Source of the DNA: an uncultured Bacteroidia bacterium
GTDB lineage: Bacteria; Bacteroidota; Bacteroidia; Bacteroidales; Prolixibacteraceae
Length of the DNA stretch: 64,000 bases
Assembly: GCA_903902325.1 (NCBI GenBank)
Contig: CAIUUO010000050.1
Coordinates: 1-64,000, forward strand
Direction: 5' to 3'
Made by a program: the position numbers and the translations under genes. The notes below the pieces were generated by a model. That model made no database searches. It worked only from the letters and a program-made list of their open reading frames with translations, and was not told the DNA's origin. Shown piece by piece: positions 1-64,000 of the stretch; position 1 is the stretch's first letter, and every line of letters starts with the position of its first letter.

Positions 1-230
1 ACCATATATCTTTAGATATTGACAAAAACTCTTTAAAGTTTGCAGTTAAATGTACAATTAATATTGTAAGAAAAATTGACAGAGGTGTTAACCATCCACT
101 TGAATCCTTGAAATCTTTGAGAAATTTAATTAATATATTCTCTAATTTATCTTCGGTAATTTCAATGAAATCAGTTTTAGTATTGCTGCAAACTTGATTT
201 ATAAACCTGCTATCTTGCTGATTTGTCGTA

Positions 231-599
231 TTAGTGGCCATCTAAATCCTCCTTTCCTACATAGAAATTAAACATCAAGGTTTTACCGACATTTGCTAAA
301 TCAAAAACCCTATAGTTTAAAAATAATGGACGATGTCGTAAGGTTCCAAGTTCCACTAAATCAGTATTTCCTCCACCTACAAATCTGTCAAAATTTTTAA
401 AGTCGATCTGTAATGTAAATTTGTCAATACCTGTAAATTTTGTGACCGAATCTGTATTGTCATTATCTGCAATGAAATTTATTATGAAAGTATAATCCCC
501 TTCAATTTCATCTTGAAGTTTAATAGTTATCGGATTATCTTTGATTGCTATAATAATTCCAGAATGAACTAAATCATAATTTCCTATTTTTATCTGCAT
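231..599 (-). CDS. hypothetical protein
   Basis: ORF of 122 aa in AT-rich leftmost segment, codirectional with neighbours; no family recognised. Confidence 0.6.
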   Translation of the reverse strand: MQIKIGNYDLVHSGIIIAIKDNPITIKLQDEIEGDYTFIINFIADNDNTDSVTKFTGIDKFTLQIDFKNFDRFVGGGNTDLVELGTLRHRPLFLNYRVFDLANVGKTLMFNFYVGKEDLDGH

Positions 600-699
600 A
601 TTATATGTATTGATATTGAAATATTATCTTGCTTACTGCCGTAATACGTAACATTGGGTGATAGAAATATTTCGGTAAGTTAATTTTACTTTGAATTTG

Positions 700-1527
700 T
701 CAATGACTTTCTTTGATGAAGTTAATTTTAAAAATTTGTGTCTCACATTGAGAGCAGTCACTTGTGTACCAATTAAACTCTCTGTAACCGTGTTTGCGAA
801 TAATGTCTGAAATATAGGTGTGATTTGTGTTTACAGATTTATTTTGATTGTCAAAATGTTCGATAAGAATTTTAACGTTCTTGATGTCAAAATCAGAATT
901 ATTTATAAGTTTTAATTTCCCTGCTTTATTATCAGTGTAGTAATTTCCGTATCCAGGAACTAAAACCTTTAATTCTAACTTATCTTGAAGTTGTTTTAGA
1001 ATTTCATCTTTTTCTCTGTCCCAATAAAAATCCCATTGAGTATCTACAACTTCAAAATCAAGTTCATCTGCAACAAGTTTGAATGAGTTGAATATTTTCC
1101 AACTACCATATTCACTTGTGAGAACAAATCCTTGAAGTAGTTCAATTGGCCGTCCGAAACCATTGTGAGTTTGCCCTTTTGATTCAACTGTAATTATTGA
1201 ATCGTTTTCAGGTTTTACAGTCAATTCCCATTTTTCAGCGGTATAATATTTTTTGCTTTTGAAAAATTCAGCAAATTTTTCAGTCATCAAATCTTTGTTG
1301 ATAGTTTTTGTTTGGTCGTTAATCTGGGTTAGAAATTCATTGACAACATTTTTAACTTTGTCTTCTTTGCTTTTGCAAGAATAAAAAAAGGTCAGTCCTA
1401 CTGACAGTATAATAAGTATAATTTTTTTCTTGGTCTCCAATTTATATATTTTAGTCTGTTGTTGGTTTTCAGCAATCCAGTTTCTCGTTTTATTTTGTTC
1501 TGTAGGTTTAAGTTCGCATGACATCAA
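700..1527 (-). CDS. hypothetical lipoprotein (start uncertain, lipobox-like FFYSC)
   Basis: ORF 275 aa; KKKIILIILSVGLTFFYSC signal/lipobox-like segment, true start probably downstream of first Met. Confidence 0.6.
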   Translation of the reverse strand: MMSCELKPTEQNKTRNWIAENQQQTKIYKLETKKKIILIILSVGLTFFYSCKSKEDKVKNVVNEFLTQINDQTKTINKDLMTEKFAEFFKSKKYYTAEKWELTVKPENDSIITVESKGQTHNGFGRPIELLQGFVLTSEYGSWKIFNSFKLVADELDFEVVDTQWDFYWDREKDEILKQLQDKLELKVLVPGYGNYYTDNKAGKLKLINNSDFDIKNVKILIEHFDNQNKSVNTNHTYISDIIRKHGYREFNWYTSDCSQCETQIFKINFIKESH

Positions 1528-1660
1528 AGCATTGCAACTAACGGTTTCGGGCTTTGCGTCCGGGCGGGTTTAGGAGTACAAAACTGTCAGCTACACTGTA
1601 CTTAAATAGAAGAACGAAGCTTCAAGTTTGCATGTCAACCCAATTGACGCAATACACGTG

Positions 1661-2494
1661 CTAAATAGCGTTTTTTATTTTTTCTTTTTCGACAATGTTT
1701 ATGAATGCATAAAGCAATCTATTTAATTCATTGTAGTGTGAGAGAAGTTTTTCGTAATCATTATCTTCGTATGTCTTCAAAATGCCTGATAGGTTAGAGT
1801 GAATTTCAGTCCACTGATTCCCATGTTTTATAAAGTCTTTTCTCAATTGAGGTGTATTGGTTACAATTTGTTCTGCTATTTTAGGCCAAGTCTCCTTTTT
1901 GTTCTTTGTCTTTCCATACTTTTCCAAGTCAGAGGCTTTCTTCATTAGTCCTTTAAAATGTAGACAGACATTTCTCATTTTATTAGCAAAAGCCGAATGG
2001 TCTATTTTCTTTGATTCAAATCTATTCTTAAACTCTTGTAGTTCTTTGAATTCATCAAGGTTTTGCTTCGCATTGATCTCTTCAAAAAAGCGCTCAATTT
2101 CAATCTGGAGATTATTCTTTTCAAATTCCATATTGAAAACTTTAAGTGAGTTATACTTCCAATTTTCTTGTTCTTGATTTTGTCCGTTGTATTGATTTAA
2201 GGCACTATATGAAGCGGTAGAACCAGAAATGATTAGACTATAAGAAGTATCAATAAATCCCAAGTTAGAAGGATTAACGTCTCCGGCATTTTTTGCGAAG
2301 TAGTCAAGACCTTGAGTCAAATCAATATAAATATCCTTTGGGAGCTCTTGTTGATTAGGGAAGTTTTTAATTATCAGTTCACTTTGTTCAACTTTCTCAA
2401 GCATATTTTTCAAAATGGGAAGCTTCTCTGACTGCATTTCTATGTTGTCAATCAGAGTGACCAATTTCTCTTTATTTTTCTTGAAGTCGTTCAT
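1661..2494 (-). CDS. hypothetical protein, coiled-coil-rich
   Basis: ORF 277 aa; no family recognised. Confidence 0.6.
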   Translation of the reverse strand: MNDFKKNKEKLVTLIDNIEMQSEKLPILKNMLEKVEQSELIIKNFPNQQELPKDIYIDLTQGLDYFAKNAGDVNPSNLGFIDTSYSLIISGSTASYSALNQYNGQNQEQENWKYNSLKVFNMEFEKNNLQIEIERFFEEINAKQNLDEFKELQEFKNRFESKKIDHSAFANKMRNVCLHFKGLMKKASDLEKYGKTKNKKETWPKIAEQIVTNTPQLRKDFIKHGNQWTEIHSNLSGILKTYEDNDYEKLLSHYNELNRLLYAFINIVEKEKIKNAI

Positions 2495-2535
2495 TTTTAA
2501 TTGTACTATACCATGTGTTGTCGGTTCGTGCTTTT

Positions 2536-3102
2536 TTATATCATAGGTAACGTCAAACTTATTTCATTTAAATCTTTAAATTCTAAAAAATCATTATTGC
2601 ATAAATCCTTGCGAATTAATGAATACAATTTGGAGAAATTAACATCTGCACCCTTAGCAACAGACTCAACCAATTCAACTAATTCTTGAGATGCATAAAG
2701 AGGCAATCTGTTTTTCTCTAAACAAAATATTCTGTCTGCTTCCAAATATTTTTGAACATCAGGATTGGATAAATCAGGATTTTTTAAATCAATTTTATTT
2801 TGGTCAATCTTCATTGAATAGGTCAGTTTTAACAAAAACGATTCTGAGAATTTATGATAAAATTCCTGCTTAATTTTTCTAATCTCAACATCTCTCTGCT
2901 GTTTGGAATTTTCATTAGTTAAATGTTGATTCACAAATACAGAACCTACGATTGAAATTATTGCTGTAAAGGATGCGATTAATGAAATCTTTAATGTTTC
3001 TCTTACCGTCTTATTGTCCAAATTGACTATCAGATAATAAGCAATATATGAGCAAATCAATATTGCTACAATTAATAGTGTCCAGAATATTTTCTTTCTC
3101 AT
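2536..3102 (-). CDS. hypothetical membrane protein (two N-terminal TM segments)
   Basis: ORF 188 aa with two hydrophobic stretches near N-terminus. Confidence 0.6.
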   Translation of the reverse strand: MRKKIFWTLLIVAILICSYIAYYLIVNLDNKTVRETLKISLIASFTAIISIVGSVFVNQHLTNENSKQQRDVEIRKIKQEFYHKFSESFLLKLTYSMKIDQNKIDLKNPDLSNPDVQKYLEADRIFCLEKNRLPLYASQELVELVESVAKGADVNFSKLYSLIRKDLCNNDFLEFKDLNEISLTLPMI

Positions 3103-3400
3103 TTTAGTAAGATTATGCTTGTTCGTTTTTATAGCATGACCTACAACTTGTTTAATATGTAAAATAAACCCGTACCAATAAGGCTAGCAGTATCTGGGTA
3201 ATCGCTTTTCCGGTTTAGGTCTACTCGTAAAAGTAAAAATTAATCTATTCAAAATCAATATCCTGTCAAATAATTTTGTAGAAACTGTCAACAACTGGTA
3301 TTGATCCTTTCAAAATCTAACGTGATAATAATATTTGGGCAATAGAATGGATGATAATCTATGGTTTTCGGCCGATTGGAGCGGGTAGTTAAATCTATCA

Positions 3401-3856
3401 CTACCTCTCCTTCCACACCTTATCCTCCGCTTCCAGGTAGGCGGGCAGGGCGGCGGAACCGTACCAGTTGTAGAGTTCGGGTTCCAGGATTTTGGAATGG
3501 ATGGCGGGGTCGGTCTCCAGCAGTTGGTTGGCTTCTTCGAAAGTGGTTACGTTGAGGATGAAGATTCCCCGGTAGGTTTTGTCGTTCTTGCCCAGGGGGC
3601 CGGCAACGACCAGTTTACCCTCGGTCACCAGCCTGCCGATGTTCTGCATGTGGCCGGCGAAGCAACTGTCGCGGAAGGCCTTGTCGGTGGTGGTGTTGGG
3701 ACCGGTCTTGAGGATCACCAGGACGTACATCTTCATGCCATTGTCAGCTGCGCCGTATTTCTTTGCAAGGGCTGCGTCGTAATGTGGGTTTTTGGTTTGT
3801 GCCGTCAGCGTGGCAGCGGATAAAACAAGGAGCAGGGTGGCGAAGAGGGTTTTCAT
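3401..3856 (-). CDS. secreted YciI-like domain protein
   Basis: Signal peptide MKTLFATLLLVLSAATLTAQ; YciI-like core with AGPLG...RGIFIL...ANQLLETDPAI. Confidence 0.7.
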   Translation of the reverse strand: MKTLFATLLLVLSAATLTAQTKNPHYDAALAKKYGAADNGMKMYVLVILKTGPNTTTDKAFRDSCFAGHMQNIGRLVTEGKLVVAGPLGKNDKTYRGIFILNVTTFEEANQLLETDPAIHSKILEPELYNWYGSAALPAYLEAEDKVWKER

Positions 3857-3940
3857 GGCATCTGAATAGTTATTTCCTATATACTAAAAAGAGGCGATTT
3901 TGTTTCCATTTTGTGCCAGGTTTAACCACGAAGGACACAA

Positions 3941-4017
3941 ATGAGAAATGAAAAATGAAAAATGAAAAATGAAAAATGAGAAATGAAAAGTGAAAAGTGA
4001 AAAATGAAAAATGAAAA
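3941..4017. repeat. 11 tandem 7-bp units, consensus RTGARAA
   Basis: Direct reading: atgagaa|atgaaaa x4|atgagaa|atgaaaa|gtgaaaa x2|atgaaaa x2. Confidence 0.95.
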
Positions 4018-4191
4018 GTGGCGGGTGAGGTTGAAAAGTTGGATTACGAACCCTTCGAGACCTTTGTTTTTTCCTTTGTGTCCTTTCCCGAAAATTCGGG
4101 ACGCGGAGTGGTAAAAATCAGATACTTATTCCGTCACCTTCTTTCCTCCGTCTCCAGTCTCCAAGTCCATTCCGTCTTTCCGTCCCATCCG

Positions 4192-7100
4192 TCATTGCCG
4201 TACATCATATCTTGCCTTTCCTGTCCCCACCAGATTATTCACAGATACCCCATTAACGGTCACCACCACCGGCCCGGTGTGTTTCAGGTTGCTGAATTTG
4301 AGTTTGACGGGTTCCTTCGCGCTGAAATAGACTTCGGGGTCCCAGAAGATGGTGCCACGGCTCTGGAGCATAGGATCGACATCGGTTTCCGGCTTGACCG
4401 GGATGTAGAATTCCATGTTCGGACGGTAGACCTGCAGCGGTTTGACCATGTTGCCGCTTCGCACCTGCGAGTTCCATTTGGCGGGAGCTCCCGGCGCGTC
4501 TTTCGTACCGTCGCCGCGGGTGTTGATGAAGATCACCCCTCCCTGCGAGCCGTCGCCATACTGGGTGTAGCCGCGCTGTCCGTTCAGGATGGTAATCGAG
4601 GTGACTTCACTGATGGGAATATCCTCCACATAGCCCCATCCGTTCTGGTAGATGGGCATGCCATCCAGCACGAAGAGGGCAGGTACCGGTCCGGCAAGGA
4701 ACGATCTGGGAGAACGCAGGTAGATGTTGCCATGGGGGGTCCATTTATACGGTGTAACCAGCTTTCTGATGGCTGTCTCCAGGTTGGTCGAGGATTGCAG
4801 GAATTCAGGGTCAAGGCTCTTGACGTGCGTGAACTGGTACTTCTCTTCGTATTTGTCCTGGTACACTTTTGGCGTGGTGTGTCCCACTACCGTGACCTCC
4901 CTGATGTCGATGTTCTTCTCGCCGAGGGTATAGTACTGGTAGGGAAGGGCGACGCTGTATTCATCCGCCGGAATGGCCGGCAATGGAGTGAAGAATTTTT
5001 CACTTTTGAAGTAATCAGTGTTGTACGGGACCGACATCATCGCCTCGAGGCTCTTGTTTTTGTCGCGGGTATCCGGCATCAGGGTCACCATCCGGGCGAT
5101 GTTGGAAAGGGAATCCAGCGGCCAGGCAATCTGGCCTGTGTCGTCCGAAGTGAGCTGCCTGATGGACGGCCCTTCCAGCGTGACGAGGTTGAAGCTCCTG
5201 CCGGACTTTTGGTTTTTGGCAATGTTCAGCAGTTTGATGTTCAGCAGGTCCCAGTTGACGGGCTCTTTTACCTCCTGTTTCATCTCCCTGAAATCCCATT
5301 TGAATTTCGTCCAGCCATAGACCATCAGCAGCAGGTCGCGGTCGTCGTCCGACAGGTTTTCGAAGCCTTGCGACAGTACCCTGCCGGGAAGGCTGGCCAT
5401 CAGGTTCGGATGGTAGTTGAAGGTGTATTCGATGCCGGGAGTAAACATGCCGGCATCGAGGCCTTTCACAGAGTCTGTCACGGCTACCGAGAAGAAGCCT
5501 TCGGCGGGTTTTCCCGTTCCGTCAGTGACGGTGATGGTCAGCTCGGTCTCCTTCGCTTTCGGATCGGGTTTGCCTGTGTTTTGAATCCGGAACCTGAGGC
5601 GCTTGTCGCTGTTGATGGGGAACAGGCGTTCGGCAAGGGGTTTGAGATCCTTGTCGAAAAGCGTGATCTCGGCGACTCCCGACGGCAGCTGACCTGCATC
5701 CACCAGGAACTTCTGCTTCTTGTTCATGATAATCTCCCTCGAGAAGAGCTGTGTCAGGTTCATCGTTCCCGTAACGGTGACCATCTGGCCGTTGTAGCTG
5801 TCTGCCTGGATCTCAACGGCGAAGGTATTGTCGTCGGCCGGGATGACGCTCATGGCCAGACCAGAGGAGGCGGGGAGTGGCAATGTCCATATCTTCTGGG
5901 CGCCGCCGCCCTTCGTCAGTTCGACGTAGAGTCCGTGGCGGGCGAGGCAGGTGAAGGAGCCCGGACCCCAGTCGCCGGAGCGGATGGTGTCCAGCACGTC
6001 GCCGGAGCCGTCCCTGAGCACTCCCTCGATGTGGACGGGTTCGCCCCTGTCGTCGGTGGCATTGAAGCCTATTTTCTGGCGGAGGCCTTCCACGAAGGTG
6101 CCGCCTTCCGGCAGGAACCTCAGGTCGAGCCTGACATTCTCGAAGGGAACGGTCACTTTTTTTGATGAGGATTCCTTGCCCGATGCCTGTTTGACGGAAA
6201 CATTCAGCGTTGGCTGCGCATTGAGCGTTTCGGGCAGCGTCATCCGGATGATGCATTCCCCTTTGGGATCCGTTTGTGATTCTTCGGATCTGAGCTCACC
6301 CTTGTCCGTCGAGAAGCTGCCTTTGAACTTTCGCTGGGCTATGGGATTCCCGGTAGGATCGGTTATTTTGATGGTCGCCTCGACCAGGTCGCCAGGTTTG
6401 TATTTCTCCTTGTCGAAAGTGACGGCAATCTTTTCGGGATGGTTGTCGGGTTCCTTAACATACAGGTCAAGCTGGAAAGCTTCGGCAGGATCATCGTTCT
6501 GCATCGTACCCGTGAAGGCCGTGAACCGGTATTTGCCCGTTTCCGCCTTTTCGGGGATGGGCATCCAGCCGGTGGCGGTGGCGTTGTCGATGCGGAAGCG
6601 GGCGCTGTCGGTCATCGCCTTTTTCTCGTTAAAAAGCAGGGCGTAGAGCGAAACGCTGCCCGATTCGAAGTTGCCCGTAAACCTGTTCCTTACGTAAGCC
6701 TGGAAGAATATGGTATCGCCTGGCCTGTAGATATTCCTGTCGAGCTGGACGAACAGCTGGTCGCTGCTGACCGTTTTTTGCCGGAAGGCGAGGTATTTTT
6801 CGACGGGCGTCTCCGCGTACACGGAATCGGCTTTAAGATTGGTGGTGGCATAAGGCTGGAAATCGTCGGGCATCATGTCGGCGACCCTTTCGGTTGCCAT
6901 CACCCCGCCCCAGGTCACGGAATAGGGATCCGCCACATGGCCGTTCCTGAATACCTTTATTTTTTTGGAGAAATTGAGGGTGCTTTCACACTCCTTGGGC
7001 TCGAATCCGATCAGCTCCGTAGAGAGATCCGGACGGTTGTCGTAATAGTTGATGTACAAGGGTTTCAGGGAGAAGATGGTCATGAAATCGGCATCTTTCA

Positions 7101-7917
7101 CCACTTTCAGACTGGTTTCGGGAAGTGGCTGGATCTTCTCAATATTCTTCTCTTTGGCATCCAAATCCATGACCGTTTCATAGTCTGAAATCCTGAAATT
7201 CTCACGCTTCAGCGAATCCAGGAAGAGGGATCTCAGGAAGTGCATTTTGGAACCGTAGTAAGTGCGGAGCCGTTTCTGGACCCATTTTTTGATCTCCTTC
7301 GCGTTTCCCGGCAGGCCCTGGAAGAAGGTATTGCCCGAAAACCGCAGGAATCCGAACTTGGGATCGTAGGTGAAGTCGGTGAGGTCGTAGGTGATTTTGT
7401 ATCCCAGCGACCAGTTTTCGATCTGGATTGGCTTGAGGGAACGACCCTTGATGATGTCGGTCTCGGCCTCCTTGCGGAGATAGAGATCGTTGGTATTCAG
7501 GATCCTGCAATTCTCGGAATTGACGGATTCACCGAGGAAGAGCTTGATGAATTTCGCGTAATTTTTGATCCGGTTCTTGTCTTTTGCCATGACATTGACC
7601 TCGTCGATCTTAACGAAGTCGAGCGACATCCTGATGTTGATGGTGCGGGGCTTGCCGTCGGCGTAGAGGGTCGATTTCTTCGACTGGTAGCCTATGCAGG
7701 AGGCGATGAGCTCGTACTCTCCGTTTTGCGGAATAGTGAGGGTATAGGCGCCATCCTTGTTGGACATGTTGCCTATGGTGGTCTTCGAGAGGTAGACGGA
7801 GGCGAAGGGCACTGGCACGTTGAGGGAGTCGGTGACAATCCCTGTAACGAGGGTCTGGGCATGCAGGGTGCCGAGGCAGAAGAGGAAAAGTATTAGGGTT
7901 ATTGTTTTGATTCTCAT
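4192..7917 (-). CDS. large secreted protein: CarboxypepD_reg-like N-terminus, MG2-like domains, C-terminal TonB plug-like domain, no beta-barrel
   Basis: 1241 aa; VTGIVTDSLNVPVPFASVYLSKT (CarboxypepD_reg), QLDRNIYRPGDTIFFQAYVRN (MG2-type), VPALFVLDGMPIY...ITILNGQRGYTQYGDGSQGGVIFINT (plug-type). Confidence 0.75.
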   Translation of the reverse strand: MRIKTITLILFLFCLGTLHAQTLVTGIVTDSLNVPVPFASVYLSKTTIGNMSNKDGAYTLTIPQNGEYELIASCIGYQSKKSTLYADGKPRTINIRMSLDFVKIDEVNVMAKDKNRIKNYAKFIKLFLGESVNSENCRILNTNDLYLRKEAETDIIKGRSLKPIQIENWSLGYKITYDLTDFTYDPKFGFLRFSGNTFFQGLPGNAKEIKKWVQKRLRTYYGSKMHFLRSLFLDSLKRENFRISDYETVMDLDAKEKNIEKIQPLPETSLKVVKDADFMTIFSLKPLYINYYDNRPDLSTELIGFEPKECESTLNFSKKIKVFRNGHVADPYSVTWGGVMATERVADMMPDDFQPYATTNLKADSVYAETPVEKYLAFRQKTVSSDQLFVQLDRNIYRPGDTIFFQAYVRNRFTGNFESGSVSLYALLFNEKKAMTDSARFRIDNATATGWMPIPEKAETGKYRFTAFTGTMQNDDPAEAFQLDLYVKEPDNHPEKIAVTFDKEKYKPGDLVEATIKITDPTGNPIAQRKFKGSFSTDKGELRSEESQTDPKGECIIRMTLPETLNAQPTLNVSVKQASGKESSSKKVTVPFENVRLDLRFLPEGGTFVEGLRQKIGFNATDDRGEPVHIEGVLRDGSGDVLDTIRSGDWGPGSFTCLARHGLYVELTKGGGAQKIWTLPLPASSGLAMSVIPADDNTFAVEIQADSYNGQMVTVTGTMNLTQLFSREIIMNKKQKFLVDAGQLPSGVAEITLFDKDLKPLAERLFPINSDKRLRFRIQNTGKPDPKAKETELTITVTDGTGKPAEGFFSVAVTDSVKGLDAGMFTPGIEYTFNYHPNLMASLPGRVLSQGFENLSDDDRDLLLMVYGWTKFKWDFREMKQEVKEPVNWDLLNIKLLNIAKNQKSGRSFNLVTLEGPSIRQLTSDDTGQIAWPLDSLSNIARMVTLMPDTRDKNKSLEAMMSVPYNTDYFKSEKFFTPLPAIPADEYSVALPYQYYTLGEKNIDIREVTVVGHTTPKVYQDKYEEKYQFTHVKSLDPEFLQSSTNLETAIRKLVTPYKWTPHGNIYLRSPRSFLAGPVPALFVLDGMPIYQNGWGYVEDIPISEVTSITILNGQRGYTQYGDGSQGGVIFINTRGDGTKDAPGAPAKWNSQVRSGNMVKPLQVYRPNMEFYIPVKPETDVDPMLQSRGTIFWDPEVYFSAKEPVKLKFSNLKHTGPVVVTVNGVSVNNLVGTGKARYDVRQ

Positions 7918-7927
7918 TGTTTTTTAT

Positions 7928-8064
7928 TTACCATAAAGGTCACAAAGGAAAACACAAAGGACACAAAGGGCTCAACATTCATTATTCTTGCTAAATGCAT
8001 CATTGTCAAGAGTTAATTTTACTTTGTGTCCTTCGTGCATCCTTCGGGTCCTTTGTGGTTAAAT
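7928..8064. repeat. inverted pair of ACAAAGG-type 8-9 bp repeats
   Basis: ccataaaggtcacaaaggaaaacacaaaggacacaaaggg versus ctttgtgtccttcgtgcatccttcgggtcctttgtggttaa. Confidence 0.8.
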
Positions 8065-8077
8065 TTTCGTGGTTAAA

Positions 8078-9376
8078 TTATTTTAAAAGAAACACTTTTC
8101 GCAACTCTTCCACCTGCTCGTCATTGATGGGGTTGAGGCTACCGAGGGAGTTGGACATGATCAGCGATTTGGCGCTGAACTCGGCCACTTCCAGCCTGTC
8201 GAAAGTACCCAGGAGTTTGTCGCCCGTCACCAGCACCGAGTCATTTTCGATGATGATTGCCGGTGTGTTTTCTGACAACAGGTCGAGGATCACCTCCGAT
8301 CCGGCGAAATGTGATCCGAAAGGAACATTTGGCACATCCTGCAGGAAGATCCAGCTCTCGGGAATGGTGCGCACGTCAAATTTTTTGGCCGTCACGCTGT
8401 AGGTCATCAGGTAGGGCGTCTGGGTGAGGATGATCGAGTTGATGTGCGGATAGCGCCTGTAGATTTCCTGGTGCAACCAGGTGGCGCGGCTCGGCATCTT
8501 ACCCTTTTCGCGCCTGCCGTTCCTGATCTGGACGATGTCTTCGATCTGGATGTCCCAGCGCGATTCGCCGGTAGGCGTAATCAGGAAATCGTCGCCTTTC
8601 CAGCGGACCGACACGGTTCCGTAGGAGCTGATCATCAGTCCCTGGCTGCAAGCCCTGTGGACGATCCTCACAATTTCTTCGCGGATGGCACGTTCTTCGG
8701 ATGGGTGTTCCACCACATTCATCTCCGGCAGCAAGTGGGGGATCTGTGCCTCAAATTCTTCGATTTGTTTGTCTGTCAAATAATTGGGAGTTCCAATCAT
8801 GTTGCCGTAGAGGATTGTGCGTCCGCAGAATTCGAGTGTCTCGAAGCGCTGGAAGGCATCCTTCAGGTCGGTGCCGCCCACCACGGTGCCATGGTTTTCC
8901 ATGATGACCGCCTCGAAGCCCCTCGCGAATTCATCTGCGATCACTTTTCCCAGTCCTATACTACCGGGAAGCTGGTAGGCTGCGTAGCCGATGCCGCCGC
9001 AGATATTCTTGGCCTGCGGGATGACATTGGTGTTCGGAATCTGGCGGACGATGCTGAAAGAAACCAGCGCCGGGGGATGGGCATGGATGATGGCCTTAAT
9101 GTCGGGACGGCACTCATAAATTGCCATGTGGAAGGGGTATTCGGAGGAGGGTTTGTGGCGCCCCTCAATGACACCGTTTTTGCGGATGACCATGATGTCG
9201 GATGGGCGCAGCGAGCCCTTGTCGATGGCCGACGGGGTGACCCAGATATCGCCGTTGTCGTCGATGATGGAGACGTTGCCTCCGGAGGTAGTGGTCAGGC
9301 CGCTCCTGTATATTTTGTCGATGACCATGGTGATTTGGTCGCGGGGATGCATGAGGCTGGTGTCTAGCTTTTTCAT
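8078..9376 (-). CDS. class II aldolase/adducin family protein with two tandem aldolase domains
   Basis: N-terminal domain IIHAHPPA, SSEYPFH, ENHGTVVGG metal-site motifs; C-terminal repeat of same fold. Confidence 0.85.
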   Translation of the reverse strand: MKKLDTSLMHPRDQITMVIDKIYRSGLTTTSGGNVSIIDDNGDIWVTPSAIDKGSLRPSDIMVIRKNGVIEGRHKPSSEYPFHMAIYECRPDIKAIIHAHPPALVSFSIVRQIPNTNVIPQAKNICGGIGYAAYQLPGSIGLGKVIADEFARGFEAVIMENHGTVVGGTDLKDAFQRFETLEFCGRTILYGNMIGTPNYLTDKQIEEFEAQIPHLLPEMNVVEHPSEERAIREEIVRIVHRACSQGLMISSYGTVSVRWKGDDFLITPTGESRWDIQIEDIVQIRNGRREKGKMPSRATWLHQEIYRRYPHINSIILTQTPYLMTYSVTAKKFDVRTIPESWIFLQDVPNVPFGSHFAGSEVILDLLSENTPAIIIENDSVLVTGDKLLGTFDRLEVAEFSAKSLIMSNSLGSLNPINDEQVEELRKVFLLK

Positions 9377-9446
9377 GGTAATATTTTTTGCAGCATAAAT
9401 TGTAATCTCAAATATCAGAAGTTAATGGCAAAAGGTTGGTTTTGTT

Positions 9447-9541
9447 CCTTTGTGTCCTTCGTGCAACCCTTTGTGACCTTTGTGGTTAAGATTTTAAATT
9501 TCACCACAAAGTTCACGAAGGCAAACACGAAGGGCACGAAG
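9447..9541. repeat. long imperfect hairpin of 8-9 bp repeats (about 44-nt arms, short loop)
   Basis: cctttgtgtccttcgtgcaaccctttgtgacctttgtggttaag / tttcaccacaaagttcacgaaggcaaacacgaagggcacgaagc. Confidence 0.85.
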
Positions 9542-9543
9542 CT

Positions 9544-9578
9544 CAATTTTTAATCTGTAATTTTTAATTTGTAATTAA
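9544..9578. repeat. five 7-bp units (TAATNTG/TAATTTT type)
   Basis: caatttt|taatctg|taatttt|taatttg|taattaa. Confidence 0.8.
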
Positions 9579-9579
9579 C

Positions 9580-10227
9580 TTACAGTCCTTCCATGTATTT
9601 CACCACGGCGATCAGGGTTTCCTCCTTTTCGTAATCCACCTTGTTCTCCTTGACGTATTTTTTGAAGCTGTCGGATTTGTCGCTGAAGAGTTTTGAAAGC
9701 TGCCGGAGGCTGACAAACATGGTCAGTTTGCCCTCTTTTTTGAGCCAGTATTCGGTATAGGGTTTGGTTTGGGTTCCTTCGGGTAACTGCAATTCATAGG
9801 CCTGTCCACCCGATAAAAAGGATGAGTAGGTAGTGGTTGCAGAAGTCTGAGAAGTCCCGCCATAGGCTGCGGGTTTGCCGGGATCCACCAGACTGCATTT
9901 GTGAATGGCATACAGCTCTAACTTGTTGCGGTAAATGGGCTCAACGAACTTGTTTTCCACAGGAAAGAATTTCCTGCCGTCGATGTAAACAGTATCGATC
10001 TGATCCACATGGGCAAACGCCAGTTTCTTCCCGTTGGAGTCAAAAATCATCTCCTCGGTCAAGGCGTTGTAATTGAGCATGGTCACATTTTTCACCCCTG
10101 TTTTCATGAGGACGGTTCCCTTGATGAATTCGGGAAAAAGGTAGTGGGTAATTTCAGTTTTGTGGTATTGGGCATATGTATTGCCAAACAAAAAACAAAG
10201 GAGCATCAGCGCTAAAATGGATTTCAT
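9580..10227 (-). CDS. secreted hypothetical protein
   Basis: Signal peptide MKSILALMLLCFLFGNTYAQ; 215 aa. Confidence 0.7.
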   Translation of the reverse strand: MKSILALMLLCFLFGNTYAQYHKTEITHYLFPEFIKGTVLMKTGVKNVTMLNYNALTEEMIFDSNGKKLAFAHVDQIDTVYIDGRKFFPVENKFVEPIYRNKLELYAIHKCSLVDPGKPAAYGGTSQTSATTTYSSFLSGGQAYELQLPEGTQTKPYTEYWLKKEGKLTMFVSLRQLSKLFSDKSDSFKKYVKENKVDYEKEETLIAVVKYMEGL

Positions 10228-10260
10228 AAATTATTGTTTTTTGAAATGAATTTTTAAAAG

Positions 10261-10295
10261 CTATTGGCTGTTAGCTGTTGGCGTTTAGCTTTTGT
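10261..10295. repeat. degenerate 7-bp tandem repeat (CTGTTRG type)
   Basis: ctattgg|ctgttag|ctgttgg|cgtttag|cttttgt. Confidence 0.75.
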
Positions 10296-10406
10296 ATTCG
10301 TTAAGTCATGTAAAGTTAAAAAATTTACGAAACAGGCAGTGTTGTTTAACAGTAATCGTTGGACCATTATGACCTTTATGACCAGCAAAACCATTTCGCC
10401 CATTGC

Positions 10407-10431
10407 AAAAACGGCGATTCGGAAATCGCCG
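10407..10431 (-). terminator. putative Rho-independent terminator for the upstream glycoside hydrolase gene
   Basis: On minus strand CGGCGATT-TCCG-AATCGCCG followed by TTTTT; 8-bp perfect stem. Confidence 0.75.
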
Positions 10432-10566
10432 CACCCGACCGTCCAATCATCTCAGTAGTCCCCCTTCGGCACTTCGGCCCTTCGACTCCGCTCAGGAACC
10501 ACTCCGCTCAGGATCTCAGGTGTTGCTGTCGCCAAGTCTCCCAGTCCCCCTGTCTCCCCCTCTGTT

Positions 10567-12486
10567 TTACTTCTCCCAAAGATCCGGAATCGCCCCATGC
10601 CCCCTGGCTTTTACGGGTTGAAGGCTGGTGGGAGGAATAGTACCCTGATGGATTTGCAGCAATTTTTTAGCCGTTGCGCCGACTGACTCCACCATGTAAG
10701 TGTAGGGACGGTCGGTGACATCCACCAGTCCGCAGTTGTAGTTTTCGCCGTCGTTGCGGCCTGTGAGATCCTGGTCGCACCACTGGAACCAGGCCGTTCC
10801 TATCAGCGCGGGGTGTGCATAAGCGGTTTCGGTATAATAGCTGAAGGCTACGCCCCTTTCCTTTTGGGAGTTCACCTGCCACAGCGACTGGGCCATGCCC
10901 CTGTCGACGGTTCCGACATGGTACTCGCCGATGATCATCGGCAGGCCTGTACCCTCAGTTATCTGGTCCATGAACTCTTTTTTCGGAGCCAGGTCATAGC
11001 AGTTGAAGCTAAACACATCGAAAACACCCTTGCAGACGGCCAGTATCTCCTTTCCGGGATTGTGCCCGAAGCGGATGCCGAGGTTCAAATGGTTTGGATC
11101 GTGGGCTTTGAGTGATTTATTGACAGTCTGCAGGAAGATGCTGAAGGTGTGAATGACGAACTGCTTTCTCTTTTCGGGTGTGTCGCCGCCGGCAAGGAAT
11201 TTTGTCAGTTCGGTCTTGAAAGGCCTGTCGGCTCCGCTGAGGATCATCCCGCAAAGCCGCTCTTCCTGACCTGTCCAGGAGGGTTCATTCCCGGAGAAGT
11301 AACCGATGAGCCAGGGGTTTTCCCGGTAGGGCGTGACGAATTCCCTGATGGAGGCATCCACCCTGGCGGCAAAATCGGGTGTGTAGACATCGGGCAATCC
11401 CATGATGCCGTTCTCGATGCCCACGCCGTGTAGCTGCAGCATGAAAGCCTTCCTGTTAAGTGCCATCACTTCGGGGTTCGACCAGTTGCAGATGGTGTTG
11501 AGTCCCCATTTATCCATCCGTTTGATGATGAGTTCCTTCGATTTGGCAGGATAGCTTTGGCCGTACCTGCGGAAGAGGTTCCAGTTGCCAAACGAGACCG
11601 CATTGGGTCTGTCGGGTCTGGGGGAGAGTCCCGGAGGTGGGAGTTCCTTGAACAGGTTGTTTCTTTTGCCGATGTTGAGGGCATTGCCGCCACCACCCGG
11701 GCTCACGCAGTCGACCCCGACGGAGAGGAACAGGTATCCTTCGGGATCGACAAACCACCAGCGGCCATCGATTTTTTCCGTCCGGAAGTATCCGGTTGCC
11801 TTGACTGTAGCGGAGAGATAACCTCCGAATTTGGCGTAATTGTAGTCTTTGGTCGAGACGACTTCGGCATCTTCACTGTTCCATTCTTTTGTGAGCTGGC
11901 CTGCAGATTTGATCTTTCCTTCCCAGTCGCCGAGGTTCCACTGGCCGAATTCATCCACCATGGGCTCCTTGCCGAGATACTGGTCGCCCGGATCATCTTT
12001 GGACAGGGAAATGGAGCGCAGTTCGAGGACGGGGTTGTTGATGGGGGCGTTCATCCGGATGCCGATGGAATCGATGCCTTGCAGCGGACCGCGTTTGCCG
12101 CCCAGGTTGACCCAGCCCGTGTACCTTGGCTGGTTGTAGGTGGCGGCGAGATCATGGGCAGCATCCGGAAGGGCGCGGTAGAAGCGTAGCGGGATGGCCA
12201 GCTTGTTCCATCCATTGGGACAGTAGCTCATCACCCGCAGTTCGTTGTACCCGGTTTCGGTGGTGAATCCTACCTGGAAACGCTGGGGCGTGGTGATCCT
12301 GAACTCCAGCACCACGAAGTTGAAGCCATCCCAGTTGGCAGGAATGCCGGGAGAGATATCCCGGATGGCAAATTTTTTGCCCGAAACCTCCCTGTTGCTG
12401 TCAAATTTTATTTTGACGTTTTTTTGGGCCTGGCAGGGCAGGGTCAGGAGAAGTCCTGCGGTGATAAAGATCAAAATATGTTTCAT
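10567..12486 (-). CDS. agarase-like (GH-A fold, GH50/beta-agarase-like) glycoside hydrolase
   Basis: Signal peptide MKHILIFITAGLLLTLPCQA (start trimmed from ORF); GRWWFVDPEGYLFLSVGVDCV, WLIGYFSGNEPSW, PMIIGEYHVG. Confidence 0.6.
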   Translation of the reverse strand: MKHILIFITAGLLLTLPCQAQKNVKIKFDSNREVSGKKFAIRDISPGIPANWDGFNFVVLEFRITTPQRFQVGFTTETGYNELRVMSYCPNGWNKLAIPLRFYRALPDAAHDLAATYNQPRYTGWVNLGGKRGPLQGIDSIGIRMNAPINNPVLELRSISLSKDDPGDQYLGKEPMVDEFGQWNLGDWEGKIKSAGQLTKEWNSEDAEVVSTKDYNYAKFGGYLSATVKATGYFRTEKIDGRWWFVDPEGYLFLSVGVDCVSPGGGGNALNIGKRNNLFKELPPPGLSPRPDRPNAVSFGNWNLFRRYGQSYPAKSKELIIKRMDKWGLNTICNWSNPEVMALNRKAFMLQLHGVGIENGIMGLPDVYTPDFAARVDASIREFVTPYRENPWLIGYFSGNEPSWTGQEERLCGMILSGADRPFKTELTKFLAGGDTPEKRKQFVIHTFSIFLQTVNKSLKAHDPNHLNLGIRFGHNPGKEILAVCKGVFDVFSFNCYDLAPKKEFMDQITEGTGLPMIIGEYHVGTVDRGMAQSLWQVNSQKERGVAFSYYTETAYAHPALIGTAWFQWCDQDLTGRNDGENYNCGLVDVTDRPYTYMVESVGATAKKLLQIHQGTIPPTSLQPVKARGHGAIPDLWEK

Positions 12487-12505
12487 GTGTATTAATTCTT
12501 GCAAT

Positions 12506-12552
12506 TTGAAATACGAGGCCACAAAGGCACGAAGACACTAAGGTACACAAAG
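12506..12552. repeat. 8-bp-period repeat, left arm bracketing GxxExxY gene
   Basis: ttgaaatacgaggcc acaaaggc|acgaagac|actaaggt|acacaaag. Confidence 0.85.
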
Positions 12553-12563
12553 TTAATAAGGGA

Positions 12564-12968
12564 TCAGAGAACAAATCGTTTGATGCCATCCTTGATTAAG
12601 GGAACATCAAAATTTATGAGATATCCAAGTCTTTTGCCTGTTAGCTTTAAATGGCTTAGTATTTGTGCATCCCAAACGGGATTTACTGTTTCGAGAGCTT
12701 TCAATTCGCATATTGCAAGATCATTGACCATGACATCCAGCCTTAAACCCTCATTGAAAATAAATTGCTCAAAAACTATAGGAACATCCAACTGTCTCTG
12801 CACCATATAACCTTCTTTTGACAGTACATGGCAAAAGCAAACTTCATATACCTTTTCCAACAGTCCTGGGCCTAATTCCTTATGCACCCTAAACGCGGCA
12901 TTTACTATAGCCTTGCCAATCGCCTCTTCTTCTTGAGAAAGGGGCAAATATCCTTTGAAATGATCCAT
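12564..12968 (-). CDS. GxxExxY protein, PD-(D/E)XK nuclease-like
   Basis: GPGLLEKVYE (GxxExxY motif) and LRLDVMVNDLAICELKA (D...ExK). Confidence 0.85.
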   Translation of the reverse strand: MDHFKGYLPLSQEEEAIGKAIVNAAFRVHKELGPGLLEKVYEVCFCHVLSKEGYMVQRQLDVPIVFEQFIFNEGLRLDVMVNDLAICELKALETVNPVWDAQILSHLKLTGKRLGYLINFDVPLIKDGIKRFVL

Positions 12969-12998
12969 TTTTATGTCATTAATGGTTTACTTCAAATC

Positions 12999-13062
12999 AC
13001 TCTTTGTGAAACTTTGTGTCTTTGTGCCTTTCCCGACAAGTCGGGACAAGTCGTGGCCTCGT
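12999..13062. repeat. 8-bp-period repeat, right arm (inverted) bracketing GxxExxY gene, containing CCCGACAAGTCGGG palindrome
   Basis: actctttgtgaaactttgtgtctttgtgcctttcccgacaagtcgggacaagtcgtggcctcgt is an inverted relative of 12513-12552. Confidence 0.85.
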
Positions 13063-13083
13063 TTTTCCTTGTTTTCTAAATAT

Positions 13084-13160
13084 AAATGTCGCGCAAAGAC
13101 GCAAAGTACGCAAAGCCATATTTCTTCTCTGCGTTCTTTGCGTGCTCTGCGCGACATTTA
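13084..13160. repeat. hairpin of GCAAAGAC-type repeats
   Basis: aaatgtcgcgcaaagacgcaaagtacgcaaag ... ctctgcgttctttgcgtgctctgcgcgacattt near-perfect inverted arms. Confidence 0.85.
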
Positions 13161-13165
13161 AACAA

Positions 13166-15112
13166 TCATTTGGGCGCCAGTGTAAAATTGAACTTGTCAT
13201 TCTTCTTCGGTGACTTCGCTTTCAGGTTGATGCGGTGGATTGTCTCTCCCCAGTTGCGTTTGACCCCTTTGTCTTCCATCTTGTCAAGCGGTATTTTTTC
13301 GACGGAGACTTCAAACTGGGCGGGATTGTACTTTAGCAAGAAATCTAAAGCCTTGCCGCCTTGTGGAGCATAATGGATGGCGAGTTCGCCCGGTTTGACC
13401 ACCTCTGCAGGATAGCAGGTCATCAAATGCTGCACGATAGAAGAGGCTTCTGTAAGTTTGATGGCATCCTCGAACGCCACGCTTTTTCCCCTGTTGAGAC
13501 GCACGCTGCGCATCCAGCTGGTAATTCCGGCATCGGCAGGGTATGATTTTGCGATATCCAGGGATAGGGCAGAGAAGTCTTTTCCTGTTTTGTAGGATAC
13601 ATTTCCGGCTTTGAACTGTGGACCAGGCAACTGGTCCTTCCCGTTGACTGTTGGCAAGTTGTGGTAGTCAGAACAGTTGTACCAGATCTCGTAGCGTTTG
13701 TCGCTGAAAGTCTTGCGGGTATAGGTTCCGCTTCCGACATCTATCAGCAGCGGCATCCCGTTGTAATAGACCATGAAATTGCCAATATCGTTGTGGTTGT
13801 GGCTCTCATCGTTGTTACCACCCTTGGCAGCCAGGAAGAAACCATCCGTGGAAGACTGCTTGTCGCGGGCAATCATCACCTGGAGATCAGGCAGCCAGGT
13901 GTCCTTGGGAAAAGGCAGTCCCTTTTCGGCAGACTGGTATTCATTCTGGATAAAGAGGGCGAAGAAATTCCTGAAATAGTGGGCGCGGCCGGATGAACCT
14001 TCTGCCGGTGAACGATAGTACGCACCAAATTTCATCATGTCGGGATCCTCGATGTCTTTCCCGAAGCGGTAAATCATGTCGGCAGCCATCCCCGGTTTCG
14101 GACTTGCATCGGCAAAATTGACGAAGTAAAGCGGACTGATCTGGGCACGGTAGATGAAGCGTCCCATGTTCCTGAATTTTTCATCCTTGTAGACATAGGT
14201 GAACTTGTTCGCCGTGGCGAGGTTCAGCATGGCGATGTTGTCGTAGAGTGAAGCCGCAGCGGCTCCCCAGTAACCCGGACCTTCGTCGCAACCGCCATCC
14301 TGCGGATAGGGGTTGAGGAACTGGTCGAGGACGTTCAGGATTTTGGCAACCGTTTCGGTCCGTTTGTTGTTGTCTTTTTCGAGCAGCAGGACTGCATTCA
14401 GCCAGTTGGAGCAGATCCATGGATTCCAGTTGTTTGGGCGCCTGCCATTTTCGTTGGCAGCCATGAAGCCATGGGGCTTGGTCATTAGCGGAGTGAAAAT
14501 CCGGCTGTTGGTTTCATCGTAGATGCGTTTGCGGATTTGCGGGGAAACGGCGTCCAGCTTGTCACCCAGGTAATAATCCACCCATGCCAGGAAACAGGAT
14601 GTTTCGGCAGAGAAAAGTTCTACGAAGGGCTGTTTGACGTTGATCAAACCCGAGAGTTCCTTCGTCTTGGGCAGGTGGGCGGGAACGCCCCAGAAAGATT
14701 CCTCGCAGATGGACCAGACTCCGTCGATGATCTGATCGGTAAAGCGGCCCTTGTTTTCGTAGATTTCTGCCAGCAACAGCGTGCCCAGCACCTCGCGTTT
14801 CTTGAAACTGATGGTCTGGTACTCATCCCTGTCGCCGGTTCGTTCGATCAGGAGTGATTTGGTAGCCGGAATGCCGGGCCATTCGTATTTCAGGTAGGTC
14901 TCGGCAGTTTTCACATAGGCCTTCATCATCGCCTGATCGGCTTTGGCCCATCCGGCGCGGTCGTCGATCTTCGGGAATGGCAGCCATTTCTCCTGAGGGA
15001 TCAGGATTTTAGACAGTTCGTCTTTGGTGTATTTGCCGCTGAGGAGATTTGGCTGGGCAGTTGCAGCCAGGCAAAACCAGAGGACTGTGAGGGTAAGAAG
15101 AATTTTTTTCAT
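13166..15112 (-). CDS. heparinase II/III family protein (polysaccharide lyase-like)
   Basis: 648 aa, signal peptide; alpha/alpha toroid plus GGNNDESHNHNDIGNFMVYYNGMPLLIDVGSGTY heparinase II/III motif. Confidence 0.8.
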   Translation of the reverse strand: MKKILLTLTVLWFCLAATAQPNLLSGKYTKDELSKILIPQEKWLPFPKIDDRAGWAKADQAMMKAYVKTAETYLKYEWPGIPATKSLLIERTGDRDEYQTISFKKREVLGTLLLAEIYENKGRFTDQIIDGVWSICEESFWGVPAHLPKTKELSGLINVKQPFVELFSAETSCFLAWVDYYLGDKLDAVSPQIRKRIYDETNSRIFTPLMTKPHGFMAANENGRRPNNWNPWICSNWLNAVLLLEKDNNKRTETVAKILNVLDQFLNPYPQDGGCDEGPGYWGAAAASLYDNIAMLNLATANKFTYVYKDEKFRNMGRFIYRAQISPLYFVNFADASPKPGMAADMIYRFGKDIEDPDMMKFGAYYRSPAEGSSGRAHYFRNFFALFIQNEYQSAEKGLPFPKDTWLPDLQVMIARDKQSSTDGFFLAAKGGNNDESHNHNDIGNFMVYYNGMPLLIDVGSGTYTRKTFSDKRYEIWYNCSDYHNLPTVNGKDQLPGPQFKAGNVSYKTGKDFSALSLDIAKSYPADAGITSWMRSVRLNRGKSVAFEDAIKLTEASSIVQHLMTCYPAEVVKPGELAIHYAPQGGKALDFLLKYNPAQFEVSVEKIPLDKMEDKGVKRNWGETIHRINLKAKSPKKNDKFNFTLAPK

Positions 15113-15145
15113 TTTTTTTCAGGTATTTATTGTTGGTTGAAAATT

Positions 15146-15189
15146 TGAAACGAGGCCACAAAGGCACGAAGACACTAAGATACACAAAG
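15146..15189. repeat. near-identical copy of the 12506-12552 8-bp-period repeat
   Basis: ttgaaacgaggccacaaaggcacgaagacactaagatacacaaag. Confidence 0.85.
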
Positions 15190-15197
15190 AATTGATG

Positions 15198-16580
15198 CTA
15201 CTTTATCAGTATGGGTTTTGCGAAATCCTCTTGCATATCGTAGGGCAGAATCCAGGTTTTATCTCCTTTTCTGTTGGTAAAATACAGATGGGATTCAGAA
15301 AGCTTGTCCGGATTGCCGTCGGCCCAGAATGCATAAAATTCATCGTTAGCTTTGAGCGGACGGCGGGCATAGGAGTGGTTGAGCAGGCTGTTGTGCGTGA
15401 TGTTCCTGATTTTCTTCCAGGTGGAACCTTCGTCGGAGCTTTCCCATAACGCCATTTCACCTCCGGCACCGTACTTTTGCGGGCCCGGTTCTGTAGGTCC
15501 GATAATCCTCCACAAATTGCCCTCGACGTAAAGTGATCCCATGTCATAATTGTGGGATGAGGTACAAACCTTGTGGAAATTCCATTTCCCGTTTTTACGG
15601 TGGATGATGGTCCATTCCCGCGGATCACCTTTGGGACCTGGTTTGAAATCGTTGCTGATGACCGCCAGAATGATGGGATTTCCATCCTTGTCGAAGTTCA
15701 GGTCGTTGAGATAGACCAGCTTCCCCTGGGCTTCATAATCACAGACCAATGCCGGGGTTTTTGTTGTAGTGAGGGGCGTTTGCAGCAATTGCCCGTCTAT
15801 CGATTTCCAGGATTTGCCATAGTCGTCCGTCTGAACCAGGTAGACGTTGGTGCGTTTGTCCACATTCCCGCCGGGATGGTAATTGAAAGTAGAATAGATT
15901 TTATCCTTGCTGATATTCGATACCTGGTAGTGGCCTCCCATGCCGGCGAGTTTCTGGTCGGGCGCCCAGGTACGTCCATCGGTGCTTGTCGTCCAATAAA
16001 GTTCGCGTCCATTGGTATATTTTGTAAAGAGGTAGAAAAATCCTTTGCCTTCTATCCACCAGGGTTGGGGATAGGTCATTTCGCATTCCTTTATTTGTTC
16101 GAAAGCCTCTATGGAATATGGTTTGTTGCCCCTGAAGAGGATGCCAGGACGGATCTTCGCCCTGCCGCTTACAAAAACCCAGATGAAGCCCTTGTCGTCG
16201 ATCGAAATGGAAGCATTGTCGTGCGGATCGTTCACCTCCATCTTGTCATAAACGATCACAGGTTTAGGCATCATCTTCGTTTCGTGGTCGAAAAAGGAGA
16301 TCATGATCAGGAGATGCCGCTCATCCTTGGCAGTCGTTCCGCCGTAGCAAAAAAAGGTCTTATCCGCCTCGGGAGAATAGATCGCAATGGGAATATGGTC
16401 GGCGGTATAGGTGCCTAAACCACCGGAATACTTGTCTCCAAATTCAGAAAACTGGCCAAGGGTAAACCAGATTCCCTTGTAGCCATTTGCCTTCGGATTC
16501 TGGGCATTCAGATTTTCTGTCAGCACAAAAAAAACAGATACAATCAGGATAAAATACTTTCTTTGAATTGATTGAAACAT
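15198..16580 (-). CDS. BNR repeat-type secreted protein, possible beta-propeller polysaccharide lyase (PL24/25/40/42-like)
   Basis: Start trimmed to MFQSIQRKYFILIVSVFF; ISIDDKGFIWVFVSGR, YGKSW, DEGSTW Asp-box-like repeats. Confidence 0.65.
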   Translation of the reverse strand: MFQSIQRKYFILIVSVFFVLTENLNAQNPKANGYKGIWFTLGQFSEFGDKYSGGLGTYTADHIPIAIYSPEADKTFFCYGGTTAKDERHLLIMISFFDHETKMMPKPVIVYDKMEVNDPHDNASISIDDKGFIWVFVSGRAKIRPGILFRGNKPYSIEAFEQIKECEMTYPQPWWIEGKGFFYLFTKYTNGRELYWTTSTDGRTWAPDQKLAGMGGHYQVSNISKDKIYSTFNYHPGGNVDKRTNVYLVQTDDYGKSWKSIDGQLLQTPLTTTKTPALVCDYEAQGKLVYLNDLNFDKDGNPIILAVISNDFKPGPKGDPREWTIIHRKNGKWNFHKVCTSSHNYDMGSLYVEGNLWRIIGPTEPGPQKYGAGGEMALWESSDEGSTWKKIRNITHNSLLNHSYARRPLKANDEFYAFWADGNPDKLSESHLYFTNRKGDKTWILPYDMQEDFAKPILIK

Positions 16581-16591
16581 GTGCAGATTGT

Positions 16592-17347
16592 TTAAAGTTT
16601 TTGTTGGCCGTACAATTTCCTGTTCCACACAAATTTGATCGAAATTGCATCCTTGTTGCATTCCTTCGTGCATCTGCCGCATAAGGTGCATTCCGAATTG
16701 GTGACCAAACCTTTCTTTTCTGCTGTCAGGTAATTGGTGATGGGAATATCAACCAGGCAGACTTTTTCACATTTTTTGCAGCCATTGCATTTATTCGTGT
16801 CCAAAACAGGCAATAATCGCGACCAGGTTGAACCGATTGCACACATGGAACCCATAAAGCAAAGGTTCCTGCATACCCATCGTTTTTCCAGCAACAATCC
16901 GAACAGGATCGCTCCTATGGCATCATACAACCAAATGTGCTGGTAATGAGGATTTAGTTCCGTACCAAAGAAATTCGGGATAAACCGGATTTCCTGAATG
17001 GTACCGTTGTGCAGATGGATGAAAAAGAAGGTCAGGGAGGAGGCGAAAAAACCGATCGGCATGATAAGCCTCAGCCATATGAGCGGCTTTGTTCGTTTGA
17101 TTTTTATCAGTGAATTACCAAATGTCAGATCCTGAACGGTACCCATAAAGCAAAACCAGCCGCAACCGATCCGGCCAAATATGGGAGATATTAGCATGAA
17201 GAGTAGCCAAATCAGTACAACAAATGTGATCACACCCCAATAAATGGAATGCCAGATAAACGCAAAATTGAACACCCTGAAGAAAGCAGGAGTGAGTATC
17301 AAAAACAGAATTCTGCTAATTGTATTGTATACTGACAGTCTAGCCAT
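16592..17347 (-). CDS. 4Fe-4S polyferredoxin-like membrane protein (NapH/YccM-type)
   Basis: TM segments plus CNGCKKCEKVC and CTLCGRCTKEC. Confidence 0.8.
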   Translation of the reverse strand: MARLSVYNTISRILFLILTPAFFRVFNFAFIWHSIYWGVITFVVLIWLLFMLISPIFGRIGCGWFCFMGTVQDLTFGNSLIKIKRTKPLIWLRLIMPIGFFASSLTFFFIHLHNGTIQEIRFIPNFFGTELNPHYQHIWLYDAIGAILFGLLLEKRWVCRNLCFMGSMCAIGSTWSRLLPVLDTNKCNGCKKCEKVCLVDIPITNYLTAEKKGLVTNSECTLCGRCTKECNKDAISIKFVWNRKLYGQQKL

Positions 17348-17448
17348 ATTAGATTCCCGAATAAATACACAAATTAAAACTTCCTGTATTTTCTTTACGA
17401 TCTTAGCGTGCTTTGCGCGAGATTATTGGTGAAATTCACCGTGACAGA

Positions 17449-18693
17449 TCACTTTTGGTTTTTCCCCAATCTTTTATCCGCGAAATCCAGGTAGAAATTC
17501 CAGTCTTTCAGCAACAGATTGTGCTTGCCATCGCGCACGTGGTAGGCCACATTTCCGCTAATGACAGGCTGGTTGACCGGTGGCATCCCGTCAGGTAAGG
17601 CGGATTTTGTTCCGAACAGGTTGTATGCAGGTACGGCATAAAAAAGCGCAAGGTATTGTCCGCGCGGATCACCCCAGAGATCCTGTTCGGCGCTGGCAAT
17701 GTAAAGCGGTCTGGGTGCGATCAGGGCCATCAGCATGTGCATGTCGACAGGCATGGAATCCTCTTTCCCGTTGTATTTTCTAAAGTTGGTGCAGAACCAG
17801 TGTGGGAAATTCCTGTTGATCTGGTAAATGGTTTCGCCATATCTTCGGCGACTCAGGGAGGAGCCTCCGCAACCTGCCTCGTTGCACGCCACCATGGCGA
17901 ATCGCTGGTCTGTTGCGCCGGCCCACAGTGCCGTCTTGGCGCCTCTGGAATGGCCAATCACTGCGATTTGATCCGGGGCTATGCTCTTGTCTGTAACCAA
18001 ATAATCCAGACAGCGGCTGGCACCCCAGGCCCAGGCTGCAATCGTTCCCCATGATTCCGCATTGCGCTGAGTATCCAGCAAGCCGTGAATTCCATCTTTA
18101 AACCCATCGTCCTTGTCAGGATCAACATCTGCATTGTCGAATGCCGCAATGGCATAACCCCGGGCAATGACCTCCTCGGCAGGCCAGAATTCACTTTTGA
18201 CGGTCCGTGTAAAATCGATGTTCTTCGGCGCACGGTTGCAGATCAAAAGAAATGCCGGTACGGGTTTCGTCGCCTTGTTGGGTGTGAAAAGGCCTAGCCT
18301 GATGGTCAGTGATTTGGATTGGGCGGTAATGGTGATATCAAGCAGTTTGAGGGTAGCCGCGCCATTCATGGCATTGGGATCCGTTTTAACGATTTTGAAC
18401 GTTTTGGTGTAGGGTGTGGATGGAACCCTGCCGAAAACCTGGGAAGTGAACAGTTCCAGCAGTTCCGGCCGCCTGATTTTCGTCCATTCGTTTTTGCCTG
18501 TTACGATCTGCCCGTTCGAACAGGTCAGAAGAGCCGGCAAAACGTATGAAGGCACTTTGGCCTCATCGTAATTGATTGGGGTTTCAACCTGTTGATCGGT
18601 AGTGTCGCGGGGAGTCTGACCATTTAATCCGTTCCACGCACACAATGACAGGGAGAACGTAAAAAAAATCAGAATGGATAATTTCATATTCAA
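17449..18693 (-). CDS. CE15-like glucuronoyl esterase family alpha/beta hydrolase
   Basis: IAVIGHSRGAKTALWAGATD, ACNEAGCGGSSLSRRRYGE, APRPLYIASAEQDLWGDPRG. Confidence 0.75.
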   Translation of the reverse strand: MNMKLSILIFFTFSLSLCAWNGLNGQTPRDTTDQQVETPINYDEAKVPSYVLPALLTCSNGQIVTGKNEWTKIRRPELLELFTSQVFGRVPSTPYTKTFKIVKTDPNAMNGAATLKLLDITITAQSKSLTIRLGLFTPNKATKPVPAFLLICNRAPKNIDFTRTVKSEFWPAEEVIARGYAIAAFDNADVDPDKDDGFKDGIHGLLDTQRNAESWGTIAAWAWGASRCLDYLVTDKSIAPDQIAVIGHSRGAKTALWAGATDQRFAMVACNEAGCGGSSLSRRRYGETIYQINRNFPHWFCTNFRKYNGKEDSMPVDMHMLMALIAPRPLYIASAEQDLWGDPRGQYLALFYAVPAYNLFGTKSALPDGMPPVNQPVISGNVAYHVRDGKHNLLLKDWNFYLDFADKRLGKNQK

Positions 18694-18713
18694 TAAATTG
18701 AGCGAATCCGGAA

Positions 18714-21437
18714 TTATTTTAAAGTAATGGTACCTTCACTGATTGCCGGTACTTCAAAGACCAACTGATTGCCTTTGCGGACTGTCTTAAGTTCAGAAAC
18801 CTTATCTCCGACTTGCAGGGATACCTTTTTTACTGAATTTGCCGGAATTCCGATTTCAGTGACCTGATTGCATGATATCTGCAGCGCTTTGTCTTTGAAA
18901 ATCAGGTTTGCAGAGCCATTGGGTATTTTTGATTTCAGGGTGTAGCCATTGCTGGTGACTGATTCACCTTTTCCAAGGTAAAGGCAAAGCAGTTGGACAG
19001 TTGGGACAACCTGGACTGTTATGACGCTGAAATAACCTTTGAGGCTACCGTTTTTCGCGTTAAGTATCATCGCAGGATCTGTTGATTGGTAGATTTCCTG
19101 GTAAGTGTTGTTGGTATTGAAGATGGTCATGGCGGTAAAATGGCCGGGGTCCAGAGTTTTTTCAAGGGCGATTTTACTGACCGTAAATCCCTTCACTCCC
19201 TTGTAGGGCTCGAACACGGCGATAAAAGGCCTGGTACGGGCTTCTGCGTTGGTATGGATGGTAAAAAGAGGAAGCTGGCTGTCGTGGTAGAATCTTCCTG
19301 AAGTCTTTGTTTTTAAGGACATTGCCTTGTAATAGGTTGCTCCGTCCCTACCGGGAAGCAAAACCTGCAGGAAAAGGTCTTTCGACTGGTCGTCCTGCAT
19401 GGAGAAAAGTGCCGTAAGGTTTTCCTTGTGGCCTGAAAGTTTTTCCACATCCGTGAAATAGCGAAATCCGGGATGATCCTGCTCTGTCCTTGGATAGCTG
19501 TCAGCAACGGTTTTAAGCGGATGACGCTTGTTGTCGAGGAAAGTGACAGAGTCGCCGATGTTGTGGTAGACATAGTCGTTGCTGATGGCATTGTCTGACC
19601 TGTAAATGTCAACATAATAGCCGCTTGTCGCGGAAGTGCGGATCAGCGCCAGTGTGCGTGACTGGTTTGTATTTGTAGATTTGTCGAGGTAGCGGGTATC
19701 CGTGAAGGAATAATCAGGAGAAACGGCTGCCTGGTCGGGCATTGGTTCCATGGCTGCAAGGTCGATCTGGCCAATATTTTTTGCACCTGCGGCTCCGCTG
19801 AATGGGACGGAACTGGAGGATCCTGCCGCGACGACGGTATTGTGGGCGGCCCATTGGCTGTAATAATTCCTGTGCAATGGATGTTCGTAGTTGGGGCCGG
19901 TTCCGGCGTCGATGCCCAGTACTTCACCCATTCCGTAAAGTTCCATGGCCATGCCGTTGCAATGGTTGTGGTTGTAGGTCGCTCCCTGGACTCCAATCAT
20001 CAGTCCGGTCTGGGGCTCCGTGCCGTTTCGTTGAATGAAATAGCGTGCGAATTCGAGGGTGCCGGTGCGTGGCCACCTGTAGGTTGCCGTGGTTGCCGGA
20101 AGACTCGGAAGGAAAGTCAGCAGTCCCAGGAATCCTGAATTTTCGCGTTTGTACTTGCCGCCGTCTATCAGTTTGTTCATGGAGGCGAGCATGTCGGGCA
20201 GTATCGGATCGTTGTATTTGGTGGCTCCTATAATTCCTATTTCCAGGGATTCCGGACTTTGTGAAGCCCTGCCGGTATCACCGAATCCAGCGACCGTCAG
20301 ATTTGGGAATGAATATTTGATCATGGCATAAGATGCCTTGAAAAGTGCAGGGAATTGACGGAAAATATCGTAGCCGTTTTTCTCGAGCGCCAGGGCGGAA
20401 ATCAACAGGTTGCCAACAGGATAGTTGTGGTAACCTCCGGGTTCTTTCCAGTGGCCGTCAGGAGTAAGCCATTTCTGGACGGTGGAAGGCAAAGCCAGCT
20501 GGCCGCAACCCCCGTTGATGGTGTCTTTGGATAGGATAAACTGAAGATAATAGTCTTTTTTCTGTTTGTTTTCCAGGTTGAGGGTGGCAAAGACCATGGT
20601 GGAACTTTCGGCGGCATACCAGTTGTTGTTCCAATACCCGCGGAAGGCGAGGGTAGAGGCAAACTTCTCAAAAACCGTTTCGTACCACTGCAGGTCGTAG
20701 CCGTTTTGCTGCATGTAAGGCTTGACAAAGTCATAGGCCAGGATCAAAGGGCGGTGGTTGGCATCTCCCAGAGTTTGCATGTCGAGCAATCCAGTCCGGC
20801 ATGGACCGACAATCGGCTCCTGGTAGTAAACTCCCCGGGCCCACTGGTCCAGCAGGTCGGCGGCAAAGCGGGCATATTTCGTATCACCAGTGAGCCAGTA
20901 AACAATTGCAGCATCCAGCGCCAGGTCGTTGATCTCGCCGTTGATGCTGCTGATGAACTCTGCAGGGTCGATCCAGTCCTTCTTGCCTGTTTCGGGATTG
21001 TAGCATTGCATCACACGGGAAGTGTCGTTGGGGACCAGTTCGTCGATGTTGGGTCGGCGATAGGGTGTTCCTTTTTCCGTGAGGGGTGCACGCAGGTAGG
21101 TGGATACCCTGACGGTTGGAACCGGTGCATTGCCTGTCCAGTTTGTCAGCCTGGAACCCGAATCATCGGCAAAGACCCTGGTGTAATGTTTCCCGGGAAT
21201 CCTGTTCATGAGATAGCGGCTCAGGATCCATTGCGGGTCGGTGGCATGACGCTCGACATAGGGAGAAACGGTTTTGCTCATCTCTTCGAAAATCTTTCCT
21301 GCCCAGGCATGTTCCCTGATCTTTTGGAGGATTATCTTTTTGTCGCCGTCATTGACAAGGATGTGGGGGTTTTGGGCAAATGAACTAATGCCTAACATTA
21401 AAATGATAAAGAAAAGTGCAAAATTCTTGATTGACAT
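18714..21437 (-). CDS. heparinase II/III-type large secreted protein (candidate polysaccharide lyase)
   Basis: 907 aa; NHNHCNGMAMELYGMGEVLGIDAGTG plus toroid-like N-terminal half. Confidence 0.7.
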   Translation of the reverse strand: MSIKNFALFFIILMLGISSFAQNPHILVNDGDKKIILQKIREHAWAGKIFEEMSKTVSPYVERHATDPQWILSRYLMNRIPGKHYTRVFADDSGSRLTNWTGNAPVPTVRVSTYLRAPLTEKGTPYRRPNIDELVPNDTSRVMQCYNPETGKKDWIDPAEFISSINGEINDLALDAAIVYWLTGDTKYARFAADLLDQWARGVYYQEPIVGPCRTGLLDMQTLGDANHRPLILAYDFVKPYMQQNGYDLQWYETVFEKFASTLAFRGYWNNNWYAAESSTMVFATLNLENKQKKDYYLQFILSKDTINGGCGQLALPSTVQKWLTPDGHWKEPGGYHNYPVGNLLISALALEKNGYDIFRQFPALFKASYAMIKYSFPNLTVAGFGDTGRASQSPESLEIGIIGATKYNDPILPDMLASMNKLIDGGKYKRENSGFLGLLTFLPSLPATTATYRWPRTGTLEFARYFIQRNGTEPQTGLMIGVQGATYNHNHCNGMAMELYGMGEVLGIDAGTGPNYEHPLHRNYYSQWAAHNTVVAAGSSSSVPFSGAAGAKNIGQIDLAAMEPMPDQAAVSPDYSFTDTRYLDKSTNTNQSRTLALIRTSATSGYYVDIYRSDNAISNDYVYHNIGDSVTFLDNKRHPLKTVADSYPRTEQDHPGFRYFTDVEKLSGHKENLTALFSMQDDQSKDLFLQVLLPGRDGATYYKAMSLKTKTSGRFYHDSQLPLFTIHTNAEARTRPFIAVFEPYKGVKGFTVSKIALEKTLDPGHFTAMTIFNTNNTYQEIYQSTDPAMILNAKNGSLKGYFSVITVQVVPTVQLLCLYLGKGESVTSNGYTLKSKIPNGSANLIFKDKALQISCNQVTEIGIPANSVKKVSLQVGDKVSELKTVRKGNQLVFEVPAISEGTITLK

Positions 21438-21473
21438 GATTTTCAGATAATTGCGATATTTTTAATTCTTGTG

Positions 21474-21562
21474 ATTTGTGTCCTTTGAGTTATCCTTTGA
21501 GATCTTTGTGGTAAAAAATTTAACCACTAAGGACACAAAGGCAACTGCGAAGGAACACTAAG
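21474..21562. repeat. inverted pair of ACAAAGG-type repeats with short central loop
   Basis: ttgtgtcctttgagttatcctttgagatctttgtggtaa / ttaaccactaaggacacaaaggcaactgcgaaggaacactaagg. Confidence 0.8.
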
Positions 21563-21643
21563 GCCTGTTCTTTGAAAAATTGATCATCCTGAATTCCAGT
21601 TAACTTCGATTCGGAAGCAAATGCCGTGGATTCGGTCGCCCCT

Positions 21644-21675
21644 TCTCCTAGTCTCCTTGTCTCCAAGTCTCCCCT
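21644..21675. repeat. four 8-bp tandem units TCTCCNNG
   Basis: tctcctag|tctccttg|tctccaag|tctcccct. Confidence 0.8.
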
Positions 21676-21683
21676 TCACCCTC

Positions 21684-22880
21684 TCATTTTTCTCCTGTCA
21701 TCAACCAGATCACCGGGTGCCTGACAGGCAAATTCCTGATTACCTCGGGATGGGTTGGGTTAGACGGGAGTTTGAGAAAAGTCTGGATGTAGGATTCTTC
21801 CTGGTAAGCGATTCCTGCGAAAAGTAGGCTCGACTGCCGCACGGGCCATTCCTCCCAGATGAAGATATCCTTGGCAAAAGGCCATGTTGCCTTGTCCTTG
21901 ATAAAGGGAAAAATGTATTTCATTCCCTTTTTCAGGGATTTACCATCGGGAGTAGTAAAGGTCCATAGGTTGTCCTTAGGGGTGGAAAGGATTTCGGCCA
22001 CATTGCAGAAGGCATCCGTGTTGAAGAGTGAATATCCGAATGGCTTGGTGCGCTTGATCTCCAATGGAAAACTTCCGTCATCGGCCATTTGAGTCGGAAG
22101 GAGAATGGTCTTAAAACGATTGATGCACATTTGCCTGATGGTTTCATCTCCAACGAGAGTCGACATAGCTGAAACGGTTGCGACCCAGCAGGTACCATGG
22201 TTGTTTTTGGCATTCATTTCATCGAGGCCGTATGAGTGGGTGGTCATCCATTTCAGAAATTGAGTGAACCACTCTTTGATCGCCCCGGCTTCTTTATCAG
22301 GGATAGCCTTCCTGTCGATCAGTATTTGCGCTGACCGGGCCACCTCCACCAGGTGATAGGCATCTATCAGGCCGATGCCCCTTCCGGTATAGCGGCCCCA
22401 GATTGCCTGGGCGTAAAGCATATTCGGATTCATCCTGGTAAGTGTGTCTGCAAACCACGCATTTAGATGTTGAGATGCCCCGGCTGCATATTTTATTTCC
22501 CCTGTGAGCAGCCATGCCGAAGTAAGGGTTGACGTGATGTCGCTGAAGCGGATCATGGCCAGCCTGTGATCAGAGAAATTATCCGGATTGCTCTGCCCGT
22601 CCTTCTGGATGTACGGACCGCCTGGATTTGCCGGATCAGGCCACCAGTAATCACCTTCCGAATAGAAATCGTGGGTTCCGCCGGCACTTCGCTTGCAATG
22701 GGAAGCTGTCACGGTGACAGGCTTTTCGTCGAGCATTTTGTCGGCACGTCCGATGGTCTCTGTCCGGACATTGTTGATGACAGTTTGCGACAGATCCGTT
22801 TTTTTTGCGAAAACCGGATTTCCCAACTGAATTAACAGTACAATCAGTACCAAAAAAGAGGATACTCTTTTCGACATCAT
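21684..22880 (-). CDS. alginate lyase-superfamily protein, PL38-like
   Basis: RSAGGTHDFYSEGDYWWPDPANPGGPYIQKDG, MNPNMLYAQAIWGRYTGRGIGLIDAYHLVE, NNHGTCW. Confidence 0.75.
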   Translation of the reverse strand: MMSKRVSSFLVLIVLLIQLGNPVFAKKTDLSQTVINNVRTETIGRADKMLDEKPVTVTASHCKRSAGGTHDFYSEGDYWWPDPANPGGPYIQKDGQSNPDNFSDHRLAMIRFSDITSTLTSAWLLTGEIKYAAGASQHLNAWFADTLTRMNPNMLYAQAIWGRYTGRGIGLIDAYHLVEVARSAQILIDRKAIPDKEAGAIKEWFTQFLKWMTTHSYGLDEMNAKNNHGTCWVATVSAMSTLVGDETIRQMCINRFKTILLPTQMADDGSFPLEIKRTKPFGYSLFNTDAFCNVAEILSTPKDNLWTFTTPDGKSLKKGMKYIFPFIKDKATWPFAKDIFIWEEWPVRQSSLLFAGIAYQEESYIQTFLKLPSNPTHPEVIRNLPVRHPVIWLMTGEK

Positions 22881-22896
22881 ATATGAATAATAGAAT

Positions 22897-23000
22897 TACA
22901 CCACAAAGGGCACTAAGGGTAACACGAAGGGCACAAAGTAAAAACCATCAGGCGTTTTTTGTGTCCTTTGAGTTGTACTTTGAGTCCTTCGTGGTGAAAG
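22897..23000. repeat. inverted pair of ACAAAGG-type repeats
   Basis: accacaaagggcactaagggtaacacgaagggcacaaag / tttgtgtcctttgagttgtactttgagtccttcgtggtg. Confidence 0.8.
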
Positions 23001-23016
23001 ATGGAGCTAAATGATA

Positions 23017-24459
23017 TTAAAGTTTGTAGTACTGTTCCCAACCCTGGCGAGGTGGAGCGCCAACGAGCAGTTCATTCGCGATTTTGTTGTTGGTGATCTG
23101 TTTGGTTTCGCGGTCGAACATCAGTTTTGTGTTCAGTTGTTGGGCCAAAACACCCAGATTGAAGACCTGACTCAGCGGTCCGGCGATTTCAAACCTTGAG
23201 CGGCAAACTTCCTCGCCTTTGACGCCTTTCAGGAAGTTGGCATAGTGGTTGGATGGACTCTTGGGTACTTCCGGCAATTTTGATTCCATCTCTTTGGCCT
23301 TTGCCTCAGGGATAATCGTCAGGGTACTGGCATGTGATCCGCCTTTGAAGGTCAGCTCCTTGCTGTAGATGATCTTGCCCGGATTCAGTTTGGACGGCTG
23401 GATCTTTCCGTTGCTTGCAGCAGGGATATTCGGGTCGAGCGCAGTGGTACCACCATAGCCTTCCGGAACCTGAGGAACATTGTTGACCCCATCGTACCAG
23501 GTGATCACCAGCGGAGGCATCGCACCCCTCTTCGGGAATTTGAAAGCAAGGGTTGTGGATTGCGGGTAGAAGTAGGTGTTGTAACCTTCACTCTTCAGGC
23601 ACTCGATTTCGTAGGGTAGTCCCAGTTCCAGGAATTCGTGGGCGGTATCGATGATGTGTGCGCCCCAGTCGCCCAGTGCGCCCATACCGAAGTCATACCA
23701 GCAGCGCCATTGGCCGAGGTGGTAATCCTTGTTGTAATCATGGTGCAGTTTGGTGGTCATGTGCCATTGTTCCCAGTCGAGGGTAGCAGGAATAGGTTGT
23801 GCCTCAGGATATTTGGCGTTCTTGAAGTCCCAGCCGTGCCATCTGCGTGCTGAGTTCATGTGGGCGGTGATGGCGGTTACATCCTTGATGATGCCGGCAT
23901 CCTTCCATGCCTTAAACTGGAAATAGTTGGCTTCGGAGTGACCCTGGTTACCCATTTGGGTGGCCACCTTGTATTTTTTTGCTGCCTTGATCATCAGCTC
24001 CACCTCGTTGAAGGTACGGCCCATGGGTTTCTCTGAGTAGATGCCTTTGCCTTCGCTCATGGCCAGCATCGCGATGGGAAAATGCGCAAAGTCGGGAACT
24101 CCGGCAGTTACCGCATCAAACTGTTTGCCCATTTTGTCGAACATTTCCCTGAAATCCTTAAAACGGGGAACATCGGGAAAATTCTTGAGTGTTTCCTGCG
24201 TGTGTGGAGCGCCCATGTCAACATCACACAAGGCAACAATGTTGCAAAGCCCTGTTCTGTAAAGGTCCTTGATGTCTGATCCTCCCTGGTTACCGATACC
24301 GCAGACAGCCAGATTGACTTTGTCGCTGGGGGCAACTGGTTTGGTGGCCGGACCGGCACCTGTTGCCTTGTGGGTAATCAGTGTGGGGAGGGATACGGCA
24401 GCCGAAAGGACTGCGGCATTCTTCAGGAATGAACGTCTTGAAGCTTCATTTGATTTCAT
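23017..24459 (-). CDS. Gfo/Idh/MocA family oxidoreductase with Tat signal
   Basis: SRRSFLKNAAVLSAAVSLP Tat motif; VNLAVCGIGNQGGSD, YSEKPMGRTFNEVELMIKAAKK. Confidence 0.9.
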   Translation of the reverse strand: MKSNEASRRSFLKNAAVLSAAVSLPTLITHKATGAGPATKPVAPSDKVNLAVCGIGNQGGSDIKDLYRTGLCNIVALCDVDMGAPHTQETLKNFPDVPRFKDFREMFDKMGKQFDAVTAGVPDFAHFPIAMLAMSEGKGIYSEKPMGRTFNEVELMIKAAKKYKVATQMGNQGHSEANYFQFKAWKDAGIIKDVTAITAHMNSARRWHGWDFKNAKYPEAQPIPATLDWEQWHMTTKLHHDYNKDYHLGQWRCWYDFGMGALGDWGAHIIDTAHEFLELGLPYEIECLKSEGYNTYFYPQSTTLAFKFPKRGAMPPLVITWYDGVNNVPQVPEGYGGTTALDPNIPAASNGKIQPSKLNPGKIIYSKELTFKGGSHASTLTIIPEAKAKEMESKLPEVPKSPSNHYANFLKGVKGEEVCRSRFEIAGPLSQVFNLGVLAQQLNTKLMFDRETKQITNNKIANELLVGAPPRQGWEQYYKL

Positions 24460-24571
24460 GAGTTTTTTGCTTTAATGTTTGGTAATATAATTGAGTATGT
24501 GTTTGTGTCTCTTTGCGGGCTTTGCACGACATTTTATCAGCAATTCTTAGACATTAATTTGTATCAATGGA

Positions 24572-26422
24572 TTAATGAATGTTTGATTTTATTTCAATTT
24601 TGTTTTTTCCCGGTTTTAGGCCGATACTCTGGGCTGACGGATCAGTCTTTTTCCCATTTAAAAATATAGTTTCACCATAGGTAAGCACTACCGAGAATTC
24701 GCCTGTCATCCTTGCAGGAATTTCGATGTTGTAGGTTTTCACCTTATTGCCGGCAACACGATATTCAGCGTTAATATGGCCAAGAAGGGTAGGTACCCTG
24801 ATGCTGCCGGATTTTAGATCTGCCATTTGAGGATGAATGATGGCCTTGCTGTATCCCGGTGCACCGGGACGAATTCCCCACAAGCATCGCGGGATGATGT
24901 TGGCAGGAGCGGCACCCCAGGCGTGGTTCCAGTCGGAATTGGGTTTGTATTTCATGTCCCAGGCTTCCATGGTAATGGTTGATCCTACCCTGATCATGTT
25001 CCACCAGCTGCGGTCGGTGGTGGCACTCATCAGGTCAAGTGCGTACTGGCCTTCGTTGTACCTGTAAAGTCCTTCCAGCAGGTATTGCGATCCGTAGACG
25101 CTGCAGGCCATTCCCCGCGATTTGACAAAATTGGTCACAGTCTTGATGTTTTCGGGTGCTACGATACCAAATGCCAGCGCCATCATGTTGGCATGAAGCG
25201 AGGAATGGGCAGAACCCTCTCCGTCGACATAGATCCCTTTTTCTGTATTGAAGAGCTTTTGATTGATGCTCTCCTTCACTTTGGCAGCCATTTTTTCGAA
25301 ATATTCCCTGTCGGCTTGTTTGTCGAGTAAACCGGCGATTTCGGCCATGAGCCGCATGTTTTCATAAAAGAAACAGTTCACCATGGTGTTGATTGCGACC
25401 ATTTCATACCCGTCGCGTTCACCTTCGGCATTGACGAGCTTCCAGCTTGTATCCTTTTGTCCGGCCGGCCAGTCCACGATGTCCCTGAGCCGTTGTTTTG
25501 AATCTGAAAAGCCAAGTTTCCGCATGAATTCTTCGTTCACTTTCCCGGTGGTGGTGCTGATCAGACCATCTTCGCGGGCAAGATCCATTAGGGTCTTGGT
25601 TTTCAGCTGGTCGTAGTATTTCTTCAGCAGTTCCGTATCACCCGAATAGCAATAATCCTGGTAAGCAAGCAGTACGACATGGAGCTGCCATTCTGTAGGC
25701 CAGGTTGGATGACTCATAAAATGTTCGATGGTCGATCTGGCCATGTCATATTCCTTGTCGACACAATAATGACCCAGCTGGTTAAGGTAAGCATCCGCTT
25801 CGTAAGGTATCCGCTCACGATCGCCATCGATGTAAAGGCCCGCGAAGGAGGTGGCCTTGATGCTGTATTTGCACAATTTCCAGACCTGGTTCAGAACGGT
25901 GTCTGAGCAACTGAAATCACTTTGGCTCTCGTCGAAATAGTGGAAACGGGCCTTTTGACGGACATCAGAAGCGGTTATTTTTTGGCCGGGATTTTTAATT
26001 TCCGCATACCTGAAGGGCATGACAACGCCTGCGGAATCGGGAAGAAGGACAGCCGCGCCGGATGTGTTTCTTTTATCTGCCTTTAATTGGATGGTATAGC
26101 TGGTTTGTGCGGGTGAAACCGGAAGGCTGACCTCCGCGAAGCGAATGGAACCTCCTGGATTCCTGTCAATTTTGCCGTTCAGCAGTTTTTCTCCCAGACT
26201 TATCACAAGCGTTTCGGGTTCTTTGGCCTTGTAGGTCAATTCAAGTGTTCCGAAGGCGTCCTTGCCAAAATCGATGAAATAATCTCCCTCCGGACTCCTG
26301 TTAATAGCAACCGGTGCAATACGCTCAATTTGAATTGCTTTCTTCGAACCGACCTGTGTAATTGCATAACAGGTTGATAACAATAAGAATAGTAGCGTCA
26401 AGACAGAAAATAATTTATTCAT
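24572..26422 (-). CDS. alpha-L-rhamnosidase-like protein (GH78)
   Basis: IDGDRERIPYEADAYLNQLGHYCVDKEYDMARSTIEHFMSHPTWPTEWQLH, WGAAPANIIPRCLWGIRPGAPGYSKAIIHPQ. Confidence 0.85.
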   Translation of the reverse strand: MNKLFSVLTLLFLLLSTCYAITQVGSKKAIQIERIAPVAINRSPEGDYFIDFGKDAFGTLELTYKAKEPETLVISLGEKLLNGKIDRNPGGSIRFAEVSLPVSPAQTSYTIQLKADKRNTSGAAVLLPDSAGVVMPFRYAEIKNPGQKITASDVRQKARFHYFDESQSDFSCSDTVLNQVWKLCKYSIKATSFAGLYIDGDRERIPYEADAYLNQLGHYCVDKEYDMARSTIEHFMSHPTWPTEWQLHVVLLAYQDYCYSGDTELLKKYYDQLKTKTLMDLAREDGLISTTTGKVNEEFMRKLGFSDSKQRLRDIVDWPAGQKDTSWKLVNAEGERDGYEMVAINTMVNCFFYENMRLMAEIAGLLDKQADREYFEKMAAKVKESINQKLFNTEKGIYVDGEGSAHSSLHANMMALAFGIVAPENIKTVTNFVKSRGMACSVYGSQYLLEGLYRYNEGQYALDLMSATTDRSWWNMIRVGSTITMEAWDMKYKPNSDWNHAWGAAPANIIPRCLWGIRPGAPGYSKAIIHPQMADLKSGSIRVPTLLGHINAEYRVAGNKVKTYNIEIPARMTGEFSVVLTYGETIFLNGKKTDPSAQSIGLKPGKNKIEIKSNIH

Positions 26423-26430
26423 CCTTTTTA

Positions 26431-26458
26431 TTCACTTTTCACTTTTCATTTTTCACTT
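26431..26458. repeat. four 7-bp units TTCACTT (inverse orientation of RTGARAA family)
   Basis: ttcactt|ttcactt|ttcattt|ttcactt. Confidence 0.85.
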
Positions 26459-28633
26459 TTATTCTGTCATCATTTTCCAGGTAACTTTTCCGATGTTGTC
26501 GGGTTTGCCTGATTCGACCCTGGATATTGATCCCGCTAATTTACCTTTTTTGTCCGAGGAAACCGCTATTTTACGCCATGAATAAACGCCTTTTTCATAG
26601 TCAAAAGTTTCGCCGTCATCATCATATAAATCATAATTTCCCTGCTTCTTTCCATACCAACGAATTACGAGGTCAAATTTCTCCCCGGCGGCCGGAGCAT
26701 GCAACAGCGGAGGCATCATCGGGATGATTCCGCCATCCTTGACAAATACTGGGATATGATCCAGACCGGCTGAAACCTGTATTACTTCACCCTCACCCGC
26801 CAATTTCCCGGTATAGAAATCATACCATTTTCCACGGGGCAAAACTACTTTTCGTTCGGTCTGTCCTTTGAAGAGTGGTGCAATCAGCAGGTATTCTCCG
26901 GCCATGTACTGATCTTTTATTTCTCTGGTAACGGCTTCTGCATAAGGATTTTCGCTAAGATTGGCATTCTTCAGTTCAGAAACAGTAGATTCGCCAAAAC
27001 CGGGTTCAAGATTCATGGCCCTGAAAGGCGGAGTTCCTTCGAAATGGTATTTGGCAAATTCCGAATAGAAATAGGGCATCAGCTGCATCCGGAGCAGGGC
27101 GATTGCCTTCACCTCTTTCTCCACTTCGGGGAAAGACCAGGGCTTGGTTCCGTCCGACCAGGCATTGATCATCGCCATGGGTGAAAAGCAGACGGTCTGC
27201 ATGCGGCGTACCCATTCTTCGCCGGTCTTTGAGCCACGTACTTCCGGTGTCCACAGTACGCCTGCAAAAGAGCTGTTGATCAGGGCGGTAATAAAATCTT
27301 CGTGACTGTAATAGTCGTTGTATATCACGTACGGGAAGGAGGATCCCCCTCCATTGGATGCACGCACAAGACCATATGTCCGGCTGTTTTGCTTCCGGTA
27401 CAGGTCGGTGGTCATCTTTTGAAGCATCAAACCGTAGGTCTGGCGCAACTGTTCGGCACTGGTGCTAGAAGGAAATTTTGCCACATCCGGCCAGAGCCAT
27501 CGGTCGTAGCCATCACATTCGTCGATCTTGTATCCGCTTACACCGATGCTGACCTGGTCTTTTTGCAACTGACCGGTGATGATCTCCCTCGCCTCTGGAA
27601 GGGTCAGATCCGCAACCAGGCCTCCCCAAACAGTATGGGAACCGGTAAGTGGTTTAATTTTTTCATAGATGGGTGAATCAGGTGAAACGTATGGATTCGT
27701 CCATAGATTGAGCCGGATGCCCATCTCTTTCATGGTTTTCACGAAAGCGGGAGGATCAGGGAAACGGCCCTTGTCCCACTCAAAGGTACAGGGATAGGAT
27801 TTGCTTTGCCATCCGGGCTCCAGTCCGATGAAATCAAGCGGGTAACCTTTCGCGGCGAAGGCTTTTGCTTCTTCGATCACCTGATCAGCTGTATATAAGG
27901 ATTTAACCCGCTGGGTAAAACCAAGTCCCCAGCGCGGTGGCAGACAGCCTCCGCCATTGAAGAGGTTGAAACGTCGGACAACATCCAGCGGAGTTGGCCC
28001 TGCAAAAAGGTATACTTCGGCACCGGAAGCGGGAACTACCATTTCTACGGCATCCGAATAAGGCGATGCACTCCAGTTTTTATTTGTATTTCTGTCGAGG
28101 GGTTGAGGCGCCTCCGGACTATCCTTCCTGACTGAAGTGCCCGCGTAGACAGTGATGTATCTGGCACTGTTGACAAAGACTCCGTATCCGAGATTCGAAA
28201 TGTAGAATGGCACCGGGGCGTGGTCCCGGCCATTGTCTGTTCCGCCGTAGTGGTCTACATGCAATTGCAGGATCTTGCCGCGTTGCTGAACCGTCTTGAA
28301 ATTCAGTCCAAAACCATAAAGTTGTTCCGCCTTCACCAAGGGGAAACGCAGAAAGGTCTTGCTATCCGTGCTTTCGGCAACAATGCCGGAAGCAGGAAGG
28401 GGGAAGGCAGTTGTTCCAAGTTTTGCCAGGGCTTCGGTATTGGGATTTGCTCCGGATGCCTTGAGCAGGTCGAACTTATCTGGAATCCCGACCGTGGTTT
28501 TCCAAACACCGGGTGCGACCTCAGTCCAAACCGGATTCTGGGAACTGACACGGAATGGGGAAAAGAGTAAAGCAATTATAAATGAGAAATTTATGATGTT
28601 TGTACTATATTTTGGTAAGATGCACATATTCAT
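26459..28633 (-). CDS. GH31 family glycosidase (alpha-xylosidase/alpha-glucosidase type)
   Basis: PPRWGLGF, KAFAAKGYPLDFIGLEPGWQ, GVSGYKIDECDGYD, C-terminal beta-sandwich typical of GH31. Confidence 0.85.
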   Translation of the reverse strand: MNMCILPKYSTNIINFSFIIALLFSPFRVSSQNPVWTEVAPGVWKTTVGIPDKFDLLKASGANPNTEALAKLGTTAFPLPASGIVAESTDSKTFLRFPLVKAEQLYGFGLNFKTVQQRGKILQLHVDHYGGTDNGRDHAPVPFYISNLGYGVFVNSARYITVYAGTSVRKDSPEAPQPLDRNTNKNWSASPYSDAVEMVVPASGAEVYLFAGPTPLDVVRRFNLFNGGGCLPPRWGLGFTQRVKSLYTADQVIEEAKAFAAKGYPLDFIGLEPGWQSKSYPCTFEWDKGRFPDPPAFVKTMKEMGIRLNLWTNPYVSPDSPIYEKIKPLTGSHTVWGGLVADLTLPEAREIITGQLQKDQVSIGVSGYKIDECDGYDRWLWPDVAKFPSSTSAEQLRQTYGLMLQKMTTDLYRKQNSRTYGLVRASNGGGSSFPYVIYNDYYSHEDFITALINSSFAGVLWTPEVRGSKTGEEWVRRMQTVCFSPMAMINAWSDGTKPWSFPEVEKEVKAIALLRMQLMPYFYSEFAKYHFEGTPPFRAMNLEPGFGESTVSELKNANLSENPYAEAVTREIKDQYMAGEYLLIAPLFKGQTERKVVLPRGKWYDFYTGKLAGEGEVIQVSAGLDHIPVFVKDGGIIPMMPPLLHAPAAGEKFDLVIRWYGKKQGNYDLYDDDGETFDYEKGVYSWRKIAVSSDKKGKLAGSISRVESGKPDNIGKVTWKMMTE

Positions 28634-28669
28634 TTTTATTTAATTTATTGAAATTAAATTGAACATCGC

Positions 28670-29500
28670 TTATTTCAATTTCTTTAGATTTTGATTGTTT
28701 ATCAAAGATCTCATTTGGATAATAGCGATCTTGTTGAGTTGGGTTAACCGTTCGCTTTGGTTTAACTGTTGATTTAGGAGAACAGCATTGATACTTTCCA
28801 TATTAGAAAGAACGACAAGTTGCTCTATTGTAGCATGATCACGGATATTTCCTTCTGCGTCCGGGTTTTCAATTCGCCATTGGTGTGCCGTTTTACCAAA
28901 CAAGGCTACATTTAGCATATCGGCTTCGCTTGCATACACAAAACTCATTTGTTGTAAACTTATTTCGGCAGGGATCAGATTTTCTTTTATGGCATCGGTG
29001 TGAATGCGATAATTTACTTTAGCCAGCGTCCGTTGGATGCTCCAATTCAATTTCAAGCGCTCATCTTCATCCTCTTTCAGTCGTTGGAATTCTTTGATCA
29101 AATACAATTTAAAAATCGGACTAATTGCTGAACAGAATTCAAATGCTATGTCTTTATGAGCATAAGTGCCACCGTATTTGCCAAGCTTTACATAAATACC
29201 TATCGCATTTGTCTTTTCAACCCATTGCCCGGCACTAAGTACAAAACTTGGCAGGCCTGCTTGCATTTTAAAGTGGTCAAATTCGACCACTTTAAAATTA
29301 GGATTATACATAATCTCCCAGGTTCCTAAAAACTCAAGCGTTGTCCTGCTTCTGACCCAATTTTTAATAATATCTGCGGCACGGGATTCCCCGCCTTTTG
29401 ATTTTGCGATATCGGTAATGCAGATAAAATCACTGCCATTGGATGTTACTATTGAGATTTCTGTATTTTGAACTTTTATTGTCTTTGTTTTCCCATTCAT
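28670..29500 (-). CDS. KilA-N domain-containing protein
   Basis: FICITDIAKSKGGESRAADIIKNWVRSRTTLEFLGTWE ... GTYAHKDIAFEFCSAISPIFKLYLIKEFQRLKEDE. Confidence 0.85.
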   Translation of the reverse strand: MNGKTKTIKVQNTEISIVTSNGSDFICITDIAKSKGGESRAADIIKNWVRSRTTLEFLGTWEIMYNPNFKVVEFDHFKMQAGLPSFVLSAGQWVEKTNAIGIYVKLGKYGGTYAHKDIAFEFCSAISPIFKLYLIKEFQRLKEDEDERLKLNWSIQRTLAKVNYRIHTDAIKENLIPAEISLQQMSFVYASEADMLNVALFGKTAHQWRIENPDAEGNIRDHATIEQLVVLSNMESINAVLLNQQLNQSERLTQLNKIAIIQMRSLINNQNLKKLK

Positions 29501-29563
29501 AAAAAAACATGTTTGGTTCTATGTTGTTCAAAATTAATATTTTGAATAAATCGAATATGATTT

Positions 29564-30400
29564 TTATTCCTGCCTGGCATGTAACCTGTAGATAAATACC
29601 GCAATCTTTTCCGCGAACAGATCATAAAACTTGACGGGTGTATGTTCACCACCTTCCAGGGTTACCAGTTCGTATTTGACATGATTGCTTTCCAGTTGTT
29701 TGGCCAGTTGTACTGAGTTCTCATAATTGACCAGCTTGTCTGCAGTTCCGTGTACCAGGATGGTTGGCGGGTCATTTTTATCTACTGTTGAAAACAGGTA
29801 GGAAGGATCAGGGCTTCCCCAAAGGTCGATCAGGGCGACGATACCGCTCTTATCCCATTTTTCCGAAGCTGTCTGGTCCTTGCAGCAGAAATTGACAGCG
29901 AGCATTCCTCCTGCGGAGCCGCCGCCTACAATAATTTTTTTCAAATCGACTTTCAGTTTCTCGTGATTAGACCTGATCCAGTCGAGCGCGGACATGGCAT
30001 CTGACAGTGCATCCGTCATGGTGCCCTTCTGGTCATCTTTAGGAGCAGTCCTGATCCGGTAATTGGCCGAAACACAAACATATCCCCTTTTGGCAAAATC
30101 GTTTGCGAGTCTGACGATGTAGCTTTGGGTCTTGTCGTTTCCGGGTCTGAAGCCACCGCCATGGAACAGCAGCATGACGGGTCTGTCTGTTTGCGTATCT
30201 CCCAGAGGTGAATAAATATCCAGAAGCAATTTTTCTGTTTTGCCATCAGAGTTGGTCACCGCTCCGAACTCGACATCCCTTTGGATGTCAATGTTTTCAA
30301 ATACCTGGTACAGGAAGCGAACGGGCTTGCTGTTCTGTGCAAGGAGGATGGAACTGAATTGAAACAGGCAGAAAAGCAGGAAAATAGAAATTTTTCTCAT
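29564..30400 (-). CDS. secreted alpha/beta hydrolase (carbohydrate esterase-like)
   Basis: LLFHGGGFRPGND, IIVGGGSAGGMLAVNF. Confidence 0.8.
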   Translation of the reverse strand: MRKISIFLLFCLFQFSSILLAQNSKPVRFLYQVFENIDIQRDVEFGAVTNSDGKTEKLLLDIYSPLGDTQTDRPVMLLFHGGGFRPGNDKTQSYIVRLANDFAKRGYVCVSANYRIRTAPKDDQKGTMTDALSDAMSALDWIRSNHEKLKVDLKKIIVGGGSAGGMLAVNFCCKDQTASEKWDKSGIVALIDLWGSPDPSYLFSTVDKNDPPTILVHGTADKLVNYENSVQLAKQLESNHVKYELVTLEGGEHTPVKFYDLFAEKIAVFIYRLHARQE

Positions 30401-30412
30401 GGGAAGGTACTA

Positions 30413-30443
30413 ATTACAAATTACAGATTACAAATTACAAATT
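30413..30443. repeat. four 7-bp units ATTACAA
   Basis: attacaa|attacag|attacaa|attacaa|att. Confidence 0.9.
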
Positions 30444-30534
30444 CGCGGTGGTTGCGTGTTACAATTCAAATATCACCGCAAAGGCCACGAATGTTAACAC
30501 GAAGGTCTCTAAGTATTTTAATGATTTAAAGATA

Positions 30535-31797
30535 CTATAAACGTTTAATTTTCCCACCGAGAATCAGAACTGACATTGTTGCCACGGGTCCCAATATTCC
30601 GCCAATGACTAAAACCGGGGAATAGGAGAAATGATCCACAAGCCAACCGATGAGCATGGTGAAAGTGATTGCACCTAAACCGGCTCCGGTTTGGGCCATA
30701 CCTGTTACCCTTCCTACTTCACCTACCGGGAAGTAATCACTGGCAAGTGTCTGGACATTGTTCACCCAGAACTGGAAGCCGAAGAGTACCAGGCTGATGA
30801 TCCAAAGAGCCTGCATGGCTGTGGCTACGTAAATGGATCCTATACCCAAAACCATCAGCAGGGTTGGCAATATAATGGCAATCTTGCGTGAAAAATTGAC
30901 GGATTTCCCTTTGCTGATCAGGTACCCCGAAAGCCATCCACCCGACAAGCTTCCAACTCCGGAGGCCAGGAACGGAAGCCAGGCGAAAGTGCCTATATCC
31001 TTGATACTGTATCCCCTGACATCGTACAGGTAGGAAGGCAGCCAGATCAGGTATAGCCACCAGATCGGATCGCCAAAAAAGCGGGCGAGGATGATTCCCC
31101 AGACCTGTTTCAGTTTAAGCAGTTCTTTCCAGCTTCTTGAAGGTAAAATATCTGTAATTACCTGTTCGGCAGGTGTATCACTCTGAATAAATGCTTTTTC
31201 TTCCTCTTTCAGCCATGTATGTTCTGCCGGTTTGTGGTAGATCAGCAGCCACAGGGCCAGCCAGAAAAAACCCATCGCACCCGTTGCTATAAATGTAGTT
31301 TTCCAGCCGTAGTTGATTTGCAGCCAGGCAATCAGAGGAGGAGCCACAACTGAACCAAGGGCTGCCCCCGTATTGACAATGCTCAGTCCGAACGCCCTTT
31401 GCCTTGCAGGGAACCACTCCGCGATCGTTTTGATAGATCCGGGCCAGTTGCCGGCTTCTCCGATTCCGAGAATGAAACGGAAAAAAGCGAATCCCCTGAA
31501 TCCGCGGGCTACTGAATGCAGCATGGCGGAGATCGACCAGATGACTATCGCAACAGAAAATACCTTCCGTGTTCCGTATTTGTCGTAGATTCCGCCAAAG
31601 ACAGACTGAAAAAGGGAATAGGATATCAAAAACCAGGTGGTTATGGCTGCATATTCAACATTTGACAAGCCTAAATCGGACTTGATAACCGGAGCGAGAA
31701 TAGAGATAGTGAGCCTGTCAACGTAACAAATCACCGTCGCCAGGAACAGTGTTACTGCAATGTACCACCTTAAACCTCCGATCTGCGTTGTTTTCAT
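30535..31797 (-). CDS. MFS transporter, anion:cation symporter type (hexuronate transporter-like)
   Basis: 12-TM MFS; ILAPVIKSDLGLSNVEYAAITTWFLISYSLFQ, GIGEAGNWPGSIKTIAEWFPARQRAFGLSIVNTGAALGSV. Confidence 0.85.
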   Translation of the reverse strand: MKTTQIGGLRWYIAVTLFLATVICYVDRLTISILAPVIKSDLGLSNVEYAAITTWFLISYSLFQSVFGGIYDKYGTRKVFSVAIVIWSISAMLHSVARGFRGFAFFRFILGIGEAGNWPGSIKTIAEWFPARQRAFGLSIVNTGAALGSVVAPPLIAWLQINYGWKTTFIATGAMGFFWLALWLLIYHKPAEHTWLKEEEKAFIQSDTPAEQVITDILPSRSWKELLKLKQVWGIILARFFGDPIWWLYLIWLPSYLYDVRGYSIKDIGTFAWLPFLASGVGSLSGGWLSGYLISKGKSVNFSRKIAIILPTLLMVLGIGSIYVATAMQALWIISLVLFGFQFWVNNVQTLASDYFPVGEVGRVTGMAQTGAGLGAITFTMLIGWLVDHFSYSPVLVIGGILGPVATMSVLILGGKIKRL

Positions 31798-31820
31798 GTT
31801 GTTGTTTGTAAATGCATTTG

Positions 31821-31946
31821 GCTATTAGCTATTAGCCATTAGCTGTTAGCACTTGGCTCTCAAAATGGTTACAGGTTACAAGTTACAGGTTTAGGAAATC
31901 TGGATTGAAGCGTTCTTTCCTTTTTCCTTTAGCCTTTATCCTTTAT
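31821..31946. repeat. three successive 7-bp arrays: GCTATTA, GGTTACA, CCTTTAT
   Basis: gctatta x2 gccatta gctgtta (31821-31848); ggttaca x2 agttaca (31867-31887); ccttttt cctttag cctttat x2 (31919-31946). Confidence 0.9.
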
Positions 31947-32716
31947 CCTTCAAAGTGCGGGTCATTCACCGCCAGGTCGTACCGTCGGCTTTTTTCTGTA
32001 AATGCCGCCATGATCCAGAAATAGCAGCTTTTGATGCCGGGCATTCCCACTGTCGGATGATAACCTTCGGGCACAATGACAAAATCTCCTGTCGAAACCG
32101 GATAGATTTCCTCAATTTCGCCCGGAATCCGGGAAGACAGGTGCAAGGCAAAGTTTGGTCTGGGAATATCAAAATAGCAGTATATTTCTTCCAGGTCGTT
32201 AGAATGCTGGTGGGGTGGCCAACTTGTCCATTGACCCGGTTCCCCTTCTGTAACGCCGCAAATGAGTCGGGATCCCTCGTCTTCCTGCGAAATGGTCATA
32301 AATACTTCCCGCTGGTAGGGTGGTTTGCCATGAATTTGATGTATGTTCCCCAAAGGAAGTGAGAGATCATACTTTCTGACAAAAAACTGACAGTTGCCTT
32401 CGCAGGGAGCACCACCGAGAAAGAGAACCAGATTGCTTTCCGCGACTATTGTGACGGCTGTTTGTGACGGCATGTAGAAGGAATCACGAACTGAAAGCAG
32501 GTGCTCATTGCCATTAAAACCAATCGTGGCTTGTCCTGAGATCACAACTCCGTTCAATTCCAGATTTTCATCTGTTATTTGGTATTGATGCCCGGCATTC
32601 AGGTTTAACCTGAAACCCCAGGTGGTTTTGAGATCTGAATTGTCAGGTGCGACCACCGTGTGATAGCCCTGTGAATCCGGGCTTTTGTATTTCCAGTGTA
32701 ATTTGGTGTTTCCCAT
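31943..32716 (-). CDS. IolB family isomerase (5-deoxy-glucuronate isomerase/KduI-related cupin)
   Basis: EGEPGQWTSWPPHQH, EEIYCYFDIPRPNFALH, FVIVPEGYHPTVGMPG. Confidence 0.85.
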   Translation of the reverse strand: MGNTKLHWKYKSPDSQGYHTVVAPDNSDLKTTWGFRLNLNAGHQYQITDENLELNGVVISGQATIGFNGNEHLLSVRDSFYMPSQTAVTIVAESNLVLFLGGAPCEGNCQFFVRKYDLSLPLGNIHQIHGKPPYQREVFMTISQEDEGSRLICGVTEGEPGQWTSWPPHQHSNDLEEIYCYFDIPRPNFALHLSSRIPGEIEEIYPVSTGDFVIVPEGYHPTVGMPGIKSCYFWIMAAFTEKSRRYDLAVNDPHFEG

Positions 32717-32740
32717 TATTTTAAATATGATATTTTATAA

Positions 32741-32865
32741 ATGAAAAGTGAAAAGTGAAAAATGAAAAGTGAAAAGTGAAAGAACCCTTCAATGCAATTT
32801 CACTTAACTTGTAACTTGTAACCTGTAACAATTTTGAGTACTATAAGCTAATAGCTAATAGCTAA
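32741..32865. repeat. three successive 7-bp arrays: RTGAAAA, CTTGTAA, GCTAATA
   Basis: atgaaaa/gtgaaaa x6 (32741-32782); cacttaa cttgtaa x2 cctgtaa (32801-32828); gctaata units from 32847. Confidence 0.9.
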
Positions 32866-33920
32866 TAATGCGAATTAAGAGTTGAAATCAGTAAAAATGA
32901 AATAAATAATATTGAAAATAGTTCAAATATTATGTTAATATAATTTGCTTAATACCTTAGAAATCATTATCATAAGATAGTCTAACAAACAATTCTTAAA
33001 ACATGATTCCCAAGGTAAAAGAGCATAATTTAATCTATATGTTTTTGTATATCAGTGATTTATACAATCAAGAACTTAAGTTCTCTTGTCAACGCTTCAG
33101 TAATAATGCAAATCCAGCATTCTCTGATGAGGAAATCATGACAATTTACCTCTTTGCGATGACCAATGAGCAAAAGTTTAAAATTAAACAAATCCACCAA
33201 TATGCAAATGACTACCTAAAATCTTGGTTTCCATTACTCCCTTCTTATGAAGCTTTTAATATGAGAATCAATCGTTTGAGCGAAGCTTTTCGCTTATTAT
33301 CCGCTCATCTGTTTGAATCAGAAAGACCATCTGATTGCATTCTTGATCAGAATTTACTTGATTCAATGCCCATAATTACCAGCTCAGGCAAAAGGAAAGG
33401 CAAAGTAGCTCAAGAGATTACTGCCAAAGGCTATTGTTCAACCAAAAGCATGTATTACCATGGTTCTAAACTTCATGTTTTAGCCTTCAGACGTAAGAAT
33501 CAAATGCCATTCCCAGAGCAGTACTTTGTAACTCCAGCTTCAGAGAATGACATCAATCTCTTTAAGCAAGAATGGGGGAGCTTAAAACAACGAACTCTAT
33601 TTGGTGATAAGATCTATATAAATGCAGATTATTTCACAGACTTTCAATCACGCTGCAACTCTTTGATGATCACTCCAGTAAAAAAGATAAAAGGCATGGA
33701 TGAGACCCTGGAAATGAGGGATAAAGCAGCCAACGATCTATTCTCAAAAGCAGTTTCAAAAATCAGACAGCCAATAGAATCTTTATTCAATTGGTTCATT
33801 GACAAAACAGATATTCAAAGAGCGTCAAAGGTGCGATCAACTAAAGGTTTGTTAGTCCATATCTTCGGTAGAATCGCAGCTGCTTATATGATATTAATTT
33901 TCAACTCTTAATTCGCATTA
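32866..33920 (+). mobile_element. complete IS982 family insertion sequence
   Basis: 22-bp perfect TIRs taatgcgaattaagagttgaaa (32866-32887) / tttcaactcttaattcgcatta (33899-33920); 8-bp direct repeat atagctaa at 32858-32865 and 33921-33928. Confidence 0.95.
33003..33911 (+). CDS. IS982 family transposase
   Basis: 302 aa; CILDQNLLDSMPI, SMYYHGSKLHVLAFR, inside TIRs. Confidence 0.9.
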   Translation: MIPKVKEHNLIYMFLYISDLYNQELKFSCQRFSNNANPAFSDEEIMTIYLFAMTNEQKFKIKQIHQYANDYLKSWFPLLPSYEAFNMRINRLSEAFRLLSAHLFESERPSDCILDQNLLDSMPIITSSGKRKGKVAQEITAKGYCSTKSMYYHGSKLHVLAFRRKNQMPFPEQYFVTPASENDINLFKQEWGSLKQRTLFGDKIYINADYFTDFQSRCNSLMITPVKKIKGMDETLEMRDKAANDLFSKAVSKIRQPIESLFNWFIDKTDIQRASKVRSTKGLLVHIFGRIAAAYMILIFNS

Positions 33921-33923
33921 ATA

Positions 33924-33965
33924 GCTAATAGCTAACAGCTAACGGCTAATGACTAATGACTAATA
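33924..33965. repeat. six 7-bp units GCTAATA/GCTAACG/ACTAATG, continuation of the array split by the IS
   Basis: gctaata|gctaaca|gctaacg|gctaatg|actaatg|actaata. Confidence 0.9.
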
Positions 33966-33974
33966 GCCCTCCTG

Positions 33975-34733
33975 TCATACACACGCCGTCATTCCACCAT
34001 CCACGTAGATGATTTGTCCGTTCACATAGGAACTGGCATCGGATGCAAGGAAAATAAGCGCTCCCAGGAGTTCTTCCGGGTTTCCCCACCGATGGGCCGG
34101 AGTCCGGTTGCAAAGCCAGTTGTCAAATTCTGGATTTTCCCAGAGGGCTTTTGTCATGACAGTCTTAAAATAGCCCGGACCGATCGCGTTGACCTGGATG
34201 TTGTATTTTGCCCATTCTGTGGCCATGGCTTTTGTGAGCATGTTCAGTCCGGCCTTGGATGTGGCATATGGGGCAATGGAAGAGCGGGCTAATTCACTTT
34301 GTAAGGAGCAAATGTTGATGATCTTGCCTTTTTGACGTTGAATCATACTTTTGATGAGTGCATTGGTAACAACAAATGCACCTGTAAGATTGGTGTTCAA
34401 CACCTTGTTCCACTCTTCAAGTTTGAATTCCTCAAGAGGTCCGCGGTGCTGGATGCCGGCATTGTTGACCAGAATATCAATACAGCCAAGGTCTTTGTCT
34501 ATCTGAGCCATTTGTCTCTCCACTTCAGCTGCTATTGAGATGTCAAAAGCGTATCCGCAGGCTTTGTAGCCGTGTTTCAGGAATGACTCAACAGTTTCGT
34601 CCACTTTTTCCGGTGTACGGCCATTCAGAATGACAAAGGCGCCTTCCCTGGCCAGGCCTTCTGCCATAACCAGTCCCAATCCACCGGTCGAACCGGTGAT
34701 CAGTATTTTTTTTCCTTCAATATTGAATAACAT
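33975..34733 (-). CDS. SDR oxidoreductase (gluconate 5-dehydrogenase/KduD-like)
   Basis: ILITGSTGGLGLVMAEGLAREGA, NNAGIQHRG, YATSKAGLNMLTKAMATEWAKYNIQVNAIGPGYF. Confidence 0.85.
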   Translation of the reverse strand: MLFNIEGKKILITGSTGGLGLVMAEGLAREGAFVILNGRTPEKVDETVESFLKHGYKACGYAFDISIAAEVERQMAQIDKDLGCIDILVNNAGIQHRGPLEEFKLEEWNKVLNTNLTGAFVVTNALIKSMIQRQKGKIINICSLQSELARSSIAPYATSKAGLNMLTKAMATEWAKYNIQVNAIGPGYFKTVMTKALWENPEFDNWLCNRTPAHRWGNPEELLGALIFLASDASSYVNGQIIYVDGGMTACV

Positions 34734-34742
34734 AAAATCTCA

Positions 34743-34777
34743 ATTACAAATTACAAATTACAAATTGCAAATTAACA
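34743..34777. repeat. five 7-bp units ATTACAA/ATTGCAA
   Basis: attacaa x3|attgcaa|attaaca. Confidence 0.9.
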
Positions 34778-34803
34778 AGACATTGATTGTGTGTGTTTTA
34801 TTT

Positions 34804-34838
34804 AATTGTCAATTGTCAATTTTCCATTTTCAATTATA
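34804..34838. repeat. 7-bp units AATTGTC/AATTTTC/CATTTTC
   Basis: aattgtc|aattgtc|aattttc|cattttc|aattata. Confidence 0.85.
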
Positions 34839-34849
34839 GAAATGTGATA

Positions 34850-36244
34850 TCATTTTTTTGAGGCGAACATTTCCTCGTAATGTGGCATGGGATCGAAGAT
34901 GCCGCCGCTTGTTTTGTAGAATTCGTCATCCAATTCGTAAACCCCGTTTTTCTGCCTGATCCAGGCGCCATCTTTGCGCGGATGATTGCCCATCATGGTT
35001 TCCCAGTTTTTGTAGTTTTGATGTCCGTTGCTCTCGACAAGGCCGAGGCTCCCCAGGCCAGGAAAGGAATTCAACCGGGCTGCCACATTCTTGTTCCAGT
35101 CGACCAGTATGGGGTTCACCGTCAGGTCGGCACAGAAACAGGGAATATTTCGTTCATACGCGACCTGGGCTATTTTCATGGTCATGCTCAGGGTTTTGGC
35201 AATGGCTTTCAGGGCTATTGCCTTGTAGCCCATCTGGATGCGTCGGATTGCGTCTACATCTGTATGTGCACTTTCGTCGGATGCCAGGCGTACCGGAATA
35301 TCCGTAACATCGATTTCAAGTTCCTCTGCGAATGGTTCCTCTATGATTGCAATCTGGTCGAATGCCCCGATATTCCTGGCATGATCCAGCAATTTCAGCA
35401 GCGTTTCCTTTTTTTCATACCGTCCGTTTGCATCGAAATAATATGGTAGTTTGCCATCTTTGGTATGGGGTGTCCTTACATTGCCAATCGCCTTGTGAAT
35501 GGCTGAAATGCGGGCTTTATCCTTTTCCAGCATCTCCTCCTGTGTGCCTGGTTGACCAATCTTTATTTTCATGAAGAAATAGCCTTGTTCAACGGCCGAC
35601 TGTATTTCATTGATCGGGATATTATAAGCCATCAGCGGGATTGCGGCTGCCTGTTTATGATGTCTGGATAAAGCCGGTTTATAGGCTGCCGGGATGATCT
35701 CATCAAAAGTTGCATATCCGTTTTCTGCCGCATAAAGGAGCCAGGCAGCATTGTCTGCACCAACCAGCGCGTTGAGTGCAAAGGTTTTTCTAAGGCCGGC
35801 ATTGGATGTGATTTTTTGTCCGAAGGCATAAACTTCGGGGAGGATATTATCGAGCAATTGAACGGGAGTGTCAAAGCTTTGTCCTTTCATGATCTGAAGA
35901 GCCCTTTCTGTCAGCGCATACATCAGCGCATTGCCTCCGCTTTCGGAGTGTGCCGCGAAAACCTGCGCATCAGACCAAAGTACATTTTGCGTGCATAATC
36001 CGATGGAGTGCTTACCTGAACTGCTTTTCAGGAAATTGGCACTTTGCCAGATTTCTGTCATATACCCCCCCTTGAAGCCGAAAGGACGGATCAAAGGTTC
36101 CCGCTCGAAGTTGGAACTGACTTCTGCGATAGTGACAAGTTTTGAAGGGGCGACCCCTGGTGCGGCTTCCAACGTCCCGGCTCCCGCAAGGACTGCAGAA
36201 ACTGCTATGCCTGTTGTTTTGACGAAATCTCTTCTTGTGGTCAT
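34850..36244 (-). CDS. Tat-exported enolase superfamily protein (mandelate racemase/muconate lactonizing enzyme type)
   Basis: MTTRRDFVKTTGIAVSAVLAGAG Tat motif; MKIKIGQPGTQEE, YYFDANGRY, IEEPF, RLASDESAHT. Confidence 0.8.
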   Translation of the reverse strand: MTTRRDFVKTTGIAVSAVLAGAGTLEAAPGVAPSKLVTIAEVSSNFEREPLIRPFGFKGGYMTEIWQSANFLKSSSGKHSIGLCTQNVLWSDAQVFAAHSESGGNALMYALTERALQIMKGQSFDTPVQLLDNILPEVYAFGQKITSNAGLRKTFALNALVGADNAAWLLYAAENGYATFDEIIPAAYKPALSRHHKQAAAIPLMAYNIPINEIQSAVEQGYFFMKIKIGQPGTQEEMLEKDKARISAIHKAIGNVRTPHTKDGKLPYYFDANGRYEKKETLLKLLDHARNIGAFDQIAIIEEPFAEELEIDVTDIPVRLASDESAHTDVDAIRRIQMGYKAIALKAIAKTLSMTMKIAQVAYERNIPCFCADLTVNPILVDWNKNVAARLNSFPGLGSLGLVESNGHQNYKNWETMMGNHPRKDGAWIRQKNGVYELDDEFYKTSGGIFDPMPHYEEMFASKK

Positions 36245-36282
36245 ACTCTACCATTTATTTCCGGATCCTGAATGGGGAATTT

Positions 36283-36326
36283 TCACCACGAAGGACACGA
36301 AGGTTCCTGCAAAGGACACAAAGGTT
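36283..36326. repeat. 8-9 bp ACGAAGG/ACAAAGG repeat
   Basis: caccacgaaggacacgaaggttcctgcaaaggacacaaagg. Confidence 0.75.
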
Positions 36327-36367
36327 TGATCTTCTGCTTTCCGTTCTTTGCTGTTATTTTTTTGGAA

Positions 36368-37324
36368 TCAAAATTCGATATTGTTCTTGGCCAAGCTTCC
36401 ACGGAACCAGTCGAGGTCTTTTTTCATCATCCCGAAAATCTTCTCAGGATCCATGGTGGTCGTTTTCTTTCCTGTTTCGGCGCCACCAAGATCATATTCG
36501 TAATGGATGCTGATAGGCGCTTCAACTTTCAGCGAAGCGTACTCTTTCAGGAATTCGTCGAAACTGACCATTCCTTCTCCCAGCATGACATTCTGATGGT
36601 GCCATGCTCCTTTGGCATCCTTCCCCCAGACAAAATCCTTGATGCAAATGGTGCGGATCCAGGGCTCCACCCTTTTCATGCCCAGCATCCAGGAGTAACC
36701 CCCTTCGGTTTGAGCATGACGGATGTCGTATTGGACACCCAGATATTTCGGATCAACCTCTTTTACCAGTTCGTACAGGTCCCATACAGGGGCGCCTACA
36801 TGCAGACCCGAATGGTTCTGGTAACCACCATGTATTCCAAGTTTCTCATTCACCCTGGCAAGTTTTTCAAATATCTTCCTGTAGCCGTCGAGGTTTTGCT
36901 GGATGGATTTTGCGAAGTCATAGGCAAGCCAGCCCATACGGTAATAACGGATCCCTGAATCGGCGGCAACCTGAAGAGTTTCCATCGAAAATGGCTCCGA
37001 CGGATCCGTGACTGCAGTTACAATCATGGGTATTTCCAATCCCAGTTTTTGGTAGGTCTTCACAGCCTGTGGCAATTCGGCTTTGACATTTTTCGGCTCA
37101 ATCTGTCCGCCGGGTCTTACCAGGAGGTCTGCACCATCAAACCCGTTTTTCGCCAGTATTTTGCCGCCTTCTTCGATGGTCAGGAACTGCAGGCATTTCG
37201 TAAATGCACACAAGGGTCTGTTTTTAGATTTCCCATTTACAGCCAGGTTGGCCATTCCGGTTTCTGCCAGGCCAATGCCGGCTGATGATAGGGCAGTGGT
37301 CCGGATAAAATTTCTTCTTTGCAT
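36368..37324 (-). CDS. sugar phosphate isomerase/epimerase-like TIM-barrel protein with Tat signal
   Basis: MQRRNFIRTTALSSAGIGLAETG; YRKIFEKLARVNEKLGIHGGYQNHSG, VQYDIRHAQTEG. Confidence 0.8.
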   Translation of the reverse strand: MQRRNFIRTTALSSAGIGLAETGMANLAVNGKSKNRPLCAFTKCLQFLTIEEGGKILAKNGFDGADLLVRPGGQIEPKNVKAELPQAVKTYQKLGLEIPMIVTAVTDPSEPFSMETLQVAADSGIRYYRMGWLAYDFAKSIQQNLDGYRKIFEKLARVNEKLGIHGGYQNHSGLHVGAPVWDLYELVKEVDPKYLGVQYDIRHAQTEGGYSWMLGMKRVEPWIRTICIKDFVWGKDAKGAWHHQNVMLGEGMVSFDEFLKEYASLKVEAPISIHYEYDLGGAETGKKTTTMDPEKIFGMMKKDLDWFRGSLAKNNIEF

Positions 37325-37368
37325 GAAAAAAAATGTTTATATGGTTATTTTGCAGGATATTCTATCGA

Positions 37369-38787
37369 TTACAATTTCCATGGTTTCCGGTATTCGTAAT
37401 GCAGCATCTTATTGGCTTCATCGGAATTGGTGAACAATTCTTTATCGGGATCCCACTGAAGGCGTTTGCCCGTTGCCAGGGCAATGTTGGCGAGGTGGGC
37501 GAAACTGGTTGAACGGTGTCCATCTTCCAGCGTACAGAGGGGTTTTTCCCTTGTTTTGATGCAATCCAGGAAGTTGCGGATCACATTGGCGGTTGCCATC
37601 GCATTGCTGCCATCTTTCAGATCTCCGGAAGGGATACTGAATTCTTCGGCTTTGATCAACTCCTTCTCCTTCCAGTTCTGGAACTGTCCTTTTTTGGCAG
37701 GGATTATTTTGTAACCGTCCTGACTGGCCAGAAGATTTCCCTTGGTACCCCGGAGTTCAATTTCCCCGTAAGGAAAAATATCTCCGCCGCTCGATTCGAA
37801 AATGCTGAATGAAATCATTTTTTTAGAAGCGAATTCGTAGGTAACCTGCATCGTATCAGGGATATCCCCGTCATGATCCAGTACATACTTTCCGCCGTGG
37901 GCCGTGATGGCAACAGGTGCAACTTCGCCCATCATCCAGCGCATGGCATCCATGTAGTGGACGCCCCAGTTGCCCATCTGGCTTGAGAATTCACCCCACC
38001 AGCGGAAATAGTAGGGTGCCATGTTGTACTGGTAAGGCCTGGAAGCCCTTGGACCGAGCCACATATCCCAGTTGAAATCCTTGGGTGGCTGCTCGGCCTT
38101 CAGTTTACCAATCCCATTCGGGAAAAGGTTGCTGACACGGGCTGATCTGCCAACTGTTACCTGACCAATCTTACCTGCCGGAATTTCTTTGGCAAGTTTC
38201 TGGTAAACCTCGTTTCCCCTGCGGTTGAGTCCGACTGCGACTACCCGGTCGCTGGCCTTCCAAACGTTGACCATCGTCCGGCCTTCCTTAATAGTTTGTG
38301 TCAAAGGCTTCTCCACGTAAACATCTTTTCCTGCCTTCACAGCTTCAATCATCATGATGGCGTGCCAGTGATCGGGGGTTGCAATGCAGACCGCATCTAT
38401 ATTCTTGTCTTCCAGTAGTTTCCGGTAATCATTGTAACGTGTTGGTTTTGTTTCAAATTTTTCGCCCATCTGGGGAACCTGTCCTGCCAGGGTTTGTAAC
38501 CAACGCGGGTCGACAGTGCTTCTGTCGCGCTTCAAATAAGGTTCATAAATATCGCACAGGGCGGCAATTTCAACATCCTTATTTTGCATGAACAGTTCCA
38601 GAAGCTGGGAGCCTCTGTTTCCGATTCCAATAAAACCCATACGGATTTTATCGTTTGGACCGACAGTCCGACTCGTTCCATTTGAGCTATAAGCATTTAG
38701 CCCTGCTGAGATTCCGCCCATTGCCATGGTCGACTTTGCGATAAAATCGCGCCGGTTTTGTTTTGATTTGTTTTCCATTTTATACAC
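37369..38787 (-). CDS. Gfo/Idh/MocA family oxidoreductase with Tat signal
   Basis: QNRRDFIAKSTMAMGG; IRMGFIGIGNRGSQLLELF, CIATPDHWHAIMMIEAVKAGKDVYVEKPLTQTIKEGR. Confidence 0.92.
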   Translation of the reverse strand: MYKMENKSKQNRRDFIAKSTMAMGGISAGLNAYSSNGTSRTVGPNDKIRMGFIGIGNRGSQLLELFMQNKDVEIAALCDIYEPYLKRDRSTVDPRWLQTLAGQVPQMGEKFETKPTRYNDYRKLLEDKNIDAVCIATPDHWHAIMMIEAVKAGKDVYVEKPLTQTIKEGRTMVNVWKASDRVVAVGLNRRGNEVYQKLAKEIPAGKIGQVTVGRSARVSNLFPNGIGKLKAEQPPKDFNWDMWLGPRASRPYQYNMAPYYFRWWGEFSSQMGNWGVHYMDAMRWMMGEVAPVAITAHGGKYVLDHDGDIPDTMQVTYEFASKKMISFSIFESSGGDIFPYGEIELRGTKGNLLASQDGYKIIPAKKGQFQNWKEKELIKAEEFSIPSGDLKDGSNAMATANVIRNFLDCIKTREKPLCTLEDGHRSTSFAHLANIALATGKRLQWDPDKELFTNSDEANKMLHYEYRKPWKL

Positions 38788-38806
38788 TGAATTGTTTGGT
38801 TAATTC

Positions 38807-41290
38807 CTATTGTGCAAGGTTGAAGAAAACAGTCGGAATTCCTGTGCACATGACACTGGCGACATTTTTTCCACCTTTGGTATTTACACGGATAATTACC
38901 CTTCCATTATACATCTCAACTTTTCTTGAGCCGGACGAAGTGCCCAGGTTATCCACCAGTACACCATCCCCGGTCAGTCCGAAAGTTACCACATTTTTTG
39001 CATCCAGACACAACACTTGGTTCGCATCCAACAACTTGACCTCAAGAGTGGCAATTTCGCCTTTCTGATCAATTTTATTGAATGTCATCTGAGCAGGAGC
39101 TCCCCATTTTTCGGTCTGGTATGCCTGTTTGATCTCATCGGTGACCGTAATTTTCCCTTTTCGGGCAATGACCTTTAAATTATTGACACCAGGATGATAT
39201 ACAACATTCCAGCGCAAACCCGCTGCGGGAAAGTCCTGACCATTTCTTTTCTTTATTCCGAAACTCTTCCCGTTGACAAACAGTTCGGCTTCGTCGCAAT
39301 TGGAGTAGACTTTGACCATTTTCTCCTCACCGGGATCTCCCCAGCGAACAGGCCAACTGTGTCCGTAAATATGCGCCATGGGAATCTGGGTCCACCACGA
39401 CTGGAAGACATAATAAGCCTCCTTTTTTGTCAGATCACGCTCCACCACGCCTTTTTGATTCATGTATGGTATTGGATTATCGGGTCTGATCGGAGTAGAA
39501 AAATCCTTGAATGGCCAGTATGCCGAACCAGTGAGATAAGGCATATTCTCCTGTTCTTTCAAATGCCAGTCGACCAGGTTGCAAAGATAGGACTCACTCC
39601 AGTCGCCGTCTTTAGAGACCCTCGCAGGTCCTCCGAAAAGGGACGCATCTCCTTTGCGCTCATCAGTACCAACGCCGGTTTCAACTTTTTGCAGGATTTT
39701 GTCAGGAGCCTCTGAATGGCGTCCGGCGTGGCTGTCGCCACCCCATTCGGCGTGAAAGAAATGCTTGACTTTTTGCATTTCTGTTTCAGTGGACTGTCGA
39801 TATTCTGTGTAAATACCTTTGTACCAGCCTGCCCAAATGGAGGGAGAATACACATCAGGTATATCCTTGCAAAAATCACAACGCCGGATAGAAGTCATCC
39901 TGGTTGGGTCAAGTTTATGAGCCAATGTATTCAGTTCTGTCATAAATGAAAGGATTTTTTCCTTGTCAAATTCGGGGAAATCGCCCGGCCAGTCGTTTTC
40001 ATTGCCCAGCCCCCAGATGATACAAGCCGGATGATTGCTGTGCTGATCTATCATGTCAGTGAGCATGCTTTTCGCTTGTTGCTGGTATTTTGGGCCTCCT
40101 AGTCCGCCACGACACCACGGAATTTCCTCCCAGACGAAGATGCCCAGGCTATCGCACAGATTCAGGACGATCCTTGATTGCTGGTAATGGCCCAGGCGAA
40201 TAAAATTAACGCCCATATCCTTCATCATTTTCATTTCCTGACGAATCATTGGTTCGGTCATGGCTGCTGCTACGCCGGCATGATCCTCGTGACGGTGTGT
40301 GCCACGAAGCAGCAACCTGTTGCCATTCAGCTTAAACGGCCCTTTTTCGACAAATTCAAAATTTCGGAAACCAAATTTCTCTGTAACGGTTTGTGTGCCA
40401 GTGGCAGTTTCTATTGTCACGCTGCAGGTATACAAATTGGGCTGGTCGGGTGACCACAGAACCGGTTTTTTTACGATTTGCGTAAGGATTGACTTTTCGC
40501 CTTCGAAAGATTCTGTTTCCTGGGTCTTCGCGATCAACAACTTCCCGGAAGGATCTTTGATTTCAATTTTTATTCCGGCTTTGGTTAGTTCCGATTTATT
40601 CCTGAATTTCAGACTCAGATCCAATTTCCCTTCTACTCCTTTTGCATCGACCGATGCATTAACATGAAGCCTTTCTATCGAGAATGCCGGTAAATAGGCC
40701 AGATTAAGGTATCTGTAAATTCCTCCGTATACATTGAAGTCAGACATACTTGAAGGGATCATCTCGAGGTCCCTCGAGTTATCACAACGGATCGAGATTG
40801 GGATTTTCCCTTTGTAGACATCCGATACCTTCTTATTCTGAAGAAATTCCCGGACGGCATCTGTAATATCTACTGACCATTCATTGTAGCCACCCACATG
40901 TGAACCAACCTTCGTGGTGTATATCCATACTTCGGTTTTTTGTCCTGCACCTTCAAAATGGAGAAGCGTCCGCCCGTTTGTAAAAGGATTGCTTATTGTA
41001 ATGCGGTTCGTGTACCATCCCGGACCCTGGTAATAGTTCACATCCGGATCGACGGCATCCGTGGCATTGAAACAGTGGGGCAGCGTGACATTCTCCCAAA
41101 GGGGAACACTCTCGGGATCACCGGCCTTAAAGGTTCTTACTGCTTCCCAGATGCCTCCAAGGTCACCTTTGAGAAATTTCCAGTTATCATTCAGCCGGGT
41201 ACTGTTTTCTGTTTGTGCCCTGAGCAGGCCGGTGCATCCGAGTCCGCTAATCAGCAGGCACAGCATGATAAATTTTCTGGTTTGAATCAT
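38807..41290 (-). CDS. GH2 family glycoside hydrolase (beta-galactosidase/beta-glucuronidase type)
   Basis: GTHRHEDHAGVAAAM, MKDMGVNFIRLGHYQQS, CIIWGLGNENDWPG. Confidence 0.85.
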   Translation of the reverse strand: MIQTRKFIMLCLLISGLGCTGLLRAQTENSTRLNDNWKFLKGDLGGIWEAVRTFKAGDPESVPLWENVTLPHCFNATDAVDPDVNYYQGPGWYTNRITISNPFTNGRTLLHFEGAGQKTEVWIYTTKVGSHVGGYNEWSVDITDAVREFLQNKKVSDVYKGKIPISIRCDNSRDLEMIPSSMSDFNVYGGIYRYLNLAYLPAFSIERLHVNASVDAKGVEGKLDLSLKFRNKSELTKAGIKIEIKDPSGKLLIAKTQETESFEGEKSILTQIVKKPVLWSPDQPNLYTCSVTIETATGTQTVTEKFGFRNFEFVEKGPFKLNGNRLLLRGTHRHEDHAGVAAAMTEPMIRQEMKMMKDMGVNFIRLGHYQQSRIVLNLCDSLGIFVWEEIPWCRGGLGGPKYQQQAKSMLTDMIDQHSNHPACIIWGLGNENDWPGDFPEFDKEKILSFMTELNTLAHKLDPTRMTSIRRCDFCKDIPDVYSPSIWAGWYKGIYTEYRQSTETEMQKVKHFFHAEWGGDSHAGRHSEAPDKILQKVETGVGTDERKGDASLFGGPARVSKDGDWSESYLCNLVDWHLKEQENMPYLTGSAYWPFKDFSTPIRPDNPIPYMNQKGVVERDLTKKEAYYVFQSWWTQIPMAHIYGHSWPVRWGDPGEEKMVKVYSNCDEAELFVNGKSFGIKKRNGQDFPAAGLRWNVVYHPGVNNLKVIARKGKITVTDEIKQAYQTEKWGAPAQMTFNKIDQKGEIATLEVKLLDANQVLCLDAKNVVTFGLTGDGVLVDNLGTSSGSRKVEMYNGRVIIRVNTKGGKNVASVMCTGIPTVFFNLAQ

Positions 41291-41300
41291 TGTTTGATTG

Positions 41301-42146
41301 TTAAGGTCTTTGTTTTTTTTCTAAAATTTCTTTGGTAACAGCAGCCACTTCTTTTAAAAGCAATGGGAAGGCTGGTTCTGCCATACCTCCATGGTCAAAT
41401 CCCTGAAGTTCAAACAGGGTTGTTTTTGTATGCCCCGTCAATTTCATCATCCTTAACAAATAGGCATTTTCTTCATAGCGGCCAAGTAATTCAAGTTCTC
41501 GGTCACCGGTGATCAGTAACATACGGGGTGCATCCGAGCGCACGAAATAGAGAGGTGCATACTTGTCAATAATGGGTTGAGTGTTTTTAATTCCTTCTTC
41601 TTTCCGGATGGTAAAATGAGTAATAGCTTGTCCGCTAAAGGGGATCAATGCTGCAATACTGTCCGGGTCGATATTGTATTTTGCCAACCAACTCTTGTCG
41701 AGGGTGATCATCATTCCAAGGTATCCTCCGGCAGAATGCCCTGAAATGAAAATCAGATTCCTGTTTCCGCCAAATTTGCCAATGTTTTTGAACACCCATG
41801 CCACTGCTGCTGCAGCATCTTCTATATAGGCCGGAGCCTTCACTTTAGGGGAAAGCCTGTATTCAACTCCAATAACTGCGTATCCTTTGTTCATCAGAGT
41901 TTCCGGAATTTGTTTCTTCCCGCCTGTTAAACTTCCACCGTGAAACCATACAATGGTCGGAAAATTCTTTGCTTTATCAGGATAACAGATATCCAGTGTA
42001 CATTGAGATGCCAGATATGCATCATTCTTTTGAACCGAATCACTGTAATAATGAATATCTTTTACTGTGCGGTATTCCTGTTGAGCCATCAGACTTACAG
42101 GAGCAAAAAGGCATAGAAGGAATGTCAGATTTATTAATGTTTTCAT
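41301..42146 (-). CDS. secreted alpha/beta hydrolase (esterase)
   Basis: VWFHGGSLTGGKK, IFISGHSAGGYLGMMI. Confidence 0.8.
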   Translation of the reverse strand: MKTLINLTFLLCLFAPVSLMAQQEYRTVKDIHYYSDSVQKNDAYLASQCTLDICYPDKAKNFPTIVWFHGGSLTGGKKQIPETLMNKGYAVIGVEYRLSPKVKAPAYIEDAAAAVAWVFKNIGKFGGNRNLIFISGHSAGGYLGMMITLDKSWLAKYNIDPDSIAALIPFSGQAITHFTIRKEEGIKNTQPIIDKYAPLYFVRSDAPRMLLITGDRELELLGRYEENAYLLRMMKLTGHTKTTLFELQGFDHGGMAEPAFPLLLKEVAAVTKEILEKKQRP

Positions 42147-42195
42147 CTTCTTATGTAATCAAACACTATTTGGAAATACAATTGAAATCTCCCGA

Positions 42196-43932
42196 TTATT
42201 CGCTTTTCACTTTTATTTTTTCACTGGTATTCCACGGCCATGGCTTTGCCTTCGTCCGCAGCGCTTCGGCTTCCCATTTGGCTGCCATCTCCTTTACTCT
42301 TTCAGGAAATCTGGCGGCAAGGTCATTAGTTTCAGAAGGATCCTTGTCAAGATCATACAGTTCCCAGACATTTTCGTCTGCAGGAGTGAATCTTTTCTGA
42401 TTCTTCACCCTGGCAACCAATTTCCAGTCTCCGATCCTGATGGCGCGGTTGGCAGAATGTTCCCAGAAAAGGAATTCCCGTTTTGTATTCTGGTTTTTCA
42501 GGGCAGGGATCAGGCTGATACCTTCCAGCGGCTGAATGGCATTGTTGTCGAAAATGGTCGGGTATTGTACACCTGTTATTTCGAGACAAGTTGGAACAAT
42601 GTCGATTAAGTGTGATAGCTGCCTGGTAATCAATCCTTTTTTGACAATACCCTCCGGCCAGTGCACAATAAGTGGTGATGCAATACCACCCTGATGAACA
42701 TACTGTTTGTACATTCTGTAAGGAGTGTTGCTAACGTTCGCCCATTCCGGACCATAAGCCATCCATGCATTGGCATCACCGGCCATGACTCCCCGTCCGC
42801 TGCGAACAAAGCGTCCGTCACGGGTGTATATTGGCTTTTTGCTCAAATTGATTGAATCATACGAAGTTGGCTTCAGCACCAATTGGTCTGCCGTAGGAGG
42901 GATTTCAGGCTGATCAGATCCCTGAGGTTCGGCGCAACCGCCATTGTCCTGCATGAAGAAAATGACAGTGTTATCCAGTTCGCCTTTCTCCTCCAAAGCA
43001 GAGATGATTCGGCCAATACCCTGATCCATCACATCGATCATAGCCGCATAAACCTGCATACGTCGTACCTGCCAGGCTTTCAAGGGTTCATCTTTCCATG
43101 CAGGGACCTCTACACTCCTTTTTGAAAGGACGCAATTGTTGCTGATGATCCCCAGTTTCTTTAACTTGTTGAAGCGCAATACGCGAAGTGAATCCCATCC
43201 GATATCATATTTGCCTTTGTATTTTGCCACCTCTTTTTCAGGGGCATGCAATGGCCAGTGTGCAGCGGTATAGGCAACGTAAAAAAAGAATGGTTTATCC
43301 TTTGGGTGCTGTCGGATAAATTTCACGGTAGTATCGCTGATGGCATCCGTGTAATAGAAATTTTTGCCCGGTGGAACAAAAGTATTGTTACTGATCAAAG
43401 TACCAGGATCATAATAGCTTCCGGAGCCGTTTAGGGTACCGAAATACCTGTCGAATCCCCGCTGCAATGGCCAGTTCTCTTTGTTCCCTTTTGGAGAAAT
43501 GTCCTTGGCAATGTGCCATTTACCTGTCATATAAGTTGCATATCCTGCCTTTTTCAGGATATGGGCAAGGGTGACGGAGTTTTTGCTCAAATCGTCGCCA
43601 TACCCAGGCTCCGTATAATTTTCAGAGGCCAGATTGCCCATATTGGCCTCATGAGGGTAAAGGCCGGTCAAAAGGGACGCCCGGCTCGGACTGCACCTGG
43701 CGGTATTGTAAAACTGGGTGAAACGTATCCCGTTGTTAGCCAGCCTGTCGAGGTTTGGCGTTTTGATTTCCGAGCCGAAACAACCAATGTCTGAGTAACC
43801 CATGTCATCGCTTAAAATTACAAGGATATTGGGTTTCTTCAGATCAGCTCGACTGCTTTGTGAAAAGAGAGCTGAAGGCATTGCAGTAAGGAGGATCAGG
43901 TTTGCTGCTCTTGGTAAATAGAAAGATTTCAT
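42196..43932 (-). CDS. S1-type sulfatase (arylsulfatase)
   Basis: KPNILVILSDDMGYSDIGCFGSEIKTPNLDRLA; ARCSPSRASLLTG (CxPxR). Confidence 0.9.
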   Translation of the reverse strand: MKSFYLPRAANLILLTAMPSALFSQSSRADLKKPNILVILSDDMGYSDIGCFGSEIKTPNLDRLANNGIRFTQFYNTARCSPSRASLLTGLYPHEANMGNLASENYTEPGYGDDLSKNSVTLAHILKKAGYATYMTGKWHIAKDISPKGNKENWPLQRGFDRYFGTLNGSGSYYDPGTLISNNTFVPPGKNFYYTDAISDTTVKFIRQHPKDKPFFFYVAYTAAHWPLHAPEKEVAKYKGKYDIGWDSLRVLRFNKLKKLGIISNNCVLSKRSVEVPAWKDEPLKAWQVRRMQVYAAMIDVMDQGIGRIISALEEKGELDNTVIFFMQDNGGCAEPQGSDQPEIPPTADQLVLKPTSYDSINLSKKPIYTRDGRFVRSGRGVMAGDANAWMAYGPEWANVSNTPYRMYKQYVHQGGIASPLIVHWPEGIVKKGLITRQLSHLIDIVPTCLEITGVQYPTIFDNNAIQPLEGISLIPALKNQNTKREFLFWEHSANRAIRIGDWKLVARVKNQKRFTPADENVWELYDLDKDPSETNDLAARFPERVKEMAAKWEAEALRTKAKPWPWNTSEKIKVKSE

Positions 43933-43949
43933 GGCAGATTATTTCGTAT

Positions 43950-45338
43950 TCATTCTTCTTTTTGTTTCGCTTTTTTGGCTTTCTTCTTCAGTTGATTGGC
44001 AGCCTTGTTGGCATGACGACCGGTGCCATCGCCCTGGTCAATGTACCCGCCCTTCGGGTTTAAGCGGTCGAGTTCTGTCTGCAGACTTTTGCGTGCGGCG
44101 ATTGCAGCCTCGTTTTTCGTATCGGCAGCGACGGCAATCTCTTCGAAAGGAGCCTTGCTCATGTCATATAGTTCACCGGATTCATTGAGTTTCCATCCCG
44201 CATTACGCACCCAGTAATTGTTGGCAAGTTGCACAAATACTGAGTTTCTTGGGTTTCCTTTTTGGCCGTGGATTTGGGCATTAAAGCTTTGACCATCAAG
44301 AATAGCCTCTTTTGGCAGGGTCGCTCCCGTAATTTCAGCAAAAGTTGGAAGAAAATCTGTTTCACTGATCAGATCATCAGAAACCTTTCCTTTAGGTGTG
44401 ACGCCAGGCCAGTAAATGATCAGCGGCTCAAGACTTCCGCCTTCAAGCATCGATCCTTTTTGTCCGCTTAACCGGCGTCCACCGATCGTAGCCCTATCCG
44501 ATTTGCCTCCGGCAGTTCCGTTGTCGCTAAAGAAAATCAGGATGGTATTGTCGCTTAGTTTGAGGCGGTCGAGTTCTTTCCGGAGGGCGCCTACAAGCTT
44601 GTCCATATAAACGATATTGTCGTCATAGAAGTCGGTAGTAGTCGGTTTGCTGTCGGGAGTTCTCATAATTTCCCCATGAACATGCGACATGGAATAGTAG
44701 GCGAAGAACTGGTTGTTTTTGTTTTTTGTCAGGAAATCGACCATCTTCTGATGCATCACATCCGGCATATACTCGTTCTCTTTCAGGATAAAGTCCGTAC
44801 CATTGACCCTGTAATTCTGTTTTTTTCCGGGCTCCGTCCAGTAAACGCCGCTTCCAAAGAACCGCAGGTATTCATCAAAGCTGAAGTCAGATGGATCATC
44901 CGGTAATTGCCCCCATTTGCCGATACACGTGGAAACATATCCAGCAGGTTTAATGTAATAAGGGATCGCCTTCTCGGCTTTGGTAAAGACGCTGGAGCAG
45001 GCATCCTGGTTTGTAGCCCCGGTGCGGAACACATACCGTCCGGTAAGGAGGGTTGCACGCGACGGGCCACACAGTGGTGTGGCATAGGCATGCGTGAAAC
45101 GGAGTCCCTGACTCGCCAGTTTATCGATATTGGGCGTTTTGTAATGATCAGACCCGTTACAGCCAATTTCGGCATAACCCAGATCATCGGCCAGAATAAA
45201 GATGATGTTTGGCTTCTTCTGTTGGGTTTTTTGTGCATCAGCGAGGGTAGAGTTCATCATTGCCCCTATCATTGGCAGGGTAAGCATACCAACTGTTTTA
45301 ATGTTGGCAAGTCTCGGGAAAGTCTTTAAAAGATTCAT
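43950..45338 (-). CDS. S1-type sulfatase
   Basis: KPNIIFILADDLGYAEIGCNGSDHYKTPNIDKLA; LCGPSRATLLTG (CxPxR). Confidence 0.9.
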   Translation of the reverse strand: MNLLKTFPRLANIKTVGMLTLPMIGAMMNSTLADAQKTQQKKPNIIFILADDLGYAEIGCNGSDHYKTPNIDKLASQGLRFTHAYATPLCGPSRATLLTGRYVFRTGATNQDACSSVFTKAEKAIPYYIKPAGYVSTCIGKWGQLPDDPSDFSFDEYLRFFGSGVYWTEPGKKQNYRVNGTDFILKENEYMPDVMHQKMVDFLTKNKNNQFFAYYSMSHVHGEIMRTPDSKPTTTDFYDDNIVYMDKLVGALRKELDRLKLSDNTILIFFSDNGTAGGKSDRATIGGRRLSGQKGSMLEGGSLEPLIIYWPGVTPKGKVSDDLISETDFLPTFAEITGATLPKEAILDGQSFNAQIHGQKGNPRNSVFVQLANNYWVRNAGWKLNESGELYDMSKAPFEEIAVAADTKNEAAIAARKSLQTELDRLNPKGGYIDQGDGTGRHANKAANQLKKKAKKAKQKEE

Positions 45339-45350
45339 GATTCAGGAGTT

Positions 45351-47504
45351 TTATTTATTGTTTTTTATATTTATCCAAAGCAAGGGGTTTTTCAGCATCA
45401 TTGAAATTGCGCTTTCATCACTATTGTTTTTCTCTTTTAGTGATTTCCACAAGTCAATCCAGGCAGGATTGCTTCCTGCAATCGCTGCGAAAATCATAAA
45501 TTGCCTGGCTTCGGGTTGATCGTTCCAATGGTCCACATCCTCACCTCCGGTCCATTTCTTTTTGTCCAGGAGGAATGAGAGCATATAATCGAGACCTTTC
45601 CAGATGCCACGCCCGTCGGGCAGTACATAATTCCAGTCATTGAAGTTTTTATCATCAAGGATCCAAAGTAAGGAGGCCGTTGCATCCAGATTGAACAAGG
45701 AATAGGAATAGGGTTTGGTCCTGGCCAGTTCTTCCGGATAGCTTCCGTTTGACGCCATCTGGTTGGGCAGCAATATTTTCATGTAATGGTCGCGGCACAT
45801 CCGCAGGACCTTTTCATCCCCGGTTAATCGGGCATAGGAGGCGACCTGTGCATGCCACCAGGTACCATGGTTATTCCTGGCGTTCATCTCATCAAGACCA
45901 TAGGAATGTGTAGTAAGCCAGGAGACAAATTTTCCAAACCATTCTTTTATGGCTGCAATGTCTTTGGCAGATACGGCCGGGGATTTCTGCAGAATCATCA
46001 CGGATTGCGCAACATCCATTAATTGTCCTGCATCGATGATCCCGGTTCCGCGACCGGTATTTACACCGCGGATTGCCTGCGCATACAGCATATTGGGGTT
46101 CATCATGGTAGTTGTATCAACCAGCCAGGCCATCAGATGTTCCATCGCAGCATTGGCATATTTTTGATTTCCGGTTAAAAGCCAGGCGGATGTCTCTGTT
46201 CCGACAATCCATGAGAAATTGCGGAGATCCTTGTCGTGATCCTGGAACCGGCCGGGAAACCTCAGCCCGTCATGCCGGATAAATTTTCCGTTTGGATTGG
46301 CAGGGTCAGGCCACCAATACGGACCTTCCGAGTAAAAATCGTGCCTGCCGCCTGCACTTCTGGGGCATGAAGTGGCTGTTACTGTTCGTGGTTTTACATT
46401 TAATAATTTTTGGGCTCTTTGGATGATTCCTTCCTTCTCCATTGCTTCTACCTGCCTGACTATCGAATCCGAAACGGAGATTCCATTGGTTTTACTGCCA
46501 GTTTGATTGATTTTAACTTCCGCGATGCCAATGCCAAGTTCTCCTGCAATGGAATATAGAAGATATATTTTTCCCTGGTCTTCGAAGATGGCAGGATCCC
46601 TGAGTTCACGGACCGATTTTTTGGAGGCTCCTTCAACTGATTTTACAATTGGATTGTTGACGCCCTCATAATCGTATTGAGGTTCCAGTAGCGAAACTGG
46701 CGTCGAAGCTTCCCAGTTTTGCCAGTCTTTGGTTAGATGGATTTTTGAATAGAGGATGTGTTCAGGTGCATCTCCGATTCTGGAATAGAAGATATACATG
46801 AACTCCCCTTTTTGAAGCAGGGCCAGATGTCGCAAGTGGTACGATCCGTTGGGATCATTAACCAGACGATAGGGGTTGGGTCCCTGTTCAAATTTTGTCT
46901 TCCCATCGTCAGACCTGTACAATCCTTTCTTCGACATGGCGTAAAACTGATTGTCCCATTTGAAGACCCTGAAATAGGATTCGCCGAGTATTTCATGCTC
47001 AGGAAGAAAGTCAATCCCATTTTTAGAGGTAGCCCGAAGAGTCACCTGGGGGGTTTCTACGCCATCTGCTGTTTTCCCTGCCGAGATGTGGAAATACATC
47101 ACCAACTCCTTTTTTTCGGGATCAATCAAAAGATCGGGAGATGCGATATGTTTGACAGCCAACTTATTGATGCCATCATCGAAAATGCAATCTTCCCTTT
47201 TCAGGGTTCCCTTTTCATAAATTTTCCAGGGACCTTCAGGATGATCAGCATAAGCCAGACGGATGTATTTCCCCTGGTGGTGGGCAAAATAGAGGTAATA
47301 TTTCCCCAACGGAGACTGGATCCAGTCGGGTACTTTGATCATTGAAGGGCCATTGATGTTATCTCCATCCCCGGAAGGAAGCATTCCGGGTGTAATGATT
47401 GGATTTACTTTCAGCCGGAGTGCTTCAAACCCCTGTGAATAACCGAATGATGCGGTTAAAATGAATAGTGCAAGAAATGCTGCTTGTTTGTAAAATTTAA
47501 TCAT
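45351..47504 (-). CDS. fusion protein: N-terminal GH43/five-bladed-propeller-like domain plus C-terminal PL38/alginate lyase-like domain
   Basis: N-terminus YYLYFAHHQGKYIRLAYADHPEGPW, LRDPAIFEDQGKIYLLYSIAGE; C-terminus RSAGGRHDFYSEGPYWWPDPANPNGKFIRHDG, LDEMNARNNHGTWW. Confidence 0.8.
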   Translation of the reverse strand: MIKFYKQAAFLALFILTASFGYSQGFEALRLKVNPIITPGMLPSGDGDNINGPSMIKVPDWIQSPLGKYYLYFAHHQGKYIRLAYADHPEGPWKIYEKGTLKREDCIFDDGINKLAVKHIASPDLLIDPEKKELVMYFHISAGKTADGVETPQVTLRATSKNGIDFLPEHEILGESYFRVFKWDNQFYAMSKKGLYRSDDGKTKFEQGPNPYRLVNDPNGSYHLRHLALLQKGEFMYIFYSRIGDAPEHILYSKIHLTKDWQNWEASTPVSLLEPQYDYEGVNNPIVKSVEGASKKSVRELRDPAIFEDQGKIYLLYSIAGELGIGIAEVKINQTGSKTNGISVSDSIVRQVEAMEKEGIIQRAQKLLNVKPRTVTATSCPRSAGGRHDFYSEGPYWWPDPANPNGKFIRHDGLRFPGRFQDHDKDLRNFSWIVGTETSAWLLTGNQKYANAAMEHLMAWLVDTTTMMNPNMLYAQAIRGVNTGRGTGIIDAGQLMDVAQSVMILQKSPAVSAKDIAAIKEWFGKFVSWLTTHSYGLDEMNARNNHGTWWHAQVASYARLTGDEKVLRMCRDHYMKILLPNQMASNGSYPEELARTKPYSYSLFNLDATASLLWILDDKNFNDWNYVLPDGRGIWKGLDYMLSFLLDKKKWTGGEDVDHWNDQPEARQFMIFAAIAGSNPAWIDLWKSLKEKNNSDESAISMMLKNPLLWINIKNNK

Positions 47505-47519
47505 AGTCGTTTGTACACA

Positions 47520-49139
47520 CTATTTAACTGAAAATTTTTTGTACTGCGAATTCAAAAAATTGACCATTTTGCTGTTTAATTCTTTTGCAATGGAAGCATA
47601 TTCTTTTTCGTTCACAACACTGACCGTCTCATTGGGGTCTTTTACATAATCGTACAGTTCAGTGGCTACTATCAGGTCCTCACTGAACGGTTTGTAACTC
47701 CGGAAACTGTCCTTCATCCAGATGGTATAGCGATATTTCCCGGTTCTGAGCGAATATCCCATGTACTGTCCATCAGACCATCCCAGCCTTTCCGTATCCA
47801 GTTTGTCAAGGGTACGCGGATATTGGCTGATTGAAAAGTCCTTGACGGTTGCTTTTGGATTCTTCATCACTGAAACCAAACTTTTCCCATCCAGGTGCGA
47901 TGGAATTGCGATGCCTGAGAGATCACACAACGTTGGGAATATATCAATGAATTCGGATGGCGATTTTGTTTTTGACGGATTGATTCCGGGGGAAGAGATG
48001 ATCAGCGGTGCATGGGTCGCCTGTTCAAAGTTGGTGTGTTTGCACCACAGGTTGTGGTCGCCCAGATGCCAGCCATGGTCGCCCCAAAGTATAACGATCG
48101 TGTTTTTGGATAATCCAAGTGAATCGAGCGTATTTAGGAGGATTCCAACCTGGGCATCAGTGTACGATGTCGCTGCATAATAGCCGTGTATCAGCTCCTT
48201 TTGCTTGTCAATCGGCATATCCAGCCCGACTTTCTGATCGGAAAAGGATGAAATTTCGGGTATGTCAGAATAGGCGTACAATTCTGCTGCGGTATGGTAG
48301 GCCATGTCCGGACTGTTTTTGGCTTTTTGCTGGAAAGGTGCCAGTGGCATCTTGTCCCTCTGGTATAGATCCCAGTATTTTTTTGGTGCAACGAAAGGTA
48401 AATGGGGCTTTGTCAGTCCAACTCCAAAGAAAAACGGGCGGCCATCTTTTGCAAGTTTTGCGAGTATTTCTTTGGCATGGACAGTGTTGGCACCATCAAT
48501 ATAGGCATTGTCCGGAACATCCACACATTCGACGGATGGCTTTATATATTTGTCAACAAATGCTGTAAGATCCTTACCCGTCAATCCTTTAGCCTGGCCT
48601 TCCTTAGTGTATTTGACGATCAGAGCCTTTGTTTCGGGTTTTTGGTACTGACCTTCGGGCTTTCCGGTGGAAGCCGGATAATATTTATCGGATTTTTTGA
48701 AATATGGAATGCTCCAGGATGGTTTGTCGAAGTCGTCGTCCACGCAGCGTGAATCGAAAATTTTACCAATTCCCGCAGTCTGGTATCCATTCGAAATAAA
48801 GTATTGTGGTAGAGAGAGAATATCCGGATTGACATCGCGCATCTTTGTTTTCAGGTCCCAGACACGGGTATAGTCGGGGCGCATCCCGGTCATCAGGCTG
48901 GCGCGTGTCGGTCCGCAGACTGCCTGTTGACAGTAGTTTTGCAGGAAGACTGTCCCATGTGAAGCAAGCTTGTCGATGTTGGGACTTTTAACTAGTTTAT
49001 CTCCATAACAACCCAGTACCGGTTTTAAATCGTCCACCGCAATGAAAAGAACATTCATTTTCTTTTCCTGAGCGGAGAGCTGAGTCAAGGTCAATCCGAC
49101 CTGCGCTAAAATGCCTATTGACGTCAATAAATTTTTCAT
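47520..49139 (-). CDS. S1-type sulfatase (iduronate-2-sulfatase-like)
   Basis: MNVLFIAVDDLKPVLGCYGD; AVCGPTRASLMTG; WGDHGWHLGDHNLWCKHTNFE. Confidence 0.9.
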   Translation of the reverse strand: MKNLLTSIGILAQVGLTLTQLSAQEKKMNVLFIAVDDLKPVLGCYGDKLVKSPNIDKLASHGTVFLQNYCQQAVCGPTRASLMTGMRPDYTRVWDLKTKMRDVNPDILSLPQYFISNGYQTAGIGKIFDSRCVDDDFDKPSWSIPYFKKSDKYYPASTGKPEGQYQKPETKALIVKYTKEGQAKGLTGKDLTAFVDKYIKPSVECVDVPDNAYIDGANTVHAKEILAKLAKDGRPFFFGVGLTKPHLPFVAPKKYWDLYQRDKMPLAPFQQKAKNSPDMAYHTAAELYAYSDIPEISSFSDQKVGLDMPIDKQKELIHGYYAATSYTDAQVGILLNTLDSLGLSKNTIVILWGDHGWHLGDHNLWCKHTNFEQATHAPLIISSPGINPSKTKSPSEFIDIFPTLCDLSGIAIPSHLDGKSLVSVMKNPKATVKDFSISQYPRTLDKLDTERLGWSDGQYMGYSLRTGKYRYTIWMKDSFRSYKPFSEDLIVATELYDYVKDPNETVSVVNEKEYASIAKELNSKMVNFLNSQYKKFSVK

Positions 49140-49154
49140 GCAATGCTAATTATA

Positions 49155-50165
49155 CTAATTCAACTCTTTTATTTTATTCTGGATGCCTTTCAGATCGGCG
49201 TTCTTATCTGCCGGGTAGGAGTAATTAAAAAGATACCAGTATTCTGTAAATGAAACCTCTTTCCCTGGAGCAATTGTTTCCATCGGACCGATGGGTTCAA
49301 TTTCGCACATCAGTTCCTTGTAAAAAACGCAGGCTGTACTTGCTGCAATTTCGCCATAATTTCTAAGCGGAAACACCGGGTATTTTTTAACGAAAAGCTG
49401 ATTGTCCCTTGTGATATATGCCAACCAACCTGCATAGCTATCCGTTACAATTTTAGGTTGTGATGGTATTCCGGTTACTTCAAGGATTCCCTCCCTGATC
49501 CGGATATTTACCTCCTTTTCAGGGATAAAATTAAGTGTTCTTCCCGGTCCATAGATTAAATAGCCCAACGGATATCTGCTTTCAGGATTAAGTGGCGACA
49601 ATGAAATACCGTTTCCTTTAACGAAGGTACGGCTCCAGTGGCAATATTTTTTCATTGATTTACTTGTATTCCTGATGGTCTGGGTAAATTCGAGACGACT
49701 GCCGTTTTTGGCAAGTTTGAATTTTCGTTTCAGTTGAACACCGGTGGCTGTATCTTCCTGACTGATCATTTCTGCTTCCCGCTCACCTGTTACACGGGCA
49801 TCCCACTTCCCCAGAAAAAGTGCCGGATGCGCTGGAATGGTTCTCTCAGGTCCGATATCTGACCTTCCGCCGGAAGGATGGATGAACTTTCCGGGTTCAT
49901 ATACATTACCATCCTGTGCATCATCTACATACAATACATTTTTGCCATTGAGTTCATATGCAAGAACTCTTCCGCCCAAATTAGGTTCCAACACGACCCG
50001 AACCGAATCATTGGACAATTCGATTGAGCCGGGATATTGTCGTTCGGTAATTATCCTTGATCCTTGAGACTGAGCTATGCTCCGGTTGCAAAGAAATGCC
50101 AGGACGATCATTATCACCAGATGAATGTTTTTTCTATGGAGGAGTATTGTTTGCAATTCAGACAA
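49155..50165 (-). CDS. DUF4380-like/galactose mutarotase-fold secreted protein
   Basis: VRVVLEPNLGGRVLAYELNGKNVLY, HWSRTFVKGNGI. Confidence 0.55.
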   Translation of the reverse strand: MSELQTILLHRKNIHLVIMIVLAFLCNRSIAQSQGSRIITERQYPGSIELSNDSVRVVLEPNLGGRVLAYELNGKNVLYVDDAQDGNVYEPGKFIHPSGGRSDIGPERTIPAHPALFLGKWDARVTGEREAEMISQEDTATGVQLKRKFKLAKNGSRLEFTQTIRNTSKSMKKYCHWSRTFVKGNGISLSPLNPESRYPLGYLIYGPGRTLNFIPEKEVNIRIREGILEVTGIPSQPKIVTDSYAGWLAYITRDNQLFVKKYPVFPLRNYGEIAASTACVFYKELMCEIEPIGPMETIAPGKEVSFTEYWYLFNYSYPADKNADLKGIQNKIKELN

Positions 50166-51674
50166 TTATTGAGATTGTTGGATAAATTCGCTGATAGTTG
50201 GCTTTCCTTTCAGGTAACCAAGTGATTCAAGAAAAAGATCAGTTTGATTGACAGTTTCACTGAAATATCGGCTCCCCTCTTTGGTTGCATCATGGTAGTT
50301 GAAAAATCCATGTTTTTGACCTTCATACAAAAACAGATCGCAACGGCAACCTGCCTCCTCCATTTTTTGTTTGTAGCGCCTTGCCGTCTCGACGGGGACC
50401 AAATCATCTTTGGTACCCAGAAAGACGATGGTTGGTGGGGTTCCTTTCCGGATGTTGTGAAAGGGTGATATTTCAGGATATCTTTCACCGATTCTGTCGT
50501 AACCGTACCCGGAAGGTCCGTTGTCGAATACCGGGTTGAACAATACGAGTGCATTGGGCAGGCAGCTAACTTTCAGGTTGTCATTGGCATCATTGAGACC
50601 TGGGATCGTCGCAGTCCCTGCGGCAAGATGACCCCCTGCAGAACCTCCTGAGGCTACAATTTTAGCGGTGTCGATGTGCAAAAGTGCCGCATTCCCGCGC
50701 AGGTATCTGATGACAGATTTCGCATCAGCCACTGCATCAAAAGGGGTCGTCTGATGACGGCTTTTTACCCGGTAATCGGCTAATGCGGTTATTATTCCGC
50801 GTGTAGAGAAATAATTGGCATGCGTTTCGAATTGCGAAACCTTGCCTGTATTCCAACCCCCTCCGAAGAAAAAAACGATTAGCGGATAACTGATTTTGTT
50901 GTTGAAATCAGTAGGATTCTTCACATATAACTTCAAAGCAATGGTGTCGATCTGCTTGTAGGTATACTCCCGAAATCCTGGTAAGAGTTGAGCTTGAACG
51001 GGAAGTTTAAATTCTATCACCACGTTGAAAAGAGGGGTGTCCTTGCTTAAATTCTTTACAACATGCACCATTGGTTCGGCAAATTTGACCGTATTAGGAA
51101 CCTGGATTCCTCCTCCCGGAGTTCCGTTGGGTTTGGTTCTTGGGTCAGTTAGCTGTACGTTGTTGAGACGCACAACCAACCGTTGGGCATGGCTGTGCAA
51201 TTCACGTGTATCGCCAGGGGCAAGTCTTTCTTCGAATACACGGATCTGGTCATCTTCATACACGATTTTGTTTTTTAATGGCTCGATCCATTTATCAGGT
51301 GATTTAAGCGGAGGATGGTTGGTCTTGAAAGCTACTTCAAAGTAAGCCCCGTCGGGTGTGCTATAGGATTCGCCTGACAGAAAGGCTGCCACATTTCCCC
51401 GTTCCAACCTGATAATCCCCTTACTGCTTTGGATTGTCAATTTGCCAAGTGCGACGATGACCCTGGTTCCAAAACCCGGTGTCAGGGCATTGTGGCAGGC
51501 GGCAGAATTGAACATGACCTTTACGTAATCGTTTTCTAAGGCCACCGAATCCTGAGGATTCATCACACTTTTTGCCTTTGCCCCGAACACGGAATGACCG
51601 GATTCAGGCTCATTTGAAAATGTAATTCCAAAGGAAAATACTGAGATTATCAGGAAGAAATAGAGAGATTTCAC
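50166..51674 (-). CDS. cupin-like N-terminal region fused to alpha/beta hydrolase (esterase)
   Basis: FEERLAPGDTRELHSHAQRLVVRL (cupin-like); VFFFGGGWNTG, VASGGSAGGHLAAGT (HSL/BD-FAE-like). Confidence 0.75.
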   Translation of the reverse strand: MKSLYFFLIISVFSFGITFSNEPESGHSVFGAKAKSVMNPQDSVALENDYVKVMFNSAACHNALTPGFGTRVIVALGKLTIQSSKGIIRLERGNVAAFLSGESYSTPDGAYFEVAFKTNHPPLKSPDKWIEPLKNKIVYEDDQIRVFEERLAPGDTRELHSHAQRLVVRLNNVQLTDPRTKPNGTPGGGIQVPNTVKFAEPMVHVVKNLSKDTPLFNVVIEFKLPVQAQLLPGFREYTYKQIDTIALKLYVKNPTDFNNKISYPLIVFFFGGGWNTGKVSQFETHANYFSTRGIITALADYRVKSRHQTTPFDAVADAKSVIRYLRGNAALLHIDTAKIVASGGSAGGHLAAGTATIPGLNDANDNLKVSCLPNALVLFNPVFDNGPSGYGYDRIGERYPEISPFHNIRKGTPPTIVFLGTKDDLVPVETARRYKQKMEEAGCRCDLFLYEGQKHGFFNYHDATKEGSRYFSETVNQTDLFLESLGYLKGKPTISEFIQQSQ

Positions 51675-51732
51675 TTTTTTTTGTACGTTTTTATCATTCG
51701 AATCCTAAATCCGCTATTCAGATGAAAAAATT

Positions 51733-53346
51733 TTAATTCTTGAAAAGTTTTGCACCTATTTTCCCGTTAAGACCTGAAAGATTAATCAGATACATTCCTT
51801 TATTGGAACTTTTACCGGTATAGTCACTACCATCCCAGGTTACTCTATAATTACCTTCCTCTTGAAAGGTATTTACGAGTGTATTAACTCTCTGACCTAT
51901 AATGTTGTAAACACTAACCTCCATCTTTTGTGCCTTTGTGACAGTATAAGAGATTTCGGTTTGATTTACAAATGGGTTAGGATAGCTGGTTTCCATCACA
52001 AATCCAAATTCTTTTGGTGCTCCAATTGGTGCATTTTTTTGAATAATTCCCTGAGCCCATTGAGTTTTAAGTGCCGGCCAGGCATTTAAATCACCCACAG
52101 GATAACCATTGTCACCAGCCTTGTAAGATTTCGAAGCAGTCGAATAACTGACATCCCACTCATAAGGATATAGTTCAGAGAAATTATTGGGGAAAACCGA
52201 TGCTTTGGGGTGCGTAATCCAATAGGTCAAGTAGTTATATAGTGCCATCCACGGAGAGGCATTCTTGAATACTAACTCTTCGGCATAATAGGCCTGTGGC
52301 AAGGAGGCACCCAAAAAGCCAATGATGGCATTGTTGATGGGCCTTACCATACCAATGGAGTCGTTGGGAGGTGTCTGATTGAAGAAGTCCACAAACTTCT
52401 TATCAAAATAGATGTTGTTGTTTCTCATTTCAACAGATGCCACCGGTAAAGCTTTTGAAAGACTGTCATGTGTGATGACTGCAAAGGCCTTGTCGGGCTG
52501 CATCTGCTCGGTTCTCCACCGGGCGGGGAAACGGTCTCCGAAGGTAAGCGGATCGGCAAAAATATTGTTGGTAATGATAGCTTTTTTCGTTTTTCCCAGC
52601 TGAACACAACCGTGATACCCCTGGATGTTCACAATGGTATTGTGATCCATCTTGAAATAATTGATAATGGGAGCCATGTTGCGGAATACCCGGTCTGTCA
52701 TATTGTACAAGGTACAGTTCTGTATCACTACGGTATCCACTGTTCCTGTATTTCGGAGATCAACGGCCCTTCCGTTTCCTCCGATTGAAATCTGATGGCC
52801 CAGGTTGCCCATGATGCAGTCAATGTAATAAAGTTTGACCCCATCAACCTGAACCGCGAGTGCACCTCCACGGTCATTGGTGATCCGGCAGCCCTTGAAA
52901 GTACACCTGTAATTTTTCCCGTACATGTTCAGGATTCTGTTTCCCAGGGTACCGTTGGAATGCTTTCCGTCGATCTCGATATTTTCCAGGGTGAAATTCT
53001 GCCTGGCGGTTATCATATTGGCAGAGGCGCCGGCACTGTTCAGCGTGTGAAAAATGATAGGCATTGTTCCTGTCCCGGCCTCAGAACGGATATAGAGATC
53101 AAAGTCTGCGCTGTTGATGGTGGAGGTTTCAAGGTAAACCTGTCCTCTTTTTAGTTCATAAACAACATTTTTGTTGGTCAGGCGGTTGGTGGCGTCCGCA
53201 TTGATCGCATTAAAGATCTGATCATAAACCAGGGGTTGGCCGGGAATGATACCCTGAATGGTGACCACCCGTTGCTGTGAAAAGGCCACATGCATGAGGA
53301 GGATAAGACCACCCAGCAAAATTGATTTTTTATATATTGTTTTCAT
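51733..53346 (-). CDS. right-handed beta-helix protein with T9SS C-terminal sorting domain
   Basis: Repetitive ENIEIDG..., NCTLYNMTDRVFRNMAPIINYFKMDHNTIVNIQGYHG; C-term TSYPNPFVNQTEISYTVTKAQKMEVSVYNIIGQRVNTLVN...G-K. Confidence 0.75.
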   Translation of the reverse strand: MKTIYKKSILLGGLILLMHVAFSQQRVVTIQGIIPGQPLVYDQIFNAINADATNRLTNKNVVYELKRGQVYLETSTINSADFDLYIRSEAGTGTMPIIFHTLNSAGASANMITARQNFTLENIEIDGKHSNGTLGNRILNMYGKNYRCTFKGCRITNDRGGALAVQVDGVKLYYIDCIMGNLGHQISIGGNGRAVDLRNTGTVDTVVIQNCTLYNMTDRVFRNMAPIINYFKMDHNTIVNIQGYHGCVQLGKTKKAIITNNIFADPLTFGDRFPARWRTEQMQPDKAFAVITHDSLSKALPVASVEMRNNNIYFDKKFVDFFNQTPPNDSIGMVRPINNAIIGFLGASLPQAYYAEELVFKNASPWMALYNYLTYWITHPKASVFPNNFSELYPYEWDVSYSTASKSYKAGDNGYPVGDLNAWPALKTQWAQGIIQKNAPIGAPKEFGFVMETSYPNPFVNQTEISYTVTKAQKMEVSVYNIIGQRVNTLVNTFQEEGNYRVTWDGSDYTGKSSNKGMYLINLSGLNGKIGAKLFKN

Positions 53347-53388
53347 CTTCTAATTTTTTATGACATTTTGAATAATGAAAGGATTTCC

Positions 53389-56322
53389 TCAAAAATTAAT
53401 TTCTACACCCAAATCAGCCGAAAACCCGTACATGTTCTCGTAGGTTGGATAGGCAGAGGTATACCTGAACCCTTTTTCTGTCGCGTTGGTCAGGTTGTTT
53501 AAATTCAGCAGGACACTGATGTATTTGTTGATCTTCTGCTTGGCAGTTACATCGAATCTTAAATAAGAATCTGTGTATTGATAATATCCTGACTGATCCG
53601 TATTTGGGTTAATACCAGTCAGTCTGTTTCCCTGGTAGCTCATCGATACCCGTGTTGAAAATCCCTTGAAGTCATAACCAATAAAACTATTTGCTGTGAA
53701 GTCAACCTGCGAAGGCATTCTGCTTTCAGTCAGCTTAAAATAGGACTTGGAGAAATCCACTACAAGTGTAGGCCTCACATTGTTATACATCACAATATCT
53801 TCGACCTTATTCCAGACTAAATAATAGGTGCTTGACCATAAACGGGTAAAATTGACCCCAAAAGCAAACCGGTTGAACGGTTCCGGCAGAAAATTGAAGT
53901 GTGTCTTGTAATCAAATTCAATACCCTTCACATAAGATTTATCTAGATTGGTATAATCTTCATTCAGGTCAAATGATTGCGGCGGTAGTCCGTTTTTTAC
54001 GGCATCTTCCGGCGAAAGGGTACCACTGATGGCATAAAACATGTTTTTGATTTGTTTGCTGTAACCGCCTATGGACAACAATCCGAATTTTCCTGTATAA
54101 AATGTAACGGAAAGATCATAGTTCCAGGCTGTAGCATGTTTCAGATCGGGATTTGCCTTGCTTACACTATAGTTACCTGCATTGTACCTGAACCGGGGAA
54201 TGATCCACATGTAATTCGGACGGGTAAGTGTTTTTGCTGCAGAAAGTCTGATATCCATCCATTTTGTCGGCGTGATTTTCAGGTGGGCGCTGGGTAACCA
54301 TTCACTGTATTTCTGCGAAGTGGTATCCGGTTCATAATAGCCGCTCAAACCCATGGCTCCATTAATTGACGAATATATTCCGTGGTAGGTATTGTTGGAA
54401 TTTTCGTATCGGATCCCCGGTATAAAGGTAATCAGGTCGCCGTAGTTTAATTTCAGCATGACATAACCGGCTGCTAATCTTTCGTCGGTGTCGTAATTTA
54501 GCTCTGCATTACTAGGATCGCTTACATATTCTGACATATGGTAAGTATGCCAGTCCCGGATCTGACTTTCGAGAATATTGGGAAACATATTGTAGGCTCC
54601 ATTCAGGATAGGAACATTCGTCTGCTCGTTGAAGTTAGACATTTGAATATTTCGGTTCGTAGTAACCGCGAGCGTACCACGAGGGTCATTCTTGATGGCC
54701 AGATCTGTTAGTGCCGGTTTAAGATAGTACTGCTGGTCTGAATAAAGGATACCGCTTCGTTTGCGCTTTTCAGTCTGGTATTTTCCTCCGAATTTTAAAT
54801 ATCCTGCTATTTTATCTCCCAGTTTTAGCGGGACTTCAAAATCAAGTTTGGCTGTATAGTTGGTTTGAGTCAGCGTGTCGGGGGTCCAGGTTGAGGCCCT
54901 TAAGAATGAAAGTGTATCCTTTTTCATGTTAACACTATTGAAAACAAGGCTGTCAGAGAACATCTTCGGATCGGAAATATTTTTGCCGACAGCTCCGGGT
55001 TTCAGGCCATAAGGCGCCCCCAGATCAAAGGTTAGGCTCATGTCGTAAGGATTGAAGTTCGTGGTCTTTACCCTTGTTAAACTCCAGTCAATCTTTAGTT
55101 TTTTAAGGTTCACCACACCACCAAGAGTACTGTTGATAGAGCTGGTTACACTTTCATTGACATTTGCAGTGTGAATTAACTCACCATTTCTGTTTACATT
55201 TATTGTTTGCGTAAAACTTTTTCTGGGTGACGAGTTGTAGATGTTTGTCAGATAGATACCACCAAAATCAAACTGATAATCTATCAATGCCAGTCCGCCA
55301 TAGCGCACGGTCTTTTGCTTCTTCTCTGTAAGGGTGGTATTGTCGATGTAAAATGAGTCTGCTTTTTCCGCATTCGGGTTAAAATAAGCAATATTCTGAC
55401 TTTGGGAGCTGCGGTCGCGACTTTCGTAGTTGACTTGTGCCATTACTCCCAGTTTTTTATTTAAAAAACGGGAAGAATAGTCCCAGGAGGCCCTGTAATT
55501 GCCAAACGACTGGTAAAGGTTATTGTACCCGCCGTAGAGCCTGACTTGATTGACAGGTATGTCTGATGCCTTTGAGATCACCAGGTTGATTGTCCCTGCA
55601 ATAGCGTCTGCATCCATGTCTGCGGTAGGTGATTTGAAGACTTCGATCCCCGAAAGCAATTCTGGTGAAATATTGCTCAAATCCACAGAACGATCCCCAT
55701 TGGTGCTATTATCCGTTGAAGGCTGTTGAATCCCATTGATTGTGACATTGCTGAATTTTGGATCCAGACCTCGCAAAACGACTTTTGATCCTTCACCATT
55801 GCTTCTTTCCAGGGAAACACCCGGCAGACGTCCGATTGCTTCGGCGGCATTCACATCCGGCAATTCACGGATCGCATCCTTGGAAACTACATTGACCAAT
55901 GCATTGGATTTTAGCTGCTGATTGATTGCTGCGTTCTGACCCCTGCGCTGGCTGCTTACAACAACTTCACCAAGGGTTACGAGAGGCTGGTCGAGTTCTA
56001 CAAGTAATTTTTTTCGTTCTCCCGCTTTAATCGTCACGGGAACCTCTTTTGCACTATACCCTATGTAAGATATGACCAATGTATAGTCACCTGGCTGAAG
56101 GTTGGCCAAACGGAAAAGGCCATCCAAATCGGTGACAATACCGTTTACAGTACCTTTTATCACAACCGTTGCAAAAGGTAGAACTTCTTTGGAGGACTGG
56201 TCTTTTACTACTCCCGAGATTTCACCGGGCGCAGATTTCTGAGCATACAGGGAATTCTGTTGCGAGAATGCCATCATGCACGTAATAAGCATAAAGCAAT
56301 AGATCCATCGTTTCCATTTCAT
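53389..56322 (-). CDS. TonB-dependent receptor, Caulobacter/Xanthomonas-type, with CarboxypepD_reg domain
   Basis: GEISGVVKDQSSKEVLPFATVVIKGTVNGIVTDLDGLF; ELPDVNAAEAIGRLPGVSLERSNGEGSKVVLRGLDPKFSNVTING; C-terminal beta-barrel. Confidence 0.88.
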   Translation of the reverse strand: MKWKRWIYCFMLITCMMAFSQQNSLYAQKSAPGEISGVVKDQSSKEVLPFATVVIKGTVNGIVTDLDGLFRLANLQPGDYTLVISYIGYSAKEVPVTIKAGERKKLLVELDQPLVTLGEVVVSSQRRGQNAAINQQLKSNALVNVVSKDAIRELPDVNAAEAIGRLPGVSLERSNGEGSKVVLRGLDPKFSNVTINGIQQPSTDNSTNGDRSVDLSNISPELLSGIEVFKSPTADMDADAIAGTINLVISKASDIPVNQVRLYGGYNNLYQSFGNYRASWDYSSRFLNKKLGVMAQVNYESRDRSSQSQNIAYFNPNAEKADSFYIDNTTLTEKKQKTVRYGGLALIDYQFDFGGIYLTNIYNSSPRKSFTQTINVNRNGELIHTANVNESVTSSINSTLGGVVNLKKLKIDWSLTRVKTTNFNPYDMSLTFDLGAPYGLKPGAVGKNISDPKMFSDSLVFNSVNMKKDTLSFLRASTWTPDTLTQTNYTAKLDFEVPLKLGDKIAGYLKFGGKYQTEKRKRSGILYSDQQYYLKPALTDLAIKNDPRGTLAVTTNRNIQMSNFNEQTNVPILNGAYNMFPNILESQIRDWHTYHMSEYVSDPSNAELNYDTDERLAAGYVMLKLNYGDLITFIPGIRYENSNNTYHGIYSSINGAMGLSGYYEPDTTSQKYSEWLPSAHLKITPTKWMDIRLSAAKTLTRPNYMWIIPRFRYNAGNYSVSKANPDLKHATAWNYDLSVTFYTGKFGLLSIGGYSKQIKNMFYAISGTLSPEDAVKNGLPPQSFDLNEDYTNLDKSYVKGIEFDYKTHFNFLPEPFNRFAFGVNFTRLWSSTYYLVWNKVEDIVMYNNVRPTLVVDFSKSYFKLTESRMPSQVDFTANSFIGYDFKGFSTRVSMSYQGNRLTGINPNTDQSGYYQYTDSYLRFDVTAKQKINKYISVLLNLNNLTNATEKGFRYTSAYPTYENMYGFSADLGVEINF

Positions 56323-56357
56323 AGTTCAGGATTTTAGTTGGTTATTCTTGGTTGATT

Positions 56358-56390
56358 TTATATAACAATGATATTTAAGTTGTTATATAA
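56358..56390. promoter_or_regulatory. palindromic element upstream of TonB receptor gene (operator candidate)
   Basis: ttatataacaa - 11 nt - ttgttatataa, perfect 11-bp arms about 36 bp upstream of the start codon. Confidence 0.5.
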
Positions 56391-56579
56391 TTTTGGGTTG
56401 ATTAGTCTCTGATATGATTAGTCTCCATTATGTCAATCAGATATCTCGAATCAAATTGGATCGAACTGTCAAAAAAGCTACTAAAAGGCAGTAAGACTTA
56501 AAATGATTTTGAGATATTCTGATTGAACATAATCGGTCTTAATTGTAAATATTTTGTGTTGGTAGAATATATACCACAA

Positions 56580-58169
56580 TCAATCTTCTCCCTTAGGTTT
56601 CCCTTTTTTTCCCTTTTTAGTGCCCGAACCTACCGGGATGGCTGGTTTAAAATTGGCTAATTTGCCGTATTCAACAGAACTCATATGTTCACGTTGCATG
56701 CTTTCCAGAAAGGAACTTTCCAGTTTCTTTTGATCCTGGGCATATTCAGGTTTGTCGATTACGCTGACTTTTTCCAGCGGATCTTTCTCGTAATCATACA
56801 TTTCGCGGGCCATGACATATTTTTTGTTATAGGGGATGTCCGTCCTATAGCCGTCTTTCATCCATTCGGTATAGCGGAAACGGGCAGTGCGAATGGTATA
56901 TCCCATAACCTTAGCCCCTTCGCGTGGGTACTGGCTGAAGGCATAATCACGCAACTGGACTTCCGGATTTTTAATGGCAGGAACCAAACTGATTCCATCA
57001 AGATATTTAGGTGCCGGAATATTCATGAGTTCACAAAGAGTGGGGTATACATCAGTGAATTCACACAATGTAACAGGCCTGATACCTGGTTTTGTCCCAG
57101 GAACACTCATAATCAACAGGGTGTGGGTAGCATTTTCAAAATCGGTGTGCTTGTTCCATAAACCATGATCACCGAGATGCCAGCCGTGATCGCCCCATAA
57201 AACGATGATCGTATTTTCGCGGATTTTGAGACGATCGAGTTCCTTGAGCAACTGCATAATCTGGGCATCAGTATATGACATGGCTGCATAATAACCATGC
57301 AACAGTTCTTTTTGCTTGTCTACAGGCAAATGATCCAGTTCTTTTTCTGAATAACTGTCAAATTGTGGGATGTCAGTATAACTTTTCAGCTCACCCGAAA
57401 CGTGGTAGGCAATATCCGGACTGTTGGCTGCTTTTTTCTGGAAAGGAGCTACCTGAAAATCATTTCTGTTGTAAAGATCCCAGTATTTCTTCGGTGAGAC
57501 AAATGGAAGATGGGGTTTGAGAAAACCAACTGCCAGGAAGAAGGGCTTGTCCACTTTGCTTAATTTCTCGAGTGATTTGATTGCCATTTTTGTCAAAGCT
57601 CCATCCGCATACGTTTCATCCGGTACATCAGCACATTCAGTGGCTTTCCCTTTTCCTCTTGCGTTGATCGAATTTGGCAAGACATAAGTCGGACATTTTG
57701 CATCCTCGTAGGGAACGCTCCAGGAAGGTGCATCATGACCGGGACCGGCACTCCCCATGTGGTAGATTTTACCCATGGCTGCTGTTTCATAACCCATTGA
57801 TTTGAAATACTGTGGCATAGAAATGGCATTAGGGTTCACCTGCCTGAAGTCGGTGATCAAATCCCAGACCCTGGTTCTGTCGGGGCGCATTCCTGTCATG
57901 ATACTCGCTCTGGTGGCGGCACAGATTGCCTGCTGGCAATAGCTTCTCTCAAAAACTATTCCCTCATTGGCCAGACGATCCATTCCCGGGGTTTTTGCAA
58001 GTCGATCACCGTAGGCTCCGGTATTTGGCTTTAGGTCATCCACCGCAATAAAAAGAATGTTGGGTCTTGTATTCTTGGCCTTGGGACTTTCTGCAAAAGA
58101 ATGCAGGGAAGTAAGTCCAAGTATGGCCATTGAAAGCGCTGTCTTCGGAATCCTGTACTTTGTCGTCAT
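56580..58169 (-). CDS. S1-type sulfatase with variant CxAxR active-site motif
   Basis: Start trimmed to MTTKYRIPKTALSMAILGLTSLHSFA; RPNILFIAVDDLKPNTGAYGD; AICAATRASIMTG. Confidence 0.88.
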   Translation of the reverse strand: MTTKYRIPKTALSMAILGLTSLHSFAESPKAKNTRPNILFIAVDDLKPNTGAYGDRLAKTPGMDRLANEGIVFERSYCQQAICAATRASIMTGMRPDRTRVWDLITDFRQVNPNAISMPQYFKSMGYETAAMGKIYHMGSAGPGHDAPSWSVPYEDAKCPTYVLPNSINARGKGKATECADVPDETYADGALTKMAIKSLEKLSKVDKPFFLAVGFLKPHLPFVSPKKYWDLYNRNDFQVAPFQKKAANSPDIAYHVSGELKSYTDIPQFDSYSEKELDHLPVDKQKELLHGYYAAMSYTDAQIMQLLKELDRLKIRENTIIVLWGDHGWHLGDHGLWNKHTDFENATHTLLIMSVPGTKPGIRPVTLCEFTDVYPTLCELMNIPAPKYLDGISLVPAIKNPEVQLRDYAFSQYPREGAKVMGYTIRTARFRYTEWMKDGYRTDIPYNKKYVMAREMYDYEKDPLEKVSVIDKPEYAQDQKKLESSFLESMQREHMSSVEYGKLANFKPAIPVGSGTKKGKKGKPKGED

Positions 58170-58248
58170 TGAAAATAAAGTTTTGATATGATTTGTAATG
58201 GTTGAATGTGCCACGGCGGGAGTAAGTCCGACCATGGCACCTATTTTA

Positions 58249-58869
58249 CTACTTGATGATTGCAGCCTTGAAGGCATTGGTAGCATCGCTCAGTTTTGTG
58301 ATTGCCTCTGAAACCTGACGGTCTATAGTCGTAGTTGCGGCATCCCTGGTTGTCACAGCAGCAGCAATTGCTGTAACGTAGGAGGTTTTGGCAACTGCCG
58401 GTACTGTTCCCGTGGTTGTTCCGGCCGGAGTACTTGAATTCAGTACATTGGCTGCAACAATAGCATCGTTGAGCGGACGTTTGTCACACATATTAATACC
58501 GGTCCAGAATACTTTTCCAGGAGTGCCAAGGGTCATGTTTCCTGCAATGAGTTGAGGAATAGTGACGGTTGGTGAAACTATCAATGCTGAATCAGCTTTT
58601 AATGCTGCCAAATAGGCTACTTTGACTGCAGGCAGGGCTGTTGCCGCAACTGCATTCAAAGAGACTGAATAGTTGTTTTTGTCGTATCCGACCATGCAGG
58701 TTCTGACAATGGGTAATTCTGAATTGACAAAAGGACCCATTTGGGCAACATACTCTGGAAGTGTTTTGGGGGTCACCTCAATAGTTCCTTCCTTGGCACA
58801 GGAGCTGAGTCCAGCCGCAAAAACAAGCAACAGAAGAAATAGTTGTAAAATTTTTCCTATGAATTTCAT
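58249..58869 (-). CDS. lipoprotein of unknown function immediately after susD (candidate surface glycan-binding protein position)
   Basis: Lipobox FAAGLSSC; position after SusD-like gene. Confidence 0.6.
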   Translation of the reverse strand: MKFIGKILQLFLLLLVFAAGLSSCAKEGTIEVTPKTLPEYVAQMGPFVNSELPIVRTCMVGYDKNNYSVSLNAVAATALPAVKVAYLAALKADSALIVSPTVTIPQLIAGNMTLGTPGKVFWTGINMCDKRPLNDAIVAANVLNSSTPAGTTTGTVPAVAKTSYVTAIAAAVTTRDAATTTIDRQVSEAITKLSDATNAFKAAIIK

Positions 58870-58886
58870 ATATCAGTTTTTAGAAA

Positions 58887-60467
58887 TTAATAATCAGCAT
58901 TTTGTTTAATTTTCAACTTGTCATTGGCGTCTATTTCTTGTTGAGGAATTGGCAGCAACAAACGACCGGTTGTGAAATAATTCTGTGTAGGAGGTACAAT
59001 CGGGTTGTACAGAGAATACAAGACAGCCCAGTCGGTGACAAATACGCTTGTTTTCAAAATGGTAATCGCTTTTTCAGGATCGCCATAGGAGGTATTCATG
59101 CGCAATAGATCGAACCATCTATGGTCTTCAAAAGCGAATTCGAGTCGTCTTTCCTTGTACACGGCATCCAAAGCAACTGTTGGTGAGGTAAACGCGACAA
59201 CCGGTGCAACTCCTGCCCTTACCCTGATTTTATTTACATCGTTGTGGGCAATGGCAAAATTGCCGTCCTGTGCCAATATTTCAGCATGCATTAATACGAT
59301 ATCGGCATAACGGAGTACAATCCAGTCATTTTCGGATTGATTCGCCTGTGTCATATTGGGATCAATGTATTTGGACGGGTAGTAAATAGTGGTCGTTTTA
59401 TTTTTGACATAGACTCTAAAGCATGAACTGGTGCGGGTGTCAAGAGGATTAGAGTTGAAAAGATTCACCAATTCAGGCGTGGGATTGAAGTGCCCTCCAG
59501 GTGTTCCGACTTTCAGAAATAAATTGGCCGTACCATCGGGAGCAAACAGTGTCCAGAACGGAGATCCTATTCCTGTTGTTCCGCCTAAGTAACGAACTGC
59601 AAAAATAATTTCTTTGTTCATTTCATTGGAAACATCAAATATACTGGCATAAGGGCTGAGTACGGTGCCAGCTACAGAAATCCCTGTGGTCAGCAGGTTG
59701 TACTGATTCGAATTGATGATCTCTTCCAGCAGCCCTTTTGCCAGGGCTAAATTTGCAGTTCCTCCAAGTGTCATGTATGCTTTCGCCAGGAGACCTTTTG
59801 CAGCCCATTTGGTTACTCTGCCCAGATCACTTGCTGAAGAATAGGAGGATGGCAACTGTGCAGCAGCTTTCGTTAAATCCGGAATAATGATGTCTCTGTA
59901 AATTTCGGCAACGGGCACCCGATCATAGGTTTTTGCCTCATCCAGGCTAACTACTTTGGTTATTTTAAACATATCTCCCCAAAGGCTGACCAGTGTAAAA
60001 TAGTGGTATCCTCGCATCAACAACAATTCGCCTTCGTATTGGGCGCGTTGTGATTCAGTTGTTACATAGGGTTGGCCCGGGGCAACTGATGGAAGGATCG
60101 AATTGACATTCATGATGTTCTGGAAGTATTTATACCATTGGGTGTATAAAAGTGGCTGGCTTGTCGGAGTCCTGAAAAATTTAATATCCGTGAGATCCAC
60201 ACGTGGCTGAGATCCGGTACCTATGCTGTTTACACAACCATTATCACTCCTGTTCTCCGTAAACCTCCATTCGTCCATCATGATGTTCGCCATTCCGGCA
60301 TAACAGCCGATAATTCCTTCGTTAATGGTCATCTGACTATTGTAGAAACCATCCTGAATCAACTTCGATTCAGGTTGGTCTGTGATCATATCCTTACAGG
60401 CAGAGAATAATATCATCACAGATATTGAGAGGATGATTCCAATTTTATTTTTCATTTTCATTTTCAT
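58887..60467 (-). CDS. susD: SusD/RagB family nutrient-binding outer membrane lipoprotein
   Basis: GIILSISVMILFSACKDMITDQPESKLI; NEGIIGCYAGM, ELLLMRGYHYFTLVSLWGD, ERRLEFAFEDHRWFDLLR; start ambiguous among repeated ATGAAA codons. Confidence 0.93.
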   Translation of the reverse strand: MKMKMKNKIGIILSISVMILFSACKDMITDQPESKLIQDGFYNSQMTINEGIIGCYAGMANIMMDEWRFTENRSDNGCVNSIGTGSQPRVDLTDIKFFRTPTSQPLLYTQWYKYFQNIMNVNSILPSVAPGQPYVTTESQRAQYEGELLLMRGYHYFTLVSLWGDMFKITKVVSLDEAKTYDRVPVAEIYRDIIIPDLTKAAAQLPSSYSSASDLGRVTKWAAKGLLAKAYMTLGGTANLALAKGLLEEIINSNQYNLLTTGISVAGTVLSPYASIFDVSNEMNKEIIFAVRYLGGTTGIGSPFWTLFAPDGTANLFLKVGTPGGHFNPTPELVNLFNSNPLDTRTSSCFRVYVKNKTTTIYYPSKYIDPNMTQANQSENDWIVLRYADIVLMHAEILAQDGNFAIAHNDVNKIRVRAGVAPVVAFTSPTVALDAVYKERRLEFAFEDHRWFDLLRMNTSYGDPEKAITILKTSVFVTDWAVLYSLYNPIVPPTQNYFTTGRLLLPIPQQEIDANDKLKIKQNADY

Positions 60468-60473
60468 TTTCAA

Positions 60474-63400
60474 TTAAAAGTTCACATCAATTCCGAGCGT
60501 AAATGCCTTTGTAAGCGGATATGTACCGCGCTGATAACCGGCGACCAGAGGGAAAGCTTTGGAGTAAGGACCCGTAGTGAACCGTGCCTCAGGATTTACT
60601 CCCTTGTAATCTGAACCCATGATATAGAATAGATTGGTTGCTGTACAATAGGCTCTTATGCTGCTTAATTTTAGACTTTTTGCTATTCTGACAGGAACCT
60701 GATAACCCAGCGTGAAATCGCGGAAAGCGATGTAGGAAGCATCCTGCATGACGTAGTCTGTCAACTCAAGGTCACCACCGGATGTAGTCTTATCAAAAGT
60801 TGTCTTTCCGTCTCCAGGGAAGGAAGGGCTTACCCAGCGGTTGGCAACATAAGCTGCCACGGTGCGCAATGTTTCATTGTAATTCATGTTGCCATCGATG
60901 ATTTTGCCTCCCTGAACTCCTTGAATCAGGAAACTGAAATCAAAACCCTTGTAAGAAAATGTATTGGTCATTCCCCAGGTGAAATCCGGGAAAGGTGTTC
61001 CCAGAACGACACGGTCGTCAGGATTGATTGCATTGTCACCATTCGTATTGACGACCTTTAAACCACCAGCAAGGGGAGGAAACTTGGTGTAAACGAATGG
61101 TTTTCCACTCGGATCGGTTACTGCCTTTGCTGCAGCTACTTCATCGAATGTTTTCCAGACTCCGTCGCTTTTATAACCAAAATATTGGATTGCAGGCTGG
61201 CCAACTATGGCTCTGTAAACCTCACTTCTTTCTCCGAAGTTATCCTGATAGGTTTTGTCGCCGTAACTTAACAGGGTGTTTTTATTGGTAGAGAAATTAG
61301 CGGTTGTTTTCCAGGTAAATCCGCCTGAATTGATGTTGGTTGTGCTCAACTCGATTTCAATACCCTTGTTGTTTACCTTGCCGATGTTGTTCCAGAATGT
61401 CTGATGCCCTGTTATGTACATTGCAGGCTGCTGAAGAAGCAACTGAATGGTATTTGCGGTATAATACTCCACTGTCAGGTTGATCCTGCTCTTGAACAAA
61501 CCCAGATCAATACCGAAATTGCCTTCCTGAGTCTGTTCCCAGGTAATGTTGGGATTTCCAATGAATGCATCTGATGCAGCCATACCGGGTACCAATGATC
61601 CGTTTCCTGAACCTGTCACATAATTGGAGGTATTAAGACCATTCAGGTAGGAATATTGCGGAATATTGTTGTTGCCTGTTAATCCGTAGCTTGCACGTAA
61701 TTTTAGGTTGGAAAGCCAGTCATATTTTTTGAGGAATTTTTCCTCGGAAGCGCGCCAGCCCAATGAGGCCGCCGGGAAGGTGCCCCATTTGTTGCCTTCC
61801 GCGAATTTTGAACTACCGTCAGCGCGTAAACTCGCTGAAAGAAGATATTTTCCTTTGAAAGCATAGGTTAAACGACCAATGTAGGACATCAGGGCTTCTG
61901 AGTAATAGAAGGATGTAGTTCCACTGGCAGCAGGGCTATCCAGAATCAATGCCGAAGCCAGGTTGAACGACAACATATCATCATTGGGGAAATTGGTTCC
62001 TACCATTTGATTGAATTTATTGTTAGTCTTCTGGTAGGTAAAACCCAATACTCCGGCGAATTCGTGATCGCCAATCTTTTTGTTGTAGTTCAGCATGTTT
62101 TCAGTCAACATCTCTGTATGGAAAGTCAGTTGTCTCGTAAGCGTGTTCGGATTTCCAGATTTTTGTGCAGAAGTTTTTTGCTCCATGTTGTATTCCTTGT
62201 AATCGGCGAAGGCGCCACCTGTGGTCTTGAACTGCAGTCCGGGCAAAATATTGATCGTAACATATGCGTTGCTCTGCAACTTGTAATCGTCAGTCTGAAT
62301 GTGGGTCCGCTCATTAATTGAAGTGGGATTCTGGGCTGAGGAGCCAGAGAGGCTGGCACTTGGAATATCCCATGTAGTTCCGTCCAATCCAATGCCTGAA
62401 ATGTTAACGGCGCTGAAATCACCCGCCATGGCATAATCACCTTCAATTTTTCCGGTCAGAGCCGCAGTGGCAGCATTGTGCCGTACAGGTAACCAGGAGG
62501 AACTGCGTGAAACTTCGGAGATACCAACAGCAGGAACTGTTTGCTTGCTATAGGTAGGGGACAGGTTAAACCCGACAGTCACCATTTTGGACAAATTGAT
62601 ATCTACTTTTGCAAGGAAATTGAACTTGTCAAAATTGTTGAATTTGGCAATTCCCTGATCCTTGTAATAGTTTCCTGAAATAAAGTATTTGATGTCCTTG
62701 TTTCCGCCCGTAGCGCTGAGCTGGTAATTCTGGACTGAACCCTGGTCCCTCATAACCTCCTTGACCCAATCGGTAGGCTGATCAATGTAATAGTGTGTCA
62801 ACAGCCACGCTGCCTTGTCAGCATCAGTTGACAAGTTGAACTTCATGGTAGCCGTTGTGCCGTCCACTTTTGGATCCTGCATACGCATGGCTGCTTCATC
62901 GTACTGAAGCTGAACATACTGGTCATTGTTCAGAATCGTAGGAAGTTTCAATGCTGTTTTTGGACCGGCATACATCTTAAAGTTGTATTTTGGTTTGTTG
63001 CTGTTGCCGCTTTTGGTCGTTACCAGGATTACGCCACCGGAGGCACGTGAACCGTACATGGCCGCTGATGCGGCATCTTTGAGGACTTCGATGGATTCGA
63101 CGTTTCCCATACTAACTGAAGACAAACCATCAGGGATCGGGAATCCGTCAACCACAACCAATGGTTGGACTGCGGCACTGATGGAACCAAAACCACGTAC
63201 CCGGATTTCGGCGGATTGTCCTGCCATTGGATCAGTTTGCTGAACCGTTACACCAGCCATTTTTCCCTGCAGTGCCTGACTGACGTCTGAAATGGGAATC
63301 TCATCCAGACCTTCGGTCTTTAATGAGGCAACAGATCCTGTGAGATGCGATTTTTTTTGAGTGCCATAACCAACGACAACTACCTCGTCAATACCTACAT

Positions 63401-63716
63401 TGCTTTCCTTCATTGAGATATCGAAATTGGTTTTTCCGGCAACTGGCACTTCCTGAGTTTCCATTCCAAGGAATGAAAATACCAGTGATTTTGTACTGGC
63501 AGGAATTCTAAGCGTAAAATTGCCTTCCAAATCAGTCGTTACTCCGTTTGTGGTGCCTTTAGCGATCACAGATACTCCGGGTAAAGGTGACTTATCGGCG
63601 ACTGCAACAACTTTCCCGCGTATTGATTTATCCTGGGCTTTTACATTGAATGCAAGCAGAACGATAACCAATACTAGGAATGGCATGAACTGCCTCTTAA
63701 AATGAGGGTACTTCAT
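60474..63716 (-). CDS. susC: SusC/RagA family TonB-linked outer membrane protein
   Basis: SIRGKVVAVADKSPLPGVSVIAKGTTNGVTTDLEGNFTL; VGIDEVVVVGYGTQKKSHLTGSV; VQPLVVVDGFPIPDG; SIEVLKDAASAAMYGSRASGGVILVTTKSG. Confidence 0.96.
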   Translation of the reverse strand: MKYPHFKRQFMPFLVLVIVLLAFNVKAQDKSIRGKVVAVADKSPLPGVSVIAKGTTNGVTTDLEGNFTLRIPASTKSLVFSFLGMETQEVPVAGKTNFDISMKESNVGIDEVVVVGYGTQKKSHLTGSVASLKTEGLDEIPISDVSQALQGKMAGVTVQQTDPMAGQSAEIRVRGFGSISAAVQPLVVVDGFPIPDGLSSVSMGNVESIEVLKDAASAAMYGSRASGGVILVTTKSGNSNKPKYNFKMYAGPKTALKLPTILNNDQYVQLQYDEAAMRMQDPKVDGTTATMKFNLSTDADKAAWLLTHYYIDQPTDWVKEVMRDQGSVQNYQLSATGGNKDIKYFISGNYYKDQGIAKFNNFDKFNFLAKVDINLSKMVTVGFNLSPTYSKQTVPAVGISEVSRSSSWLPVRHNAATAALTGKIEGDYAMAGDFSAVNISGIGLDGTTWDIPSASLSGSSAQNPTSINERTHIQTDDYKLQSNAYVTINILPGLQFKTTGGAFADYKEYNMEQKTSAQKSGNPNTLTRQLTFHTEMLTENMLNYNKKIGDHEFAGVLGFTYQKTNNKFNQMVGTNFPNDDMLSFNLASALILDSPAASGTTSFYYSEALMSYIGRLTYAFKGKYLLSASLRADGSSKFAEGNKWGTFPAASLGWRASEEKFLKKYDWLSNLKLRASYGLTGNNNIPQYSYLNGLNTSNYVTGSGNGSLVPGMAASDAFIGNPNITWEQTQEGNFGIDLGLFKSRINLTVEYYTANTIQLLLQQPAMYITGHQTFWNNIGKVNNKGIEIELSTTNINSGGFTWKTTANFSTNKNTLLSYGDKTYQDNFGERSEVYRAIVGQPAIQYFGYKSDGVWKTFDEVAAAKAVTDPSGKPFVYTKFPPLAGGLKVVNTNGDNAINPDDRVVLGTPFPDFTWGMTNTFSYKGFDFSFLIQGVQGGKIIDGNMNYNETLRTVAAYVANRWVSPSFPGDGKTTFDKTTSGGDLELTDYVMQDASYIAFRDFTLGYQVPVRIAKSLKLSSIRAYCTATNLFYIMGSDYKGVNPEARFTTGPYSKAFPLVAGYQRGTYPLTKAFTLGIDVNF

Positions 63717-63780
63717 AAGTTGTATTTAATTAGTTTAGGAACGAAAATTACTCCACAGTGAACTGATTTTCTATCAATTT

Positions 63781-63816
63781 TGGTTCAATATTTTGAACCA
63801 TCGTTTCAAATTTGAA
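63781..63816. promoter_or_regulatory. two adjacent TTCAA/TTGAA palindromes between susC and a divergent truncated ORF
   Basis: tggttcaa-tatt-ttgaacca (63781-63800) and ttcaaatttgaa (63805-63816). Confidence 0.5.
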
Positions 63817-63943
63817 CAAACCGTTCACCAATGATGAAAAAATGACAGTTGTATTTGAAAGGAGATATAAAATAATTTCCTTGAACTTGTTTTTCTGTGT
63901 CAGACTGCAATTTTTAGTATTTTTGATCAACTATTAAATCTCG

Positions 63944-64000
63944 ATGATATTTCTACGTTTTTTTATCCGTGGCCAGTTTTTAATTCTTCTTATGTTGCTG
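63944..64000 (+). CDS. truncated start of a divergent gene with hydrophobic N-terminus (possible PUL regulator)
   Basis: ATG at 63944 reads MIFLRFFIRGQFLILLMLL open to window edge; divergent from susC. Confidence 0.35.
   Translation, partial: MIFLRFFIRGQFLILLMLL

Follow-up and report, generated by a model that had tools for sequence, protein, structure and literature searches.

The closest known pairs of a gene with dispersed repeats are the RAYT-REP (REPIN) systems, whose transposases are of the Y1 type and related to those of IS200/IS605 (PMC2817692, PMC8049555). Inverted repeats flank the gene, gene and repeat coevolve, repeat copy number is correlated with the gene, and the repeats show the BIME order (PMC2817692). 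The intervening sequences (IVSs) of 23S rRNA carry an S23/four-helix-bundle ORF with inverted ends, and mobility has been suspected for them (PMC4990558). Repeats of short tandem words are also on record, namely the TAACTGA heptamers of Beggiatoaceae, Cyanobacteria and Bacteroidetes (PMC4679880) and the tandem octa- and heptanucleotides found on opposite strands in Geobacter metallireducens (PMC2700814). Intergenic tandem-word repeats of this kind have been described over decades with no partner gene attached to them. GxxExxY genes, for their part, are present in very many genomes and have no assigned function; in the open-access literature searched, the name was met in one paper as a passing annotation. 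A link between GxxExxY and these repeats provides a testable function for the protein and a testable origin for the repeats.

The locus described here lies in a stretch of 64,000 nt of Bacteroidota DNA, hereafter called the window. Positions 12513-13062 are, in our opinion, best explained (with a probability of roughly 0.6) as a mobile or once mobile cassette, composed of a PD-(D/E)XK nuclease gene and inverted terminal word arrays that form a cognate pair with it; its non-autonomous copies would be the arrays that lack a gene, most of which form inverted pairs about 75-170 nt long. The evidence points to a previously undescribed mobile gene-and-repeat pair.

The cassette and its nuclease gene

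The whole cassette measures about 550 nt; the median length of 75 GxxExxY elements is 531 nt. The arm on the 3' side of the gene (12513-12552, plus strand) reads ACGAG-GCCACAAAG-g-CACGAAG-a-CACTAAG-gta-CACAAAG, that is, four words with a longer spacer before the final one, and its word array CACAAAGGCACGAAGACACTAAGGTACACAAAG (CACAAAG-g-CACGAAG-a-CACTAAG-gta-CACAAAG) occupies 12520-12552. The arm on the 5' side (12999-13062) is inverted, and consists on the minus strand of CGAGGCCAC, a palindrome-containing stretch (GACTTGTCCCGACTTGTCGGGAAAG) and CACAAAG-a-CACAAAG-ttt-CACAAAG, the last being the array CACAAAGACACAAAGTTTCACAAAG at 13002-13026. These two arrays bear out the original prediction of a GxxExxY gene bracketed by inverted arrays of approximately 8-nt words, and CGAGGCCAC forms the outer end of both arms. 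In the 5'-side arm, a stretch with the palindrome CCCGACTTGTCGGG occupies the place of the first words. Such a replacement by a CCCGACAAGTCGGG-type palindrome (13020-13050 in the window) was also seen at three other loci (L270, L273 and L274), and it looks as if another repeat family had displaced part of the array in these palindrome-bearing arms. Taken singly, the 3'-side arm has little tendency to fold (-3.6 kcal/mol); it is built as a tandem CAC-NAAG array rather than as a GT(A/G)G-headed palindrome. The nearby region 13166-18693, with genes for heparinase-II/III-like, BNR-repeat and glucuronyl-esterase-like proteins, is probably devoted to polysaccharide degradation.

The gene (12564-12968, minus strand) encodes a GxxExxY/PDDEXK_3 protein of 134 aa. 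PF13366 was the sole Pfam profile matched by the protein, a Y1 (HUH) transposase domain being absent; judged by the curated cut-offs, it is a member both of PF13366 (E=5.9e-33, 114.1 bits, cut-off 22) and of TIGR04256 (E=1.6e-34, 118.7 bits, cut-off 35). The E...D...ExK pattern, related to PD-(D/E)XK nucleases, that had been attributed to GxxExxY proteins is seen in an alignment of 48 homologues from many phyla, in which H29, G33, G35, E38, Y41, D78, E88-x-K90 and Q102 are invariant. The window protein thus keeps both the GxxExxY motif (G35-E38-Y41) and the D..ExK catalytic residues (D78, E88, K90). An ExK followed by QxxxY is the style of the RecB/Cas4/lambda-exonuclease group of PD-(D/E)XK nucleases; the Tyr position of QxxxY is occupied by His in the window protein. 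A fold search with the AlphaFold model (pLDDT 92.8) returned weak matches to PD-(D/E)XK nucleases, the best being lambda exonuclease (E=5e-3, TM 0.48) together with SSO0001. Sequence search of the PDB with the protein found no relative, and the Rfam search gave nothing above threshold. It should be noted that identity with the S23 four-helix-bundle proteins is ruled out by the profile matches and by the fold model.

Gene and words as a cognate pair

The genome to which the window belongs (G000) contains seven GxxExxY genes. When read by eye, all seven appeared bracketed by inverted word arrays, with a different word in each (ACGAAT, ACAAAGGACTCGAAGG, ACGAATTACACC, GATTAAAT, ACATAGG, ACAAAG/ACGAAG and TTGGATT). 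Each upstream flank was then aligned to the reverse complement of the downstream flanks, and the element's own partner was the best match in six of the seven cases; the seventh element (L001) has a word in common with another one (L003).

The same comparison was made in 41 genomes of the same genus, family and order (the order set), which provided 74 GxxExxY genes with both flanks. At a score of at least 32, matching inverted flanks were present in 51% of these, compared with 4% of 175 other same-locus genes (MWU p=1e-15), the latter rate being overestimated because some of the control genes were GxxExxY genes fetched twice. Mispaired flanks reached a score of 32 in 2.9% of cases, and the ParE toxin genes of the same genomes scored at least 30 in 3%. 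A second, cross-phylum set comprised 77 loci from more than 10 phyla (Bacteroidota, Desulfobacterota, Acidobacteria, Planctomycetes, Verrucomicrobia, Chloroflexi, Cyanobacteria, Proteobacteria and others); 70% of these loci reached the threshold of 30, versus 9% for mispaired flanks. The loci in these analyses are the best-scoring matches, many of them out of draft metagenome assemblies. The enrichment of flanking repeats on which the original prediction depended was therefore found against same-locus genes, against ParE and, across phyla, against mispaired flanks. The fraction of GxxExxY genes with no arm pair detectable at threshold (30-49%) counts against the cassette reading. The words of the arms recur with a period of 8 (9, 10) nt, and the consensus end of the arms is TT-R-CCRC-NAAG-N-CAC-NAAG-N-CAC-NAAG.

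The word varies among elements, yet it agrees between both ends of one element, and the words of the elements in one genome are unrelated to each other. Between different genomes, protein identity predicts the match of upstream arm to downstream arm, with a Mantel rho of 0.25 in the order set and of 0.27 across phyla (0 of 1000 permutations in each case, although such permutations leave some phylogenetic dependence in place). The outer word GCCAC-NAAR was present, across phyla, in 16 of 20 relatives whose identity to the window gene is 58% or more, as opposed to 2 of 60 others (p=2e-11). The proposed comparison of repeat sequence with GxxExxY clade was thus positive in both sets, and gene and words behave like cognate partners. 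A GxxExxY nuclease recognizing its own word arrays, perhaps with the arms folded back or single-stranded, would account for the presence of clade-specific words at both ends.

Gene-less copies and traces of movement

The window has five arrays of at least three words, with none in any of 20 Markov shuffles, and 18 chains of at least two words versus 1.85 expected. All 18 chains are located in spacers, nine of which lie beyond the two spacers flanking the gene, where at least eight had been noted. The next spacer holds a solo arm (15145-15189, plus strand) with 94% identity over 50 nt to the arm at 12513. Two-word chains on the plus strand are found at 3927-3942, 21525-21540, 30477-30492 and 36287-36302, with two more of them at 22902-22938, and a chain of two CGC words is found on the minus strand at 17402-17417; in addition, two-word chains form a gene-less inverted pair at 7953-8037 and BIME-like, opposite-facing pairs at 9448-9541.

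The hairpin at 13083-13160 deserves separate mention. Folded as single-stranded DNA, it has an energy of -29.3 kcal/mol (z=-9.4), and the strong hairpin announced for 13084-13160 was accordingly recovered; its assignment to the repeat family of the arms was not, in that it is made of CGCAAAG words, a second word family, as opposed to the CACNAAG of the cassette. Around 20 further copies are present in the same genome, while no CGC words were seen by eye around its seven GxxExxY elements; GxxExxY genes with CGC words are present in a genome of the same genus (L038, L073). That these hairpins are numerous in a genome with no GxxExxY gene of that word counts against the cassette reading.

Dispersed copies of the cassette's own words in G000, collected by pattern and DNA searches, take the form either of single arms or of inverted pairs about 100 nt long, in head-to-head as well as tail-to-tail order, each laid out as GCCAC-NAAG-n-CAC-NAAG-n-CAC-NAAG-gttt-CACAAAG. 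The predicted gene-less copies elsewhere thus exist, as paired or solo arms dispersed in spacers. Gene-less pairs of about 75-170 nt with the ends TTCACCACAGAGG are likewise present in a B. finegoldii-like Bacteroides (G506, 25 pattern matches) and in its 97% relative (G520, 14 matches), with no match to the reversed pattern used as control; one family of about 155-160 nt is found there at several unrelated sites, the flanks being likewise unrelated. On three contigs (C244, C91 and C149) of G034, a genome with 60 matches and a single GxxExxY gene, the word CGCAAAGACGCAAAG forms long arrays at regular spacing. At another locus (L055, G005:C317:3375-4379), two equal-scoring GxxExxY genes about 670 bp apart apparently represent a tandem copy of the cassette.

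Of the 24 order-set genomes that have GxxExxY, 20 contained the three-word pattern, as did 2 of the 17 that lack it (Fisher p=6e-6), and the reversed pattern gave zero matches in the same 41 genomes. The repeat count remained correlated with GxxExxY when other mobile-type families and genome size were taken into account (partial rho 0.46, permutation p=0.0016), so that the expected dependence of repeat copy number on GxxExxY presence was upheld. It should be noted that the ParE count also tracks repeat number (0.67 raw, partial 0.34); the raw GxxExxY correlation is therefore partly an effect of mobile-rich genomes, and the test is not a clean one. These counts also bear on the idea that another enzyme, e.g. 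a resident RAYT/Y1 transposase, spreads the arrays and that GxxExxY is a passenger. Y1_Tnp (RAYT) genes do occur in 35 of the 41 genomes, and genomes with more of them tend to have more repeats (rho 0.50), but the partial correlation is 0.08 for Y1 given GxxExxY versus 0.59 for GxxExxY given Y1. Moreover, none of 20 Y1 loci had word arrays nearby (clear inverted flanks there were mostly palindromes of their own), and a passenger role would leave the agreement between word and GxxExxY clade unexplained. RAYT as the driver is rejected on the flank and partial-correlation tests, and we consider the passenger explanation as a whole improbable.

As regards movement, the empty site sought in a relative was found at the window locus itself: in a genus-mate without any GxxExxY gene (G006), the two flanking genes are adjacent and about 214 nt apart, compared with about 730 in the window. 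The nearest relative of the window gene found in the genus (in G001, 72% nucleotide identity) has GCCAC-type words and lies in a non-syntenic place.

The richest record comes from the spacer between radA and a FAD gene in Bacteroides, where about 18 species have a GxxExxY cassette, extending from the radA stop codon (0-5 nt off in nearly all cases) to about 20 nt before the next start; Bacteroides without it have an unrelated spacer of 32-80 nt. The site is occupied in G422 and G471 and empty in G455, even though the 300 nt of radA adjoining the junction are identical. At this site, the phylogeny of the gene does not agree with that of the flanks. In the sister pairs G485/G453 and G493/G427 the proteins are just 52-54% identical and belong to two clades, and the words go by clade, CAGAG in one and CAGATT in the other; the outermost junctions TTCACCACAGA and TCTGTGGTGAA are conserved in spite of the differing cassette clades, and one arm of G427 is chimeric, with both words. 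Clade-matched words, kept outer junctions and the chimeric arm together indicate that gene and words were swapped jointly, as one block, at the terminal word. In one Bacteroides case the flanks become less similar close to the junction, and the swaps between Bacteroides species could be ordinary homologous recombination. An in-place inversion of the interior of a gene-less pair was also found between G506 and G520 (L405, 1-1848, versus L415), with flanks 97-98% identical.

Target-site duplications showed no excess at gene-less pairs (0.67 versus 1.29) and a marginal one only at gene cassettes; identity with a DDE insertion sequence or MITE was rejected for want of a clear duplication. Insertion into the loops of existing hairpins, which would extend them, was hinted at by a single site (L404, GATAAATG|GTAAG..CTTACC|ATTTGAG versus GATAAATGATTATTTGAG) and is not general (p=0.054 and 0.97). 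Two candidate empty sites (L399 and L401) were discarded as not clean, one flank having a run of N and the other a different hairpin.

The architecture, the pairing of gene and words, the dispersed copies, the empty sites, the swapped cassettes, the inversion and the purifying selection are observations; behind them, we infer cutting by the nuclease and copying by repair. The nuclease would cut at the recognized arms, and host repair or recombination would copy arms or whole cassettes into new spacers; repair at a terminal word may replace one cassette by another, and repair between arms may flip the interior. Cutting at the arms with host repair would account for copies without clear target duplications, for replacement at the terminal word and for inversion.

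Two further explanations deserve mention. The arms might act as RNA, as in the 23S rRNA intervening sequences, the fold-back stem being cut by RNase III and the repeats persisting as mRNA processing or stabilizing elements, with an RNA-related role of the protein. The S23/four-helix-bundle ORFs, which are of similar size, do have the same architecture and are located in IVSs of rRNA whose ends are inverted (PMC4990558), and cassettes often lie within operons in sense orientation (radA-FAD, fabD-fabG). However, the ratio of orientations between co-oriented neighbours in the order set (50:8) does not differ clearly from that of other genes (71:18), gene-less copies use arms in both orientations freely, and the nearest solved folds, weak as their scores are, mostly belong to DNA exonucleases and a Cas4-type protein, tRNA splicing endonucleases being also among them. 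A role at the RNA level appears unlikely to us.

Alternatively, the system might serve the host, as a chromosomal nuclease whose arrays are selected operators or recombination sites, spread by gene conversion and homologous recombination and not by selfish transposition. This would fit the strong purifying selection on the gene (dN/dS ~0.05 in Bacteroides, from which it also follows that the gene is not a decaying passenger), its rarity on plasmids (7 among 72,556 plasmid records, with chromosome-like ones making up several of the 7), the lack of any GxxExxY in the phage collection searched, and the recurrence of one intergenic site in about 18 Bacteroides species. On the other hand, presence is patchy, with 0-17 matches per genome, gene-less copies sit at unrelated sites with unrelated flanks, and the elements of one genome have unrelated words; overall, a host-serving function strikes us as rather improbable.

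Apart from these considerations, in Sphingomonas parapaucimobilis a cassette separates fabD from fabG in the fatty-acid operon (L282, NZ_CP155749.1, 1955-2420), where the C-terminus of the ORF extends into the repeat; NZ_CP155749.1 is an 880-kb 'plasmid' with ribosomal protein genes.

Parallel families and known systems

Parallel architectures are seen in other, unrelated compact genes. Of 30 loci with four-helix-bundle genes (TIGR02436, S23-type) outside rRNA (L077-L106, e.g. L098, L101 and L104), 70% show 7-8-nt words arrayed in inverted orientation around the gene, versus 4% off the diagonal, with words in another style than those of GxxExxY (GGACTTGG, ACAATTAAC, TCAGTGG, AAGGCAT and others). 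The word-clade test in this set was not significant (rho 0.07, 105 of 1000 permutations); 32% of the pairs above 60% identity have common words. Stand-alone DUF559 (PF04480) genes (L107-L131) have inverted hairpins of the CCCCTAAATCCCC and CCCCTAAATCCCCTGAAGGGGACTTT types in 76% of 17. The S23 IVSs (PMC4990558) and the orphan heptamer repeats (PMC4679880, PMC2700814) may be the same phenomenon as the word-array elements. We tentatively propose, at somewhat less than even odds, a new class of prokaryotic mobile elements, in which compact ORFs of unrelated families (GxxExxY, S23-like four-helix-bundle and possibly DUF559) each lie in inverted, element-specific word arrays, over many phyla, with no target duplication and with the words of both ends kept alike. 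If it exists, such a class would account for many unexplained short tandem-word spacer repeats in bacteria. How both ends and all the words of an element stay alike is a question that can be tested in culturable Bacteroides.

Compared with RAYT-REP, the similarities are considerable. The GxxExxY gene lies between two cognate inverted repeats, the repeats have coevolved with the protein in sequence and are more numerous where the gene is present (although ParE also correlates with the GxxExxY repeats), inverted pairs are BIME-like, and the pair is not borne on mobile plasmids. The differences concern the enzyme, which is a PD-(D/E)XK nuclease here and an HUH Y1 transposase there; the arm, a tandem array of approximately 8-nt words as opposed to a GTAG-headed palindrome; the occurrence of several distinct pairs per genome and of same-site cassette exchange in GxxExxY; and inheritance, the RAYT gene being single-copy and vertical, whereas GxxExxY varies from 0 to 17 per genome with discordant gene and flank trees. 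Because it has no Y1 domain and no GTAG-headed palindrome, and is neither single-copy nor vertical, the GxxExxY pair is not filed as RAYT-REP. The RAYT/REP-like architecture of the original prediction therefore holds for flanks, coevolution and copy number and fails for enzyme class and repeat structure; a gene-repeat pairing of the RAYT-REP kind probably arose with another nuclease class.

Like the 23S IVSs, the cassette has a short reading frame (about 120-135 aa) enclosed by terminal repeats in inverted orientation, in about 0.4-0.5 kb, but the protein fold is unrelated, and the sites are spacers of protein genes instead of rRNA. Finally, the heptamer and octamer repeats resemble the arrays in their short tandem words located in spacers and in their patchy distribution over distant phyla, as well as, in G. 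metallireducens, in the opposite-strand pairs. No travelling partner gene was named for those repeats (PMC4679880, PMC2700814); for the arrays described here the partner is GxxExxY, and the word can be predicted from the clade of that gene.
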